The position numbers were made by a program, and so were the translations under genes. From Pirellulales bacterium (lineage in GTDB: Bacteria > Planctomycetota > Planctomycetia > Pirellulales > JANQPP01): a DNA stretch of 64,000 nt. How positions within the stretch are numbered: the stretch's first letter is position 1; every line of letters begins with the position of its first letter. The stretch spans positions 1 to 64,000 of the forward strand of contig JANQPP010000124.1 of NCBI GenBank assembly GCA_028289405.1, written 5' to 3'. The notes beneath the pieces were generated by a model. That model searched no databases. It was not told the origin of the DNA and saw nothing but the letters and a program-made list of their open reading frames with translations. Shown one piece after another: positions 1 through 64,000 of the stretch.

Positions 1-1
1 A

Positions 2-460
2 TTGGCCGCGGTCCTCGCCCTTCAGCCGTGGATCGCGCGTCGAGCGGGCGAAACTTCGTTTGCCTGGGTGCCCAGCCTCGGGCTCGGTTTCGCGATGGCG
101 GCAGGGGCGTTCGTCGTGCTGCAATCGGGGAACGCCCGAATGACGGAACTGTGCCTTGCCGCCACGGCATCACTCGCGGGTCTGCTTATGGCAGCCTGGT
201 GGCGGCAAGTCCCCCGCTTGTTTTTCGCCGCGCTGCCCAGCGCCAACGCGGCGCTGTTGGGGATTCTCAGCGTGGCGTGCCACTACAACTCGGCGCTGCC
301 CCGCGGAGTATTTTTCCTCGTGGCCTTATCCCCCTGGGGACTGCTGTGTGGCCAAGTGATTTTCGCGACGGGAAATTCCCACGTCCGCGCGGCGATTGTT
401 CAATTGACCGGCATGGCCACGCCCGTGATCGCCGCCTTGGTATGGACCGCGATCTCCTGA
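2..460 (+). CDS. Integral membrane protein, C-terminal part (truncated by window edge)
   Basis: The reading frame is open from the first bases of the window to a TGA stop, so the true start lies upstream. The visible 152 residues are strongly hydrophobic, with about four or five probable membrane segments (for example around residues 25-40, 50-65, 72-92, 102-122 and 130-150) and short polar links. No catalytic motif or family signature was recognised, so no function is assigned. The next gene is on the opposite strand and converges on it, with about 50 bases between the two stops. The reading frame and membrane character are seen directly. The family is unknown. Confidence 0.7.
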   Translation: MAAVLALQPWIARRAGETSFAWVPSLGLGFAMAAGAFVVLQSGNARMTELCLAATASLAGLLMAAWWRQVPRLFFAALPSANAALLGILSVACHYNSALPRGVFFLVALSPWGLLCGQVIFATGNSHVRAAIVQLTGMATPVIAALVWTAIS

Positions 461-514
461 ACTGCCAGTACCAGTTCAGTCATATGCTCACGACGCGCGC
501 GGGTTGATACGCCT

Positions 515-961
515 TCAAGTCAAATGGTATTCAGGACAATCCCGCACACGGTTTTTCTGGGCGGGAGCGTCCTCGCCTTCGCTCTCCTTCTCGGGAACCG
601 TGATCCGCGAGGCAAAAATGGCCCCATGGGGCGTGGGATAGATGGAAAAAACTTGATCCAACCGGCAGCCTCGCAAAACCTCGACGTTTTGCGAAGAGAG
701 TCCCGCGAGCCGCAGGACGCCGCCCGCGAAGCCGACCCGTTTCGACAGACGTAGCAATTGGCCGATCAAGTAGCTTTGCAGCAGCGTGTTGTCATCCAAC
801 TCCACGATGAGGCGTTTGCCGCCGTGGCAGCGCAGCACGCTCCAGACCCAATCCGCCAGTTCGGGCATTTCCTCCGCTTGGGCCTCGCGGTCCAAATGCA
901 CGATGATCCAGCCGGGCCCTCGCTCTACATCCAATTTCCAACCGTGATTCCTCTCGACCAT
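515..961 (-). CDS. STAS-domain protein (anti-sigma factor antagonist-like)
   Basis: A 148-residue soluble protein matching the STAS fold of SpoIIAA/RsbV-type anti-sigma factor antagonists. A beta strand (LIVELDDNTLLQS) leads into the helix YLIGQLLRLSKRV, and the core ends with GVLRLAGLSSQNVEVLRGCRLDQVF, the usual STAS layout in which a Ser in the loop before the helix (around residue 62) is the phosphorylation position in classical members. About 30 polar C-terminal residues extend past the domain. An AAGGAG ribosome-binding site sits 7 bases before the ATG, which fixes the start. No partner kinase or sigma factor is adjacent, so its signalling partner is unknown. The fold assignment is fairly secure. 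A role in partner switching is inferred from the family. Confidence 0.75.
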   Translation of the reverse strand: MVERNHGWKLDVERGPGWIIVHLDREAQAEEMPELADWVWSVLRCHGGKRLIVELDDNTLLQSYLIGQLLRLSKRVGFAGGVLRLAGLSSQNVEVLRGCRLDQVFSIYPTPHGAIFASRITVPEKESEGEDAPAQKNRVRDCPEYHLT

Positions 962-1285
962 GACGTTACTCCTTCAACCTTTTGCCTGGGCGATCGCGGC
1001 ATTTCACCGCTTGAGTCCTCCATTTCACAATGATAAAGGTTTTTTTGCTGGTTACAATCGAAATTGTTCCATCGATCGAAAACTATGCTTGTGAAGCCTT
1101 GACGGGCAAGTCTCCAGCGAGGAAGACTGTGCTGGAATAGGATCTTCCATGGCTGATGTTCTAAGCAATAACATGGCTTCGTTATTCATTCACGATTTGA
1201 TGCCACGCGATTTCGGTTCGGTGATTTCCAGCGCGCACCCTATTCATTATCAGTCCCTGCTTGCCTGCTCTCGAAAGACCTGTTG
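962..1285. other. Divergent intergenic region
   Basis: About 324 bases between the starts of the STAS gene (leftward) and the thioredoxin-like gene (rightward), so it should hold both promoters. Apart from the AAGGAG ribosome-binding site of the STAS gene at its left edge, no convincing promoter box, hairpin, tRNA or small gene was seen. Confidence 0.5.
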
Positions 1286-1930
1286 ATGGCTTGGTCCGAA
1301 GAAGAACACCTCACCGACCGCCAAGAGCGCTCACCGCTGGTAACTTGGATCGGCTTGGGATTTCTGTTCGTGCTGTTTGGCATCTATCTCACTTTGCGGC
1401 CCATGCTGACCCAAGGAACCGATGGCGGGCAGCATCCCGCCGTCGGACAGCGTTTGCTCTCGGTCGATTTGCAGGCCTTGACCGGCGCGGTGCCGGACAT
1501 TCGTTCGCGGGACTTGCAGGGTAAAGTCGTGCTGTTGAATTTCTGGGGAACTTGGTGCCCTCCCTGCCGCAAGGAATTTCCGCATATCGCAAAGCTTCAC
1601 GAGGACCTTGCAGGCGAGCAAGGTTTTTGTGTGCTGGCCGTTTCGTGTGGCCAGGATGGTTTGGAAGATGAGGACGAGTTGCGTGCGGCGACAGAGAATT
1701 TCTTGGAAAGGATGGGCACCACGCTTCCCACCTACGCCGATCTGCAACTCGACACGCGGAAATCCGTGTTTCTGCTCTTGGGACAACTGGTCTATCCCAC
1801 GACGTTAGTACTGGACCGTGAAGGCGCGGTCCGTGGCGTGTGGGAAGGCTATACATCCGGAGATGAAAAAGCGGTCCGCCGGTTGGTTGAGAAGCTACTC
1901 GCCGATGCGGAACAGGACTCGGCGGCGTGA
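1286..1930 (+). CDS. Membrane-anchored TlpA/ResA-like thiol-disulfide oxidoreductase
   Basis: A 214-residue protein with one N-terminal membrane helix (about residues 18-40) and an extracytoplasmic thioredoxin fold. The active site reads WGTWCPPCRKEFP with Cys91 and Cys94, the CPPC form typical of TlpA/ResA-like proteins. The cis-proline segment appears later as VYPTTLVLDREG. Members of this family reduce disulfides outside the cytoplasm, often in apo-cytochromes before heme attachment, which would suit the many c-type heme motifs in this window; that link is an inference. A TTG lies in frame just before the ATG at 1286, and the ATG is preferred. It stands alone on the plus strand, 250 bases ahead of the first DUF1549/1553 gene. 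Confidence 0.85.
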   Translation: MAWSEEEHLTDRQERSPLVTWIGLGFLFVLFGIYLTLRPMLTQGTDGGQHPAVGQRLLSVDLQALTGAVPDIRSRDLQGKVVLLNFWGTWCPPCRKEFPHIAKLHEDLAGEQGFCVLAVSCGQDGLEDEDELRAATENFLERMGTTLPTYADLQLDTRKSVFLLLGQLVYPTTLVLDREGAVRGVWEGYTSGDEKAVRRLVEKLLADAEQDSAA

Positions 1931-2009
1931 AGCGGTATCGCATGTTTTCGTTGCCTGCGATGTTTCACCTGAACGCTTCCTCGCGTTGCTCCCGCGATGC
2001 ATGGGAATA

Positions 2010-2028
2010 GTGATTGGGATATAATCAC
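2010..2028 (+). promoter_or_regulatory. Inverted repeat overlapping a TATAAT box
   Basis: GTGATT and AATCAC form a 6-base inverted repeat with a 7-base spacer, and the repeat overlaps a perfect TATAAT (2020-2025), about 155 bases before the DUF1549/1553 gene. No good -35 box is seen at 16-18 bases. It may be a promoter with an overlapping operator, but the signal is short and could be chance. Confidence 0.25.
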
Positions 2029-2182
2029 GATTGGCCAGTCTGCGTCTGCACGGGCTGATAGCCCATCTCCGTGCTGTGAGTTTGCGAGTTCATGCAGCGA
2101 ATATCGCTGGATTTGAGCCCGGGGCGGTACGGCAGGGACGCTAGGCCAGTAATCCTCCCTGGCCCGCCCGAGGAACGTTTCC

Positions 2183-4588
2183 ATGCCGTCTCACTTTAGA
2201 TCTATTTTGATTTTGATTGTCTGGGTGACGACCGGCACGCCCATTTTATTGCTGGCGGCCGAGGATAGTGCGGATACGTTTCGCCGCCAGGTGTTTCCGC
2301 TCCTGTCGTCCAAATGTTTTACCTGCCATGGACCTGACGAGGAGACGCGCGAGGCCGGGCTGCGTCTCGATTCCCGGGAAGGCGCCATCGCCGAACTCGA
2401 TAGCGGCAGCTTTGCCGTAGTTCCAGAAAACGCCGAGGAGAGTGAGCTTCTAAGGAGAGTCACAACGGAAGATGAAGGGATGCGGATGCCGCCCCCGGAA
2501 GCGGGAGCTTCCCTGACCGTCCAGGAAATCGATATCTTGCGAAGTTGGATCGAAGCCGGCGCGCCCTGGCAAACGCACTGGGCCTTTGATGCCGTCCGCC
2601 AGCCTGCACTTCCCGAGCTTGACGACGATGACTGGTCGCGCCAGCCCTGGGACCGTTTTGTTCTCGCTCGGCTGCGTGACGAGGGTCTTTCTCCCTCGCC
2701 GGAGGCGGATCGGTATACGCTCATCCGCCGCGCCAGCTTGGATTTGACCGGCTTGCCGCCGACCTGGGACGATGTGGAGGCCTTCATACAAGATGCTCGA
2801 CCCGATGCCTACGAACGTTTGGTCGATCGGCTGCTGAATTCGCCGGCGTACGGCGAGCGGTTTGCCCGTCCCTGGCTGGATTTGGCCCGCTATGCCGATT
2901 CCGCCGGCTACGCCAACGATCCTCCCCGCACAATTTGGCGCTACCGAGACTGGGTCATCGAGGCCCTCAATGCCAACCTGCCTTACGACCAATTCACGAT
3001 CGAACAGTTGGCCGGCGACCTGCTGCCGGACGCGACACTGGAAAACCGATTGGCCACGGCGTTTCATCGCAACACGTTGACCAACAGCGAAGGGGGCACC
3101 GACGACGAGGAATTTCGCGTGGCCGCCGTGGTGGACCGCGTGAACACCACGATGCAGGTCTGGATGGGGATCACGATGGGCTGCGCGCAGTGCCACACGC
3201 ACAAGTACGACCCCATCACACAGGCCGAGTATTATCAGATGTTCGCCTTCTTCAATCAGACGGCGGACAACGATCAGCCGAATGAGAGCCCCACGCTCGA
3301 AACTCCCACGTGGCTCGCACGACTGGAGCACGAGCCGCTCCGACGCGAACTCGAGCAATTGCGGCGAGACGTCGCGTCTGCACCATCGGAACATGCAGAA
3401 GAGAACGCCGACAAAGAAAATCCAGGTGAAGAACCCGCACTTTCTCCGTTGCAGGAACGGCTCCAACAGCTCGAAGAAGCGTGGGAGGCACTCGAAATTC
3501 CCACCACGCCGATCATGCGTGAACTTAGCGCGGATCAGTGTCGCACGACCCGCATCATGCACCGCGGCAATTTTCTTGATCTGGGGGAAGAGGTCGAAGA
3601 AGGCGTGCCGGCGGTGTTTCATCGTTTCCCTGACCAGCAGCCACGCAACCGCTTGGGCTTGGCCCATTGGCTGATGGATGAACGGAATCCGCTCACGGCC
3701 CGCGTGGCCGTCAATCGCCTGTGGGAAACCCTCTTTGGCACGGGACTGGTTGAGACCAGCGAGGACTTCGGCGTGCAGGGGACGCCTCCCACGCATCCCG
3801 AATTGCTCGACTGGCTGGCGGCGGACTTCATGCGGCACGGCTGGGACATGAAACGTCTCCTGCGAACGCTGGTCACCTCGGCCGCCTACCGGCAATCCTC
3901 CCGCGCCACGCCGGAACTGTTGGCCCGGGATCCTAGCAACCGGCTCTACGCCCGTGGCCCGTGGACGCGGCTCGAAGCGGAGGCGGTGCGTGATCAGGCA
4001 TTGGCGGTAAGCGGCCTGTTGAGCCGGAAACTGCACGGCCCGCCGGCCCGGCCGCCACGGCCCGTGCTGGGATTGCGGGCCGCATTCGGCGCGTCCACGG
4101 ATTGGCAAACCAGCCCCGGCGAGGATCGCTACCGTCGTGGTCTTTACACCTTCTGGCAACGGACCACACCTTACCCGTCCATGAGCACGTTCGACGCGCC
4201 CAGCCGGGAGGTCTGCACCATTCGCCGCATCCCGACGAATACTCCCCTGCAAGCACTCGTCACCCTCAACGACGAGGTTTACGTCGAGGCGGCACAAGCT
4301 TTGGCTCGCCGTGTTCTCGCGCGACATCCGGACAATCCGGCGGCAGGCGTCTATTTTACCGTGAAGACGGTTCTCTGCCGTCCGCCAACTTCGGCAGAAC
4401 AGGCTCGCCTGGTCGCGCTGTACGAATCCGCCCACGAAAAAATGGCCCTCGAACCGGAGAACGCCTTGGCTTTGGCGACAGAGCCGTTGGGTCCGCTTCC
4501 GCCAGAGGCCGACTCCGCTGCCGCGGCGGCTTGGACCGTCGTGGGAAACGTGTTGCTCAACCTGGATGAAATCCTCACCAAGAGGTAA
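2183..4588 (+). CDS. PSCyt1-DUF1549-DUF1553 planctomycete cytochrome-type protein
   Basis: An 801-residue exported protein. A hydrophobic signal peptide (about residues 5-25, ending near LLLAAEDS) is followed by a planctomycete cytochrome C domain with the heme-binding motif CFTCHGPD at about residue 45. DUF1549 follows (about residues 150-360), with its characteristic [12 protein letters not shown] near residue 334, and then DUF1553 (about 490-770), containing the [13 protein letters not shown] segment. A charged linker around residues 370-430 looks like a coiled coil. The biochemical function of this family is not established; heme binding at CxxCH is the only well-grounded property. The next gene, DUF1501, begins 2 bases after the stop, so the two form an operon, the usual arrangement in planctomycetes, where these pairs occur in many copies. 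Confidence 0.92.
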
Positions 4589-4590
4589 CC

Positions 4591-6036
4591 ATGCATTCCG
4601 GCAAAGACATCCTGCAAACGATCACCCGCCGCCATTTTTTCCGGGACTGCCAATTCGGCCTCGGCGGCATCGCCTTGGCTTCCCTGCTCGGAGAAGGGAC
4701 CAGCCACGCCCGCACGGAGTCAAACCCGCTCGCTTCTCGCGCGCCGCACTTTCCGGCGCGAGCCAAGCATGTGATCTTTCTGCACATGGCTGGCTCCCCG
4801 CCACAACATGACCTCTTCGATTGGAAGCCAGAACTGGTCAAACACAATGGCGAGCCGTGCCCTCAAGAGATCACCGAAGGCGAGCGCTTCGCCTTCATCA
4901 AGGGAGTGCCCAAGCTGCTAGGCACGCCGCATGAGTTCCGCCAGCACGGCGAGAGCGGCGCCTGGCTCTCGGAAATCCTGCCCAACCTGGCGGGCGTGGT
5001 GGACGAGATCGCCTTCGTCAAATCGATGGTCACCGACCAGTTCAACCATGCCCCCGCTCAGCTTTTGATCTACACCGGTTCGCCCCGCGCGGGCCGGCCC
5101 TCCTTCGGCACTTGGGCCACTTACGGCCTCGGCTCGGAGAATCGCGACCTGCCCGGTTTCGTGGTGCTCCTCTCCGGCGGCACCAGCCCCAGCGCGGGCA
5201 AGGCGGCCTGGGGGAGCGGCTTTCTCCCCTCCGTTTATCAGGGTGTGCAGTGCCGCTCCAAGGGGGATCCGGTGCTATATGTTTCCGATCCTGAGGGGAT
5301 GGACCGCAACCTTCGCCGCATGAGCCTGGACGCCCTCCGCGATCTCAACGAAATGCAAGCCGCGGTCGAAGGGAGCCCCGAAACGCGGACCCGCATCGCG
5401 CAGTATGAACTGGCCTACCGCATGCAAATCTCCGTGCCGGAGGTAATGGACATCCGCGACGAGACCCGGCACACGCTTGACATGTACGGCGCGGAGCCCG
5501 GGGAAGCTAGCTTCGCCAACAACTGCCTGCTGGCTAGGCGGCTCGTCGAGCAAGGCGTCCGCTTCGTGCAGCTCTTCGATTGGGGCTGGGACTTCCATGG
5601 CAATACCAAGGAAAACGACATCGCGGTTTCCCTCCCCGGGCGCTGCCGCCGCATGGACCAGCCGGTCGCCGCTTTGATTCGGGACCTCAAAGCGCGAGGA
5701 CTTTTGGACGAGACGCTCGTCGTCTGGACCGGCGAGTTTGGCCGCACGCCGCTGAACGAGGAACGGAACGGCTCCAAATTCCTGGGCCGCGACCATCATC
5801 CCCACTGTTACACGGCATTTCTCGCTGGCGGGGGCGTGAAGCCGGGCATCACCTACGGCGCGACCGACAAACTCGGCTACCGCGTGGCCGAAAACCCGGT
5901 CCACGTGCACGACCTGCAAGCCACGATCCTGCACCTACTCGGCTTCGAGCACGAGCGGCTCACGCACCGCTTCCAAGGCCGCGACTTCCGCCTCACCGAC
6001 GTCCACGGCCACGTCGTCCGCGATTTGCTGGCGTGA
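4591..6036 (+). CDS. DUF1501 protein with Tat-like signal (module 1)
   Basis: A 481-residue DUF1501 protein (sulfatase-like/alkaline phosphatase superfamily fold). The N-terminus carries a twin-arginine type signal, ITRRHFFRDCQFGLGGIALASLL, pointing to export after folding. Family landmarks are FLHMAGSPPQHDLFDWKP, the ETLVVWTGEFGRTP block and GRDHHPHCYTAFLAGGGV in the C-terminal third, which resemble metal-binding segments of the phosphatase superfamily. The ribosome-binding site GAGG lies inside the last codons of the upstream DUF1549/1553 gene and the genes are 2 bases apart, indicating translational coupling. Substrate and activity of DUF1501 are unknown; joint action with the cytochrome-type partner is inferred from consistent pairing. 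Confidence 0.92.
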   Translation: MHSGKDILQTITRRHFFRDCQFGLGGIALASLLGEGTSHARTESNPLASRAPHFPARAKHVIFLHMAGSPPQHDLFDWKPELVKHNGEPCPQEITEGERFAFIKGVPKLLGTPHEFRQHGESGAWLSEILPNLAGVVDEIAFVKSMVTDQFNHAPAQLLIYTGSPRAGRPSFGTWATYGLGSENRDLPGFVVLLSGGTSPSAGKAAWGSGFLPSVYQGVQCRSKGDPVLYVSDPEGMDRNLRRMSLDALRDLNEMQAAVEGSPETRTRIAQYELAYRMQISVPEVMDIRDETRHTLDMYGAEPGEASFANNCLLARRLVEQGVRFVQLFDWGWDFHGNTKENDIAVSLPGRCRRMDQPVAALIRDLKARGLLDETLVVWTGEFGRTPLNEERNGSKFLGRDHHPHCYTAFLAGGGVKPGITYGATDKLGYRVAENPVHVHDLQATILHLLGFEHERLTHRFQGRDFRLTDVHGHVVRDLLA

Positions 6037-6045
6037 GAGAGAGCC

Positions 6046-7215
6046 TCACTCACTGCTCGGCTCATATGGCACGAAGATGAAATCGTCGAAATAGGCGTGC
6101 CAGGGAGGCCGCCACTCTGGCGCTCGCATTTCAAGATCGATGCGGTCAAAGGGAATGCCTTCCGGACCCCGATAGAGCTCCTTCCCGTCCACCAGGAGGT
6201 TTAAATACCCGGGCCGGCTGATGATCGTGAAACGATGCCAATCCCGTGTCCGATCAACGTCGCTTGGTTTTTCGGACGTATCGGTGAAATTCTGATAAAT
6301 GTACGTTCCTCCTTGTTCAGGCCCCAAGTCGTAATCCTTGGTTCCCACCGATGCCATAGTCCTCTGCGGAGTGTTGCTGGCGATGAGGGAAATGTAATTC
6401 GTTGATTTTACATCGGCCCCCGTGTCGTAGATGAACACGGAAACTCGACCATAAACCGGTCGTGGAAATTCGTGAAAAAGAGCGATTCGCTTGACTATTC
6501 CGCCCTCGCCCGAGACAAATTTCACGCTATGGCTTTCATCGAGCCCGATTTCATCACATTGTGTGATGATTCGTCCCACATCTTCCGTTTTCTGCCAGAA
6601 ATCGCTCAGCACAGCGCCCTCAAATTTGTCGTTAAAAGTAACGACGGGCGTGTCAACGTCGCGCGTGGCGAATGCCACGGAAATTACGGCGACCAAACCT
6701 GACGGGAGTAATATCAATCCCGCCCACAGCCAGCGTTTCCAATGTGCGTTCGCTGCCAGTTTAGTAGCACCGACATTTGCTTCTTCCATCTCCGGCGAGG
6801 AAGCAATTTTGCTGTCGCGTGTCACCGGTGTATGAATCGCGTCGATTTCGTCCGCATGCGAGGCAGGGGGAACCGCGGCTGGAGGAGTTGTCGTCCCCTT
6901 GGCTTGTTCGTTCGTGACAGCAGCCTGTAGTTCGACGTGTTCTGGCAAGAGTGGTCGTAGCGCTTGCTGTGTCTCACGCGGCAAGGCGCTGTACGCTCGC
7001 TCAAAGCAGGAACGTCCATACGATTCATCTTCCCAGATCGCCGAGACCATGTCCGCCAGGATCTGTCGGTTAGCCACGCGGCGGCCCTTCCAGGAATGGA
7101 AGGTCTGCCGGCCCACGCCATATTTTTTTTCGAATTGCTTCCAGCCGATACCGGCCCGAATACGTTCCACTTCGGCGAGGAATTCTTCGGAGATGCCCGT
7201 TCCTAGATTATTCAT
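6046..7215 (-). CDS. HTH - transmembrane - lectin-like protein, possible membrane-tethered regulator
   Basis: A 389-residue protein of three parts. Residues about 8-62 look like a helix-turn-helix (GIGWKQFEKKYGVGRQTFHSW, then VANRQILADMVSAIW). A proline/alanine-rich linker follows, then a single membrane helix at about 161-184 (WLWAGLILLPSGLVAVISVAF). The remainder, about 190-389, is rich in beta strands and resembles a concanavalin/LamG-like jelly roll, ending with strands such as HRFTIISRPGYLNLLVDGKELY and HAYFDDFIFVPYEP. The topology would put a DNA-binding-like head inside the cell and a ligand-binding domain outside, as in ToxR/CadC-type one-component regulators. This function is inferred from architecture alone. 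It converges on the DUF1501 gene with only 9 bases between the stops. Confidence 0.7.
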   Translation of the reverse strand: MNNLGTGISEEFLAEVERIRAGIGWKQFEKKYGVGRQTFHSWKGRRVANRQILADMVSAIWEDESYGRSCFERAYSALPRETQQALRPLLPEHVELQAAVTNEQAKGTTTPPAAVPPASHADEIDAIHTPVTRDSKIASSPEMEEANVGATKLAANAHWKRWLWAGLILLPSGLVAVISVAFATRDVDTPVVTFNDKFEGAVLSDFWQKTEDVGRIITQCDEIGLDESHSVKFVSGEGGIVKRIALFHEFPRPVYGRVSVFIYDTGADVKSTNYISLIASNTPQRTMASVGTKDYDLGPEQGGTYIYQNFTDTSEKPSDVDRTRDWHRFTIISRPGYLNLLVDGKELYRGPEGIPFDRIDLEMRAPEWRPPWHAYFDDFIFVPYEPSSE

Positions 7216-7426
7216 GGCTTATTTTGCATGTCGTGGATGTCCGAAACCCGTCTGAAACCCGTATGAGTCAAGTTGTTTTGTCCATTTGCAGGCTGAAACA
7301 GGTTGGGAGCATTGCGGTTGTGGGGACGGCAGCAATAATCCGCACCGTTGGAAACAGGATTCAAACCTAGGGACGGTTGCGGTCTATTTCAACTCACTTT
7401 TTGCCTAGATATTGAGGTTCGGCTGC

Positions 7427-8167
7427 ATGATCATCAGAGTTCACATCACATTGTTTGCTTTGCCCTTCCTGATGGCCAATTCCGCTTTGTGCCAAACGTT
7501 TTCCGGTGCGGACCTGCTCAACCTTCCCAACGTATCCTTCCCAAATCAAATTCCAATTGCGGATGGAGACTCACTCGTGTTCGGGCCAGTGGGCACGAAT
7601 CTGGAAAAACTGATGACGTTCTCTCTCGCACCGGGCGGAGTGTATTCCATTGGTGATACGATTTCGATTCGAATGAATCTCACTCGTACTCAATCAGATT
7701 TCGATCCTACGTTAGCTCTGGGAGATGGGGTCAGTCTGATTGGGTTTACACCCGCCGACAATTCTGGCGGATCAGCAGAAATTGGATACGGAAATGACAC
7801 TGGGACGAATCTCGATATCCAAGGTTCTTCGGAGCTCTTCAATAACTCCGGATTTCCAAATATTAACGAGTCCTTCGACGTTGCCGTGGACTTCACGTTG
7901 TTTGCCGGCTCCGTCGAAGTTGTGGGGTTGTTCGAAGGAAACACAGGAATGGGAAGCGCACCAATCTCTCTAAATCTGTCCCAACCTCTCAGCTTTGTAT
8001 TCGTTGGCAACAATCCACCGGAAGCCTACAGAATTAACTCTCTCACTATCGTGCCGGAACCTTCCGCGATCGCTTTGTGGACGATTGGCCTGCTTGCCTT
8101 CTTGCCCATGGTGAGAAGTTCCATCCGGAGGCAAGCCCGTACTCCGCATTTCAATCCACGCAGATAA
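7427..8167 (+). CDS. PEP-CTERM exosortase substrate, paralog A
   Basis: A protein of about 246 residues with a signal peptide (IIRVHITLFALPFLMANSALC), a beta-rich body and a C-terminal PEP-CTERM sorting tail: VPEPSAIALW, a hydrophobic helix, then the arginine-rich MVRSSIRRQ. Such tails direct proteins to exosortase processing and surface or biofilm export. An in-frame TTG lies at 7412, but the ATG at 7427 gives the cleaner signal peptide. It is clearly paralogous to the next gene (matching blocks GADLLNLPNVSFP/GAELLGLPGVSFP, FDPTLALGDG/FDPSFAIGDG, YRINSLTIVPEPS/YQINSISIVTVPEPS). Its last residues (HFNPRR) lie over the end of a decayed gene fragment, so the stop differs from that of its paralog. 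Specific function unknown. Confidence 0.85.
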   Translation: MIIRVHITLFALPFLMANSALCQTFSGADLLNLPNVSFPNQIPIADGDSLVFGPVGTNLEKLMTFSLAPGGVYSIGDTISIRMNLTRTQSDFDPTLALGDGVSLIGFTPADNSGGSAEIGYGNDTGTNLDIQGSSELFNNSGFPNINESFDVAVDFTLFAGSVEVVGLFEGNTGMGSAPISLNLSQPLSFVFVGNNPPEAYRINSLTIVPEPSAIALWTIGLLAFLPMVRSSIRRQARTPHFNPRR

Positions 8168-8290
8168 ACTCGCTGGTATGAGTAAGGTGAATCAATCGGC
8201 GAGTGGGATTTCCCTCATGCCACGCGAAGGTGTGTTGAATATTTGCGTGAGGCGCTGAAGCACTTCGGGAGCCAAGAAATGCGACGGCAC
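8151..8290 (-). pseudogene. Decayed 3' fragment of a DUF1549/1553 gene
   Basis: Read on the minus strand, this stretch gives LAPEVLQRLTQIFNTPSR, matching VPEESQRFTELLNAPSRDAR near the C-terminus of the intact gene at 9200-11062. After a frameshift it gives SEFICVD followed by a stop, matching SEFIYVD and the stop of the intact gene. The bases around the two stops are also alike (TCAATCCACGCAGATAAACT here, TCAATCCACGTAGATAAACT at about 9200). Both copies lie directly downstream of, and tail to tail with, a PEP-CTERM paralog. The fragment keeps only the last 45 or so codons, is broken, and has no start, so it is a relic of a tandem duplication. Confidence 0.8.
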
Positions 8291-8427
8291 AGCCGATAGT
8301 GCTCTCTTCCAAAATACCGAAACATAAATTGTATTTGTCATTATGTGGGCTGCGTCCGCATCTGATGATAAAAAATAGATGATAATCAAATTTACTAACT
8401 ATATGTTACTCGTATAGGAAACGATCA

Positions 8428-9183
8428 ATGGCCACTACCTACCGTGTTTGTGTCATGATTTTTGCGTGTCTTTTTGTCAGTGCCAACGCCTATACTCGAG
8501 AACTATTTTCCGCCACATACACCGGTGCGGAGTTGTTGGGATTGCCCGGAGTGTCGTTCCCAACTCGAGAGCCATCGCTGGAAGGCAATTCGCTGGCTTT
8601 TCCGGAAGGGTCCTCGGACTTCGAAAAGCTGTTGTCGCTTCCGATTCTTCCAGAGGGTTCAATTAGCGGATTTGGCCAAATTGATATCTCAATCGAGGCA
8701 AACGTTACAAGGCTAAGCTCGACATTTAACGATTTTGATCCTTCTTTCGCGATTGGCGACGGCACGAACTTGGTGGCGTTCCTGGTCGCGGATAACAATG
8801 GTGGACTGGGAGCAGCCACATCCTACAATGATCTCGGCAGCACTGTTGAAGAAGTGCCTGTCAGCATTCTTTTCACTGATGCTGGAATTAACGCAGTAGA
8901 CGAATCACTTGATGTACATGCGAATTTTACGTTCACTCCTTCGTCGAGCACTGTTCGCGGAGGTTTTTTTGAAGAGTCTGGAGAGGCTGCCGTTCCCAAA
9001 ACGTTGAATTTCGAACATGCTTGGGAATTCGTGCTGATCGCCGAAAATCCGACGGAACGTTACCAGATCAATTCAATCAGCATTGTTACGGTTCCAGAAC
9101 CCAGCGGAGTGATAATCGCGGTAATCGGCCTGCTTGCCTTCGTTCCCATATTCCGAACTTCCGTCCGTAAGCAAGCGATATAG
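8428..9183 (+). CDS. PEP-CTERM exosortase substrate, paralog B
   Basis: A 251-residue protein with a signal peptide (about residues 1-22, ending SANAY), a beta-rich body and a PEP-CTERM tail (VPEPSGVIIAVIGLLAFVPIF followed by RTSVRKQ). It matches paralog A along its length at an appreciable but diverged level, so the duplication is old. AGGAA precedes the ATG by 7 bases and fits a ribosome-binding site. It ends 17 bases before the stop of the intact minus-strand DUF1549/1553 gene. The body resembles no domain I can name; a surface or matrix role is inferred from the sorting tail only. Base composition is visibly lower in GC than the neighbouring housekeeping genes. Confidence 0.85.
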   Translation: MATTYRVCVMIFACLFVSANAYTRELFSATYTGAELLGLPGVSFPTREPSLEGNSLAFPEGSSDFEKLLSLPILPEGSISGFGQIDISIEANVTRLSSTFNDFDPSFAIGDGTNLVAFLVADNNGGLGAATSYNDLGSTVEEVPVSILFTDAGINAVDESLDVHANFTFTPSSSTVRGGFFEESGEAAVPKTLNFEHAWEFVLIAENPTERYQINSISIVTVPEPSGVIIAVIGLLAFVPIFRTSVRKQAI

Positions 9184-9199
9184 CCATCGCATGCCAGCT

Positions 9200-11062
9200 T
9201 CAATCCACGTAGATAAACTCGCTGGCGTTGAGGAGGGCGAGGCAGGCGGTGAGCAGGTTTTCGCGTGCGTCGCGCGAGGGGGCGTTGAGCAACTCGGTGA
9301 ATCGCTGCGATTCCTCGGGGACCGGATGGCGGGAGAGCGTGATTAGGAATAGCCGCTCAATGAGTTCGGCGTGAGAAAGATGACGCGTGGAACGCTCTCG
9401 CCAGAGACGGTCTCGCAGATGCCGGGCGGACTGGAAGGCCAGTTCGCCGTTGAGCATTTCCAGCGATTGCAGAGCCGTGGTGGAGCGGTCACGTCGTGGG
9501 CAGGAAGCACCGGCGTCGGGACGGTCGAACACGTCGAAGATGGGGTATCGAAGATTGCGGCGGGCAAAGACATAGATACTCCGCCGCCCATGCTCGGCAG
9601 GCTGCCCACTCGCTTGCCACTGTCCCTTGAGCAGCGTGGAGAGCATTTCGGGTGGTAGTGGCGGCATCACGCTGGGGCCGCCGTATTCACGATTCAGTTG
9701 CCCGCTCACGGCCAGCAGGGCGTCACGGATGATCTCTCCTTCCAATCGCTTGCGAGGAAAGCGGCTATAAAGCTCGTTCTCGGAATCCTCTTCCAATGTG
9801 CGTTGCCAGGCAGCAAATGCATCTCCTTTTGCCGAATCCACGTGGCTGGCCTGCTGGTAGGTTGCCGACAGCAGTATCGTCCGATGCAGATGCTTGATGC
9901 TCCAGCCGCCGCGGCGAAACTCCGTGGCGAGCCAATCCAAGAGTTCGGGATGGGACGGCCCCTCGGCGATCAGCCCGAAGTCGCTGGGGTTTTCGCAGAG
10001 GCTCCGGCCAAAATGATGCTGCCAAACACGGTGGGCCATCACGCGGGCGGTGAGCGGGTTTTCAGGGGCGAAGAGCCAATCGGCCAGTGCTTGTCGAGGT
10101 TGGGACGTATCGAAGCCGGACCAGGCTACGGCTGTGCTGGCGATGCGAGGTGGCCGAGGACTCACGGCAGGACCTTGGCCATGCAGTTCACCACGATGAA
10201 AGAGCCAAGGCGCGACGGCTGCCGGCTGCGCGGAGAGCATCGCCACGGGCCGGTCCCGCCGCATTTCGGGGACTGCCGCTTCAAAGATGCTCCGCAGACG
10301 ATAAAAGTCGGCCTGGCTGATGGGGTCGTATTTGTGGTCATGGCACTGCGCGCAGTGCATTTGCAGGCCCAGCAGGGCGGCGCCCACGGTGGAGGTGATT
10401 TCGTTCAGCTTGTCATGCCGGCGGAGGTCCTGCTCATTGATGTCCGGCATGTCGGGACCGGCCAGGCAGAACATGGTGGCGATGGCGTCCTCCTCGCGGC
10501 CCGTGAAGTCGCCGGCCAATTGCAGGCGGATGAACTGGTCATATGGCAGGTCTGCGTTGAGGGCATCGATGACCCATTGCCGGTATTGCCAGGCATTCTT
10601 GCGAACTTTGTCATGCTCGAAGCCATCCGTCTCCGCGAACCGGGCCAGGTCGAGCCAATACTGCGCCCAGCGTTCACCGTAAGCGGGCGAGGCGAGAAAA
10701 CGATCGACCAGCCGCGCGTAGGCATCCGGAGAATCGTCCTGCTCGAAGCGCGTGACCTCCTCCGGAGTGGGCGGCAGCCCCAACAGGTCAAACTTCAGCC
10801 GGCGGAGCAACGTGGAACGCCGGGCCGGCGGCGCGGGGCGCAAACCCTCTGCTTCGAGCCGCCCGAGGATGAAAAAATCGACGTCCGCTTGAGGCCAGCC
10901 GGTGAGCTTCACATCTGGCAAAGCGGGACGCAAGATCGGCAAAAAAGACCAGTGGTCGCGATCGTAATCGGTGATGGGCTCTTCGTCGATTTCGGCCCGC
11001 GCAAGGCCGAGGGGTGACACGAGCAATAGGCAGACGATCACCAATCGTGGCCACGAAGTCAT
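9200..11062 (-). CDS. DUF1549-DUF1553 protein without N-terminal cytochrome domain (module 2)
   Basis: A 620-residue exported protein. A signal peptide (VIVCLLLVSPLGLARA) leads directly into DUF1549 without the CxxCH cytochrome domain that heads the homolog at 2183-4588. DUF1549 contains GERWAQYWLDLARFAETDGFEHD and the heme-type motif CAQCHDHKYDPI; DUF1553 follows with NPLTARVMAHRVWQHHFG. It is the second gene of a leftward operon: its ATG overlaps the stop of the DUF1501 gene by 4 bases (ATGA), so translation is coupled. The 3' end has a decayed duplicate at 8151-8290. Family function is not established; heme binding by the remaining CxxCH is plausible. Confidence 0.92.
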   Translation of the reverse strand: MTSWPRLVIVCLLLVSPLGLARAEIDEEPITDYDRDHWSFLPILRPALPDVKLTGWPQADVDFFILGRLEAEGLRPAPPARRSTLLRRLKFDLLGLPPTPEEVTRFEQDDSPDAYARLVDRFLASPAYGERWAQYWLDLARFAETDGFEHDKVRKNAWQYRQWVIDALNADLPYDQFIRLQLAGDFTGREEDAIATMFCLAGPDMPDINEQDLRRHDKLNEITSTVGAALLGLQMHCAQCHDHKYDPISQADFYRLRSIFEAAVPEMRRDRPVAMLSAQPAAVAPWLFHRGELHGQGPAVSPRPPRIASTAVAWSGFDTSQPRQALADWLFAPENPLTARVMAHRVWQHHFGRSLCENPSDFGLIAEGPSHPELLDWLATEFRRGGWSIKHLHRTILLSATYQQASHVDSAKGDAFAAWQRTLEEDSENELYSRFPRKRLEGEIIRDALLAVSGQLNREYGGPSVMPPLPPEMLSTLLKGQWQASGQPAEHGRRSIYVFARRNLRYPIFDVFDRPDAGASCPRRDRSTTALQSLEMLNGELAFQSARHLRDRLWRERSTRHLSHAELIERLFLITLSRHPVPEESQRFTELLNAPSRDARENLLTACLALLNASEFIYVD

Positions 11063-12480
11063 GCCAGAATGTCCTCCACGATTTCCACGTCGTCGGTAGG
11101 ACCGATGAGCCGTTCTTCGAGTCCGTTGTGATAGAAAGAAAGCCCCTCGTGGTCGATCCCCAGCAGGTGCAGCAGCGTGGCGTGGAAGTTGCGAATATGC
11201 ACTGCGTTTTCCACGGCACGGAGCCCAATCGGATCCGTGCCGCCGTACGCCATCCCTGCTTTTACACCGCCTCCGGCGAGCCAGATGCTATAGCCCCAAG
11301 GATTGTGGTCGCGGCCCTTCCCCGATTCGCTCATCGGCATGCGTCCGAATTCGCCCCCCCAGATCACGAGTGTGTCATTCCACAACCCGCGCTGCTTGAG
11401 ATCCTGCAACAGGCCCGCGATGGGGCGATCGGTGGCCAGGCAGTGCCGCGTGTGATTCTTGAGAACATCGCTGTGGGCATCCCAGCCATTGGTGTCGCCC
11501 GAGTAAAGTTGCACGAATCGCACGCCACGTTCGAGCATGCGGCGGGCGAGGAGGCAGCGCTGCCCGAAGTCGCGGGTTGTTGGCCGGTCGATACCGTACA
11601 GGCGGTTGGTGGCCGCCGTCTCCTGGGAGAAGTCGACCAATTCGGGCGCGGAGGACTGCATGCGAAAGGCGAGTTCGTAAGCCTCGATGCGGGCGTTTAG
11701 TTCGTCATCGAAACCGCGTGCCGCCAGATGTCGGCGGTTCAGAAAATCCGTAAGCTTCAGCGCCTCGCGCTGTTGGTCGTCGGAAAAACCGGAGGGAGGT
11801 TCTAAGTGCAGGATCGGCTGTCCGCTGGGGCGCATCGTCACGCCCTGATAGTTGGCGGGCAAGAAACCGCTCCCCCAAGCGGGCGGGCCACCTTTGAGTC
11901 CGCCGGCAGGATCGGGCAGTACGACGAACGCCGGCAAGTCTTCGTTTTCGCTCCCGAGGCCATAGGCGACCCAACTCCCCACACTGGGGCGGCCCATCAG
12001 GATACTGCCGGTGTTCATCTGGTACACCGACTGCGGATGATTCACGCTGTCGCCATGCATGCCGCGAATGACGCACAGGTCGTCCGCGTGCCGGGCAATT
12101 TCGGGAAGAAAATCGCTGATCTCCAGCCCCGATTCGCCGCGCGGACGGAACGGCTTGATCGGTCCCAAGAGCGGATTGCGGGCCACGTCGCGGCGGGTCT
12201 TCACCGCGCCGAAACTGTCGGGGATCGGTTTGCCCGCCAACCGCGCCAGTTCCAGTTTGGGGTCGAACAGGTCAACATGGCTAGGTCCGCCATGCATGAA
12301 GAGCCAAATGATACGTTTGACGCGGGCACGGTCGGGATCGAACCATGAAAGGTTCGTCACTGAAGCGGACGCGGGCCTTGCCCAGCGGTCCGGCAACAGC
12401 GTGGCCAGGGCCAAGGCGCCGAAACCGGCACCCCCTTGGAACAGAAAATCGCGTCGAGTGGCTGGCGCATCGGGGGGCAT
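11059..12480 (-). CDS. DUF1501 protein with Tat-like signal (module 2)
   Basis: A 473-residue DUF1501 protein. It begins with a twin-arginine type signal (ATRRDFLFQGGAGFGALALATLL) and carries the family blocks FMHGGPSHVDLFDPK, DTLVIWGGEFGRMPMSE and GRDHNPWGYSIWLAGGGV. The start is supported by GAGGAAG about 6 bases before the ATG. It is followed by, and overlaps by 4 bases, the DUF1549/1553 gene, so here DUF1501 comes first, the reverse of module 1. The deiodinase-like gene lies upstream on the same strand with a 157-base gap, so co-transcription is possible. An alkaline phosphatase-like fold is known for the family; the substrate is not. Confidence 0.92.
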   Translation of the reverse strand: MPPDAPATRRDFLFQGGAGFGALALATLLPDRWARPASASVTNLSWFDPDRARVKRIIWLFMHGGPSHVDLFDPKLELARLAGKPIPDSFGAVKTRRDVARNPLLGPIKPFRPRGESGLEISDFLPEIARHADDLCVIRGMHGDSVNHPQSVYQMNTGSILMGRPSVGSWVAYGLGSENEDLPAFVVLPDPAGGLKGGPPAWGSGFLPANYQGVTMRPSGQPILHLEPPSGFSDDQQREALKLTDFLNRRHLAARGFDDELNARIEAYELAFRMQSSAPELVDFSQETAATNRLYGIDRPTTRDFGQRCLLARRMLERGVRFVQLYSGDTNGWDAHSDVLKNHTRHCLATDRPIAGLLQDLKQRGLWNDTLVIWGGEFGRMPMSESGKGRDHNPWGYSIWLAGGGVKAGMAYGGTDPIGLRAVENAVHIRNFHATLLHLLGIDHEGLSFYHNGLEERLIGPTDDVEIVEDILA

Positions 12481-12637
12481 GGCATCTTCCTCGCCCAGGC
12501 AAAGATGCGGGGGATCGATAGGGATATCTTCAGACTATCAGTGTCGCGTGGCATTCGCAAATTCAATCTCGGCTGGCGAGGCTTATCACCGCGATCGTCG
12601 ATATTATTCCTCTCAAGCGAAACTCGCCGATTTTCCG

Positions 12638-13459
12638 CTAGAGGCGTACAACTCGCGCACGCCGACACTTCCCCACCCGCCGGACGCTATGACTAATCGT
12701 CCGTGCCGGGAGAACGCTCGCGGCGTTTTCGGCTTTCACTTCCTCTTCGGAGGTGACGTGCCGTTCTTCGCCGGCTTCCGCTGCATCCTCGGGAAGCGGT
12801 GGTTCGTGGCCCGTCTCGCGAAGTTTCTTCAACCACACCTGAGTGGCTCCCAAAGCGGGAGCAAAGCCAAACGGTTCACGCGCCGCGGCGACAGCTAGAC
12901 GACCATCGGTGCGGACAACAAAGATGCGGTCGGGCCAAGCTCGATATGCTTGATTGACGGCATCCCGCATATCATCGACGACGCAGGGAATCGTGAGTTG
13001 CTTGTGCGTGAGCAGCATGTTCGCGACGGAGCAGCGCTCACCGTAGTCATCGTGTTCGGTGATGCCTAATTCTTCCGCGTAGCTGACTGACCAGTCCGAA
13101 TCGGCGGCGTGGGCTTCATTGATATACACCAGCCGAAATTCGGCCAAGTCCTTGTAGGCCTGAAACATCTTTTCCATTTCGCCAACCTGGCGAAGAAAGG
13201 GAGGTCACGTGTAGCTCCCAAAGAAGAGGATCACCGGCTTCTCGCCGCGATGTTTCTTGAGGTCGAAGGTGTCCTCACCATCGAGTGATTTGAGCTTAAA
13301 GGTCGGCGCGAGCTGGCCCACCTTCAGCGCGTCACGTTCCGTGCGTCGTCCTCGTCTGCCCCGCTGACCCTCCACTTGGCTGGCAAGGCAAGCCAGCAAC
13401 GCTGCCGTGATCGTGACGGACAGGATTCGTTTTGCTTTCATTGCTTTCCTTTTCTCCAT
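12638..13459 (-). CDS. Iodothyronine deiodinase-like selenoprotein (UGA-encoded selenocysteine)
   Basis: If the single in-frame TGA (13205-13207, codon 85) is read as selenocysteine, the gene encodes 273 residues ending at a TAG. The N-terminus is an export signal (about residues 8-31; the LLAC stretch could also be a weak lipobox). A thioredoxin-fold domain follows, with LAPTFKLKSLDG, then PVILFFGSYT-U-PPFLRQ. This is the active-site signature of iodothyronine deiodinases, which read FGSCT-U-PSF or PPF in animals. Downstream landmarks of the family are present: LVYINEAHAADSDW (115-123 for EAHAADSDW), ANMLL, PCVVDDM, YRAWPDRIFVV. The reading frame stays intact on both sides of the TGA and a SECIS-like hairpin follows it. 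Bacterial members presumably act as thiol/selenol oxidoreductases; the substrate is unknown. Lying divergent from the PhoD-like gene, it leads module 2. Confidence 0.85.
13169..13199 (-). promoter_or_regulatory. Bacterial SECIS-like hairpin
   Basis: Directly after the TGA, TTCGCC (bases 11-16 after the TGA) pairs with GGCGAA (22-27) around the loop AGGTT. A lower stem of CTTTC with GAAAAG continues below a three-base bulge. In the E. coli fdhF SECIS the apical loop is AGGUCU and its first A is base 18 after the UGA; here it is base 17. Such hairpins bind SelB and recode UGA as selenocysteine. The fold was found by eye, without an energy calculation. Confidence 0.75.
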
Positions 13460-13677
13460 GGAATGGGAATACCGGCATGCAAACTATATCTACAACCTGG
13501 AAACCCCGCTTAGAGCCGAACGTGTCGATAGGGCTTTCGGATTCTTACCCATGCCGCCAATAGCGGCCAAAGCGAGGCCCGTCCATTTTCACGATTTTGC
13601 AAGACGCACCACGGGCGGCGCGATACGATGTGGCATCACCTTTTCCACGCCTGATGGCCACTTGGAGGTTATGAATC

Positions 13678-15510
13678 GTGCGAATGATCGTTCATGCGGC
13701 GCTGATTCTCGGGACATTTGCGGCGGCACGCGCTTCCGCCGTGGAAATTACGCATGGCCCCATCTTGGGCAGATTATCTTCCACCGGAGCCGGCGTGTGG
13801 GCTCGTACTAAAACCCCAGGTGAATTCCACGTGGTTTACAGCACGACACCCGATTTGCTAGATCCACAAGCGGAATCGGGGAGGTCCGCGCCGGCGCGGA
13901 CGGAGTTGGCCCACGACAATACCGGTTGGGTCCAATTGGAGAACTTGTCTCCCAATACGAAGTACTATTATCGATTGGCCACGGAAGAAGGCATCACCGA
14001 GCTTGCCGGTACGTTTCGCACGCTTCCTGAGCCGGACCAGTTCCGTCACGCCGAGAGAAACCCCGACGGCCTGTTCAATTTTCGTTTCGAATTTGCCTGC
14101 GGCAACAACCAGACGCCCGGGCAAGGGGCGGGCGCGGAGCTGCCGGCCTTTCGCACGATGCTGCGCCAGTTGCGGGATCAGGTTCACTTCTCCATCCAAA
14201 ATGGCGATTGGCTCTACGAAGATCAGCGCGACTACACGCCGGATGCTTGGCGGCGGCAAGTTGGGATCGAGCCGGGGCAAACACCGGAAACCGTCAACAC
14301 CGCCCCGACGATCGTGGGCGTGTGGGAGAATTACAAAATCTATCTGGAACGTGGCGCGAACCTCGCGGCCTACCATCGCCATGTGCCCACATTTTTTACA
14401 TTTGACGACCACGAGATTTTGAACGATGTATGGGGCGCGGGAACCCCTGGGCTGCGAGACCGGCGGGCCGTTTTTCGCGATATCGGCGTAAGGGCCTGGT
14501 ACGACTATCTCGGTTGGAGCAATCCGGTGTCTTTCCAGCAGGGAATTCATTTGGGAACGGCCCAGTTGCAGGCCGGCAGTGACGTGTTAGTCGATGAAGG
14601 TGCCGACTGTTCAAGGTTAGACCTCGGCCAGGCGGCCACGCTGCACGTGCATTTGGGCGGATCAACCGCCGGCGTCAACGACAACGCGCTCGATGGCGTG
14701 GGCGGCGATCCCAACGCGGGCGTGTATGAGATCGTGGAAGTGCTCGATTCGCGCCGGCTCAAAATCCGTCCCGCCGCGGACGCGGATGGTACGGCGGCCT
14801 ATTCCATCGGGCGTCGTTCGTACTATCGTTTCCGCGTTAGCAATTGCGACTTTTTCGTGGTGGATACGCGGACACACCGGCAAATGCACGATGTGCAGCG
14901 GCCCGACAATCCCGACGTTTCCATGCTCGGCGCGGCCCAAAAGAAGTGGCTGCTGGAAGGCATGCGGGAAAGCGATGCCGAGTTCCTGTTCGTCGTCTCC
15001 AGCGTGAATTTCATGGTGCCGCACGTGGGGGGCGGCGCGATCCGCACCCACAACAAGGATGATGCCTGGACCGTCTTCCTCCACGAACGGGAACAATTGA
15101 TCAACACCTGGGACGGACTGGGCAAGCCGGTCTTCGTGCTCACGGGGGACTTGCACAATAGCTTCGCGATCAAGATCACGGACCGCGTGTGGGAATTCGC
15201 GTCCGGTCCCCACAATAGCAACAACCACTGGTACAGCGATGAAGGGTCGCGTCCCGCCACGGGCAAGTTTCAATACGGCCCGCGAGCTTGCGATATTCGC
15301 TGGTCCACGTGGTTCGCCAACGACATTCCCCGCGAAAACTTGCAGCATCCCACTTACTGCGTGGTGCAGGTGAACAACGTCTTCAACAACCCCGTCCAAC
15401 TGGGAGAGGAGCGGTGGTTCGCCTACGAACGGCCCCAGGTCATTTTCCAATACTTCGATGGACGGACGGGTGAAATGCGGTACGCGGAGGCGATCCCTGC
15501 CGCGCGATAG
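13678..15510 (+). CDS. PhoD-like alkaline phosphatase/metallophosphoesterase, exported
   Basis: A protein of about 610 residues with a short signal peptide (MIVHAALILGTFAAARASA). An N-terminal fibronectin-like/PhoD_N domain follows (ITHGPILGRLSSTGAGVWART to about residue 125), then a PhoD-like metallophosphatase domain. Metal-site segments are FACGNN (the usual SCQ position), IQNGDWLYED, FFTFDDHEILNDVWG and LTGDLHNSF. A segment of about 90 residues around 290-380 (LQAGSDVLVDEG..., YSIGRRSYYRF) is inserted between catalytic blocks. GGAGG at 13664-13668 is 9 bases from the GTG at 13678 and 15 from the ATG at 13684, so GTG is favoured. PhoD enzymes are calcium/iron phosphodiesterases for phosphate scavenging; the substrate here is not predictable. 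Confidence 0.85.
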   Translation: MRMIVHAALILGTFAAARASAVEITHGPILGRLSSTGAGVWARTKTPGEFHVVYSTTPDLLDPQAESGRSAPARTELAHDNTGWVQLENLSPNTKYYYRLATEEGITELAGTFRTLPEPDQFRHAERNPDGLFNFRFEFACGNNQTPGQGAGAELPAFRTMLRQLRDQVHFSIQNGDWLYEDQRDYTPDAWRRQVGIEPGQTPETVNTAPTIVGVWENYKIYLERGANLAAYHRHVPTFFTFDDHEILNDVWGAGTPGLRDRRAVFRDIGVRAWYDYLGWSNPVSFQQGIHLGTAQLQAGSDVLVDEGADCSRLDLGQAATLHVHLGGSTAGVNDNALDGVGGDPNAGVYEIVEVLDSRRLKIRPAADADGTAAYSIGRRSYYRFRVSNCDFFVVDTRTHRQMHDVQRPDNPDVSMLGAAQKKWLLEGMRESDAEFLFVVSSVNFMVPHVGGGAIRTHNKDDAWTVFLHEREQLINTWDGLGKPVFVLTGDLHNSFAIKITDRVWEFASGPHNSNNHWYSDEGSRPATGKFQYGPRACDIRWSTWFANDIPRENLQHPTYCVVQVNNVFNNPVQLGEERWFAYERPQVIFQYFDGRTGEMRYAEAIPAAR

Positions 15511-15707
15511 TCGCTCACGCTTCTGGCCGAAATTAATTCAGAAACCGTCTGGAATTTCCAAGTATTTTTTTGATTTCTCGCGAAAAACCTCTACGATGAT
15601 TCTCCGCATCGGCATGTTCCCGGCTAGTGGCTTGTAATGAAGGCGGGGCCTGGGGTGTCTCCGCCGGCAAGGCCAGCCGTTCCCTTGCCCACTGGGAGGT
15701 TTTCGCC

Positions 15708-16760
15708 ATGAGACGATGCTCGGTCTGCTTTGGTGTCGCCACATTGACCTTGGCCGTTTTCGTGGACCATGCGGCGGCACAGAAGGTGTTGCTGTTGGTC
15801 AACGATCCCACCAACCTGATCAATCTCGATCCCGATCTGGTCGATCGCATGGAGTCACGGTTCGACGCGGAGGTCACCGTGGAGCGGGCCGACAATTTCA
15901 ATACCGCGGAGTTGGACGCGCTGGCGCGGGAACATGACATCGTGATCATTTCCGAATCCTTGGGGTCAGGCACGACACTGGAAAATGGCGCCTTCAAGCT
16001 ACAACAGACTCCCGTACCGGTCGTCTCCTTTGAAGCCTATATGTGGGAGGACGCATTCTGGGTGGAATTGCCCCAGTTCGACGGCTTCGGCAATACGGGC
16101 CGTACCGATTTGATCGGGGCCCCCGAAGCGGCCGGCTTGGAGGAAGCGCAAACCGAGATGTACATCACCGCCATGGGCGCGGACCATCCGCTCAGCGCCG
16201 GTTTCGATGAAGGCCCGCTCACCGTCTACAACGAGCTCTATAGCGTGAACTTTGGCCAGACCTCACCGAATGCCAAGGTGATCGCCACGGCGGACGCGGC
16301 GGGCGAATTTCCCGCCCATTTCATCTATGAAGAGGGGGACGAACTCGTCAACGGAACTACCGCGCCGGCGGCGCGGGTCGGGTTGTTCTTCGGGCAGGCG
16401 GCCAATCCAAATGCGAATTTCGCCCCCCGGCTCGACCTGTTCCACGACAACGCCTGGCGGCTGTTCGACGCAGTGCTCGAACTGGGGCTCGGCCCACTCC
16501 CTGATCCAGGAGATTTCAACGAAGACGGCACTGTCGATTTGGCGGACTACGAAATCCTCAAAGCCAATTTCAACACCGATGCCCGCTTCCGGCAGGGGGA
16601 TATGGATTTCAGTGGCCGCGTCGACCTGCGGGACTTCACGGCATTCGTGGAGGTCTTCAACGCTAATGCCGCCGCTGTCCCCGAGCCGGGCACGCTGTGG
16701 CTGCTGCTTTTGGGAGCAGGGGCCGTGCCTTGGGCCAAGCTCCGCCGCCGAATCGCGTGA
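15708..16760 (+). CDS. ThuA/GATase-like secreted protein with dockerin repeats and PEP-CTERM tail
   Basis: About 350 residues, starting at the ATG at 15708, which has GGGAGGT 7 bases upstream. After a signal peptide (ending DHAAAQ), residues about 25-255 begin KVLLLVNDPTNL and continue through HDIVIISESLGSG and GADHPLSAGF, resembling the glutamine-amidotransferase-like fold of ThuA-type proteins. Two calcium-binding dockerin/EF-hand-like repeats follow (DFNEDGTVDLADYEILKANF and DMDFSGRVDLRDFTAFVEVF). The C-terminus is PEP-CTERM: VPEPGTLWLLLLGAGAVPW then KLRRR. The ThuA-like assignment rests on overall pattern and is moderate; the dockerin and sorting signals are clear. An in-frame upstream extension to 15627 is open but lacks a ribosome-binding site. 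Confidence 0.8.
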   Translation: MRRCSVCFGVATLTLAVFVDHAAAQKVLLLVNDPTNLINLDPDLVDRMESRFDAEVTVERADNFNTAELDALAREHDIVIISESLGSGTTLENGAFKLQQTPVPVVSFEAYMWEDAFWVELPQFDGFGNTGRTDLIGAPEAAGLEEAQTEMYITAMGADHPLSAGFDEGPLTVYNELYSVNFGQTSPNAKVIATADAAGEFPAHFIYEEGDELVNGTTAPAARVGLFFGQAANPNANFAPRLDLFHDNAWRLFDAVLELGLGPLPDPGDFNEDGTVDLADYEILKANFNTDARFRQGDMDFSGRVDLRDFTAFVEVFNANAAAVPEPGTLWLLLLGAGAVPWAKLRRRIA

Positions 16761-16816
16761 AGTAAACGAATAAACTTGGGTGAACATCCTCCATCTTGGA
16801 CCATCGATCGCCCTCT

Positions 16817-16860
16817 GAAACCAGCGCTGAGGGTCTGCTCCGCGCTGGTTTCTTGATTTT
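16817..16860 (+). terminator. Hairpin terminator between convergent genes
   Basis: GAAACCAGCGC and GCGCTGGTTTC form a perfect 11-base stem with a 14-base loop, followed by TTGATTTT. It lies 57 bases past the stop of the PEP-CTERM gene and touches the stop of the opposing protease gene, so it could serve both directions. Confidence 0.85.
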
Positions 16861-17458
16861 ATCGGTCGGCAAAATACAAAATCTGCACGACCAACAGCAG
16901 GAACACAGCGGCCGTCGTCATCACCGCCACTCTCGGATTCACTTCGCCATCCCTGAGACCAAAATGCCGGCCCTGGCCATGCCACAAGGCCAGCCCAACG
17001 GGGATGGTCACGGCGCCGAAGGCCCACAACAGCCAGCGGGGCTGCCCCAAACGGAGCAGGTCTCCCGCGTCCCCCACGTGGCCGAAGGATCCGCATCCGA
17101 GATAAGCGCCGTTGGCTACCAGGCAGAAGCCAGCGAAGAAGCGCACGACGAAAGTACCGCCCAAACGGAGCCGGTGGCAGGCAACAAGCAAGGCCAGCGG
17201 CAACAGGCTGCCGCCGACCGGCCCGGCCCACGCGACGAGGGCTGGTCGCGGATTGTAGGCCAGATCGGTACGTGAGATGGCCAGCGGATGGAGCACGACC
17301 CGCTCGACACGCCCGCCCGTGATCCACGCTCCGAGGACATGGCCGAATTCATGCACGGCCATCATGCCCCACCAGGAAAACAGCACGGTCGAAACGATCA
17401 GCACCCATCGAGCAAGTCGGGATCGAAGCTTTCCGTCCATCGATGTTGCCCTAAACAT
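16859..17458 (-). CDS. M50-like membrane metalloprotease
   Basis: Up to 199 residues; the ATG at 17440 (six residues in) has AGGG at better spacing and may be the true start. The first membrane helix carries AVHEFGHVLGAW, the HExxH zinc motif within a membrane segment, typical of site-2/M50 peptidases of the M50B-like group. GHVGDAGDLL about 80 residues later could supply the third zinc ligand. Four or five further hydrophobic helices follow. M50 proteases cleave membrane-spanning substrates such as anti-sigma factors or act in signal-peptide clearance; no substrate gene is evident nearby. A cytoplasmic-membrane location is certain from hydrophobicity; proteolytic activity is inferred from the motif. 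Confidence 0.75.
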   Translation of the reverse strand: MFRATSMDGKLRSRLARWVLIVSTVLFSWWGMMAVHEFGHVLGAWITGGRVERVVLHPLAISRTDLAYNPRPALVAWAGPVGGSLLPLALLVACHRLRLGGTFVVRFFAGFCLVANGAYLGCGSFGHVGDAGDLLRLGQPRWLLWAFGAVTIPVGLALWHGQGRHFGLRDGEVNPRVAVMTTAAVFLLLVVQILYFADR

Positions 17459-17665
17459 TCACTGAGATACGGGTTGTGTCTCCATGATACACCTGGCCAG
17501 TGAACGCAACCGAAAGCGGTCCATAGCAATATGTGGACATGCAATGGTCAAGACGCTACGGTAATCAAGCCGCCCTTGCCCTAGTGGCGGAAGGGGCTAA
17601 ACTATGGGATTCGTATTTGTGGGTAGCTAAAAGATCGCGGCGGCGAGACGTTCGAGGTAGATGCC

Positions 17666-17944
17666 ATGGCACGGGTATGTGAGATTTGCGGCAAAAAGCC
17701 GCTCATTGGTAACCAGGTTACGACCCGGGGCAAGGCGAAATACCTGGGCGGCGTGGGTACCAAAATCACGGGAATCACCCGGCGGCAGTTCCGTCCCAAT
17801 TTGCAGCGAGTGCGGATCACCACGGAGAACGGCACGCACAAAACGATGCGCATCTGCACGCAGTGCCTCCGCAGCGGAGCGGTGACCAAGCTGGTCCGCC
17901 AAGCCCCCTTCAAACTGCCCAAGCAGGAGACGAGCAAGTCCTGA
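17666..17944 (+). CDS. rpmB: 50S ribosomal protein L28
   Basis: A 92-residue bL28 protein. The N-terminus MARVCEICGKKPLIGNQV is diagnostic, and TQCLRSGAV near residue 70 completes the family pattern. Both CxxC pairs (Cys5/Cys8 and ICTQC) are kept, so this is the zinc-binding C+ form. A GAGGTAG ribosome-binding site precedes the ATG. It is followed after 50 bases by gatC on the same strand, so rpmB and gatCAB may be transcribed together. It is a structural component of the large ribosomal subunit. Confidence 0.97.
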   Translation: MARVCEICGKKPLIGNQVTTRGKAKYLGGVGTKITGITRRQFRPNLQRVRITTENGTHKTMRICTQCLRSGAVTKLVRQAPFKLPKQETSKS

Positions 17945-17994
17945 CGGTGCTGTCACCCGTTTTTGCATCGCTCCAAGCACGGAATCGCGTTGTC

Positions 17995-18285
17995 ATGAGC
18001 CTTTCCCGGGAAGCGGTCACCAAAGTGGCCCTACTAGCGCGTCTGGAATTGACGCCCGAGGAATTGGACTCCATCACTAGCCAATTGGGGCAGATCGTGG
18101 ACTACGTGCAGCAGCTTTCCTCCGTGGATACGGAGGGGGTTGAGCCCATGGCCCACGCCATGGAGCAGCATAACGTGTTTCGCGCGGACGAGGTCAGGCC
18201 TAGCTTGCCCCGCGAGGAGGCCCTGGCCAACGCCCCACGCCACAATGACGAATATTATCGCGTGCCCGCCGTGCTGGGAGACTAG
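17995..18285 (+). CDS. gatC: Asp/Glu-tRNA amidotransferase subunit C
   Basis: A 96-residue GatC from the ATG at 17995, the usual length for the family. Key segments are VTKVALLARLELTPEELDSITSQL near the N-terminus and VEPMAHAMEQHNVFRADEV in the middle, with the C-terminal EYYRVPAVL. An in-frame open region extends upstream into rpmB but does not belong to the protein. GatC clamps GatA and GatB together in the enzyme that converts Glu-tRNA(Gln) and/or Asp-tRNA(Asn) to the amidated forms. It is the first gene of a contiguous gatC-gatA-gatB operon, with gatA 51 bases downstream. Confidence 0.95.
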   Translation: MSLSREAVTKVALLARLELTPEELDSITSQLGQIVDYVQQLSSVDTEGVEPMAHAMEQHNVFRADEVRPSLPREEALANAPRHNDEYYRVPAVLGD

Positions 18286-18336
18286 GCAGCGAGCAGCGGC
18301 ACGCGACATCGACACGGCACTATTCTCTGAGCGACC

Positions 18337-19833
18337 ATGCAGCTTACTGAAACCTCCGCCGTGGACCTTGTGGAAGGGCTGCAAGCCGGTCGGTGGACCG
18401 CCGTGGAGGTGGCGCGATCTTTTCTGGAACGGATCAGCGGGAAAGACCCCGAAATTGGCGCGTTCCTCCAGGTCCATGCCGATGCCGCGCTCGAGCAGGC
18501 GGAACGCATCGATGCGCGTCGCGCCACGGGAAAATCCGTGGGCAAACTGGCCGGACTCCCCTTGAGCCTCAAGGACGTCCTTTGCACTCGTAGCCAGCCC
18601 ACGACCTGCGGATCCCGCATGCTGGAAAACTTTCAGCCTCCCTTTGATGCCACCTCGGTTGCCAAGTTGCGCGACGCGGACGCCGTCTTTCTCGGCAAGG
18701 TGAACATGGACGAGTTCGCCATGGGCAGTTCCTGTGAAAACTCGGCTTTTCAGGCCACGCGAAATCCCTGGAACTTGGAATGCATCCCGGGCGGTTCCAG
18801 CGGCGGATCAGCAGCCTGCGTGGCAGCGGGCATGGCCCCCATCTCGATTGGCAGTGATACCGGTGGGTCGGTGCGGCAGCCGGCGGCACTGTGCGGAGTG
18901 ACCGGGCTCAAGCCGACCTATGGCCGCATCAGCCGGTATGGCCTCGTGGCCTTCGCCAGCAGCTTGGACCAAATCGGCCCCGTGGGGACCTCCGTGAGGG
19001 ACGTGGCACTATTGCTCGAAGTCTTGGCAGGGCACGACCCGCTCGATTCCACGTCGATCGACGCCCCAGTGCCACCCTATTCACAAACCGTGGAACAGCC
19101 GCTCAAGAACCTGACTTTGGGAATCGCCAAGGAGCATTTCGAGAGCGGATTGGATGGCGATGTCGAAAGCGCCGTGCGGGAGGCGTTACGAGTCTACGAG
19201 TCGCTCGGCGCCACGATCAAGGAAGTCTCCCTGCCGCACGCGCCGCACGCGGTCGGCACGTACTACATCATCGCCTGCTGCGAATGTTCCAGCAATTTGG
19301 CCCGGTACGATGGCGTGCATTACGGCCACCGCACGGACGTTTCCCAGATGCTGGCCGAAGGTGGCAATTCCAACGACGACCTCACGCCGCTGGAGCGTAT
19401 GTATTGCCGCAGCCGTGCCGAAGGTTTTGGACCCGAGGTCAAGCGGCGGATCATGCTGGGGACGTACGCGCTCAGCGCCGGCTACTACGATGCCTACTAC
19501 CTGCAAGCCCTGAAAGTCCGCCGCCTGATCCGGCAAGATTTCGACAAGGCGTTCGAGGAAGTAGATTTGCTAGTGGGGCCGGTCATGCCCACTGCCGCGT
19601 ACAAGTTGGGCGAAAAGGTCGAAGATCCGTTGTCGATGTATCTTTCGGATCTGTTCACCGTCAGCGCCAATCTCACTGGCCAGCCGGCCATTTCCGTCCC
19701 TTGCGGATTCACCTCCGGCGGCCTGCCGATTGGCCTGCACCTACAGGCTCCCCCCATGGAAGAAGAACGGTTGTTGCGGGGTGCCTGGATGTTCCAAAAC
19801 GCCACCGACTGGCACCAGCGGAGGCCCCAGTGA
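18337..19833 (+). CDS. gatA: Asp/Glu-tRNA amidotransferase subunit A
   Basis: A 498-residue amidase-signature enzyme. The catalytic Ser-cisSer-Lys triad lies in LSLKDVLCTR (Lys), GGSSGGSAA and IGSDTGGSVRQPA (Ser residues). The following GVTGLKPTYGRISRYGLVAFASSLDQIGP is strongly typical of GatA. It releases ammonia from glutamine or asparagine and passes it to GatB. Length is normal (about 480-500). The stop overlaps the GTG start of gatB by 4 bases, so translation is coupled. Confidence 0.97.
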   Translation: MQLTETSAVDLVEGLQAGRWTAVEVARSFLERISGKDPEIGAFLQVHADAALEQAERIDARRATGKSVGKLAGLPLSLKDVLCTRSQPTTCGSRMLENFQPPFDATSVAKLRDADAVFLGKVNMDEFAMGSSCENSAFQATRNPWNLECIPGGSSGGSAACVAAGMAPISIGSDTGGSVRQPAALCGVTGLKPTYGRISRYGLVAFASSLDQIGPVGTSVRDVALLLEVLAGHDPLDSTSIDAPVPPYSQTVEQPLKNLTLGIAKEHFESGLDGDVESAVREALRVYESLGATIKEVSLPHAPHAVGTYYIIACCECSSNLARYDGVHYGHRTDVSQMLAEGGNSNDDLTPLERMYCRSRAEGFGPEVKRRIMLGTYALSAGYYDAYYLQALKVRRLIRQDFDKAFEEVDLLVGPVMPTAAYKLGEKVEDPLSMYLSDLFTVSANLTGQPAISVPCGFTSGGLPIGLHLQAPPMEEERLLRGAWMFQNATDWHQRRPQ

Positions 19834-21317
19834 ACGCTACCCAATCCGCGACAGCGCATGATGTGGTGATCGGGCTGGAAGTGCACGTACAACTGGCCAC
19901 TCAGTCGAAGCTGTTTTGCAGCTGCGCGACGCGGTTCGGCGCGCCTCCGAACACGCTCACCTGTCCCTTGTGTATTGGCATGCCGGGGACCTTGCCTGTG
20001 ATGAACCGCCACGCCTTCGAACTGGCACTGCAAACCGCCGTCTCGCTCGATTGCCAGATCGCCCCGTTCACGAAGTGGGACCGCAAAAATTACTACTATC
20101 CCGACCTGCCGAAGGGCTACCAAATCAGCCAATACGATCTGCCCTTCAGCCACGACGGGCACTTGGACACCTATGACCCCAAGGGGAACCTTCCCGTCCG
20201 CCGCGTGGGCATCATCCGCGTCCACTTGGAGGAGGACGCCGGCAAGAGCATGCATGACGAGGCCGCGGGCAAAAGTGACAGCCTGATCGACCTCAACCGG
20301 ACCGGCACGCCGCTGCTGGAAATTGTCACCGAACCGGACATGCGCTCCCCCGCCGAAGCCAAAGCTTTTCTCACGGAACTCAAGCTGCTGCTGACGTACC
20401 TGGGCGTTTCCGACTGCAACATGCAGGAGGGGAGCCTGCGGGTCGACGCGAATATCAATCTCCACGTTCCGCGAAATGGCGAGACTATCGCCACGCCGAT
20501 CGTGGAAGTCAAGAACATGAACAGTTTCCGCGCCGTGGAACGGGCCTTGGAATACGAAGCCGGGCGACAGTGGGAAGAGTGGCAGGCTACGGGCCAGAAA
20601 ATGGGAGACGTTCCCAAGCAGACGCGGGGCTGGGACGACGCGGCAAATCTCACGCGACCGCAACGGCACAAGGAGGAGTCGAGCGACTACCGCTATTTCC
20701 CGGACCCGGACCTGGTCCCGGTCGTGGTCTCTCCAGAGGAAATCGAGGTGATCACCAAATCCTTGGGCGAATTGCCTGCAGCGCTCCGTTCACGTTTAGA
20801 ATCGGAATATGGATTGAGCGCGTACGACAGCGACGTCTTGGTGAATCAAGGCCGGAGCTTGGCCAGCTATTTCGTACAAGTGGCGGAAGCTTGTGGCAAC
20901 GGCAAATTGGCCAGCAATTGGATCCAGCAGGATATCCTGAGGCTGCTCAAGGAGCGGCAGGAAACGATCGACGATTTCCCCGTTTCCGCCGCCGCCCTCG
21001 CCGACCTGTTGCGTAAGGTGGATCAAGGTGAACTCGACACCAGCAAAGGGCGGGACGTCCTCGGCGGCATGATCGACTCGGGGCAGCCGGCTGAAGATGT
21101 GATGCTTGAATTGGGGATTGCTGCCGTCGACGAAAGCGAACTCACCGCGCTCTGTGAGCAACTGCTCGTGGAAAACGAGCGGATCGTGGCCGATGTGCAA
21201 GCCGGGAAGGTGCAAGCCATCGGCGCCCTGATCGGCCAAGCTAAAAAGCGGAACCCCAACGTCAATCCGGGCCGCGTGCGCGAGATTTGTCTGCAACTTA
21301 TCAGCAAACGCGCGTAG
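19830..21317 (+). CDS. gatB: Asp/Glu-tRNA amidotransferase subunit B
   Basis: About 495 residues from a GTG start that overlaps the gatA stop (GTGA). The reading frame is open far upstream inside gatA, but family homology begins at HDVVIGLEVHVQL, supporting the GTG. The zinc-ribbon cysteines are visible (FCSCATRFG and TCPLCIGMPG). The kinase-like catalytic core follows (KNYYYPDLPKGYQISQYD), and the C-terminal tail is the YqeY-like tRNA-binding domain. GatB phosphorylates the misacylated tRNA and transfers the ammonia supplied by GatA. Length and domain order are standard. Confidence 0.96.
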   Translation: MNATQSATAHDVVIGLEVHVQLATQSKLFCSCATRFGAPPNTLTCPLCIGMPGTLPVMNRHAFELALQTAVSLDCQIAPFTKWDRKNYYYPDLPKGYQISQYDLPFSHDGHLDTYDPKGNLPVRRVGIIRVHLEEDAGKSMHDEAAGKSDSLIDLNRTGTPLLEIVTEPDMRSPAEAKAFLTELKLLLTYLGVSDCNMQEGSLRVDANINLHVPRNGETIATPIVEVKNMNSFRAVERALEYEAGRQWEEWQATGQKMGDVPKQTRGWDDAANLTRPQRHKEESSDYRYFPDPDLVPVVVSPEEIEVITKSLGELPAALRSRLESEYGLSAYDSDVLVNQGRSLASYFVQVAEACGNGKLASNWIQQDILRLLKERQETIDDFPVSAAALADLLRKVDQGELDTSKGRDVLGGMIDSGQPAEDVMLELGIAAVDESELTALCEQLLVENERIVADVQAGKVQAIGALIGQAKKRNPNVNPGRVREICLQLISKRA

Positions 21318-21390
21318 AATCCCGTGAGACGAGAAGCGGGGATCCGGTGGACCGCACTAGCCGGAGATAAATTGTCCCGCAGGAGGGGCC

Positions 21391-21957
21391 ATGCGATTTC
21401 TGATCGATGGTTACAACCTGCTGTATGCCTCTGGCATCGTCGCCGCGGGACCAGGCGAAGGGAGCTTTCGCCGCTCCCGCCTGGAGCTGCTGGACTTCGT
21501 GGCGGACGTTTTGGGCGAACCGGACGCTGCCCGCACGACCGTGGTGTTCGATGCTTCCCAAGCACCGCCGGGACTGCCCAAGGAAGGCCGGCATCGGGGG
21601 ATTCGCGTGCTCTTCGCGCGGGACCATGCGGATGCCGACGAACTGGTCGGAAAACTCATCGCCAAGGCCACGGCTCCCCGCCGGCTCACCGTCGTCTCCA
21701 GCGACCATCGCTTGCATCGGGCGGCCCGCCGACGCCGTGCCACGCCGGTCGATAGCGACCAGTGGTTCGCGGAAGCCGAGCGGCGGCTGCACGCGGCGAG
21801 CCCGCAGACCATAAGAAAACCATCGCCCCCTACTTCGGAAGAGGAAGTCGCCTTCTGGCTGGAAAAGTTCGCGGCGACTGGCGAACAAGATCCGCTCGAT
21901 CCCTTTCCGCCGGATTTCATGGAGAACTTGGCCGAAAAAGACATGGAAGATGAATAA
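21391..21957 (+). CDS. YacP-like NYN-domain ribonuclease
   Basis: A 188-residue protein that begins FLIDGYNLLYAS, the acidic first strand of the NYN (PIN-like) nuclease fold. It continues with TVVFDAS, the conserved RVLFARDHADADELVGKLI block and LTVVSSDHRLHRAARRR, as in YacP/Rae1-type RNases, with Asp residues in each block that would bind metal. The C-terminal 50 residues are an acidic tail. AGGAGGGG precedes the ATG. It follows gatB by 73 bases in the same direction. Rae1 homologs cleave mRNA on the ribosome, which would fit the translation-gene neighbourhood; that role is inferred. Confidence 0.8.
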   Translation: MRFLIDGYNLLYASGIVAAGPGEGSFRRSRLELLDFVADVLGEPDAARTTVVFDASQAPPGLPKEGRHRGIRVLFARDHADADELVGKLIAKATAPRRLTVVSSDHRLHRAARRRRATPVDSDQWFAEAERRLHAASPQTIRKPSPPTSEEEVAFWLEKFAATGEQDPLDPFPPDFMENLAEKDMEDE

Positions 21958-22157
21958 GAGCCTGGGGACAAAACACCTACGTATCCGCGAATCTGAGCGT
22001 CCGTCGGCCGTGAAACGCTGACGGAAGAATCAACGGGAGGTTTTGTCCGTTGGCTTTAAGACCGATGTGCGGTGACCCGGATAATGTATGATTGCTTCAG
22101 TTCGAAGGTTGTCGCGTTTTGACGTGGGCAAGGATTTGCCCAAGGAGCGAGTAGAGC

Positions 22158-22583
22158 ATGCGGGTCCGGCACACATTCTGGGGAGTCATCACGGAAAAGC
22201 TCCAGGAGTCGAAAGAGTTTTACGTCACGCACTTGGGTTTCCGCGTGCTGTACGAACTGGAATGGTATCTACATTTGGCGAGCGAAGGGGGAACCTGCGA
22301 ACTCGGTTTTTTGGCACCCCATCACTCCACACAGCCGCCCATCTTTCAAGAGCCGTTTCTGGGAGGCGGAGCTTGGCTCTCGCTGGAAGTGGATGACGCG
22401 GAGGAGGAATACAACCGCCTCCGCCGGGCCCAATTGATCATGGCCCTGCCGCTAACCGATGAGCCCTGGGGGGAGCGGCATTTCGCGCTCGCGGACCCCA
22501 GCGGCATGCCGATCAACATCTATTCACGCATCCCGCCCAGCGAGGAATTTTCGCAGGGCACGGAATCGCCTCCTGCCATCTGA
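22158..22583 (+). CDS. VOC-family (glyoxalase/dioxygenase-like) protein
   Basis: A 141-residue protein with the beta-alpha-beta-beta-beta repeat of vicinal oxygen chelate proteins: KLQESKEFYVTHLGFRVLYELEWYLHLAS in the first half and GGAWLSLEVDDAEEEYNRL followed by ADPSGMPINIYSR in the second. AAGGAG lies about 10 bases before the ATG. Metal-ligand residues are not obvious, so it could be an enzyme or a binding protein (bleomycin-resistance-like). No substrate clue comes from the neighbours. It converges on the YjbQ-like gene. Confidence 0.75.
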   Translation: MRVRHTFWGVITEKLQESKEFYVTHLGFRVLYELEWYLHLASEGGTCELGFLAPHHSTQPPIFQEPFLGGGAWLSLEVDDAEEEYNRLRRAQLIMALPLTDEPWGERHFALADPSGMPINIYSRIPPSEEFSQGTESPPAI

Positions 22584-22609
22584 CGCCAGGCCATTCTCGG
22601 CCAATCGAA

Positions 22610-23032
22610 TCACTCGCCAATAACTTTGACCAGGACCCGCTTGGCCCGGCGGCCATCGAACTCGCCGTAAAAAATTTGCTCCCATGGGCCGAAGTCCAGC
22701 TTTCCTTCGGTCACGGCGACGACCACTTCCCGTCCCATGATTTGCCGCTTGTGGTGGGCATCGGCGTTGTCCTCGCCCGTGCGGTTGTGGTGATAGCGTT
22801 CCGGCGAGGCGTCGAAGGGAGCCAGTTCCTCCAGCCACTTCTTGTAGTCGCGGTGCAGGCCCGGCTCATCATCGTTGATGAAGACGCTGGCCGTGATATG
22901 CATGGCGTTGCAGAGGCAGAGCCCTTCTTGAATTCCGCTTTCCCGGACCAACTCCTCCACTTGGGGCGTGATGTTGAGAAAGTCCATGCGGGCCGGGATG
23001 TTGAAGGTCAGATGCCGCGTCAACGATTTCAT
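22610..23032 (-). CDS. YjbQ/UPF0047 family protein
   Basis: About 140 residues of the YjbQ (UPF0047) family, with the hallmark segments [20 protein letters not shown], the [39 protein letters not shown] core and a C-terminal [10 protein letters not shown]. The ATG at 23032 (MKSLTRHL) has GGGG 7 bases upstream and is preferred to the ATG at 23038. Family members are annotated as having secondary thiamine-phosphate synthase activity, a weak in vivo suppressor activity whose physiological meaning is uncertain. It follows the LarA-like gene on the minus strand with a gap of about 30 bases, so the two are probably one operon. Confidence 0.9.
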
Positions 23033-23065
23033 GAGCATTCCCCAGGTAAACTATTCGGCAGGGAT

Positions 23066-24373
23066 TCAGAACCGGTCCGCGGTGGTCCATAGTCCCAAGC
23101 CGGCATGGCCAATGTAGTAATACTCTTCTCCATCGGCGGTGGTATTCCAGCCTTCACGGACGTCCGGCGTCTGGTAGCGGGCGAGCAGCGTGGCCAGATC
23201 ACCGTAAGCATATCCCGCCTCTTCAATCTCCTCTCGGCTGAGCTTGCCGGGGCAATACGTGATTTGGAAGCGGCCCTCGGAGGAACCATGAATCAGATGT
23301 GCGGCGGCGGAGAGGTTGCCCGCCAGTTCCGGATGCTTCTCCACGCAATTCAGCACATGATCCGTGCCGCGATAGCCGAAGCGGCGGATCAGTGTGTCGA
23401 TCTCCGGTTTTTCGCCGAACGTTTCCACGCCAGGCGCCAGTACGATCAACTCGCCGCCATCCGCCAGGGCCATACGTGAACGATAGATGGCTTTGTTGGC
23501 CAGCCAGGTGGAATGGTACGCCTCCGGCGACATGTGGACGACAACCTTGGGCAAGGGCCGATCCACGACATGTACGTTCACCTGTCGACACAATTCCGCG
23601 CCGGTTTCAAAACAGCCCTCGCCATCTCCCGCATATAGGCCACGCGTGCAAAGGCCATGCTCCGCGTCTTCGTCCCGCACAGTGAGCAGGTAGGTCACGG
23701 GAAACTCGGCCGCGAAATGTCGGCTGGCGTAGTTAAAAACTTCGCGTACTGGGGTGCGGGCCCGGCCCATGATCCGTTCCATGCCGTAGACCGCGCCGAG
23801 GTAATGGGACTTGTTGATCAAGTCCGCGCCGCCGGCGCCGACAAACAGGTTTTTGTTGTGGTTGGCGATGCCCGCCACTTCGTGCGGGACCAATTGGCCG
23901 ATGGAGAAGATGCGGTCCCAATCGCCTTCGAGCAACACGCGATTGAGCGCGACTTGAATGGAGGTCTTGAGCCGGTCCTCGGAGATCTTTTCCACGAACT
24001 CGGCCGGCACTTCGCCCAGTGTTATCACGTCCGTCCGCCAGTGGTGAGGACGAAACACGTCCGTCGGGATGCCCGGAAACATCGCGGCGATTTCATCCTC
24101 GTTCATGGGCCGATGCGTGCCGACGGTGGGGAGCACTTCCACGTGGCAGGTGTCCCGCAATCGCCGGTAGAGCATTCCCGTCAATTCGCCGGCCCAGGAA
24201 TCCCGCCGGGTCATGTCGGGAGGGAGCAGCAGCACGCGGCGCAAGGGTCCCACCTGTGCCAACATGGTATCGAGCAGTTCTGCGGCCCGCTCTTCGGTAA
24301 TACGGGCATCCGGAGCGCCTTCCGCAAAGTACTCACGAGAGACGGAATGCTGAGCTGCGGTTATGGACATCAT
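23066..24373 (-). CDS. LarA-like (DUF2088, lactate racemase N-terminal domain) protein
   Basis: About 435 residues from the ATG pair at 24373/24370. The sequence follows the LarA/DUF2088 plan: LLLPPDMTRRDSWAGELTGM near the start, VEVLPTVGTHRPMNEDEI (the THR region), and AGIANHNKNLFVGAGGADLINKSHYLGAVYGMERIMG. In LarA this fold binds the nickel-pincer cofactor and racemises 2-hydroxy acids. The GTHRPM and SHYLG histidines are candidate catalytic residues. No larB/C/E cofactor genes are in the window, so racemase activity on lactate specifically is not claimed. The first gene of a likely operon with the YjbQ-like gene. Confidence 0.82.
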   Translation of the reverse strand: MMSITAAQHSVSREYFAEGAPDARITEERAAELLDTMLAQVGPLRRVLLLPPDMTRRDSWAGELTGMLYRRLRDTCHVEVLPTVGTHRPMNEDEIAAMFPGIPTDVFRPHHWRTDVITLGEVPAEFVEKISEDRLKTSIQVALNRVLLEGDWDRIFSIGQLVPHEVAGIANHNKNLFVGAGGADLINKSHYLGAVYGMERIMGRARTPVREVFNYASRHFAAEFPVTYLLTVRDEDAEHGLCTRGLYAGDGEGCFETGAELCRQVNVHVVDRPLPKVVVHMSPEAYHSTWLANKAIYRSRMALADGGELIVLAPGVETFGEKPEIDTLIRRFGYRGTDHVLNCVEKHPELAGNLSAAAHLIHGSSEGRFQITYCPGKLSREEIEEAGYAYGDLATLLARYQTPDVREGWNTTADGEEYYYIGHAGLGLWTTADRF

Positions 24374-24660
24374 TGAATAGGGGTTGACGTTAAAATGGGA
24401 TGGTTTGCAAACGAGCCGAGTGCAAACGGCCACGTCCCAGTGAGTGACGACCTTCGATGCGTTCCGGCAGTATCCCTGCTATGCAGCAGCCTCGCAATGC
24501 GCCGGTGGCCATGCAAAATGAAAAACGCCGCGAAGTCGCCTTGTAATTTCGGGAAGATCTCATAAAGTAAAAGGTTCTGATGGATGCCAGGGAGCCGCTC
24601 ACGTACGGATCTGGCGCAGATGTTGAGCCACGAAGCCCCCCAACCAATGAGCGATCAAGT

Positions 24661-24924
24661 ATGAGCCACGTCCGATCGGCCCGGCGCCGAGCTCGCGCCC
24701 GAACCAAATCGAAGAAGAAGGATCCCATTTTCGTTGATGGCGTGCGCCCACGCCCCATGTATGTCGATTACAAGGACTTGGAACTGCTCGGCAAGCTGAC
24801 CAACCGGCAGGGAAAAATTGTGGGCCGCCGGAAAAGTGGCTGCACCGCCGCTAGCCAACACGCGGTAGCCCGGGCAATCAAACGGGCCCGCTTCATGGCA
24901 CTGCTGCCGTACGTTGCCGACTGA
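24661..24924 (+). CDS. rpsR: 30S ribosomal protein S18
   Basis: About 87 residues from the ATG at 24661. The conserved core YVDYKDLELLGKLTNRQGKIVGRRKSGCTAASQHAVARAIKRARFMALLPYV matches bS18, ending with the diagnostic AIKRARxxALLP segment. The N-terminal RRRARARTKSKKKDP is a basic tail. The frame is open back to an ATG at 24580, which would add 27 non-conserved residues; the shorter form fits the family. It is monocistronic, with no other ribosomal gene beside it, and is followed by a hairpin. Confidence 0.92.
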   Translation: MSHVRSARRRARARTKSKKKDPIFVDGVRPRPMYVDYKDLELLGKLTNRQGKIVGRRKSGCTAASQHAVARAIKRARFMALLPYVAD

Positions 24925-24945
24925 CTCGGTAGGATACCAGTTGGG

Positions 24946-24972
24946 CGGAAGCCTGAGTTTCCCGGGCTTCCG
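24946..24972 (+). terminator. Hairpin after rpsR
   Basis: CGGAAGCC pairs with GGCTTCCG over an 11-base loop, 21 bases past the rpsR stop. There is no T-run, so it may be a weak terminator or a transcript 3'-end stabiliser. Confidence 0.5.
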
Positions 24973-25019
24973 CGACGTTCCGTGTCAACGGGCATCCGGA
25001 GTCATCTCTGACTCACAGA

Positions 25020-25060
25020 CGTGGTAGTCGAAGACCACGGTACGTTTTCCCTACCGTGGT
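25020..25060. other. Two mutually exclusive hairpins
   Basis: ACCACGGTA (25034-25042) can pair with TACCGTGGT (25052-25060), a perfect 9-base stem. Alternatively ACCACG (25034-25039) can pair with CGTGGT upstream (25020-25025). The two folds share a strand and cannot coexist, a pattern seen in switches, although none is known here. Confidence 0.5.
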
Positions 25061-25114
25061 GGCGCGCTGGCTGGCTTCCCGCGCTCCTCGCAAATTTCTA
25101 GCCCGCCAAAAAAT

Positions 25115-25138
25115 AATGCGGTCATCCTTGACCGCATT
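25115..25138. other. Perfect 10-base hairpin
   Basis: AATGCGGTCA and TGACCGCATT form a perfect stem closed by a TCCT tetraloop, preceded by A-rich and followed by TTCCC sequence. Read leftward, the A-run becomes a T-run just after the stem, so it fits a terminator for a leftward transcript, although the leftward EEP gene ends to the right of it at 25368, some 230 bases upstream in that reading. Confidence 0.55.
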
Positions 25139-25164
25139 TCCCTGGTTAACTTGCCAAAGCGAAT

Positions 25165-25198
25165 GGATTCCGTCGGACGCTCAACCCCGACGGAATCC
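25165..25198. other. Perfect 12-base hairpin
   Basis: GGATTCCGTCGG and CCGACGGAATCC form a 12-base perfect stem around a 10-base loop. No T-run follows on either strand. Confidence 0.55.
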
Positions 25199-25270
25199 GT
25201 ACCGCGAAACCGAGTTCGCGTTCAAGGGGCTCGCTGGCAGGCAGTCTCAGCATACCGCGCCGCGGGTGGC

Positions 25271-25337
25271 TGTCAGTCCCTGACATGAACTGTTTTCGAC
25301 CTACTGTGACATCATGTTGTCACCCTTGAAGGTCGAA
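25271..25337. other. Two adjacent hairpins before the EEP gene 3' end
   Basis: TGTCAG-TCC-CTGACA (25271-25285) is a small 6-base stem. At 25295-25337, TTCGACCT pairs with AGGTCGAA, enclosing an inner GTGACA/TGTCAC stem. The nested structure ends 31 bases from the stop of the leftward EEP-family gene and could be its terminator. Confidence 0.5.
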
Positions 25338-25367
25338 GCGTGAATCAACGCCTCTCAGAAGCATCGC

Positions 25368-26396
25368 TCATGGCGTAACAAGCTGAAAATCCAGCATGAC
25401 CGGGCGATGGTCCGAGCCGATATCGGGGCCGATCCGCAAATCTCGGATGGCGAACTCGGCACTGACAAGAAAATGATCGATCGGTAGCCAAAGGTACGGC
25501 TTTCGTCCACACCAACTCGGCAGTATTCCGAAACCCCGCCGCGTATCGCGTAGATTGGTTTCCTTCAACAGGTCGTGGAACACAGGCGACCAAGGTGTGC
25601 TATTCAAATCGCCGCAAAGCATGACGGGGCGTGTTTCCTTGGCAATGACGTTCCCCTGAACGTCGAGTTGCTCATCCCGCAGCCGCATCCGCTCCGGTGC
25701 TCCGGGAGGCAAGGGATGCGTTCCCACGATTGTCACGATTTGTTCCCCCATCCGCAAACGCGCGTACACCGAAGGAACCCCTGCTTCTCCCCAGAGACGA
25801 ATGCGGAGTTCCACGGGCTCGATTTTCGTGTACATGGCGATCCCGAAATTGTCGGAGCGTGCTCCCCGCGCGACATGCGGGTAGATCGATTCCAAGGGCC
25901 GCATGGCTTCCATCCAGAGGGCGTCCACTTCCATCAAGAGGAAGAAGTCGGGCTCTTCTCGCTCGATGACCTCTCGCAGCAATGCGTAATTCCGATTTCG
26001 CGTGTAAACGTTGGCGATCATGCCGCGATAGACGGGACCGCTACCGGCAGGCTGAGTGACCGGAATATAGGCGGGCAAAACTGCCCAAAGGTGGATGGCA
26101 AGGCATGCGGCGGGAATCAGAGACCATTTGCGATACCCACGTTTGCATAGCAGCAGCAAACTGAGTGGCGCGAGGTACAACAGGTAGTAGACGCGGAAAT
26201 GCGTGAGCAGCTCCAATGCCCAATACCAGCGCGCACCGAAAGTGCCCAGGGTTGGCAACGCTCCCAAAAAGGCGAGCGCGGAGATCACGCGCCAAAGATC
26301 AAACCGTGGGGAAGCGGAAGGCCTAGCGGGCGTTTCACTTCCGGCCGGTCCGATGGGGTCTTCCATCCATTCCGTCGGAGTTCTCTCCGTGGTCAA
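25368..26396 (-). CDS. Membrane-anchored endonuclease/exonuclease/phosphatase (EEP) family protein
   Basis: A 342-residue protein with an N-terminal region of about three membrane helices (residues about 35-115), followed by an EEP-fold domain. Visible catalytic-type segments are IANVYTRN (the N of the first strand), FLLMEVD (metal-binding Glu), VGTHPLPPG, PVMLCGDLNSTPWSP (DxN pair) and the terminal GSDHRPVMLDF (SDH catalytic His). This is the layout of the uncharacterised YafD/membrane EEP group. Substrates in the superfamily include nucleic acids, phosphoinositides and sphingolipids, so none is assigned. The start is a TTG, supported by AGGAGGG 7 bases upstream; the in-frame ATG at 26366 lacks a well-spaced site. 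Confidence 0.85.
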   Translation of the reverse strand: MTTERTPTEWMEDPIGPAGSETPARPSASPRFDLWRVISALAFLGALPTLGTFGARWYWALELLTHFRVYYLLYLAPLSLLLLCKRGYRKWSLIPAACLAIHLWAVLPAYIPVTQPAGSGPVYRGMIANVYTRNRNYALLREVIEREEPDFFLLMEVDALWMEAMRPLESIYPHVARGARSDNFGIAMYTKIEPVELRIRLWGEAGVPSVYARLRMGEQIVTIVGTHPLPPGAPERMRLRDEQLDVQGNVIAKETRPVMLCGDLNSTPWSPVFHDLLKETNLRDTRRGFGILPSWCGRKPYLWLPIDHFLVSAEFAIRDLRIGPDIGSDHRPVMLDFQLVTP

Positions 26397-26403
26397 GGCG
26401 GCA

Positions 26404-26410
26404 CCCTCCT
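26404..26410 (-). promoter_or_regulatory. Strong ribosome-binding site deciding a TTG start
   Basis: AGGAGGG on the minus strand lies 7 bases before the TTG at 26396, making the TTG a better start for the EEP-family gene than the ATG ten codons later. Confidence 0.75.
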
Positions 26411-26593
26411 CTCCGTTTCTTTATGAACTCCGTTCCGTGGAGCGAGGCCATGCATCCATCACCGTGATCAAAGACTTTGACGAATGGATCGCCGGCTGCC
26501 TAGAGATTCCCGGGCTTTGAGGCATAATGACGGATCGCGGCTCCGATGCTACCGCAAACCGCACGCGCCGTCCAAGCCCATTGAGAGGATCAA

Positions 26594-27913
26594 ATGACTG
26601 CCGACGCCACGGAGAGATTGATGAAATTCGAAACCAGCCGCCGAGCCTACGCACGGGCCAAGGAGCTCATGCCCGGCGGAGTCAACAGCGCTGCACGGGC
26701 TTTCGGCGCCGTGGGGGGGGAGCCCTTGTTTTTCCAGCGTGGTGAAGGCGCGTATTTGTTTGACTTGGACGGCCAGAAATACATCGATTTCATCGGCTCG
26801 TGGGGGCCGCTGATCCTGGGGCACGCGCATCCCGCCGTGGTTGCCGCCGTGGAAGAGGCCGCCCGCAACGGCACGAGCTTCGGCGCGCCCACGTTGGCGG
26901 AGAACGAGCTCGCCGAATTGATCGTGGGAGCCGTACCTTCGGTGGAGAAAGTCCGCCTCGTCAATTCGGGCACGGAAGCCACGATGAGTGCCTTGCGGCT
27001 CGCGCGCGGCTTCACGGGAAGGAACCTCATCGCCAAGTTCGCCGGAAATTATCACGGACACGTGGACAGCCTGTTGGTCGCGGCGGGAAGCGCGGCCGCG
27101 ACGTTGGGCGTTCCCAATTCACCTGGCGTTACGCCGGGTACGGCGCAAGACACATTGATCCTGACTTACAACTCCACGGAAAGCTTGGAGAAAGCCTTCG
27201 CGGAACATCCAGGACAAATCGCGGCCGTGATCATCGAACCAGTCGCGGGGAACATGGGCTGCACCGTTCCCCAGGCCGAATTTATGCAGCGATTGCGAGA
27301 GCTCACGGCGGATGACGGTGCTTTGCTGATTTTCGATGAAGTCATGACCGGCTTTCGCGTTGCCCATGGCGGTGCCCAGTCCGTGTTCGGTGTGCGCCCC
27401 GATCTCACGACTTTAGGAAAAATCGTGGGAGGCGGTCTGCCCGTGGGAGCTTTCGGTGGGCGTGCCGACATTATGGATCACATCCTGCCCGCGGGTCGTG
27501 TATTTCAAGCCGGAACACTGAGCGGAAACCCTCTAGCTACAGCCGCCGGCATCGCCACACTTCGGGAGTTGCGCCGCCCTGGCGTTTACGAGGAACTCGA
27601 AACGCTCAGCGGTGAACTCGAACGGGGACTGGATCAAGCCGCTTCCGACGCGGGGATCCCACACACGCTGAGGCGCATGGGGAGCATGTTGACGCTCTTT
27701 TTCCACGGAGAGCCGGTCGTGGATTGGGACTCCGCCAGCCAGTGTGACACCAAGCTGTTCGCGAAATTCTTTTGGGGAATGATCGAGCGGGGGGTCTATT
27801 TGCCGTGCAGCCAATTCGAGGCCATGTTTGTTTCCTTGGCTCATTCCGCTCAAGATATCCAAGCGACCGTGGATGCGGCGCGAGACGTTCTAGCGCGGCT
27901 GGCGGCGGATTAA
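26594..27913 (+). CDS. hemL: Glutamate-1-semialdehyde 2,1-aminomutase
   Basis: A 439-residue class III aminotransferase of the HemL type. Diagnostic segments are LMPGGVNSAARAF at the N-terminus, FIGSWGPLILGHAHP, VNSGTEATMSALRLARG, KFAGNYHGHVDSLLVAAGS, LIFDEVMTGFR, and the pyridoxal-phosphate lysine in TTLGKIVGGGLPVGAFGG. It converts glutamate-1-semialdehyde to 5-aminolevulinate, the first committed precursor of heme, made by the C5 route. Length is normal. It stands alone; glgX follows after 180 bases in the same direction. Heme supply is relevant to an organism with many c-type cytochrome-like proteins, although no direct link is visible. Confidence 0.96.
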   Translation: MTADATERLMKFETSRRAYARAKELMPGGVNSAARAFGAVGGEPLFFQRGEGAYLFDLDGQKYIDFIGSWGPLILGHAHPAVVAAVEEAARNGTSFGAPTLAENELAELIVGAVPSVEKVRLVNSGTEATMSALRLARGFTGRNLIAKFAGNYHGHVDSLLVAAGSAAATLGVPNSPGVTPGTAQDTLILTYNSTESLEKAFAEHPGQIAAVIIEPVAGNMGCTVPQAEFMQRLRELTADDGALLIFDEVMTGFRVAHGGAQSVFGVRPDLTTLGKIVGGGLPVGAFGGRADIMDHILPAGRVFQAGTLSGNPLATAAGIATLRELRRPGVYEELETLSGELERGLDQAASDAGIPHTLRRMGSMLTLFFHGEPVVDWDSASQCDTKLFAKFFWGMIERGVYLPCSQFEAMFVSLAHSAQDIQATVDAARDVLARLAAD

Positions 27914-27977
27914 AACTTTTCCTGCAAGTCAAAGAAGGCGGGCCGCTCCGATTGTCTCGGGCTCCTACGTTTGGCAA

Positions 27978-28014
27978 GTCAGTTCAAGTTTCGCTAATCG
28001 AAACGCAAACTGAC
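27978..28014. other. Two-tier inverted repeat between hemL and glgX
   Basis: GTCAGTT pairs with AACTGAC, and inside it GTTTCG pairs with CGAAAC around CTAAT. It is followed by a run of seven A on the plus strand. Lacking a T-run for rightward transcription, it might be an operator or a leader structure for glgX. Confidence 0.5.
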
Positions 28015-28094
28015 AAAAAAATGGCCGGGCAAGCGAAGATTCTTCGTTTTCGTTTTTTCGAAGGTGGTATGCTTCTGAGTGGTTGGTTTCTCTG

Positions 28095-30218
28095 ATGTCG
28101 CAACTCAAGAGACGGTTTATGTTGCAGCCTTACAAGCATCCTGCTCTTCAGTTTTCAAAACCCCTGCCCTACGGCGCCATTCTCGATGAACACGGCGTCC
28201 AATTCTCTGTCTTCAGCCGCTCCGCGACCGGCATGCGGCTGCTGCTCTATGATCGTGTGCAAGACCCCGATCCCTCCGAGGTGATCGTCTTTGATCGCGA
28301 GTCGGACCGCTGGGGAGATGTCTGGAGTATTTACATGCCGGGCATCTCGGCCGGGCAGCTCTATCATTTCCAGGCGGAGGGTCCTTTCGACCCCAGCCAT
28401 GGCCATCGGTTTGACAACCGGGCACGGCTGATTGATCCGTATGCCCAAGCGCTCGCGGGACAATTCTTGCCGGCGGCGGATGGGATCGTTCGCCCGCCCA
28501 AGTGCGTCGTCGTGGATGAACATTTCGATTGGCAAGGCGATCGGCATCTGCGCCGCGAACTTTCCGAAACGGTAATCTATGAAATGCACGTGCGTGGATT
28601 TACACGCGGCAGAAAGAGCGGCGTCTCCAGCCCAGGTACTTACCTAGGCTTGATGGAAAAGATTCCCTATCTGCAATCGCTGGGCGTGACGGCGGTGGAG
28701 CTGATGCCCATCCACGAATTTCCCACCAATGACATGTGGGGGCAGCGGGGGACCCGGAGGAACTATTGGGGGTATGACCCCCTCGCATTCTTTGCCCCTC
28801 ACCGGGGGTACGCCAGCGGATCGGAGCCGGGCTGTCAGGTTCGCGAATTCAAGGAACTGGTGCGGGCACTTCACAGCGCGGGGATCGAAGTGATTCTCGA
28901 TGTGGTTTTCAACCACACTGCCGAAGGGAATGAACTTGGGCCCACCTTGGGCTTCAAGGGATTGGAAAACCGTGTTTATTACATGCTGCACCAAGGGCGG
29001 TATTACAAGAATTACTCCGGGTGCGGAAATACCGTCAATGGCAACCATCCGGTGGTGCGTGGAATGATCTTCCATTGCCTCCGGCATTGGGTGCACACCT
29101 ACCACGTGGATGGATTCCGTTTCGATTTGGCCTCCATCCTCAGCCGGGGCCGGGACGGCAATTTGATCCCCAACCCGCCCCTAGTGGAGATGATCGCCGA
29201 GGATCCGATGTTGGCCGATACCAAAATCATCGCGGAAGCCTGGGATGCCGCGGGGGCATTCCAGGTCGGTTCCTTTTCGAACTTCCGCTGGGCTGAATGG
29301 AACGGCCATTTCCGGGACGACGTGCGTAAATTTTGGCGCGGCGATCCCCATTCAAGAGGTCCATTCGCCACGCGGCTGGCCGGTTCGAGCGATCTTTACG
29401 AAGCGGGAGGACGAAATCCCTACCACAGCATCAACTTCGTGACCTCGCATGACGGTTTCACGCTCAATGACCTGGTCTCCTATTCGCATAAGCACAACGA
29501 GGCCAATGGCGAAAACAACTGCGACGGCGACAACAACAACCATAGTTGCAACTATGGCGTGGAGGGCCGCACGCGGCGGCGAGATATCGAGGCCGTTCGC
29601 GAACGCCAAATCAAAAACATGCTGGCCACGCTCCTGCTCAGCCAGGGCGTTCCCATGCTGCTTTCGGGCGACGAGTGCCGCCGGACCCAGCGGGGAAATA
29701 ATAACGCGTATTGCCAAGACAATTCGATTTCCTGGTTCAATTGGGAGTTCGTCGACCGCCACGCGGACCTTTTGCGCTTCACGCAAAACCTGATTCATCT
29801 GCGGCGCCGCGAACCGGCACTGCGGCGCACGACGTTCTTGCGTGGAGACACGGCTCATCCCAGCGAACTGCCGGACGTAAGTTGGTTTGCCCCACATGGC
29901 CAACCGATCGAATGGGATCGCGACGAGCACAGCTTCATGTGCCTCGTTGCCGCGCCGTATCATGAGCAGATCAGCGCCGATACCGAGTCAGAAGTCGCGG
30001 AACCGCATCACTTTCTGCTGGTCATCCATGCAGGCACGGCTCCCTGTGAGTTCATCTTGCCGCATCACTTGCGCGACATGGAGTGGAGGCTGGTCCTGAA
30101 CACCGGCGCGCCCAGCCCCAAGGATTTTTACCCTGACATGGACGGTCCCGCGTGGCTTCCCAAAAGCAACGTGACCTTGGTGCCGCGTTCGATGAGTTGT
30201 TTCGCCGCGCCGCGGTGA
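28095..30218 (+). CDS. glgX: Glycogen debranching enzyme (isoamylase type)
   Basis: About 707 residues from the ATG at 28095. An N-terminal CBM48 domain (GAILDEHGVQFSVFSRSATGMRLLLYD) is followed by a GH13 catalytic barrel. The conserved regions are LDVVFNHTAEGNELGPTL, DGFRFDLASILSRG (nucleophile Asp), KIIAEAWDAAGAFQVG (acid/base Glu) and FVTSHDGFTLNDLVSY (third Asp). The NEANGENNCDGDNNNHSCNYG stretch is characteristic of the GlgX/TreX isoamylase group. It hydrolyses alpha-1,6 branches of glycogen in the cytoplasm. glgB, the branching enzyme, is also in this window but about 28 kb away and on the other strand. Confidence 0.95.
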   Translation: MSQLKRRFMLQPYKHPALQFSKPLPYGAILDEHGVQFSVFSRSATGMRLLLYDRVQDPDPSEVIVFDRESDRWGDVWSIYMPGISAGQLYHFQAEGPFDPSHGHRFDNRARLIDPYAQALAGQFLPAADGIVRPPKCVVVDEHFDWQGDRHLRRELSETVIYEMHVRGFTRGRKSGVSSPGTYLGLMEKIPYLQSLGVTAVELMPIHEFPTNDMWGQRGTRRNYWGYDPLAFFAPHRGYASGSEPGCQVREFKELVRALHSAGIEVILDVVFNHTAEGNELGPTLGFKGLENRVYYMLHQGRYYKNYSGCGNTVNGNHPVVRGMIFHCLRHWVHTYHVDGFRFDLASILSRGRDGNLIPNPPLVEMIAEDPMLADTKIIAEAWDAAGAFQVGSFSNFRWAEWNGHFRDDVRKFWRGDPHSRGPFATRLAGSSDLYEAGGRNPYHSINFVTSHDGFTLNDLVSYSHKHNEANGENNCDGDNNNHSCNYGVEGRTRRRDIEAVRERQIKNMLATLLLSQGVPMLLSGDECRRTQRGNNNAYCQDNSISWFNWEFVDRHADLLRFTQNLIHLRRREPALRRTTFLRGDTAHPSELPDVSWFAPHGQPIEWDRDEHSFMCLVAAPYHEQISADTESEVAEPHHFLLVIHAGTAPCEFILPHHLRDMEWRLVLNTGAPSPKDFYPDMDGPAWLPKSNVTLVPRSMSCFAAPR

Positions 30219-30313
30219 AGCGACTCGGGAGAGCGCGGAAATGTTCGATGGCTCTTCGCGAACCTACCTCGGAATGCGAATCACGTCGGTCCGTGTTCCG
30301 AGGACTGCACGCA

Positions 30314-31813
30314 TTAGTGCGACTCCACTTCGGGAATTGTATTCAACGTGTAATACGCGGTTGCATGCAGCAGAGGTTTGCCGTCGCTGGAACGCATGCC
30401 TGGCAAGTGCAGCTCATGAATATGTCCCGGCGTCAGTTCATCCACGAACAGTCGCACGGAGCGCCCATCGCCGCCCACTTCGGCCCGTTCGATCTTCACC
30501 TCGCGGTGGTCCACTTCGGGGCTGCCATAGCTTGATTGGTAAATATAGGTGTAGCTAGTCATTTCGAATGCGGCGAGGTCTTCCGCCGTCGCTGCGTCGA
30601 GCGGCTTCGTAAAAGTTAGCTCAAAGCCATCGGGGCGGGCCCGCATTTCGTGGATTTCAAACGGTGTCTCGCCGGTCCAATCCAGCCGCTCCAGGGCGAA
30701 AGGGCGATTTCCCCGCGATCCCCAGCCGCGATTCGTACCTCCCACGAAAAGCTGCCCTTTTTCGGTCAATTCCAGTGCGAGATTGCCCGAGGCGAATCCT
30801 TCGCGGAACATGAAGCACGCTCCTTGGTAGCGTCCCGCGACCTTTTCCAAGAATACCCGCATGATCGTGCTATGCGACTGATCAGCGACGAAGAGTTGTC
30901 CGGTGAATGGCCCAAAGCGGCCTTGGCTCAAATCGCAAGCGATGCCGCTAGCCGATTTTCCCATTTTGTCGTAAGGGAAGCTGACCACCGGCGGCATCAG
31001 TTCCGGAATGCTGGCGGCCTCGTCCACGATACGGCTGCCACTTTTAGGCAGCTCGGGTTTTGGTCCCATCGCGGCCAGGACCACTTCCCGCGTGGAAGGC
31101 TCGTCGTACCATTTCAGGCTGCCCGTGTGCCCTTGGAAACTGCCCGGTGCCAGGTGCTTCAGATGGCAGGTGCCGTTCCAGGGGCCTTGGTTGTCCGTGT
31201 AGAAGACATCTCCGGCAGCGTTCATGCCCATCCCTCCCGGGGAGCGAATTCCACTACAGGTGGGAATCACGGTGCCATCGGGAGCGACGCGGAGGCACCA
31301 GCCACGGTACTTCACATCACTGGAAAAGGATCCGGTGAGGCAGAGCGTGACCCACAAGAACCCATCGCGATCGAATTTGGAGCCGAAAGCGTATTCGTGG
31401 TAATCTCCACCGATGTCCCAGCCATCGGACACGGTTTCAAACAGATCCGCGCGGCCGTCGCCATTCTCGTCTCGCAGGCGGCTTACCTCGCCGCGTTGCA
31501 CGAGATAGAGCCAACCATCGCGGTAGGCCAATCCCAAGACTTCGTGCAGCCCGTGAGCGAATCTTGTGAATTCCGCCCGTTCGGCGGCGTCCTCGGATTC
31601 AGCGCCGCGCACCAGATAAATCTCTCCCCGTCGAGATGCCACGGCCAACTGCCCATCCGGCAGCATCTCGAGCGCGCCGACCTCCAAGTAAGCATCCTCG
31701 GGAATCGGCAACGTGGTGATCTTGTAGTAGCGTTCTTCCTGCGCGAAAGAGAACGTGGGCAGAGCCCATAACAAGATCAGCGAGACAGCCCGAAAAATGC
31801 ATCGGTACATCAT
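30314..31813 (-). CDS. Exported beta-propeller protein (PVC/sorbosone dehydrogenase-like)
   Basis: A 499-residue protein with a signal peptide ([15 protein letters not shown]) and a body of repeated propeller-type strands: [51 protein letters not shown] and [18 protein letters not shown], with [18 protein letters not shown]. This resembles the soluble glucose/sorbosone dehydrogenase-like propellers expanded in planctomycetes. The C-terminal 110 residues form a separate beta domain ([22 protein letters not shown]), like a fibronectin/SWIM-type add-on. It follows the five-heme cytochrome gene by about 40 bases and is probably co-transcribed, suggesting a secreted oxidation system. The substrate is unknown. 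Confidence 0.8.
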
Positions 31814-31855
31814 GAAAATGAACCTTTGTGGCGGTTATTGAACAAAGCAGTGAAA

Positions 31856-34711
31856 TTACCAGAGGAATTCTTGCACGATCGTCGCGGAGCCGTTTTCGAA
31901 GTCCACCGGCACGCGCAATTCATTGCCCAACACAATCGGTGGTTTGGTGGATTCCAACCGGGTCCGCCAGCGCTCATCAATCAGGTACGCATCGCCGTCT
32001 TTTTCGATGCTGTTTTCCGCGCGGACCGCCAGAAACCAGGTATTCGCAAGCGGTTGGTCGGTTTGCAGCGGAATCACGCGCTTCAGTGCCGGATAATCGT
32101 CGATCACCGAGGGGATTGGAGATTCCTCGATTCGGAGGTCGTTCCAAGTGTACAGAAAAGTGGGCCTGCGTTGTTCATCGAGCCGGTAGCCTCGGAAGCG
32201 GTAGCCCAATTCCTTGGCAGAAGTGGAAGGCCAGTCAGCCCCTGGCGACTCGAGCCGCGCGAAGGGGGGCGATTCGGCCAAGTGGACAATATTGTCCCCC
32301 AAGGGAGGCTCGGAGCCTTGGCCACGTCCGGTCCAATGCCGCTGCGCGCTAATGAAGGGACCTTGCCAAATCATTCTCAAACTCATGCCTTCGGCGTCGA
32401 AGGCCAGATTCGCTTTTTCCGGATAGCCCACGCCGATCGCTCGGACGCCGGCGCCGCGAATGAAATTGCGGTAGAGGACCGGTTCCTGTTTCGCGACCAG
32501 TTCCATGGGCATGGCCACGGACCCCAGCGGCGGTTGCGTGCGTTCGCCCCGCGCGAGGTAACGCCAAATCGCGTCGATCTGATGCGGCGTGCTACCGTCG
32601 TAAATATCACGCATCACGGCCTGTCCGCCCGGCCAGCCGGTGGGCATGCGAGTTCCGGGCCGAAATTTAGGCGGATCGACCATGTAGCGATGGAACCAGC
32701 CGCGCCGCAAGCGTTGGGGCATGAGTAACAAATCGATGGCCTGCACGCCCAAAGCCCGCTGCTCACCGTACGTATGGCAGTTGATGCAGCCGAGGGCTTG
32801 CCCGCCGCACAAAAAACGGCCCTGCGCTTCGGTACGGCCTGGTGATTCCGTGAATTCCGGCTCGTCAAACGATTCCAAGGCGTCCACTTCCGTGAGCAGC
32901 TTGGTCAAGTGCCCCACATTTTCCTCGCCGAAGCGAGGCATCACTGTCCGCATGTAGGGGCGATCTTTTGAGCCTTCCTGAAGTATCTTGGCCAACCATT
33001 CCGCCTGCAACTTCGCGCCCACTCCGGTTAACAGTGGCGGAATTCGGGCTTCGTCCCCCATTTCCTTTTCGGTTGTCTCGAAGTAGGGGGATCGGGCGGA
33101 CGTCACGCCACCCATGCCATCCCGCTCATGGCAGGCATAACAGTTGAACGTCAAGAAAGTCCGGTGAATGCGCGATCCTGGTGACTCTTCGAGAGGTTCG
33201 TTGTCTTGCTGGGCTCGAATCGCCAAGGCCAGAACCTCTCGTTGCCGGTACGAAAGATGGTAGACGGCGGCGGGCGCGGCAGGCTCTGGCGATAAGCATC
33301 CTCGGGAAATATCCACCGATTCCAGAGGGGGCGCTGTTTGCTTGTCGGTACCCAAGTCAGGAATGTCGGCGTCTTGTTCCGCGCCGTGGCAAGCGGAGCA
33401 GCCGATCGTGTGAAACAACCGGCGGCCTTGTTCGGCTAGTTCTGGATTTCGCTTCCAGGGCATGCCTGGCGAATTTGAGGAGACGTTTTCTTGCGATGCA
33501 TCTTCCTCGGCGGGCTTTAATCTCAGCACACCGCCCAAGTCACGGCGACGCAGGCGAGGCCCAGCGAATTCAACGGAGAGGATTTCCTCGCCGCCTTCCT
33601 CGAAATATTCCAACACCACTTTGTGCGAACCCTTGGTAAGACGCTTACTGCCCGACCGTTCATGGCGACCGTGCACACCATCGTTATCTACTACGACCTC
33701 GCCATCGATCGACAGCCGGCTGCCGTCATCGGAAGCCAGGTGAAACCGATAGTTGCCCGGACGAGAAATGGGCAGCCAGCCTTCGAAGCGAAGGGCAAAA
33801 AAGTCGTCGCGGGGCCGCATACCGAGATCAAACCCGGTAACTTCTCCTTCGCTGGTCGGAGACAATTCATCGAAATCAGGCAAGCGGTTCCAATGCCCTT
33901 CGTAAACCTGGACACGCACATTGGCATGGACTTCGCCGCCGGTAGCCGCCCAAAGATAGTGGGCAATCTTTTCATGCCCGTCCTCCGGCAGCGGAAAGGC
34001 CGGCATCCGACCGGAAGGGCGAACCTGAAGCGGATCGGCGAGAAAGCCGGCCAAGCCAGACAGAGTATATTTCCGAGCCAATTCACCAAGCGGCATCGCC
34101 ATGTGAAACGTGGTGGCTTCTGGTTCGAATGCATTGTGGCAGGCCACGCAGCCGACGGTGTGGTAAAGCTGCTTGCCCTGTTGCACATGGGATCCCCGCG
34201 CGGTCTCCGAAATTTCGTCACTTTCTGAGGAACGTCGGCCAGCCAAGTAGTGTGTCAACGCTTCCACTTGGGAATCGGCCAGATCTGCTTCTTGACTCGC
34301 GAACAGAGAAGGCATCGTCGTGCCCGGCTTCACATGACTGGGCTGACGCAAGAAACGCTGGATGTACTCTGGCTGCAAACGGGCACCGACATTTTCTAGC
34401 CGTGGCGCTTGTTTGGCGCGAATTGGGCTCGATGTGTTCTCGGCGGGGTCATGACAGGCCGCGCAATTCAGTTCTTGCAACAGCAACTCTCCGGCTTCCC
34501 GTGAAGAGAGTCGGGTGGCTGCTTGTTCGGCAGGCGGCGCGCCGAAAAAACGATCGAATCCGAGAATCCGAGGCGCCAATGAGGAGGTAGCCACGGTCTC
34601 GGCACCTGATGCAACAGGTCCCAAAGTGGCCATCCAACAAGCAAAAATCCACGGCATGAAGCCTCGTGATGTGAGTCGGCCCCGTTCGGGCAATGTCCGA
34701 CGTGCTTTCAT
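31856..34711 (-). CDS. Multiheme c-type cytochrome with embedded PA14 domain
   Basis: About 951 residues from the ATG at 34711 (upstream in-frame sequence back to 34828 is unlikely to be coding). After a signal peptide (GFMPWIFACWMATLGPVASGA) there are five CxxCH heme-binding motifs: CAACH, CVACH, CSACH, CYACH and CINCH. Between the second and third lies a PA14 domain (NVRVQVYEGHWNRLPDF through YRFHLASDDGSRLSIDGEVVVDN), a sugar- or glycan-binding fold. The C-terminal 200 residues are beta-rich. Coupling PA14 to several cytochrome domains suggests electron transfer linked to a carbohydrate-bearing substrate; this is inference. It is the first gene of a leftward pair with the beta-propeller protein. 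Confidence 0.88.
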   Translation of the reverse strand: MKARRTLPERGRLTSRGFMPWIFACWMATLGPVASGAETVATSSLAPRILGFDRFFGAPPAEQAATRLSSREAGELLLQELNCAACHDPAENTSSPIRAKQAPRLENVGARLQPEYIQRFLRQPSHVKPGTTMPSLFASQEADLADSQVEALTHYLAGRRSSESDEISETARGSHVQQGKQLYHTVGCVACHNAFEPEATTFHMAMPLGELARKYTLSGLAGFLADPLQVRPSGRMPAFPLPEDGHEKIAHYLWAATGGEVHANVRVQVYEGHWNRLPDFDELSPTSEGEVTGFDLGMRPRDDFFALRFEGWLPISRPGNYRFHLASDDGSRLSIDGEVVVDNDGVHGRHERSGSKRLTKGSHKVVLEYFEEGGEEILSVEFAGPRLRRRDLGGVLRLKPAEEDASQENVSSNSPGMPWKRNPELAEQGRRLFHTIGCSACHGAEQDADIPDLGTDKQTAPPLESVDISRGCLSPEPAAPAAVYHLSYRQREVLALAIRAQQDNEPLEESPGSRIHRTFLTFNCYACHERDGMGGVTSARSPYFETTEKEMGDEARIPPLLTGVGAKLQAEWLAKILQEGSKDRPYMRTVMPRFGEENVGHLTKLLTEVDALESFDEPEFTESPGRTEAQGRFLCGGQALGCINCHTYGEQRALGVQAIDLLLMPQRLRRGWFHRYMVDPPKFRPGTRMPTGWPGGQAVMRDIYDGSTPHQIDAIWRYLARGERTQPPLGSVAMPMELVAKQEPVLYRNFIRGAGVRAIGVGYPEKANLAFDAEGMSLRMIWQGPFISAQRHWTGRGQGSEPPLGDNIVHLAESPPFARLESPGADWPSTSAKELGYRFRGYRLDEQRRPTFLYTWNDLRIEESPIPSVIDDYPALKRVIPLQTDQPLANTWFLAVRAENSIEKDGDAYLIDERWRTRLESTKPPIVLGNELRVPVDFENGSATIVQEFLW

Positions 34712-35197
34712 TAGATAAGGATTTCCAAATCGAGTAGCGGAAAATTCAAGAGGCAAAACATTGCGATGTAAAACGATCCGGTTTCGTGGCGTCGGTGGCT
34801 CATGTGGATAAATCCTGCGGGACCACATGAATCAGGTGGGAGGGCCGTCCAAGGACACCGACGAGCTGTTCCGAGGGTCCTCGAAGCGAGAAGCTCAACT
34901 TCACGAATCGCGAGAAATCAAGCGTGGAACTGCCATTATGAATGATCGAGCACGAGAATCCATCGCTGTTTTACTGGAGATGGGCACTTTTTCCCGGAAT
35001 TGTAAGTCTAATTCGCTTGAGGGAAACGTTTTAGGGGAAATATGGTCGGTTGGATCCATTCGGCTTTCCGCCCAGCACCTGGAAGAGACGGCCTCATCAG
35101 CCTCACTTTCCGAAATATGAATTTTTCTCTACAATCGCACCGCGATTGGGTGGGCTGATCGGGTTGGAAAGTTCTCAGGATTCCGTGGACGGGACGC
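34712..35197. other. Divergent intergenic region with an operator-like inverted repeat
   Basis: About 485 bases between the leftward cytochrome gene and a rightward membrane protein gene. At 34800-34830, TCATGTGG and CCACATGA form an 8-base perfect inverted repeat with 15 bases between, about 90 bases before the cytochrome start, a plausible regulator site. The open frame through 34827-35120 has no family match or ribosome-binding site and is not called. No RNA gene was recognised. Confidence 0.45.
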
Positions 35198-35860
35198 ATG
35201 GCTCCAAATAAGACCTCCGCCCCTCCGGTTGCCTCATGGTGGATCGGATTTTTGTGGCCCGGCCTGGCCCAGCTTTGGTATCGCGGGTCCAAGGTGGCTT
35301 TGTGGTTTGCCCTGGGGGCCTCCGCCCTTTTGAATTTGCTCGTTATTTGCACTTTTGTGTGGCCAGAACTGCTTCCCGGAGTCGTACAGAGATTGGGCTG
35401 GTGGCTCTGTCTGGGGTGGTGGATGGCCGCTGGATGGATTAGTGCCCGCCAGGGAGACCCAGCAACGGAGGAATCCGCCTCCGCGAGCGCCGACCTGTTT
35501 CCCCGCGCCTTGCACGAGTATTTAAAGGGGAATTGGGCCGAGGCTGAGATGGTATTGCGGGATCTTTTGGCCCTACATCCACACGATGCCGACGCACATT
35601 TCTTATTGGCGCGGGTCTTGCTCAGGAGCAATCGCCGGCGGGACTGCCAGCGCCAATTGCGTTTATTGGGACATTTGGAACAATCGGCCAAATGGGAATC
35701 GGAAGCCCATGACCTGGCCGCGCGGCTCGCCAAGGAAGTAGAATCGGATAACATCGGATTTTCCTGGGAAAATGGATCCGCTCCAGGAGGACTTTCGGAG
35801 CCTACCGCCGAAGGGATAGCCTACAATTTGCAGGGAGAAGTGCCTCGTCGGGCCGCTTAG
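35198..35860 (+). CDS. Membrane protein with TPR-like segment, function unknown
   Basis: A 220-residue protein. Residues about 14-32 (WWIGFLWPGLAQLWYRG), 33-56 and 62-80 are hydrophobic, giving two or three membrane helices. About residues 96-175 form helix pairs of TPR type: LHEYLKGNWAEAEMVLRDLLALHPHDADAHFLLARVLLRSNRR, including the GNWxEAExxxxxxLxxxPxDxxAxxxLxxxL consensus. It would be an inner-membrane protein with a cytoplasmic protein-binding arm. No catalytic motif is seen. It precedes clpC by 190 bases in the same direction, so a common role in protein quality control is possible but unsupported. Confidence 0.7.
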   Translation: MAPNKTSAPPVASWWIGFLWPGLAQLWYRGSKVALWFALGASALLNLLVICTFVWPELLPGVVQRLGWWLCLGWWMAAGWISARQGDPATEESASASADLFPRALHEYLKGNWAEAEMVLRDLLALHPHDADAHFLLARVLLRSNRRRDCQRQLRLLGHLEQSAKWESEAHDLAARLAKEVESDNIGFSWENGSAPGGLSEPTAEGIAYNLQGEVPRRAA

Positions 35861-36051
35861 CGGCGAGTGTTACCAAACCGCTACAAGACGGAATATGGCG
35901 GCAGGCGTATAATGACCCTGTAAGGTTCCTGTGGTCATCCGTTGATGCATGCCAATCGCTTTTCCAAGAACTGAAGCCAAGTTGAATAGAATCAAGAAAT
36001 ATAGTAGCTGGCCACGCAAAGCGGCTCGCGTTTCGTGAGGGGAGAACGGTG

Positions 36052-38607
36052 ATGTACGAACGATTTACCGACCGTGCACGCAAGGTCATGCAATTGGCCA
36101 ACCAGGAGGCACAACGCTTCAATCATGAGTACATCGGAACGGAACACGTTCTGCTGGGCCTCATCAAGGAGGGAAGCGGCGTCGCGGCTAATGTTCTCAA
36201 AAACCTGGAAATCGACCTCCGTAAGATCCGCTTGGAGGTCGAAAAGCTGGTGCAAAGCGGGCCCGACATGGTCACCATGGGCAAGCTGCCCCAGACGCCC
36301 CGGGCCAAAAAAGTCATCGAATACTCCATGGAGGAGGCGCGGAATCTCAACCACAACTATGTCGGGACCGAGCATATTCTGTTGGGCCTGTTGAGGGAGC
36401 AAGAAGGCGTGGCCGCGCAAGTCCTGATGAACTTGGGCCTCAAGCTGGAAGACGTCCGCGAGGAAGTGCTCAACCTGTTGGGACACGGGCTTGATCCTTC
36501 CGAATCGGGGGACCGCCCCAGCGGCGAGCGCGGCGGACAGGCCGAATCCTCGAAGTCCACCAAATCCAAGACGCCTGCCTTGGACAGTTTTGGCCGTGAT
36601 CTCACGGAGCTGGCTCGGCAGGGCAAGTTGGATCCCGTGATTGGCCGCCAACAGGAAATCGAACGGGCGATTCAGATCCTCTGCCGCCGTACGAAAAACA
36701 ACCCCGTGCTGCTGGGTGAAGCGGGTGTCGGCAAGACCGCCATCGTGGAAGGTTTCGCGCAACGGGTCGTCGATGGAGACGTCCCCGAGTTGCTCTTGGA
36801 CCGGCGGATTGTCGTGCTCGATCTGGCCATGATGGTCGCCGGCACCAAATATCGCGGCCAGTTCGAGGAACGCATCAAGGCGGTGATGAACGAAGTCCGC
36901 CGCGCGAAGAACACGATCCTGTTCATCGATGAATTGCACACATTGGTCGGTGCCGGCGGCGCGGAAGGCGCCATCGACGCCTCGAACGTGCTCAAGCCCG
37001 CCTTGGCACGTGGTGAAATCCAGTGCATCGGCGCCACCACGCTCGATGAGTATCGCAAGTACATCGAGAAGGACAGCGCGCTCGACCGCCGTTTCCAAAT
37101 GGTGATGGTGGAACCCACCAACAAGAGCGAGACCATCGAAATCCTCAAAGGGCTGCGGGACCGGTACGAGGCCCACCATCGCGTGCAAATCACCGATGGC
37201 GCGATCGAGTCATCGGTCGAACTCTCCAACCGCTACATCACGGGCCGCTGCCTGCCCGATAAGGCCATCGACGTGATTGACGAAGCGGGTGCCCGCGTCC
37301 GGCTGAAAGCCATGACCCGACCGCCGGATCTGAAGGAGATCGGCGAGGAAGTCGAGCAGTTGATCAAGGAGAAGGAAGAAGCGGTCGCCAATCAAGATTT
37401 CGAACGGGCCGCCCGGCTCCGCGACCAGGCCGACAAGCTCAAGAAGAAAAAGCAATCGCTGACCCGTGATTGGCGGGAACAGTCCCGCGAAGCGGATGGC
37501 GTCGTGGACGACGACGTGATCGCGGAAGTCGTTTCCAAGATGACTGGCATCCCGCTGACCCGCATGACGACCGAGGACAGCAAACGCCTCATGCAGATGG
37601 AGCAGGACCTGCATGACCGCGTGGTCAGCCAGCAGGAAGCGATCAAGGCGATTTCCAAGGCGGTCCGCCGCAGCCGTAGCGGCCTCAAGGACCCCAAACG
37701 CCCGACTGGCTGCTTCCTCTTCGCCGGCCCCACCGGCGTGGGCAAGACCTTGCTGGCCAAAGCGCTGGCCCAGTTCATGTTCGGGGACGAGGATGCCCTC
37801 ATCCAAATCGACATGAGCGAATATATGGAGAAGCACAACGTGAGCCGCTTGATCGGCGCTCCTCCCGGCTATGTCGGTTTCGAGGAAGGGGGCCAGCTCA
37901 CCGAAAAGATTCGCCGCCGGCCCTACGCCGTCGTGCTGCTGGACGAAATCGAGAAGGCCCACCCCGATGTGTTCAACATGCTGCTTCAGGTCATGGAAGA
38001 AGGCCGCTTGACCGACAGCTTCGGCCGAAATGTCGATTTCCGCAACGCGATCTTGATCATGACCACCAACGCCGGTGCCGAGGCGATCAAGAACGAATCC
38101 GCTTTCGGCTTCCAGAAGCCGGACGACGATTCCTCGTATGAAAACATGCGGGCACGCGTCAACGAGCGGATCGAAAAGGTCTTCCGGCCCGAGTTCATTA
38201 ACCGGCTGGATGAGCTGATCGTCTTCCGCCACCTCACCACCGAGGATCTCAAGAGCGTGGTCGATATGGAGCTCAGCAAAGTCCGCGAGCGGCTATCCGA
38301 GCGTGGCTTGCAGCTTGAACTGACCGACGAAGCCAAGAGCTTCGTGGTGAAGAAGGGTTCGAATACCGATTTCGGTGCCCGGCCGTTGCGGCGTGCCATC
38401 GAAAACTTCGTGGAAGATCCCCTCTCCGAGGAACTGCTCAAGGGCGAGTTCGCCGGACAGGACACGATCACGGTAGACATCAAGGAAGTCGCCGGCAAGA
38501 AGCAGTTGCACTTCGAGGGCTCCACGACGAATCCCGAGCCGGAGACGGCCGGCACGGCGGTGGGAGACGACGGAGGGGCTGGCGAATCGTCGGGCGAAGG
38601 GGAATAA
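36052..38607 (+). CDS. clpC: ClpC-type AAA+ protease ATPase
   Basis: An 851-residue protein from the ATG at 36052, preceded by GAGGGGAG. Domain order is standard: two N-terminal Clp repeats ([20 protein letters not shown]..., then [25 protein letters not shown]); a first AAA+ module with Walker [10 protein letters not shown] and Walker B ILFIDELH; a middle UVR-type coiled coil ([21 protein letters not shown]); a second AAA+ module with [12 protein letters not shown] and [16 protein letters not shown]; and a C-terminal D2 domain. The UVR-like segment marks ClpC and distinguishes it from ClpA/ClpB. It unfolds proteins for ClpP; clpP is not in the window. A strong terminator follows. Confidence 0.96.
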
Positions 38608-38647
38608 TCGCCCTTACGCCCCGCACGGCCCAACCGATTTCACAGGC

Positions 38648-38677
38648 AAAGGCCGGGAGCCCTTCCCGGCCTTTTGT
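38648..38677 (+). terminator. Rho-independent terminator of clpC
   Basis: AAAGGCCGGGA and TCCCGGCCTTT form a perfect 11-base GC-rich stem with a 5-base loop, ending in TTTTGT, 41 bases after the clpC stop. Confidence 0.92.
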
Positions 38678-38730
38678 CGTGGGTGGGGGGGCCGTGTGCC
38701 AATTCCCACAGCCTGACAGGAGATGCCCTC

Positions 38731-39063
38731 ATGCCCAGCTCGCTTCCCCGCGCGAACAACTATCTCTTGAACACGCCGCACGGCATCGCCTTGGGCTCCA
38801 GCTTCAAGTGGTCCGGCGGCCAATATTGCGCGATCCACACCGACCGGGGCCTCATCGGTTGCGGCATCTACGATGTGGACGTGGCCGGCGAATTCGGCCA
38901 GATCGTGGCTATCGCCAAGGGGACCCCGGAAAAGCCGCTCTGCGAACCGGAAGACCTCTACGAGGCGAAAATCGTGGGCGTCAGCAAACCGGGCGAAGCC
39001 GCCGGCATCCAAATCGGCATGACCGGCCTCGACGCGCTCAAGGTTTTGCTAGCCGAGAATTGA
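38731..39063 (+). CDS. DUF1805 (YunC-like) small protein
   Basis: A 110-residue protein from the ATG at 38731, with CAGGAG 8 bases upstream. The sequence NYLLNTPHGIALGSSFKWSGGQYCAIHTDRGLIGCGIYDVDVAGEFGQIVAIAKG matches the DUF1805 family (Bacillus YunC), small cytoplasmic proteins of unknown function. The KGTPEKPLCEPEDLYEAKIVGVSKPGEAAGI tail is also family-like. It sits between the clpC terminator and the TIR gene, on the plus strand, and appears to be monocistronic. Confidence 0.8.
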   Translation: MPSSLPRANNYLLNTPHGIALGSSFKWSGGQYCAIHTDRGLIGCGIYDVDVAGEFGQIVAIAKGTPEKPLCEPEDLYEAKIVGVSKPGEAAGIQIGMTGLDALKVLLAEN

Positions 39064-39187
39064 TGGCGGCCTGCGCGAAACCTTCGGACGGCAAATGTGC
39101 ACGCCGTGCGTTACGTCTCAACGGTGTATTTTTACCACACGGAGTAAGCGGGAGGCCAATTCTCGGTAGTGGATTTTTTGGTCCCAG

Positions 39188-40090
39188 TTATGCGGGCATT
39201 TCATCGGATTCCACTTGCATCGTTGGGAGTCGGAGGAATTCCAATCCCGGACGGGTTAATTCGTAAATGCTTATGCGGTCTTCATCCACCATCCGTCCGT
39301 CTCGTCTTTCGATCAATCCCATAAGTACAAGCTTTGCTAAAGCCCATCGCACTAGATCATCAATTCCACTTGCTGGCCACGGAATTGGAGTTCGGCTAGA
39401 TTCGGGGCTGAATCGTTTCCATAAGATGAACGTGATTGAATATTGTTCTGCAGAAAGCGCCAATTCTTCAGCGCAAATTATCAACAGTTGCCTGAGTGTA
39501 ATGACGGTACCAAATAAATCGAGTGTAGATTGTTCAAGTTCTAATAGCACCTTGTCAAAGTCAATCGACTGTTGGATCCGGAGCGAATTCAATTCCTGGT
39601 CTTTTTCCAAAAGCGCGTTCTTCAACTCGAGGAGTTCGATTCGCGATTTGTTTTTCATTGAATTGGCGGCTCGGCGTGCCATGGACTCCCATGCAAGAGC
39701 AACGATTTCCAGAAGCCTTTGGTGATAGTTTTCATTTGAAATCGCGGGTATCCGCCGTGAACGCAAATCTAGGCTTAGCGAGTTACGAGTAGCGTCGGTG
39801 TCACAAAAAAGCGCAAGAAAGCCGCCACGGCTGTCCATTTCTCTCACGAAAGCTGCGTCAAGCTCTTCCCTTACCCAACGCGAGTTCACGGAATTCTTCG
39901 TGAGGTAGACGAAAAAGAGATCGCAAACCGGAATAGCCTCTTCGAATATTTTCGTTCGCAGAGAAGCACCGGAGGGGATTTCCCAATCGTCGTACCAAAC
40001 GTCCACACGGGCCGGGCGGAGATCGCTGGCAAGCTTCTCAACAAACTCCAAATCAAGTTTCGAATGACAAAGAAAAACCTTTGGCTTCAT
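39188..40090 (-). CDS. TIR-domain protein with C-terminal winged-helix-like region
   Basis: A 300-residue protein. Residues 1-125 are a bacterial TIR domain: KVFLCHSKLDLEFVEKLASDL (first strand and helix), VDVWYDDWEIPSGASLRTKIFEEA (BB loop) and NSVNSRWVREELDAAF, where Trp72-x3-Glu76 keeps the catalytic glutamate of NAD-cleaving TIRs. A long charged helix (about 145-185: SRIELLELKNALLEKDQELNSL) is probably a coiled coil, and the last 90 residues look like a winged helix (DDLVRWALAKLVLMGLIERRDGRM...YELTRPGLEFL). Base composition is lower in GC than neighbouring genes, consistent with transfer. Bacterial TIRs are often immune effectors; no partner gene is adjacent, so a defence role is inferred from the domain only. 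Confidence 0.85.
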   Translation of the reverse strand: MKPKVFLCHSKLDLEFVEKLASDLRPARVDVWYDDWEIPSGASLRTKIFEEAIPVCDLFFVYLTKNSVNSRWVREELDAAFVREMDSRGGFLALFCDTDATRNSLSLDLRSRRIPAISNENYHQRLLEIVALAWESMARRAANSMKNKSRIELLELKNALLEKDQELNSLRIQQSIDFDKVLLELEQSTLDLFGTVITLRQLLIICAEELALSAEQYSITFILWKRFSPESSRTPIPWPASGIDDLVRWALAKLVLMGLIERRDGRMVDEDRISIYELTRPGLEFLRLPTMQVESDEMPA

Positions 40091-40183
40091 GCTGCCATCT
40101 CGTCAGACATCGATTCAATTTCTATTCTGTTGTGAGTTATCACGGCAATTGAATTCCGATCATATCACCCTCGTCTTTTTTGA

Positions 40184-42322
40184 CTACTCCCCCACATTCA
40201 CCGGATAGACCCGCCCGGGGTGCGTGCCTTGCGGCGGCAGCGGGGGGAGGAGCACGCCGGTGGCGACGAGCTGTTCGAAGATCTCCGGCTGTACGAAGTC
40301 GGTGAAGCCGTAATTGCCTGGCGAGCGGTAACGGGCAATCTCCCCCCAATGCACGTAGACGTGCGAGATCTTCCGCGCTTTCAAATCGGCCAATACTTCC
40401 TCGGGCGTGCGGTCCAACACGATCTGCTCGAAGATGCAGTCGTCGAAGACCGTGTTGTAAATGGTTCCCACGCGGAGATCGAAGGCTTGCGCGTCCCCCA
40501 CCAGCAGCGCGTGCCAACCGTCGGGCACATGCTCGTTGAGATAAGCGTGCCAGGGATCGAGGCGGTCCGGGTCGTGGCGCAGCTGGTCCAGCCCGGCGAA
40601 GTAGCGGTTATCCGCCACCACCCCGCTGGAAAGGAGCAGGAAGTTGAACAGCAGCGTGAAGCCCAGCAAGCCCCGCGTGACCCACCGCCAAAGTGCCGAG
40701 GGATCCCACGCCGCGCCCGCACCGGCAAGTAGTGCCACCGCCGGTAGCAGCGGCACCAGGAAGCGGTCGATGCGGTGCGTGAACAGCCACCACGTGACGA
40801 AGACGTACGCCAAGAGTCCCGCTAGCAGGCGGATTCCCTGCCTGTGCCGCAGTGCGAGGCATCCTACCGCCGCCCAAGGCACCAAGAGCGGGCCGAGCCA
40901 GGGGCTGGTGAGCAGCACCGCTTTGGCCCGCTGGAAGAGGTCCCATGCCGCATGGTTGGGAGGGCGATGCGCCTGCCGCCACTGCTGGGCTTTTTCCGGG
41001 GTGCGCGTTTCCCCTCCGAAGAAGGAATACGCGATTGGGTACACGGGATTGCCCGCGAGGACAGTATTCTTGGCCAGCCAGGGCCCCGCCGTGAGCGCGA
41101 CGCCCAACAGGAACACGCCCGCCCGCCGCGCGAGCCCCGCTTGTCCCGCCGAGCCGAGCACGACCAACAGGGGCAGCACCACGAAGACCGCCGCCGGATA
41201 TTTGCAAGCCAGGGCACTTCCCGCGAAAAACCCGGCCCACAGCAAACCGGCAGGTGACGAGATCTCGTTTTGCTCGTCCTTTGGCAGCGAGATTGCCGTG
41301 GCGAACACGGCCAGCGTGCCGTAAAAACCCCACCAGACCTCGACCAGCCCATTCATGGAGACTAGGCCCACCCAAGGCGTGGAGAGGAACAGCAGCGCGG
41401 CAACGATGCCCGCGCCCGGCGAGAAGAATCTTCGGCCTGCCGCGAACAAAGCCAGCGCGGTCCAAAGGGCCGCCAGGCTGATCAGCGCCTTGCCCGCGAG
41501 TGCCCCTTGCCACCAGTCCCCCAAGAGGGCCATGGCGGGAATGGCCAGCACTTCCGCCCCCAGCGGCATGTTGCCGTAAATATTGTGCGGCAGAAAATTG
41601 ATCCGTCCCGCGAGAAACCACTCCTTGGGGACTTGCAGGTGATATTCACGGACGTCGAATTCTAGCGGTGGCAGCAGTCCGCCCAAGAGAAAAATGAGCG
41701 CGAAGGGAAGCAGCACGGCCAGCCAGCCCCAGTGCCAACCCGAAGTGTCGTGGGAAACAGCCACTTCGCTTTGGGGAAAATCCCGCTTGGAAAACAGCAT
41801 TGTCCGCACGATCTCCGCCATGACTACGACCACGCCGGGAATGAGGAATAGCCAGCGCGATTGCAATCCTCCCGCCAGCCCTACCAGGAGCGTGTAGGTG
41901 GAGAAAAGACTCAAGCCCGCGCCAAGGGCGAAGATGGTCCGTTCGAGAGGGGCCAAGCGTCCTGCCCATCCAGTCGTATGCAATGCCAAGCTTCCGGCTG
42001 AAAAAGCTGCCGCCAGCAGAAATGCCAGCGTGAGCAGCAGTGGCAGCCGGTCGAGGATCTGGAACTGGGGCGGATCGCCAAACCAGCCAGCGATGACCTG
42101 ATCGGGAACCCAGAGCAGGTTCAAGTGATAGGCCCGGGTGAGCGTTTCTCCTGTCCGAGGATCCGCCGGCAGCGAGGACAATTCGACTTGATAGAACGCC
42201 ACCACGTAACCCAGCGTGACGACCGTCGCCACCACCGCCAGCAAGCCGCTTAGTGCGGCGGTGGAGGGGGCTGGAGCCGGAGCGGGGTCTGGTTTGGCGG
42301 GCGGAGGTCGGCGGCGTTTCAA
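40184..42322 (-). CDS. GT39-like polytopic membrane protein (glycosyltransferase C superfamily)
   Basis: A 712-residue protein with roughly a dozen membrane helices. The periplasmic loop after the first helices has the acidic pair in LLPPLEFDVREYHLQVPKEWF, the location where ArnT/PMT-type GT-C enzymes hold their catalytic Asp/Glu. Later features include the polar SSVNGLVEVWWGFYGTL-like helix and GLACKYPAAVFVVLPL. The C-terminal 130 residues are soluble (YLNEHVPDGWHALLVGDAQAFDLRVG), a periplasmic domain typical of the family. Such enzymes transfer sugars from polyprenyl-phosphate to protein or lipid. The acceptor is unknown. N-terminal proline-rich tail; flanked by unrelated genes. Confidence 0.8.
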   Translation of the reverse strand: MKRRRPPPAKPDPAPAPAPSTAALSGLLAVVATVVTLGYVVAFYQVELSSLPADPRTGETLTRAYHLNLLWVPDQVIAGWFGDPPQFQILDRLPLLLTLAFLLAAAFSAGSLALHTTGWAGRLAPLERTIFALGAGLSLFSTYTLLVGLAGGLQSRWLFLIPGVVVVMAEIVRTMLFSKRDFPQSEVAVSHDTSGWHWGWLAVLLPFALIFLLGGLLPPLEFDVREYHLQVPKEWFLAGRINFLPHNIYGNMPLGAEVLAIPAMALLGDWWQGALAGKALISLAALWTALALFAAGRRFFSPGAGIVAALLFLSTPWVGLVSMNGLVEVWWGFYGTLAVFATAISLPKDEQNEISSPAGLLWAGFFAGSALACKYPAAVFVVLPLLVVLGSAGQAGLARRAGVFLLGVALTAGPWLAKNTVLAGNPVYPIAYSFFGGETRTPEKAQQWRQAHRPPNHAAWDLFQRAKAVLLTSPWLGPLLVPWAAVGCLALRHRQGIRLLAGLLAYVFVTWWLFTHRIDRFLVPLLPAVALLAGAGAAWDPSALWRWVTRGLLGFTLLFNFLLLSSGVVADNRYFAGLDQLRHDPDRLDPWHAYLNEHVPDGWHALLVGDAQAFDLRVGTIYNTVFDDCIFEQIVLDRTPEEVLADLKARKISHVYVHWGEIARYRSPGNYGFTDFVQPEIFEQLVATGVLLPPLPPQGTHPGRVYPVNVGE

Positions 42323-42508
42323 GGCGATTTTTTCAGGGAAATACTGGAATAGGGCGAAGCGGGCTTTTTGTTGCCCTCGATTTCATGAGGTATGATAGCG
42401 GGGATTTTCCATTCCCGCTGTCCAGGAAGCGTGCGCGGCACGCCAGCCATGTCTCGGTAATCGCCGGCTGCGGCTGGAACTTTTTTTCACCTCGGGATCT
42501 GCATTTTC

Positions 42509-43534
42509 ATGACGACTTCCGCGCCACCGCTGCGAGGCATCTTCACCCCCAATATCGTCCCCCTGGATGATCGGGGCAACATCCACGAAGAAGAGCTGCG
42601 GAAGTACACCTCCTGGCTCATTGAAAAAGGGGTGCACGGGCTGTATCCCAACGGTTCGACGGGGGAATTTACCCGCTTCACGCCCGAGGAGCGGCGGCGG
42701 ATCGTGGCGATCATGGCGGACGAAACGGCGGGCCGCGTGCCGATTCTCGCTGGGGCCGCCGAGGCGAATGTCCACGAGACGCTCTCCGCTTGCGAGTATT
42801 ATCACTCGCTGGGCGTGCGGGCCGTGGCGATCGTTTCGCCCTACTATTACCGGCTGAGCCCCGCGAGCGTGTACGCCTATTTCAAGGAGATTGGCGACCA
42901 TACGCCGATCGACGTCACGCTCTACAACATCCCCATGTTCGCCTCTCCGATCGACGTGCCGACCGTGCAGCGGCTCAGCGAGGAATGCCCCCGAATTGTC
43001 GCCATCAAGGACAGCTCCGGCGATTTGCCGCACATGATGCGGATGATTCAGGCGGTGCGGCCCAACCGCCCGGATTTCAGCTTCCTCACCGGCTGGGACG
43101 CGGCGATTTTGCCGATGCTGGTCATCGGTTGCGACGGAGGAACCAACGCCACCAGCGGCATCGTGCCGGAACTGACGCGAAAGCTCTACGACCTGTCCGC
43201 CTCCGGGGAAACCGAACAGGCCCGCGAACTGCAATACCGCTTGCTACGGCTGTTCGACGTCATGCTCTATTCGGCCGATTTTCCGGAGGGCTTTCGGGCG
43301 GCGCTGCGGCTGCGCGGTTTCGAGCCGGGATCGGGCCGGCAGCCGCTCTCTTCGGGGCAGCAGGTGGAGATCGAATCGATTCGCGACACGCTGGCCTGCC
43401 TCCTCGCGGAGGAGGGCTACGCCGACGAGCCGATCGGCGGCTGTCCCACGTGGAGCCAGCGCGTGGACGTGGAGGAGGTGAGCCGGGTCGTGCAAGGCGT
43501 GCTGGCGGAATTGGGCCGGCGCGGCCTGGCGTGA
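42509..43534 (+). CDS. DapA/NAL-family aldolase (dihydrodipicolinate synthase-like)
   Basis: A 341-residue class I aldolase. [44 protein letters not shown] is the usual N-terminus, with NGSTGE being the conserved substrate-carboxylate loop. YNIPMFASP is the catalytic-Tyr loop, and the Schiff-base lysine is in VAIKDSSGD. It is about 45 residues longer than typical DapA at the C-terminus ([26 protein letters not shown]). Relatives include dihydrodipicolinate synthase, N-acetylneuraminate lyase and keto-deoxy sugar aldolases; the extension and lack of lysine-pathway neighbours argue against a firm DapA call. Family is certain, substrate is not. Confidence 0.88.
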
Positions 43535-43574
43535 GTTGCCGAACTGGGTTCCGCTACGGCCTTCCGCAATCGGC

Positions 43575-43904
43575 TCAAGCCTTGGCCTGGTCGATCGCTT
43601 CTTGATACACGCTCTTGGGCTTGACCCCCACGAAGCGGGTCACTTCCTGGCCGCCTTTGAACAATACCAGGGTGGGAATGCTGCTCACGCCGTAGTTTTG
43701 AGCCGCATTGGGGCTGTCGTCGACGTTGACCTTGGCTACTTTCGCGGAACCGGCGTTTTCGCCCGCTAACTCCTCCACCACCGGGGCGATCATGCGGCAA
43801 GGCCCGCACCAGGGGGCCCAAAAGTCCACAAGAACGGGTTCATTGGACTGAAGCACGGTCTGTTCGAAATCATTATCCGTTACTTCATGCACGTTTTCAG
43901 CCAC
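43575..43904 (-). CDS. trxA: Thioredoxin
   Basis: A 109-residue thioredoxin from a GTG start with AAGGAGA at a spacing of 6. Active site [14 protein letters not shown] with the redox CGPC, then the cis-Pro in [13 protein letters not shown]. The gene is open far upstream in the same frame but without homology, so the GTG is chosen. Length is typical. It reduces cytoplasmic disulfides with electrons from thioredoxin reductase. It is leftward, downstream of the flavin-dependent gene with a gap of about 134 bases, and may belong to the same transcript. Confidence 0.95.
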
Positions 43905-44038
43905 GGGAAATCTCCTTCGGTCGTTTCGGTGATTTATGTGGGAAATGGACTCGGGGATAGGGAACGCCGCGAACGCGGCTGTTGGATTATTAGGGCGCGG
44001 GCAAGAATCGTCAACGAGCGGACGCGGTTCGGTCGCCG

Positions 44039-45298
44039 TCAACTGCCGGCGTTTTGCAGGCTTTCCGCGCGGACTTGGCGGCGCATCGCTTCGAGCGGCT
44101 CCACGATCTCGTCCACGTGAGGATCGAAGAGCTTGCCCACGAGCAGGTCCACGAGATGGCCCGACAAGTGCGGATTTTCGCGTACGAACCGGCCAAAACT
44201 CACTCCCTCGTAAAAGGTATAGACGAGCCGTTTCATGCGTTCCATGCCTTGGAGGAACTCGTGGCCCCATTGCCCCAGCCGGTCCCCACCGACGTCACCC
44301 GCTTGGAGCCCAGCCACGACCGCGTCGGCCGCCATTTCTCCCGACTTGAGGGCCAGAAACACGCCCGAGGAATAGATCGGGTCGAGAAATCCAAAGGCAT
44401 CGCCCACGAGCACCCAGCCATCGCCTGCGAGCTGCTTGGCGTAGTAGGAGAAGTCCTTGGTGGTCATGAAACCGGTCACGCGTCGGCCCGATTCCAGACG
44501 CTTCTTGACCGCCGGGCAACGCTCAACCTCTTGATAGAAGATCTCCTCCGGCGGCCCGCGATCCGACTGGAACAGTTCCTCGAACGAGGAGACGACGCCC
44601 ACGCTGACCTTGTCATCATGCAAGGGGATATACCAGAACCAGCCTTTCTTGCCTTGCGTCGAGAGGACTAGCGTGGCCCCCTCGTTACGGCCCGAGTCAC
44701 GTTGCGCGCCTTCGTAGTAGGTCCAAATCGAACCCTTCTTGAGGATCGGATCGGGCTCCCGCAGCTTGAGCCGATGGGCAATCAGGGAAGACTGCCCGCT
44801 GGCATCAATCACGACGCGGGCTGAAATCTCCTCTTTGGTGCCGTCCGCGTCTTGTACTTTGACGCCCACAGCCTGCTCGCCCTCGAACAGGACTTCCAGC
44901 ACGCGGGTCCCTTGACGGACATCGACGCCATGGCGGCTGGCGTTTTCCAATAGCATCCGGTCGAAATCGCTCCGCACCACCTGCCAAGTGCGGGAAGATT
45001 CATGCGGGTTGTGATCGTCGAAATAAAAGGGCTGTGATTCCTTCCCTTCTTCGTTGACGAATTGGACGCTGAGCTTCTTTTGATACGGACTGGATTTAAG
45101 CTGGTCGAGCACGCCCAGCCGGCGAAAAGTGTGGTAGGTTTCCGGCATCAGCGATTCGCCGATGTGAAAGCGAGGGAACTGCTCCCGCTCGAATAGCCGG
45201 ACCTGATATCCGGCATCCGCGACCAAGGTAGCCGCCGTGGCTCCCGCCGGTCCTCCCCCGATCACGGCTACGTCCACCACTTTGCTTTCGTCGATCAT
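44039..45298 (-). CDS. FAD-dependent flavin halogenase/monooxygenase-like oxidoreductase
   Basis: About 419 residues from the ATG at 45298. The N-terminus has the FAD-binding [27 protein letters not shown], and [18 protein letters not shown] follows, the GESLxP pattern of flavin-dependent halogenases. [18 protein letters not shown] fits the WxWxIP motif used to separate halogenases from ordinary monooxygenases, and [23 protein letters not shown] matches the FLDPxxSSGV block shared with CmlS-like enzymes. The family also contains geranylgeranyl-reductase-like members, so halogenation is a suggestion. Chloride-dependent activity has not been shown for this group, and the catalytic Lys is not identified with certainty. 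It precedes trxA. Confidence 0.8.
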
Positions 45299-45477
45299 GT
45301 TGGTTTCCTGACAGGAACGTCGGTCTTTCGATGGGAACTGGTTGCAGCCTGAAGCGCTGGTCACCGCAGGAATTCGCCGCATCCAATTTGGGTATTATTG
45401 CCCGATACGTGGCCGCAACCAAGCTTTCACCCGGGCAAACCACGGCAGGATTCGCGGCAATTCCGGATGGAGGGCTG

Positions 45478-48400
45478 CTATTCCTCTGCGTGGCCAAAGA
45501 GGCGTTCCACGGCTTCTAGCAGGCGGGATTCCGAGTCTGGCTGGGAAAAAGCGGCTTCCACCGGCGGGTCGGCGATGTCGAAGCCAAAGTTGTCCTTGAG
45601 GATCGTAAAGTCGGCAAGGTCGATTTGCCCGTCGCCATTGAAGTCACCCTGGGCCAGTCCGCCAGCACCGCCGAAATTTTCCTTCAGCGTGGCGAAGTCG
45701 ATCAGGTCGACCCGCTGATCGCCATTCACGTCGCCAGGAATCTGCCGGGGCACGACGGTCACGGTGAATTCTTGCGTGGTCGAAAGCCCATTTTCAGCGA
45801 CCGTCACCGTCACCGAGATCGTGGCTGTTCCCGTCGCGCCCGGGAGCGGCTGGAAAAGCAGGGAACCCGTCGGACTGGGGCTGGTATAAACCACGCCCGG
45901 GTTGGGGATCAGCCCCGGGTTATCGGAGACCGCGGTGATTTCCAGCGTGCTGTTGGGACCGCCGCCGCCAATGCCGGTCAGGCCGATGACCTGCGCTCCC
46001 GAACCCTCCACGATGCCTGTCTGATCGGTGATTGGATTGAGCGTCGGCGGGGCCGTGGAATCGGCGATACGTAATGCCAGATCATACTCGGGATTGATCG
46101 CATCGCCGGGATTGGTGATCACGAGGAAATACTGCCGTCCCTGGATGACATTCGTGATCAAACGCTCGTTGTCCGTTTCCGTTTGGCCGGCGACGAGGAG
46201 ATTCGGCCCGGAATCGAGTAAAAACGCATCCACGTCACCCTGGGCATGCGAGAAAGTCACGTCCACGGTGAGCACGCCGCTGGCTCCGGCGATAAACGTA
46301 AAGTAGTCGTCCGTTTCCGCGGAATGGAACGAAAGTCCCGGTTCTGCACGCTCGGTGACGACGACGAAATTCGTCGCGGTGTTGAAGGAATTGTTGGGCT
46401 CGAAGCGGTCTCCCAGAGGCGCCCCTTCGCGCACCACGGCGACGATGCCGTAGGGAACTTCGGCGTCGACTTCACTTCCTTCGACGCGAATGAAATAGGT
46501 TTGCCCCTGCACGACGCGCACGGAGATGTTTTCGTTATCCGACTCGGTGAGGCCGACGGCCATCAATTGCTGATTGGCGTTCAGCACGATGACCTCCAGA
46601 TTGCCGATGGCATGCTCGAAGAGGACCTCCACATCGAGCGTGCCATTGATGGGGGCGGTGAGCGCGAAGTAATCGACGTCGGAGCTAGCATCAATGGTGA
46701 GATCCGTGGCCTCGAAGCGGTCCGTGATTCCGAGATTCGTGGGTTGGCCGAAGGCATTGTTCGGTTCGAAACGGTCTCCCACGAAGCCGTCACCCAATTC
46801 GAGGAACAGATTGTAATTCTCGTTGGTGGCGAAACCGTGTCCCGAGACAATGACGATGTAAGTCGTTCCAGCCAGCACATTCGCCGTCACGACTTCGTTG
46901 TCGTCATTGGTCTGGGATTCGGCAATCGTGGTTCGAGGGCCGCTCAGCAAGAAGAGATCCAAATCTCCCTCCTGCTGAGAGAATTCGATTTCCACGCGGA
47001 TTTGACCATCCGTGGGCACGGTGAAAGTGAAAAAATCAAAATCACCGGGGGCATGCACAGAAAGGCCGTCTTCGCGGTAAATCTGGACTTCGCCGAGATC
47101 CGTGGCCGAGTCAATGCTGTTGTTCGATTCGAAGAAATCGCCGAAGTTGCCAGTTAGCAGATTAAATGTCAGCCCGTAGCTGGGGGTCGACTCGAAGGCG
47201 GGGCTATTGACCTCCACGAAATATTGGGCCCCTTGCACGACATTGATCGCGACGCGTTCCGCGTTGGAAAAGCTCTCGGATTCGGCTAGCCGGACCTGTG
47301 CCGCGTCGAAGATCGCCAGGTTCAAGTTGGCGATCTCATGTTGGAAATCCAAGGAGATCTGCATCGTCCCCGAACCGTTGGCGGTGAAGGTGTAATAGTC
47401 CTCATCGCCCGGGCGGTGCAAGGATAGCCCGCTCTCGGCCAATGAGCCAATCGATCCCAAGGAAGCGGCGGTTTCAAAACTGTTATTCGATTCGAAACGG
47501 TCTCCATCCGGGGGAGCCTGAGTGACTTCCAAACGCAGTTCGTAATCCGTGGACCGGGTCACGGTGGTCGCATCCACGAAGACAAAATATGTCTCGCCTT
47601 GGTCCACGCGTACCGACACTCGTTCGCTATCCGTGTCTCCGATGGAACGGTCCAGGAAATTCTGTTCAGCGTCCAAGATCGCGAGTTCCAAATTTCCGTC
47701 CGCATCGGAGAAGAGCAAATCCACGTTGAGTGTACCCGAGACGGACGGCGTCAACTGGTAGATGTCGTCATCGAAGAAGTTGGTGATCTTGGCATCCGAA
47801 ACCACTCGGCTGTCGACGACTCCCAAATCGGTGGCGTTGATGAAATTGTTGTTCGGTTCAAAAGGATCGCCATCCTCTCCGCTCGTGGCTCGGAAAAGCT
47901 GCGAGCGAATATCCTCGACCTGAGTGAATTGGCCGAATGATTCCCAAACCACGGCGAAATCACCTGCCGGATTGATTGAAATGACGGGCGCGGTTTGATC
48001 CCCTTCCAATTTGGTGTTCACGAGCTCTTCGTCACCATCCGCCGTTCCGTCGGCCGCGTATTGTTGGAGGTAGATGTCGAAGTCGCTGTTGTCTGGCGAT
48101 TCGCCTTGCCACACAACGGCGTAGTCGCCATCCGTCCCGACGGCGACATCGGGAGCACGTTGATCGCCACGCGTCGTCGAATTCGCGCGTTGCTCGGCCC
48201 CTTGTGGAATGCCGAGGGAATCAAATCGACGAGAATAGACACCGAAGCCGCTGCCGTCCTGCCCCGAACTTTCCCAAGCGACGATGAAATCCCCGTCACT
48301 GTCCATGGCCAACCGCGGCGCCCGCTGGTCACCGTTGGTGGTCGTATTCACGGCGATCTCTCCGCCTTGCGCGGCTCCCTCGGCGGAATACTTGCGGGCG

Positions 48401-49122
48401 AATACGCCACTCCCACTGCCATCCTGCCCCAGGGATTGCCAAGCCACGGCGAATTCACCAGAGGCGTTCATGGCGATGTCCGGCACGGCTCGCGTGCCCG
48501 TTTGCAGCGTATTCACGTTCGTGTCGCTGCTTAGAGGTTGGCCAAGCGGGTCGAATCGGCGAACTTGAATCTGCGATCCGCCCGAGGAGTTGAGCCAAGT
48601 GACGGCGAAACTGCCGTCGTCCGCCATGGAGACGGCAGGCGCTGATTGGTTACCGCTAGGGGAACTGTTGACCACGAATTCATTGCCGCGTGGGAATCCG
48701 TTGGGTGCGAAACGCCGCGCGAAAACGTCGTAGCCGTTGGCCGCGAAACTGTCCCAGGTCACCACGTAATCACCGGTAGCATCGATCGCCACGCGAGGCC
48801 GGTTGGCGGAATCCCAAGGCGTCGTGTTGACGCGAACTTGGTTGGTCCGTGGCGTGCCATTGGCGTTGAAGCCCTGCACGAGAACACCCAAGCCGTCAGC
48901 GGGCGTGTTGCTGCCGACCCAGGCTACGACGTAGTTGCCGTTGCCATCGATCGCCACATCGGGCCGGCCTTGGACAAAACTACCTTCCAGCGAGATGATG
49001 GCTTCCTGTCCCGCTGGTTCCGCGCTGAGCAGCCACCGCTGTTCGAGCGGCTCCAGTCGAGGCTTACTTTTCCGCGGAATTCGATGGCTTGTCTTCCGCT
49101 GACGCCGAGTTGAACTTCGCAT
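45478..49122 (-). CDS. Giant secreted propeller-PPC-repeat protein with dockerin-like C-terminus
   Basis: About 1214 residues from the ATG at 49122. The N-terminus carries RKSKPRLEPLEQRWLLSA, the planctomycete export-associated signature. Seven repeats of about 55 residues follow, each with a core like RPDVAIDGNGNYVVAWVG or APRLAMDSDGDFIVAWES, which should form a seven-bladed beta-propeller. Next come five PPC-type (pre-peptidase C-terminal) domains, each starting DRFEPNNSFNTATNLG-like and containing YFV(R)VEG-type strands. The C-terminus has an Ig-like segment and a dockerin-type EF-hand pair (DVNGDQRVDLIDFATLKENF, DFNGDGQIDLADFTILKDNF). No catalytic domain is seen; probably a surface or matrix protein. 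It is monocistronic. Confidence 0.88.
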   Translation of the reverse strand: MRSSTRRQRKTSHRIPRKSKPRLEPLEQRWLLSAEPAGQEAIISLEGSFVQGRPDVAIDGNGNYVVAWVGSNTPADGLGVLVQGFNANGTPRTNQVRVNTTPWDSANRPRVAIDATGDYVVTWDSFAANGYDVFARRFAPNGFPRGNEFVVNSSPSGNQSAPAVSMADDGSFAVTWLNSSGGSQIQVRRFDPLGQPLSSDTNVNTLQTGTRAVPDIAMNASGEFAVAWQSLGQDGSGSGVFARKYSAEGAAQGGEIAVNTTTNGDQRAPRLAMDSDGDFIVAWESSGQDGSGFGVYSRRFDSLGIPQGAEQRANSTTRGDQRAPDVAVGTDGDYAVVWQGESPDNSDFDIYLQQYAADGTADGDEELVNTKLEGDQTAPVISINPAGDFAVVWESFGQFTQVEDIRSQLFRATSGEDGDPFEPNNNFINATDLGVVDSRVVSDAKITNFFDDDIYQLTPSVSGTLNVDLLFSDADGNLELAILDAEQNFLDRSIGDTDSERVSVRVDQGETYFVFVDATTVTRSTDYELRLEVTQAPPDGDRFESNNSFETAASLGSIGSLAESGLSLHRPGDEDYYTFTANGSGTMQISLDFQHEIANLNLAIFDAAQVRLAESESFSNAERVAINVVQGAQYFVEVNSPAFESTPSYGLTFNLLTGNFGDFFESNNSIDSATDLGEVQIYREDGLSVHAPGDFDFFTFTVPTDGQIRVEIEFSQQEGDLDLFLLSGPRTTIAESQTNDDNEVVTANVLAGTTYIVIVSGHGFATNENYNLFLELGDGFVGDRFEPNNAFGQPTNLGITDRFEATDLTIDASSDVDYFALTAPINGTLDVEVLFEHAIGNLEVIVLNANQQLMAVGLTESDNENISVRVVQGQTYFIRVEGSEVDAEVPYGIVAVVREGAPLGDRFEPNNSFNTATNFVVVTERAEPGLSFHSAETDDYFTFIAGASGVLTVDVTFSHAQGDVDAFLLDSGPNLLVAGQTETDNERLITNVIQGRQYFLVITNPGDAINPEYDLALRIADSTAPPTLNPITDQTGIVEGSGAQVIGLTGIGGGGPNSTLEITAVSDNPGLIPNPGVVYTSPSPTGSLLFQPLPGATGTATISVTVTVAENGLSTTQEFTVTVVPRQIPGDVNGDQRVDLIDFATLKENFGGAGGLAQGDFNGDGQIDLADFTILKDNFGFDIADPPVEAAFSQPDSESRLLEAVERLFGHAEE

Positions 49123-49502
49123 GATGCGTCCCCATGGTTGGAAAGATTCCCCCACCGCGCCGGCACCGCGTACAGATGTGACGCGGTTTCCCTATTGGCG
49201 AACGCCACGGGCATTCATGAGAGGCTCGCTCTCATGAAGATCGAATCCTACCGGCGCGGTTTGCCCCCCATGGAAACCGGCGTTGCGCGGCCTCCACGTG
49301 CCTATGTGGGAGTCGATTGTAGTAGCCGTTTTGCTCGATTACAACAAAATGGAGCGCGCGTGATTTTCTTCTCGCGCCGCAGTCGGTAAGGCCCTCTGTC
49401 TCTATGAAATCCATCGATCCGAACTTGGCAATCGGAAAGAATTCCAAATTGGACGTGAATAGGTGCTCAATTTGAACACTGATCCCAAAGGCGGTCCCTA
49501 CA
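49123..49502. other. Divergent intergenic region with a 9-base hairpin
   Basis: About 380 bases between the giant leftward gene and the rightward HAF-repeat gene. TTCATGAGA (49215-49223) and TCTCATGAA (49231-49239) form a perfect 9-base inverted repeat around GGCTCGC, a possible operator. No gene, tRNA or promoter pair was recognised beyond that. Confidence 0.45.
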
Positions 49503-50687
49503 ATGAGTTTCAAACGACGAACGTTGTACCGATGGCTGTTTAGCGCGTGCGTGGCATGCCTTGGTGAAACGGGATTTGCCCAGGGAGTGAAGTATCAATT
49601 CAATTCGCTTCAGGTTCCTGGGTCGCTGGAAACTATTGCTTCCGGAATCACGGGCGCGGGCTGGATCGTGGGAAGTTTTCAGGACGCCGATTCGATTAGC
49701 CACGGTTTTCTGTTGGATGGACAGAATTTCGAGGTGATCGACGCACCGAACGCATTGGGGACGCTGGCCGTCGATGTGAATGATTCCGGCACGATCATCG
49801 GCAGTTTCTTGGACGGAGACTTCACGCTGCAAGGCTTTCGGATGCAACGCGGCGAGCCGGAAAGCTTCGAAATCCTGCCGATACCTGGACTCGATGTGAT
49901 TCCGGCGGGCATCAATGAGGCGGGAGTCATTGTGGGACTGGCTTCTTCCACGGAGACCGGACTGGATCAGGGTTTTCTCCTGCGCCCCGGAGAAAATGTC
50001 GGAATTTTCGATCCGTTTCCTGGTTCTCCGGCGGTCTTGGCCAGTGTCAATGACGTGGGAGAGATCGTGGGAGAATTCGCCGACATTCTAGGAGGCACGC
50101 GTGGATTGCTCGCCGAGTTGTCGGATGCGGGAACCGTCGAAAACGTCCGCGAAATCGTCGTGCCACGTTCCATTTCCACCACCGTGACGGGAATCAATAA
50201 CGCCGGCCAAATCGTGGGCAATTTTACCCGGCCTCGTGGCCCAGACGATCCACCGCAACCCGATCCGCAAGGAGGGTTTGTGCTGGAGGGACTGGCCTTT
50301 ACCGAATTGGATGTGCCAGGTGCTTCCCTGACGCTCGCGTCCGACATCAACGATACGGGAACGATCGTCGGTGAGTTTTTGGCGGGGGACGACAGATTGG
50401 GATTCGTGGCCGTGCCGCAGCTACCGCTCCCGGGCGACGTGGATCAAGATGGCGACGTCGATTTGCAGGACTTCTCGATCCTGAAGGACAACTTCGGGCG
50501 TAGCTCCGTTGTGGCCGCTCTCGATGCGAATGCCGACGGCTTGATGGACCTGAATGACTTGGCACTGTTCAAGGCAAGAATCCAAGGTGCCGAAACGGTC
50601 CCCGTGTCAGAACCAGGAACCTGGCTCTTGGGTATTTTCGCCGTGACATGCCTATACATTGGCACGCGGAACCACGCTGGCCAATGA
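49503..50687 (+). CDS. HAF-repeat secreted protein with dockerin repeats and PEP-CTERM tail
   Basis: A 394-residue protein starting MSFKRRTLYRWLFSACVACLGETGFAQ (signal peptide). The body is built of repeats with the pattern GI(T/N)xAGxIVGxFxDxxxxxxGFLL, for example TGAGWIVGSFQDADSISHGF, NDSGTIIGSFLDG and NNAGQIVGNFTRP: the HAF-repeat type of extracellular proteins. Two calcium-loop dockerin-like segments (DVDQDGDVDLQDFSILKDNF and DANADGLMDLNDLALFKARI) precede a PEP-CTERM tail (VSEPGTWLLGIFAVTCLYI then GTRNH). It is secreted and probably surface-attached. Function unknown. The stop is 14 bases from the stop of the convergent topA. Confidence 0.85.
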   Translation: MSFKRRTLYRWLFSACVACLGETGFAQGVKYQFNSLQVPGSLETIASGITGAGWIVGSFQDADSISHGFLLDGQNFEVIDAPNALGTLAVDVNDSGTIIGSFLDGDFTLQGFRMQRGEPESFEILPIPGLDVIPAGINEAGVIVGLASSTETGLDQGFLLRPGENVGIFDPFPGSPAVLASVNDVGEIVGEFADILGGTRGLLAELSDAGTVENVREIVVPRSISTTVTGINNAGQIVGNFTRPRGPDDPPQPDPQGGFVLEGLAFTELDVPGASLTLASDINDTGTIVGEFLAGDDRLGFVAVPQLPLPGDVDQDGDVDLQDFSILKDNFGRSSVVAALDANADGLMDLNDLALFKARIQGAETVPVSEPGTWLLGIFAVTCLYIGTRNHAGQ

Positions 50688-50701
50688 GGCCGTTGGCAAA
50701 A

Positions 50702-53431
50702 TCAAAACGGGGCTTCGCTTTCATCCTGCTTGCTGGCCTTCGCTTTGGTCGAGGTTTTTTTCTTCGTCGCGCGAGTGGTCTTCTTTTTCTTGGTTGTGGT
50801 GGTTTTTTTGGCGGCGGCCTTCTTCTTGGCGGTTTTCTTCTTCTTTTTCGGCGCCACGGCTGCCCGGTTGGCGAGCAGTTCCAACGCTTGCTCGAAGGTC
50901 AGCTCTTGAGGATTCGCATCTTTGGGGAGCGAGGCGTTGGTTTCGCCGTCGGTCACATATGGCCCGTATCGCCCGTCTAGGAGTTGGACCTTTTCCTTGG
51001 TCACCGGTGACTCGTCGAACACGCGGAGCGGTTCCTTGGGCGCGCCAAAACCGCGTCTGGAAGCCTTCGGTTTGGCGAGCAACTCCAACGCCTGAGCCAA
51101 CGTCACGTCGAGAGGGGAAATCTCGGCAGGCAAGGAGCGGGTTTCCGATCCACATTTCACGAACGGCCCGAAGCGTCCATTGTGGGCCACGACCGGCTCC
51201 CCTTCGGCGTTATTCCCCAGTTCTCGCGGCAATGAAAGTAATTTCAGCGCCGTCTCCAAGTCGATATCCTCGGGACGCATTCCCTTGAGCAGCGAGGCAT
51301 TTTGCGGTTTCTCATCGTCATCGGGATGTCCCCGCTGCACGTAGGGTCCGAAACGGCCCACCTTCATGTACACCGGCTTATTCGTCTCGGGGCAGATTCC
51401 CAGAGGCTGATCGCCTTGCTCGGCCTGCTCCAGCAATTCCAAAGCCGTGGTCAAATTGAGTTCATCGGGTGGCGTGTTGTCCGGAAGACTCGCGCGGCGC
51501 TCCCCCTGTTCCAAAAAAGGCCCATACCGTCCCACGCGGACGAAGATCGGTTCGGAGTGCTCGGAACCCTCTGGCGGATTCCCCAAGGGGATGCGGCTAA
51601 TATTGCGGGCATCGATCTCCTCGACCTTGTTTTGCAACTTGGCCTTCAGGCCCGTGGCCCCATTGCCAAAGTAGAAGTCATTCAGGTAGTCGATATGTTC
51701 CGTTTCACCCCGGCTGATGGCATCCAGGTCATCTTCGAGCTTGGCGGTAAACCCGTAATCCACGAGTGAAGCCAAGTGGGCTTCCAGGAGTTGCAGCACG
51801 GCGAAGGCTACCCAAGTAGGAACCAATGCGGTTCCCTTCTTGAAGACGTATTCCCGCGCCAAAATCGTGTCGATGATCGAGGCGTAAGTGCTGGGGCGGC
51901 CAATGCCCAATTCTTCCAGCGTGCGGGTCAGCGTGGCTTCGGTGTAGCGCGCGGGCGGCTGCGTGGTGTGTCCCTTGGGCTCCATCTCGCGGCAGCTCAG
52001 CGAGTCATTGCGTTCGACTTGAGGCAAGATCGTTTCCTTGTCCGCCAACTCGGCATTCGGATCGTCCGATCCCTCCACGTAAGCCCGCAGGTAGCCGGGG
52101 AAGTCGATCGTTTTTCCCCCGACCTGGAAAACGGCCCCGCCTCCCTCGATGAGGATCGAAATGCGGCGTCCCTTGGCATCAGCCATTTGGCTAGCGATGG
52201 TCCGTTTCCAAATGAGTTCAAACAAGCGGAACTCGTCCGAACTCAACTGCCCACGCAGCGCGCTAGGCAATTGGAAGGGATGTCCCGCCGGGCGGATCGC
52301 TTCGTGCGCTTCTTGGGCATTTTTCACATTCGTGCGGTAAACGCGTGGCTTTTCGGGTAGGAATTCCCGTCCATATTCCGACAGCACCAGGTCGCGCGAC
52401 GCATCCAGCGCGACCGTCGCCAGATTCGTGGAGTCCGTACGCATGTAAGTGATGTGCCCATTTTCATACAGGCTTTGGGCCACTTGCATCGTGCGGCGGG
52501 CGGTGAAGCCCAGCTTGCGGTTGGCCTCCTGTTGCAACGTACTCGTGGTGAAGGGCGGATAGGGCTTCGAGGTATAAGGCTTGTCCTCGATCTCCGTGAT
52601 CTCAAAAGAAGCCGTTTGGAGGCGATCGGCCAGTTCGCGGGCTGCCGCTTCATCCATCAGCAACAGGGAATCGTCTTTCAGCTTTCCAGTCGCCGGATCG
52701 AAGTCCCTCGTTCCGGGAATTTTCCGGCCCTCCACGGAAACCAATGTGGCCCGCAAGGTTTCCTCACGGACGGTGGCGAATTCGCCAATCAAGTCCCAAT
52801 ACGAGGCGGAAACGAAGGACATCCGCTGCCGTTCGCGGTCCACGATGAGCCGCACGGCCACGCTTTGTACTCGCCCGGCGGAAAGCTTGGGCCGCACCTT
52901 TTTCCAGAGTAGCGGCGAGACTTCATAACCATACAGGCGGTCGATGATTCGCCGAGCTTCTTGGGCCCGTACCAGCGAATCGTCGATTTCGCGGGGTGAG
53001 GCCAAAGCTTCGTCGATGGCGTCCTTCGTGATTTCGTGAAAGACTAGCCGGTGGACCGGAACTTTCGGCTTCAAAACTTCACACAGGTGCCAGCTAATCG
53101 CTTCGCCTTCGCGGTCTTCGTCGGTCGCGAGATAGAGTTGCGAAGAATCCTTCAACAACCCCTTGAGCTTTTTGACTTGCTCATTTTTCCCGGGCGAGAT
53201 GATATATACCGGCTCGAAGCCTTCGTTGACGTTGACGCCCAGGTAGGCCCAATCTTCACCTTTATATTTCGCGGGAATCTGCTTCGCGCCTTGGGGCAAA
53301 TCACGCACGTGGCCGATGCTGGCCTCAACGGTGAAACCGGGGCCCAAGTATTTACTGATCGTGCGCGCCTTCGCCGGCGATTCCACGATCACCAGGGAGT
53401 TTCCGTTGGTGGAGGCTGATTTCTTCGCCAT
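50702..53431 (-). CDS. topA: DNA topoisomerase I (type IA)
   Basis: A 909-residue protein. The TOPRIM domain starts SLVIVESPAKARTISKYLGPGFTVEASIGHVRDLP and includes LATDEDREGEAISWHL. The active-site Tyr is in GHITYMRTDSTNLA, and FTTSTLQQEANRKLGF is also typical. The C-terminus lacks the four-cysteine zinc fingers of E. coli TopA. It has instead four topo-C repeats with GRFGP motifs (VRVGRYGPFLEQGER, MKVGRFGPYVQRG and two more), then a lysine-rich tail (KKKKKTAKKKAAAKK) for DNA contact. It relaxes negative supercoils. The start MAKKSASTNGN is the first ATG. It converges on the HAF-repeat gene. Confidence 0.96.
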   Translation of the reverse strand: MAKKSASTNGNSLVIVESPAKARTISKYLGPGFTVEASIGHVRDLPQGAKQIPAKYKGEDWAYLGVNVNEGFEPVYIISPGKNEQVKKLKGLLKDSSQLYLATDEDREGEAISWHLCEVLKPKVPVHRLVFHEITKDAIDEALASPREIDDSLVRAQEARRIIDRLYGYEVSPLLWKKVRPKLSAGRVQSVAVRLIVDRERQRMSFVSASYWDLIGEFATVREETLRATLVSVEGRKIPGTRDFDPATGKLKDDSLLLMDEAAARELADRLQTASFEITEIEDKPYTSKPYPPFTTSTLQQEANRKLGFTARRTMQVAQSLYENGHITYMRTDSTNLATVALDASRDLVLSEYGREFLPEKPRVYRTNVKNAQEAHEAIRPAGHPFQLPSALRGQLSSDEFRLFELIWKRTIASQMADAKGRRISILIEGGGAVFQVGGKTIDFPGYLRAYVEGSDDPNAELADKETILPQVERNDSLSCREMEPKGHTTQPPARYTEATLTRTLEELGIGRPSTYASIIDTILAREYVFKKGTALVPTWVAFAVLQLLEAHLASLVDYGFTAKLEDDLDAISRGETEHIDYLNDFYFGNGATGLKAKLQNKVEEIDARNISRIPLGNPPEGSEHSEPIFVRVGRYGPFLEQGERRASLPDNTPPDELNLTTALELLEQAEQGDQPLGICPETNKPVYMKVGRFGPYVQRGHPDDDEKPQNASLLKGMRPEDIDLETALKLLSLPRELGNNAEGEPVVAHNGRFGPFVKCGSETRSLPAEISPLDVTLAQALELLAKPKASRRGFGAPKEPLRVFDESPVTKEKVQLLDGRYGPYVTDGETNASLPKDANPQELTFEQALELLANRAAVAPKKKKKTAKKKAAAKKTTTTKKKKTTRATKKKTSTKAKASKQDESEAPF

Positions 53432-53866
53432 GTTCGCTCTCTAATTCCTTGATTCGCCCGGTGGGCTGGTGCGGAATGGTGTCCAATCAGAAGGCTTTGA
53501 TACTTTATCTGATGGAGGCGCCGCGATTCGTCAACCGGGTACGGTCCGTACACACGACCGCTGCGTTCCAACTTTCCACAGTATTCGGCAACTCCGCAAT
53601 CCTCACCACGAACCGATGCGCCAAATTGCATAAAACCTCCCGGGTCTTGCAACCATTTTCCCGAGGAGGCGAACAGGTGGCCCCGCTTGGCAAGAAATCA
53701 TGCCACGGGCAAATGATGCATAATCCCATTGGGATTGCATTTAGGTCAACCGAGTATACAATCCCTTGCTTGATTTCACGGGGAGGAATTCCCATTCCAT
53801 AATACGGCCCTTGGAACACTGTCAAGCCGTTTACTTGATTTAGACGTCATCGGAGGAAGGTCTGTC
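53432..53866. other. Divergent intergenic region with an inverted repeat
   Basis: About 435 bases between topA (leftward) and the PpiD-like gene (rightward). ATGC(AT)AATCCC and GGGATTGCAT (53716-53740) form a 10-base inverted repeat with a 2-base bulge and a 3-base loop. The right edge holds GGAGGAAGG, the ribosome-binding site of the next gene. A leftward open frame at 53505-53825 shows no recognisable features and is not called. Confidence 0.45.
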
Positions 53867-56464
53867 ATGGCCAGTCCATTCCGCGTTTTTCGCAAACACC
53901 AGCGTGTCCTGTTGGCCACGATCGGCCTCATGGCGATGATCGCCTTCGTGTTTTTGGGGCCCGCGTTCGATTATTTGAGTTCGAGCCGTCAGGCACGCAT
54001 GAATCCGGTGGTGGTTTCCTGGAGCGGCGGGGATATCCATGAAGCGGAACTGCGTTACGAACTGCTCCGCCGGGCCCAGGTCAACCGGTTCCTGCAACTG
54101 GCCTACTATAGTGCCACGCAAAATGGCGCCACGCCGCAAATTCAGCCCCGGCTCTCGCCGGTCACCGAGTCCTCGATCTTGAATACGATGGTCATGGCAC
54201 ATCGTGCCGAGGAATTGGGGCTCGTGATCAGTGATTCCGCCATCAACGACTATATTCGGCGGATTACCGGGGACGGCGTCTCGCCTGAACAATTGCGAGG
54301 AATCATCGACCAACTGGCGGTGGACGGCCGCCGCATCAGCGAAGAGCAGCTCTTTGGCGCGATTCGCCGCGAGCTTTTGGCCCAGCAATTGGAAGCCTTG
54401 TACAGCACGAGCCGCTGGAGCCTCCCCCCCGCGCAACGCTGGGAATATTACCGCAAGCTGAATCAACACGCGAAGCTTGAAGTGGCCGCCGTGCCAGTCT
54501 CCGACTTCCTGGCGGAGATCGACGAGCCGAATGACGCCCAATTGCAAGAATTCTTCGCCGCTTATCAAGAACGCGTCGCGATACCGGAAGTCGTCTCCAA
54601 TGTGGTGCTCGCTTCGCCCACGCCGGGATTCAAACAGCCGCCACGGGCATCATTCGCCTATTTCAAGGCCGACCTCGAATCATTCGCCCAGCAGGAAGAA
54701 GAGAAAATCACGGACGCACAGATCCGCGAATTTTACGAGAAGAACAAAGACCGGCTATTCCTTGCCGTGGGAGATGAACCATTGTTTCGCGATCCGCTTG
54801 GTGGCACGGATCCGCTCGGAATCGAGCCAGGCACGCCAGGTGAAGGCAGCCTGCAAACGGGCCCCGATTTGGGTGAAGCGCTCTTCCTAGAACCCTCGTC
54901 CGAGGACGAGGGAGTTATCAGGGAGGAACCAACCGATGAAGTGATCGAAGAAGAGAGTGATACCTCCGCGCCTCCGACCACCAGCGAGAACATTCCGGGC
55001 CCACCCACTCCTCCTCTGACGGAAGAGGAGTTGTTAGAGCAGGAGGCGGCCGCTCAGCAGGAAGATGAAGATCCGGACACAACCGAAGAATCGGACGCGA
55101 GCGAGGCAGAGGAAGCGGAAGACCACGCGGAGTCCGATCAGGAAAACGGTTCCGAGACGCCACCAGTGGAAGACACCTCCGCGAAATGGCGGACCTCCGT
55201 GATGACAACGTTGGCCGCCACCGCCCTTTCCCAGGTCTCTTCACCAGAGGAGGGAGCTGAGTTGGCATTCCCTGGCGGAATCGAAGACTCCGTAACGGAC
55301 GCCACGGAACCGCCGAATCCATCCAACACCACCGACGAAGAGGAAACGACCACGAGTGAAGACGCGGCGGACGAAACTACCGAGTCAACCGAGTCCGACT
55401 CCGTGGACGACGTTGCCGAAGAAGCCACCGATTCCGAAGCGGAAACACCAGCCCCCAAGTATCGGCCCCTTTCCGAAGTGGAAGAAACGATCCGCAAACG
55501 CCTGGCACGGGAGCAGGCCGTCAAAGCCATGGACAATGCCCTGAATCAACTCGCGTTGTCCTTGACCGATTACTTCGGTGACGTCGCGCTCTGGGAAGCC
55601 CAACGCGAGACGGCGGATGGCGAGGAATCCATCGCCGGTCCCGACCGTCCCGTGGCCCCCGATTTCGAATCCCAAGCCCGTGAGCAAGGGCTCTCTTTCC
55701 AGCGGGTTGGTCCGTTTTCGCGACTACAGTTTCAGGGAAGTGACGCGGAAATCAGCCGTACCTTCCGGATCGTGCAAGATGCAAACTCCCAGTTCGGCTT
55801 CCGCCAGGACGCGTATGTGCAGTTCGCGTTCGACGAGGATTTTGCGTTGTACCGCACCGTGGTTACCGAGGACGCGCAAGGCAATCGCTATTTGTCCTGG
55901 AAGATCGAGCAGTTCGAGGAAAGAACGCCACAACTGGCGGACGTACGCGAAGAAGTCGTTCGGGCCTGGAAAATGGAGCAGGCTCGCCCCTTGGCCCTGG
56001 AAAAAGCGAAGTCCCTCGCCCAACAGGCCGGCGACGAAGGGGGCAATTTGCAGACCATCCTATCGGGCGAAGGCGAGCCCACCGTTTCCGAAACCGGGCT
56101 TTTTAGTTGGTTGACCTTGGGAGATGCGGCCGTGGACCCGACGATGATGAGCATGCCTCGTTTAAGCTCCGTCGAGCAAGTGGACGATGCGGGGCCCGCC
56201 TTCATGCAGGCCGTATTCTCCACGCCCGTTGAGAAATTGGGGACGGCGTTCAACCATCCTCAAACCCACGCGTATGTCTTCCGCGTGACCGAGATTGACC
56301 CTTCCGACGCGGTGCTCAGGGCATTGTTCCTGTCCCAGAACTTCACTGGTTATGCCGGTTCCGCGCTGGCCGACATCCGGCAAACGGACGCAGCCTGGGT
56401 GCAAAGCCTGCAAGACGCCCAACGGGTCACCTGGCACCGGGACCCGCTGGACGCCACGCGTTAA
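53867..56464 (+). CDS. PpiD/SurA-like membrane chaperone with an acidic linker in place of parvulin
   Basis: An 865-residue protein from the ATG at 53867 with GGAGGAAGG 6 bases upstream. One membrane helix (about 13-35: RVLLATIGLMAMIAFVFLG) is followed by a SurA_N/PpiD_N-like helical region to about residue 300, including LVISDSAINDYIRRITG and ITDAQIREFYEKNKDRLF, the helix that normally precedes parvulin. In place of a parvulin domain, residues about 300-525 are acidic and low complexity (TTEESDASEAEEAEDHAESD). The PpiD-like tail then resumes with YRPLSEVEETIRKRLAREQAVKAMDN. In PpiD this architecture assists folding of exported proteins at the inner membrane. Loss of the rotamase centre suggests a chaperone-only role. 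Confidence 0.75.
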   Translation: MASPFRVFRKHQRVLLATIGLMAMIAFVFLGPAFDYLSSSRQARMNPVVVSWSGGDIHEAELRYELLRRAQVNRFLQLAYYSATQNGATPQIQPRLSPVTESSILNTMVMAHRAEELGLVISDSAINDYIRRITGDGVSPEQLRGIIDQLAVDGRRISEEQLFGAIRRELLAQQLEALYSTSRWSLPPAQRWEYYRKLNQHAKLEVAAVPVSDFLAEIDEPNDAQLQEFFAAYQERVAIPEVVSNVVLASPTPGFKQPPRASFAYFKADLESFAQQEEEKITDAQIREFYEKNKDRLFLAVGDEPLFRDPLGGTDPLGIEPGTPGEGSLQTGPDLGEALFLEPSSEDEGVIREEPTDEVIEEESDTSAPPTTSENIPGPPTPPLTEEELLEQEAAAQQEDEDPDTTEESDASEAEEAEDHAESDQENGSETPPVEDTSAKWRTSVMTTLAATALSQVSSPEEGAELAFPGGIEDSVTDATEPPNPSNTTDEEETTTSEDAADETTESTESDSVDDVAEEATDSEAETPAPKYRPLSEVEETIRKRLAREQAVKAMDNALNQLALSLTDYFGDVALWEAQRETADGEESIAGPDRPVAPDFESQAREQGLSFQRVGPFSRLQFQGSDAEISRTFRIVQDANSQFGFRQDAYVQFAFDEDFALYRTVVTEDAQGNRYLSWKIEQFEERTPQLADVREEVVRAWKMEQARPLALEKAKSLAQQAGDEGGNLQTILSGEGEPTVSETGLFSWLTLGDAAVDPTMMSMPRLSSVEQVDDAGPAFMQAVFSTPVEKLGTAFNHPQTHAYVFRVTEIDPSDAVLRALFLSQNFTGYAGSALADIRQTDAAWVQSLQDAQRVTWHRDPLDATR

Positions 56465-56816
56465 CCGGCGTGTCCAGTTGTTTTGCCAGCACGGCGACGA
56501 CGCAGCTTGGCACCTCGGTGGGGTCAAGCAGAAACTGCCCAAGAACCCCACCGTGCAAAGCGGAATCGCGAATCCGAGTCGGTTGTGGTCGCCGCGCCGC
56601 CGCCAGACATGGCTTAGGGTCCACGTCGTCGAGGTGAAAATGCCTGGGGAGTTGCTCTGACGTGGGCTCGCCGCTTTAGCCACCGTATCACTCCCGCTGC
56701 GGTGGGGGAAAGCCGCCAAAAATCCGCCAAGGCGGTTGACCTTGCTATTATTCCCAAATTACGATATCGCTTTGATCGTTAAGGTCGATATTTGCCGACA
56801 CTAGTATCGAGAGAAC
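56465..56816. other. Intergenic region
   Basis: About 350 bases between the PpiD-like gene and a PEP-CTERM gene on the same strand. The right half holds CCGCCAAGGCGG, a 12-base palindrome (56724-56735), followed directly by a candidate promoter. The left half is without recognisable features. Confidence 0.4.
56736..56765 (+). promoter_or_regulatory. Candidate sigma70-type promoter
   Basis: TTGACC and TACGAT are separated by 18 bases, 51 bases before the ATG of the PEP-CTERM gene, and follow a CCGCCAAGGCGG palindrome. Good -35, fair -10. Confidence 0.4.
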
Positions 56817-57530
56817 ATGATGGCTTTCAAACCCGGAAAGATAACGGCCCTGATAATCGTCCTCGTCACATCAGCGATGGTGGACTCCGCTTCTGCGAGT
56901 ACAATTTTGTCGCCTATCTCCGTGATCAACAACACGATAGGAGACATTGGAGCGACAGAAGCAAACATGATCAATCAGACCGGGCTATCGTCTGGTTTTA
57001 CTAGCGGCACAACTGATTTCGCAACTTACATCGCGTCGAATCCGACTCACCTAAGAGGGAGTTTCTCAGTATCTGAGGTGGACTTCGGCTGGGTTGGACC
57101 CTTTGGGGGGCCATTTACCGGTATTCTGGATTTCGACCTTGGCGGTAGTTTCATGATTAAGGAACTGGCCTTATGGAATGTCGCACAGGGTAGTTCCGCC
57201 AACGTCCAAGATTTCACAGTGTTCACATCGACCGTTTCAAACTTTTCCACATCAACCAATGTGGGTACCTTTACTAACCCGCAGCTAGATTCCGAGGATC
57301 CCTATCCGGCAACCGTGTTCGATCTTGCTGATTCAATCGCGAACTTCGTACGAATTCAAATTGACTCCCATTACGGAAACGGTGGAGTCGTGGAAATTGG
57401 AGAACTCGCATTTCATGCAGACTCGGCTGTCTCGAACGTCGTCCCCGAACCCAGTAGCATCGCCATCTGGTCTCTGATTGGCCTCGTCGGTGCTGGCGTT
57501 CGATGGCGACGAAGACGTAAGGATGCGTAG
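56817..57530 (+). CDS. PEP-CTERM protein, discoidin-like body
   Basis: A 237-residue protein with two adjacent ATGs (56817 and 56820). Signal peptide ALIIVLVTSAMVDSASAS. The body has a jelly-roll pattern (TTDFATYIASNPTH, GGSFMIKELALWNVAQGSSANVQDFTVFTS, VRIQIDSHYGNGGVVEIGELAFH), like F5/8 type C/discoidin sugar-binding domains. The tail is PEP-CTERM: VPEPSSIAIWSLIGLVGAGVRW then RRRRK. Such proteins are cut by exosortase and displayed at the surface. The lectin-like body suggests glycan binding, by inference. Lower GC than nearby housekeeping genes. A terminator follows. Confidence 0.85.
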   Translation: MMAFKPGKITALIIVLVTSAMVDSASASTILSPISVINNTIGDIGATEANMINQTGLSSGFTSGTTDFATYIASNPTHLRGSFSVSEVDFGWVGPFGGPFTGILDFDLGGSFMIKELALWNVAQGSSANVQDFTVFTSTVSNFSTSTNVGTFTNPQLDSEDPYPATVFDLADSIANFVRIQIDSHYGNGGVVEIGELAFHADSAVSNVVPEPSSIAIWSLIGLVGAGVRWRRRRKDA

Positions 57531-57565
57531 TCGTCCGCGACGCAACAAAAGCAGCATTGAATGAA

Positions 57566-57600
57566 TCAGGAGCCCGCCAAATCGGTGGGCTCCTGATCTT
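57566..57600 (+). terminator. Terminator of the PEP-CTERM gene
   Basis: TCAGGAGCCCGCC and GGTGGGCTCCTGA form a 13-base stem with one mismatch and a 5-base loop, followed by TCTT, 36 bases past the stop. Confidence 0.75.
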
Positions 57601-57738
57601 GATACTCTCTCAGGTTTGACCCTTTTCCGGAGAGTTGGAAATCGAGAAGCCAAGGAACTAGGGTTTTCGGCCTCGCGAGTATCTAATGGATGCCGAAGTG
57701 GGACGCCAGACGAGCCAAAACTCGGCGTCCGGACCCTG

Positions 57739-57776
57739 GCGCTAAGCCACAAATCAGCGAATTCGTGGCTTAGCGC
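57739..57776 (-). terminator. Perfect 12-base hairpin downstream of glgB
   Basis: GCGCTAAGCCAC and GTGGCTTAGCGC pair perfectly over a 14-base loop, about 100 bases past the glgB stop. No T-run follows, so termination is plausible but unproven. Confidence 0.5.
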
Positions 57777-57873
57777 ATAATCCTGTTCCAATCGTCGTCA
57801 GGGCCTCTTAACCGACGTGCCGGTTTGCCTGGCAGGCGGAAACTTGGGTGGCGGCAATTCTCGTCCCGCTGGT

Positions 57874-60087
57874 TTAACGCCGCAGTTTGAACACCGTTAC
57901 CGCCAGCGGCGGCAAGACGAGGTTCAACGAAAACGGCCGGCCATGCATGGGGATTTCCTCGGCCGTGATTCCCGGATAATTGCCGACGTTGCTGCCGGCG
58001 TAATAGCTCGAGTCCGTGTTGAAAATCTCTTCGTACCATCCTCCCTCGGGGACACCGATGCGGTAATTCTGTCGAGGCACGGGCGTGAAATTGCAGGCTA
58101 CGAGCAGAAAGTCCGAGGGATCCTTACCACGGCGCACGAAACTCAAGATGCTGTCATTGTAGTTGTGGCAGTCGATCCATTCGAACCCGGTGTGTTCGAA
58201 ATCGACCTGATGCAATGACGGCTCTTGGCGGTAAAGACGGTTCAGATCCGCGACGCACTTCTGCAAGCCTTGATGGGATTCCCATTGGAGCAGGTCCCAT
58301 TGCAGGCTCGTGTCGTAGTTCCATTCGTTCCACTGGCCCCATTCTCCTCCCATGAAAAGCAATTTCTTGCCGGGATGGGTCCACATGTAGGCGTACAGCA
58401 ATCGCAGGTTGCCGAACTTTTGCCATAAGTCGCCCGGCACTTGGTCCAGCAAGGAACCCTTGCCATGGACCACTTCGTCATGCGAGAGGGGCAGGGCGAA
58501 GTTTTCCGTGAACGCATAGATGAGGCTGAAAGTCAGCTCGTCGTGATGGTATTTGCGGTGGATGGGCTCATGTTGGATGTAGTCCAGCGTGTCGTTCATC
58601 CAGCCCATATTCCATTTCAGGCTGAACCCTAATCCTCCTAGGTACGTGGGACGCGAAACGCCGGTCCAAGCGGTCGATTCCTCCGCCACGGTCAGCACCC
58701 CTGGATATTGGAGATGGGCCTGTTCGTTGAACGTTTTGAGGAAGTCGATGGCTTCCAGGTTTTCGCGACCGCCGAATTGATTGGGAATCCAATCTTCGCC
58801 CTCGCGGCTGTAGTCCAAATACAGCATGGAAGCCACGGCATCCACGCGCAGCCCGTCGATATGGAATTTGTCGAACCAAAACAGGCCGTTGGAAAGCAGA
58901 AAGTTGCGGACTTCAGTGCGGCCATAATTGAAGATCAGCGTGCCCCAATCCGGATGAGCCCCTTGCCGGGGATCGGCATGCTCGTACAAATGCGTCCCAT
59001 CAAAGCGGACCAAGCCGTGGCCGTCGCGGGGGAAATGCGCCGGTACCCAATCGACCAGCACTCCGATGCCATGCTGGTGGCAGTGGTCCACGAAATACAT
59101 GAAGTCCTGCGGGGAACCGTAGCGGCTCGTGGCGGCATAATACCCGACCGTCTGATAGCCCCAACTGCCGGAAAACGGATGTTCGGAGACGGGCAGAAGT
59201 TCGATGTGCGTGAAGCCCATTTCCAAGCAATATTCGACTAATTGATGGGCCAATTCTCGATAGCTCAACCATTCATCAGGACCCGCACCGGGCCGCCGCC
59301 AACTGCCCAAGTGCACTTCATAGATCGAAATGGGGGCATCCAGGCCGTTGCGTGCCTCGCGAGAGGAGATCCATTCCTGATCGTTCCAGATGTAGTTATC
59401 TAGATTGGCGACCTTCGAGGCGGTGCGGGGGGGAATTTCGGCGGCGAAGCCGTAAGGGTCCGACTTTTCCAAGACTTGGTCTCCGTGCTTCACGGAGAAC
59501 TTGTAAATTTCTCCCTCCTTCAAGCCGGGGATGAACAATTCCCAGATGCCGCTAGGGATGTGCTTTCGCATCGGATGCCGGCGGCCATCCCATTGGTTGA
59601 AGTCACCGATCACACTTACGGACGTGGCGTTCGGGGCCCAGACGGCGAAATTCACGCCTTGCACCTGGTTGATCGTCCGCAAATGGGCGCCCAACCGCTC
59701 ATAACTTTTCCAGTGCGTTCCTTCTCCCAACAGGTGAAGGTCGTAATCCGTGAGCAGCGGTGGGAAAGCATACGGATCATGCATCGTGTTGCGTTGACCC
59801 TGTTGATTGACATACTGCAGTTGGTAGCGGGGCGGGCTCGATTCGTTTCGCACGGGACAGATTGCCTCATAAAAACCGGCAGGGTGTATGCGTCGCATGG
59901 GGCGCGGAGCCGTTTGCGAGGAGTCGATGATCCAAGCTTGTGGAGAATGAGGCAGGTAGGCTCGCACAGCCATGGCCCTCTGGCCCGATTCCTCGAATTC
60001 GTGCGGTCCCAAAACCTCAAAAGGGTTTTCGTGACGGCCCTCCAAGAGTGGCCCCAATTTCTCCAGTTCCACGGTTGTACGCACCAC
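57874..60087 (-). CDS. glgB: 1,4-alpha-glucan (glycogen) branching enzyme
   Basis: A 737-residue GH13 protein. N-terminal CBM48-type modules ([16 protein letters not shown] and [27 protein letters not shown]) are followed by the catalytic barrel with conserved segments [27 protein letters not shown] (nucleophile Asp), [10 protein letters not shown] (acid/base Glu) and [15 protein letters not shown] (third Asp), and [13 protein letters not shown] near the end. The length and two N-domains match GlgB of the long form. It transfers alpha-1,4 chains to make alpha-1,6 branches in glycogen. The partner glgX is in the window at 28095. No ADP-glucose genes are seen here. Confidence 0.96.
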
Positions 60088-60231
60088 GCACTCCTTTTTC
60101 TTTTGCAGTTCGAATTTTCCGGATTGGCCGTCGGTCGTCTAGGGTCTTTTTAGGGGAACACGGCAAGATGTATGGCGCCAAGATTATCGGCGAGGCCGAT
60201 ATCAGGCTCGGAGCAATTTTGTGCGAGTCGT

Positions 60232-60247
60232 CGTAATTCGAATTACG
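60232..60247. other. Perfect 16-base palindrome
   Basis: CGTAATTCGAATTACG reads the same on both strands. It spans the end of the RNase H-like gene and lies about 145 bases before glgB, a possible regulator site. Confidence 0.4.
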
Positions 60248-60827
60248 CCGGTCGCGCGGGATGCCCTCCCAACAATTCGCGCGGCGTCAAAAAATCGATG
60301 CTTCGACGCAATGTTTCTCTGATCGTCCGTCGGATGGACCGCCGCCATCGGTTACATGCACGGAGAAATGCAACGGGACGTGGGATTGGCGCTAACTCCG
60401 CCTCGGCGGAGGAGGCTTGGGGCGGCAAGTGGGCCGTGTCAAACCGCAGGGAGCGGCACTCCACTTGGTGAAATCGAAGCGTCCGGTCCAAACGCTTCCA
60501 AAGATCACAATTGGCCACGGGAACCATCTCATCGAACCGTTCCCACTTCCAGCCGTTCATTTTCCATGCCGGCAGATAGTGCTGAATCCCGTCCCGCATG
60601 TAGCGGCTGGGAGAAACGACCACCACGCGCGATGGCTGGTCCAGCGCCTCCAAACCTCGCACGAGCGCGAGCAGTTCTAGCCGGGAACGCCTTGCCTGGG
60701 GCTCGATATCATGTGCTTCTAGCGGATCTCCGCCGGTTGTGGGCCGGAGCACGAAACGCCACTGGCCTAGCCCTTGGCGAATATTGAATCCGCAAAACAG
60801 CAAATAATCGGGATGCGCGGATTGCAT
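60243..60827 (-). CDS. RNase H-like protein lacking catalytic aspartates
   Basis: A 194-residue protein that aligns by eye with E. coli RNase HI: LELLALVRGLEAL (with the Glu48 position), VVVVSPSRYMRDGIQHYLPAWKMNGWK (versus [24 protein letters not shown]) and CDLWKRLDRTL (versus VDLWQRLDAAL). The Asp10 position falls in YLLFCGFN, with no Asp, and Asp70 is replaced by Pro in VSPSRY. Two of the metal-binding residues are therefore gone, so nuclease activity is unlikely. The last 50 residues are a basic tail. It may bind nucleic acid or hybrids without cutting. It lies upstream of glgB on the same strand. Confidence 0.75.
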   Translation of the reverse strand: MQSAHPDYLLFCGFNIRQGLGQWRFVLRPTTGGDPLEAHDIEPQARRSRLELLALVRGLEALDQPSRVVVVSPSRYMRDGIQHYLPAWKMNGWKWERFDEMVPVANCDLWKRLDRTLRFHQVECRSLRFDTAHLPPQASSAEAELAPIPRPVAFLRACNRWRRSIRRTIRETLRRSIDFLTPRELLGGHPARPA

Positions 60828-61274
60828 GTCGGGCTCTCGAATTCGAAGATTACCAAGGAGCGAAGTTGACCGATGCTCAACCCGCGGAGACGGATTTGGC
60901 GTGCCATGCCGTGTCTTTGAGCGAGCTTCCCACCGGTCGGAATAAGCCGTTCCTGGCCGAATCCCAGTTTGCGCATCCTGCGGGATTGGTTTTTCTTATC
61001 GGCAGACGAGCCGTGACCCATTAATGTTTCGCACGCTGCTTATAATACCTAAACACCCTGAAGTCGCGGGTGCGGAAATCGAGGAATCATCCGGGATGAC
61101 ATGGCTTCGATGGTGGGCTTTTTGATGGGCCAAGGAACACCTTGCCGGTCAAAAAACGCGGATCATGTAAGCCCGAACCAGCTTCCGGCGGCTTGAATTG
61201 GGCATGTACAGATGGTAACGTCGATTTTCGCGGCGACTTCGCAAAATTACTTGGCAGGTTTCGAGGATTGAACA
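60828..61274. other. Divergent intergenic region
   Basis: About 447 bases between the RNase H-like gene (leftward) and a DUF1501 gene (rightward). A TATAAT at 61041-61046 has no clear -35 partner. TCATCCGGGATGA (61087-61099) is a short palindrome. An antisense open frame here has no recognisable features. No RNA gene was found. Confidence 0.4.
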
Positions 61275-62651
61275 ATGTTGCACCTCACCGGCAGCGGCGT
61301 GGCTCACACCTGTGACGGTATGACGCGACGTGATTTCCTTCAAATCGGCAGCCTCGGCGCGATTGGCCTCAACTTGTCGCAGCTTCTGGCGCTGGAAGCC
61401 CAAGCGAAGGCCGCGGAACAGCATGATGACCGTTCGGTGATCATGATCTTCAACCTGGGAGCGCCCAGCCAGCTCGATACCTGGGACATGAAGCCGGAGG
61501 CACCGTCCGAAATTCGCGGCCCGTTTCAACCCATTTCCACGGCCTGTCCCGATATTCAGGTTTCGGAGATCTTTCCCCAGCACGCGAAGATCGCGGATAA
61601 GTTTTCCCTCGTGCGGACCTGTTTCCACACGGCGGCGGCAGTGCATGACACCGGCCACCAACTCATGCAAACGGGCCGGCTCTTTACGGGAGGGATAAAC
61701 ACACCACACGCGGGCTGCGCGCTGAGCTATTTGCGGGGCAGAAAATCGGACCTGCCCGCGCATGTCATATTGCCGGAGCCAATGGGAAACACGGGCGGCG
61801 GCCTGCCCCACGGCCAAGACGCCGGATTTTTGGGCAAGGCTCACGATCCCTACGCCTTGATGGCCGATCCATCGATCCCCGACTTCAAGGTGCCGGATTT
61901 GCTTCCCCCGCCAGAGATTGGCGAAGCGCGGCTCAACCGCCGGCAACGGCTGCGGAGTATCGTGGAAGGCACGCTGCAAAACTTCGAAGCCAGCGACGAT
62001 GCCAAGCTGCTCGATTCCAACTTCGAAGCGGCTTTTCGTCTGATGACCAGCACCCAAGCCCGGGCAGCGTTCGACTTGTCCCAAGAGCCAGAGAAAGTTC
62101 GAGAACGGTACGGAAAAACGCGGTTTGGGCAATGCTGTCTGTTGGCACGCCGCCTGATCGAGGCGGGGGTCCGCTTTGTCACCGTGAACACCTTCCTCAC
62201 CGTCTTCGACGAAATTACGTGGGACATTCACGGCTCGAAGCCATTTACCTCCATCGAGGGGATGAAGAACATCGTGGCGCCGATGTACGATCAGGCCTAT
62301 GGCGCTCTGATTGAAGACCTTTCCGAACGCGGTATGCTCGATTCCACGCTGGTCTGCAATTTAGCGGAGTTTGGCCGCACTCCTCGCGTCAATCCGGCCG
62401 GGGGCCGGGACCATTGGCCACAATGCTGGACGGTGTACTTCGCCGGTGGCGGGGTACAGGGCGGGCGTGTCGTGGGCAAGAGCGATCCGATTGGCGCTGT
62501 CCCCGCCGAACGCCCCGTGGAACCCTCCGAAGTCGTGGCCACGGTTTACCGCAGCCTCGGATTGGATTTGGAAACCTTCCTGCCCGGTCCAGCGGGACGA
62601 CCCTTCCCGCTCGTGGATACCGGCAAGCATGAAATTCACGAGCTGTTTTAG
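61275..62651 (+). CDS. DUF1501 protein with Tat-like signal (module 3)
   Basis: A 458-residue DUF1501 protein. The N-terminus has MTRRDFLQIGSLGAIGLNLSQLLAL, a twin-arginine type signal. Family blocks are VIMIFNLGAPSQLDTWDMKPEAPSEIRGPF, STLVCNLAEFGRTPRVN and GRDHWPQCWTVYFAGGGV. It differs from the DUF1501 proteins of the other two modules in detail and belongs to a subfamily associated with BIG-type DUF1549 partners. It is followed, 50 bases later on the same strand, by the module's DUF1549 gene, so here DUF1501 leads. Function unknown. Confidence 0.92.
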   Translation: MLHLTGSGVAHTCDGMTRRDFLQIGSLGAIGLNLSQLLALEAQAKAAEQHDDRSVIMIFNLGAPSQLDTWDMKPEAPSEIRGPFQPISTACPDIQVSEIFPQHAKIADKFSLVRTCFHTAAAVHDTGHQLMQTGRLFTGGINTPHAGCALSYLRGRKSDLPAHVILPEPMGNTGGGLPHGQDAGFLGKAHDPYALMADPSIPDFKVPDLLPPPEIGEARLNRRQRLRSIVEGTLQNFEASDDAKLLDSNFEAAFRLMTSTQARAAFDLSQEPEKVRERYGKTRFGQCCLLARRLIEAGVRFVTVNTFLTVFDEITWDIHGSKPFTSIEGMKNIVAPMYDQAYGALIEDLSERGMLDSTLVCNLAEFGRTPRVNPAGGRDHWPQCWTVYFAGGGVQGGRVVGKSDPIGAVPAERPVEPSEVVATVYRSLGLDLETFLPGPAGRPFPLVDTGKHEIHELF

Positions 62652-62701
62652 CTCGTGAATGCAATTTGCCCCGCCATAAACCCTCGAGTCATAGAAAAGC
62701 C

Positions 62702-64000
62702 ATGGCCTTCATACAGCCTTTTGTCGTGCGCCATTCGCGGCGAGATTTGACCCAATCAATATGCCACTTTGTCGGTTTGGCGTTGTTTGGCGTCTTGGCA
62801 AGTGCCACTTCGGCTTGGGGAGAAACCCTTCCCACGCCACCAACGGATGCCGCACTCCAGATACTTCCAAAAAAAGTCGTCCTTCGGGGGCGTGCCGCTT
62901 CGCAGCGCATGCTCGTGGAATGGGTCCATGCAGGGGAAGACGAAAGCCATGCCCTAGGACAAGTCCGCGACGGAGTGTCTATATCCATCGGCGATCCGGG
63001 TATCTTGGCTTGGGAAGATGGAAGGCTTCTGCCGCGCGGCAACGGCAGCACCACGGTCACTGCGGATTTCCAGGGGCACACAGCTCAATTGGAAGTGCGC
63101 GTCGAAGGTGTTGAGCAGCCTTGGGTCCCCAGCTTTCGCAACGAAGTCCAATCCGTGCTCAGCAAGACGGGCTGCAACTCGGGAGCCTGCCATGGAGCCC
63201 TGGCCGGCAAAAACGGCTTTCTTCTCTCCTTGCGAGGATACGACACGGAGGCCGATTTCGCCGCCATCACGCGCCACGCTCGAGGGCGGCGGGTGGTTCC
63301 CCGCGAACCGGCGAAAAGCTTGTTGCTGACCAAACCGACGGGAGCCGTGCCTCATAAGGGAGGTGTCCGCTTCGACGTGGATTCTCCGGCATTCGAAGTA
63401 CTGGCCCAATGGCTGGCCATGGGTTGCCCCCAGCCCCGCGAGGAAGATCCCCGCATTCAACGCTTGGAGATTTTGCCCGCCTCGCTGGAACTCTCTCCCG
63501 GGGTGAAGCAGGACCTCATCGTGATGGCGCACTTCAGCGATGGGACCGCTCGCGATGTATCGCGTTGGGCCAAGTACACGTCGACGAACGAAACCGTGGC
63601 CAAGATCGATGAACAGGGCGGTATGTCGGTGATGGGCTACGGCAAAGGGGCGATCTCGGCTTGGTATCTCAGCATGAACGCCGTGAGTACCGTGCGCGTG
63701 CCCTACGAACACGTGGTCGACCCCGAGGTGTTCACTGCGGCCCCGCGCGAGAACTTCATTGACGAGATCGTGCTCGATCAGTTGGCCAAACTAAACATTC
63801 CCCCTTCGCCCCCCTGCACCGACGGGGAGTTTATTCGCCGTGCGTTTGTCGACACCTTGGGAGTTCTTCCCTCGGCGAAAGAGACCCGCGAATTCATTTC
63901 GGACGGTGCTCCAGACAAACGCGAGCGTTTGATTGACGGCCTCTTTCAGCGGCCCGAGTTCGTGGATTACTGGGCTCACAAGTGGTCGGACCTGCTGCTG
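62702..64000 (+). CDS. BIG2-DUF1549-type protein, N-terminal part (runs off window)
   Basis: 433 residues are visible and the frame is open to the last base. A hydrophobic N-terminus (HFVGLALFGVLASATSAWG) is followed by an Ig-like strand region (ILPKKVVLRGRAASQRMLVE). The heme-type motif is CNSGACHGALAGKNGFLLSLRG, a CX4CH variant unlike the CX2CH of other cytochromes in the window. A second BIG2-like domain follows (LEILPASLELSPGVKQDLIVMAHFSDG), and DUF1549 begins with FIDEIVLDQLAKLNIPPSPPCTDGEFIRRAFVDTLGVLPS. This architecture is known as the planctomycete BIG-DUF1549 type; whether CX4CH binds heme is uncertain. It is coupled to the DUF1501 gene. Confidence 0.9.
   Translation, partial: MAFIQPFVVRHSRRDLTQSICHFVGLALFGVLASATSAWGETLPTPPTDAALQILPKKVVLRGRAASQRMLVEWVHAGEDESHALGQVRDGVSISIGDPGILAWEDGRLLPRGNGSTTVTADFQGHTAQLEVRVEGVEQPWVPSFRNEVQSVLSKTGCNSGACHGALAGKNGFLLSLRGYDTEADFAAITRHARGRRVVPREPAKSLLLTKPTGAVPHKGGVRFDVDSPAFEVLAQWLAMGCPQPREEDPRIQRLEILPASLELSPGVKQDLIVMAHFSDGTARDVSRWAKYTSTNETVAKIDEQGGMSVMGYGKGAISAWYLSMNAVSTVRVPYEHVVDPEVFTAAPRENFIDEIVLDQLAKLNIPPSPPCTDGEFIRRAFVDTLGVLPSAKETREFISDGAPDKRERLIDGLFQRPEFVDYWAHKWSDLLL

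Follow-up and report, generated by a model that had tools for sequence, protein, structure and literature searches.

The minus-strand gene at positions 13459-12638 of contig JANQPP010000124.1, from a Pirellulales bacterium, very probably encodes a selenoprotein of the iodothyronine deiodinase family, to which the animal enzymes that take iodine off thyroid hormones belong, and its sequence suggests an exported selenoenzyme of thioredoxin fold. The whole stretch of DNA analysed, 64,000 nucleotides in length, is referred to here as the window. Bacterial deiodinase-like proteins with selenocysteine (Sec) have been on record since 2005 and listed for twenty years; the new elements are this member, its clade and the statistics of its hairpin. 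The gene also illustrates how standard ORF calling splits selenoprotein genes that contain UGA.

The gene and its reading frame

When TGA is translated as U, positions 12638-13459 on the minus strand hold a single frame of 273 residues, with its sole U at position 85 and TAG as terminator. An earlier note on this DNA, in which the strand was not given, had proposed that two frames of the same register, joined by one TGA at codon 85 (13205-13207, minus strand), form a full deiodinase domain and that the gene ends in TAG. Both proposals hold: the Pfam model PF00837 (T4_deiodinase) matches residues 43-202 at 98.7 bits (gathering cut-off 27), unbroken at the TGA, and all the deiodinase motifs quoted in that note are present in the joined protein. 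The split foreseen there for automated annotation is what table 11 yields, namely ORFs of 84 aa (13205-13459) and 179 aa (12638-13177). The NCBIfam model NF038285 for deiodinase family proteins scores 145.9 bits over residues 46-202, under its 250-bit cut-off; of the 347 positions of this model, the window protein covers just 177-334.

A probable export signal occupies about residues 1-31 (13367-13459, minus strand). Its basic start and the hydrophobic peak at residues 15-25 agree with the earlier description of the protein as exported, and since the N-terminus resembles a signal peptide, an action outside the cytoplasm is probable. At the other end, nothing in the orthologs L076 and L078, both of which end soon after an HVT motif, corresponds to the last 25 or so residues (12638-12715, minus strand). 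This tail may reflect a changed or lost stop codon, or a lineage-specific addition.

The UGA site across homologs

A scan of GTDB contigs with one peptide pattern gave at least 571 relatives, of which the best 80 were compared. With a site pattern that allowed any residue, TGA occupies the site of codon 85 in 72 of these 80 and a Cys codon in the other 8; being drawn from the best 80 of 571 relatives, the figure of 72 is no unbiased share. The nearest homologs, L071 (from a Pirellulales MAG) and L072, both have TGA. Additionally, 28 matches above cut-off were obtained from 296 genomes of the same order, comprising 14 with TGA, 13 with Cys and one fragment without the site, and one of the Cys-form genes has an in-frame TAG as well. 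The site pattern applied to this order sample permitted U or C only, and the motif is missing in L032 among its 30 loci. At least four loci (L016/L071, L012/L117, L021/L121 and L023/L129) belong to both sets. The Cys-containing homologs to which the earlier note had pointed for comparison thus make up 8/80 homologs and 13/28 order-sample matches, with Cys at the UGA site.

Some members of the order sample depart from the common pattern. A distant second group (L033:1723-1767 and L034:1525-1569) has FGCLTUPPF with an in-frame UGA in genomes that both carry SelB. Both members fall under the Pfam cut-off, and their hairpin makes 3 of 7 pairs and does not fit the usual register. In the Cys-form protein of L014 (871-3348; 826 aa), the deiodinase domain is accompanied by EF-hands and by a CMD (AhpD-like) domain. 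In L032 (1174-3327), a deiodinase-like stretch just below the Pfam cut-off precedes many ankyrin repeats.

The SECIS-type hairpin

A hairpin of the bacterial SECIS type follows the UGA on the minus strand at 13178-13194. Its 7-bp stem is formed by 13194-13188 and 13184-13178, the 3-base loop GGU lies at 13187-13185, and the first stem base is 13 bases past the first base of the UGA. As the arms lie in conserved codons, a synonymous-recoding control was used, in which each gene was recoded 2000 times by its own codon usage. All 7 pairs form in the window gene, whereas its recoded versions average 4.41 (P=0.0085). Across the 73 UGA genes, the window included, the mean is 5.99 of 7 pairs against 3.82 recoded (sd of the set mean 0.12), whereas the 8 Cys genes average 2.25 pairs against 2.76. 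Individually, 48 of the 73 UGA genes and none of the 8 Cys genes fall below P=0.05 in this control.

Covariation was assessed in alignment A2, which holds 14 of 16 UGA rows of the order sample and leaves out the distant, sub-cut-off L033 and L034. Standard pairs fill 96.9% of the hairpin cells in these 14 genes, 21 cells show a change in both partners, and covariation scores 0.666 versus 0.233 in shuffles. Pairing drops to 30-50% in slid registers, and the same columns pair in 27.5% of cells in the 13 Cys genes. The SECIS-like hairpin named in the earlier note is therefore well borne out by its stem and loop, by the recoding test, by covariation in UGA genes and by its absence from Cys genes. 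Against it counts that this register gives at most 5 of the 7 pairs in 24 of the 73 UGA homologs.

In eight of these 24 UGA genes (L096, L097, L122, L123, L130, L133, L138 and L139), the longest stem sits about 4 bases further downstream, and seven of these eight loops start with GG. It is possible that they represent a second SECIS register within the deiodinase-like family. An Rfam search of window positions 9000-20000 returned three weak matches, all below gathering scores, with no SECIS or tRNA family among them.

Selenocysteine machinery

The host genome is a draft assembly of 6.4 Mb in 219 contigs, estimated to be 94.6% complete. Profile searches found selB (384.6 bits) and selD (289.1 bits), and selA is present but divided between two contig ends, which leaves about 28 positions of its profile unseen. 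A genome search for selA, selB, selC and selD had been proposed in the earlier note, where absence of all Sec machinery was held to speak against a selenoprotein. With three of the four genes found, the machinery is not wholly absent; selC, the tRNA-Sec gene, was not found in this incomplete assembly. It was sought in the assembly with RF01852 (150 of 871 candidates scored), with an exact pattern and with a 3-mismatch pattern built from relatives, none of which recovered it. ARAGORN likewise reported no tRNA-Sec in the window and the sel contig pieces, and Rfam returned nothing up to E 0.1 on the pieces carrying selA, selB and selD. Eight of the 18 RF01852 matches were examined as candidates for the host selC and proved to be Ser, Leu, Gly and Tyr tRNA genes; the other ten are weaker. 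An assembly gap is the likely explanation, given a completeness of 94.6% and the contig ends that interrupt selA as well. Among the matches listed, the selC neighbours in ten relatives looked varied, so no site can be predicted for the missing host gene. As a separate observation, selD at G000:C180:10839-11753 (L051) lies within an open frame of 768 aa and may be fused to another domain.

Among relatives, the machinery follows the UGA form of the gene. SelB was searched in 46 genomes of the same order and occurs in 14/14 UGA-form genomes (host included), 2/12 Cys-form genomes and 7/20 genomes without the family, these 20 being drawn from 270 sampled; for G040 and G215, it was counted from matches below the Pfam cut-off. 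The difference between UGA-form and Cys-form genomes gives a Fisher value of 1.2e-5 with kinship ignored. Moreover, 10 of 11 further UGA-form genomes (10/12 with the host) yielded a tRNA-Sec, as did none of the six Cys-form genomes searched, and all ten have the anticodon tca according to ARAGORN.

Linkage was also seen in the wider homolog set, where the deiodinase gene has selA, selB or selC no further than about 6 kb away at 8 of 80 loci, which look like about three related groups. All nine neighbour proteins tested, of eleven listed, exceed curated selA or selB cut-offs. Especially, the Phycisphaerales MAG locus L072 (2243-6561) carries selB, selA, tRNA-Sec and the deiodinase gene in this order on a single strand, and its deiodinase-like protein is 70% identical to the window protein over the aligned domain. 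At L074, selA, tRNA-Sec and the deiodinase gene have the order seen at L072.

Two alternatives to the selenoprotein reading can be weighed on these data. The gene could be a Cys-type gene broken when TGC or TGT became TGA, through a nonsense mutation or a sequencing error. The existence of Cys homologs and the tRNA-Sec missing from the host assembly would suit such an origin, but it is extremely improbable given that TGA recurs at the same codon in most of the best homologs, the two nearest included, that the hairpin pairs beyond what protein coding demands, and that the frame stays intact past the stop. It is also very unlikely that UGA has been reassigned to another amino acid, or that the host has lost Sec decoding and makes only an 84-residue piece. 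The undetected selC is what this second alternative can call upon; against it are whole selB and selD genes, the presence of selA, and a site that alternates strictly between TGA and Cys codons in all 80 homologs even though any residue was permitted. The earlier judgement in favour of a selenoprotein and against a nonsense mutant is accordingly sustained by the conserved UGA, the covarying hairpin, the three sel genes, and SelB and tRNA-Sec that track the UGA form. For this selenoprotein, SelB carrying Sec-tRNA would bind the hairpin on the ribosome and insert Sec85, and the product would then be moved out of the cytoplasm.

Structure and active site

Among proteins of solved structure, mouse Dio2 (E 1.1e-18) and Dio3 (1.7e-16) are closest in sequence. 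Codon 85 falls at the catalytic Sec of both, a position held by Cys in the mutants that were crystallised. An AlphaFold model of the window protein, made with alignment A5 (56 rows, including 51 of the 80 homolog loci), has a mean pLDDT of 84.9. The top PDB entries by E-value in a Foldseek search with this model are Dio3 4tr3 (2.1e-15) and Dio2 9h48 (8.4e-15); ResA comes next at 4.0e-10, a gap of about five orders of magnitude. TM-scores over the target do not place Dio2 and Dio3 (0.79) above ResA (0.76-0.84). The folds that follow include ResA, Bcp and AhpE, and the AhpC-TSA Pfam model also matches the window protein.

In deiodinases, Sec is described as surrounded by a relay to which Ser, Thr, Tyr, Glu and a pair of His residues belong (PMC11592359). 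All six of these residues are kept in the window protein together with Sec, as S82, T84, U85, Y112, E115, H117 and H136 align with Dio2 and Dio3. Ser82, Tyr112, Glu115 and His117 are found in all 83 bacterial Sec rows, three of which are near copies of others, and Thr84 is found in 81, with Ser in the other two. The relay as such does not set the Sec forms apart, since the 20 Cys rows have Tyr112 and Glu115 throughout and His117 in 18; Ser82 is found in 9 of them. His136 is distributed differently, occurring in 30/83 Sec rows and 0/20 Cys rows. Within the window's clade, as defined by the tree, 28 of 32 rows have it, against 2 of the 71 other bacterial rows. In human Dio1, the second His (His174, matching His136) gives an inactive enzyme when changed to Gln and an active one when changed to Ala, and rat Dio1 tolerates H174Q (in passages of PMC9141512). 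The weight of the second His is thus uncertain, and it is not strictly needed. Where Dio1 and Dio3 have a proximal Cys, the window protein has Tyr83 and Dio2 has Ala. The window protein also lacks a UxxC motif, i.e. a Cys three residues after Sec, the sequence there being U85-P-P-F88.

Possible function

In the proposed chemistry, the Sec85 selenolate would reduce a small oxidised or halogenated substrate, helped by Ser82 and Thr84 and by a Tyr112-Glu115-His117-His136 proton relay, after which an external thiol would turn Sec85 back to the reduced form. In Dio1, the proximal Cys resolves Sec. With Tyr83 at this position in the window protein, an outside thiol is the likely reductant.

As regards the substrate, there seems to be about an even chance that the protein is a peroxiredoxin-like peroxidase or a general thiol oxidoreductase of the cell envelope, with the deiodinase fold and relay applied to another substrate. 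The AhpC-TSA match, the appearance of ResA, Bcp and AhpE behind the deiodinases in the fold search, and the fusion to a CMD (AhpD-like) domain in the Cys-form relative L014 all point in this direction, but the Tyr-x-x-Glu-x-His motif of deiodinases, which peroxiredoxins are not known to need, is kept. The other candidate is a true reductive dehalogenase, with the full-relay clade taking halogens such as iodine off small aromatic compounds. This is unlikely, although the complete relay with its second His, the inactivity of human Dio1 H174Q and the first place of Dio2 and Dio3 by E-value would all favour it. The active H174A form and the tolerant rat enzyme reduce the force of the mutant argument (PMC9141512), the proximal Cys of Dio1 and Dio3 is absent, and Tyr112, Glu115 and, for the most part, His117 recur in Cys rows. 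Furthermore, a different function was expected in bacteria by the 2005 paper, in the passages that concern them (PMC1088965), and no hint of halogen metabolism was seen among the neighbours in the 28 of 81 loci that were read by eye. Of these sequence features, the CMD fusion of the Cys-form L014 leans towards peroxide chemistry and the kept relay towards dehalogenation.

Relation to known systems and evolution

Zhang et al. 2005 described four Sec and six Cys deiodinase-like sequences from the Sargasso Sea with a bacterial SECIS and suggested a redox role (PMC1088965), and the GOS survey of 2008 lists 22 deiodinase-like sequences in a table that gives no motif (PMC2398784). Reviews of 2022 and 2026 give the family motif as UxxC in their passages on these proteins (PMC9312934, PMC13188914), and the latter calls the functions of deiodinase-like and most such selenoproteins largely unknown. 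The main text of a paper on planctomycete selenoproteins contains no word starting with "deiodin" (PMC4807772), and among the titles and abstract openings listed in searches of open-access literature no reported functional test of a bacterial deiodinase-like protein was found. The window protein shares with the sequences of the 2005 and 2008 reports the PF00837 domain, an active site built on Sec or Cys, a bacterial SECIS behind the UGA and the suggested redox function. They come from marine metagenomes, whereas the window protein belongs to a clade that mostly has His136 and is itself without UxxC.

Animal Dio1-3 have in common with it Sec in FGSxTUPPF, the Ser/Thr/Tyr/Glu/His/His relay and the fold; it differs from them in Tyr83 in place of the proximal Cys of Dio1 and Dio3, in the UGA-adjacent SECIS-type hairpin and in its probable signal peptide. 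Within the same order, EF-hand-deiodinase and EF-hand-deiodinase-CMD proteins contain the same domain with Sec or Cys. These are multidomain proteins, unlike the window protein, and His136 occurs in none of the 23 aligned order-sample rows besides the window; the domains were assigned by Pfam for L014 only, and the other EF-hands by eye.

A quick tree of 105 rows was built, three pairs of which are identical; it leaves out L144 (too short) and L001, L016, L031, L032, L033, L034 and L038 of the order sample. On this tree, 7 changes are required for the Cys label and 6 for the His136 label. Dio2 and Dio3 form a long branch whose point of attachment lies between the 32 rows of the window's clade and the 71 remaining bacterial rows, with SH-aLRT values of 78 and 92 from the quick search. 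These supports warrant no closer placement, and a resolved origin of the animal deiodinases was set aside as unsupported by this tree. That the window's clade consists of true bacterial dehalogenases, deiodinase-like with Sec and the whole relay and close to the ancestral form of the animal enzymes, would be a far-reaching reading and appears quite improbable. With its full relay, its compact single domain and an ortholog behind selB-selA-selC, the protein is nevertheless a good candidate for asking whether dehalogenation predates thyroid hormones.

Genomic neighbourhood

The earlier note had the gene heading a DUF1501/DUF1549 module. Both genes are indeed found downstream on the same strand: the DUF1501 gene (11059-12480, minus strand) starts 157 bases downstream of the deiodinase-like gene and is followed by a DUF1549/DUF1553 (PSCyt2, PSD1) gene (9200-11062, minus strand). 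The part of the claim that does not stand is a conserved arrangement. Within the window's clade of 32 rows, a DUF1501-type neighbour is seen in the window only and a DUF1549-type neighbour in the window and L084 only. Over 81 loci, DUF1501-type neighbours occur at 8, against four or five by chance on a rough estimate from the density of the host genome alone (39 copies, about one per 164 kb). DUF1549-type neighbours occur at 6 of the 81, and both types at 5 (L131, L132, L133, L144 and the window). A functional partnership was rejected as unsupported in view of the 39 DUF1501 copies and the neighbours missing in the clade, and both genes are treated as probable bystanders; a local partnership is possible. 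A cluster of opposite-strand neighbours at 28 loci was set aside, as example coordinates suggest antisense frames over the deiodinase gene itself. On the other side of the gene, a PhoD-like phosphatase gene (13678-15510, plus strand) is transcribed divergently from it.
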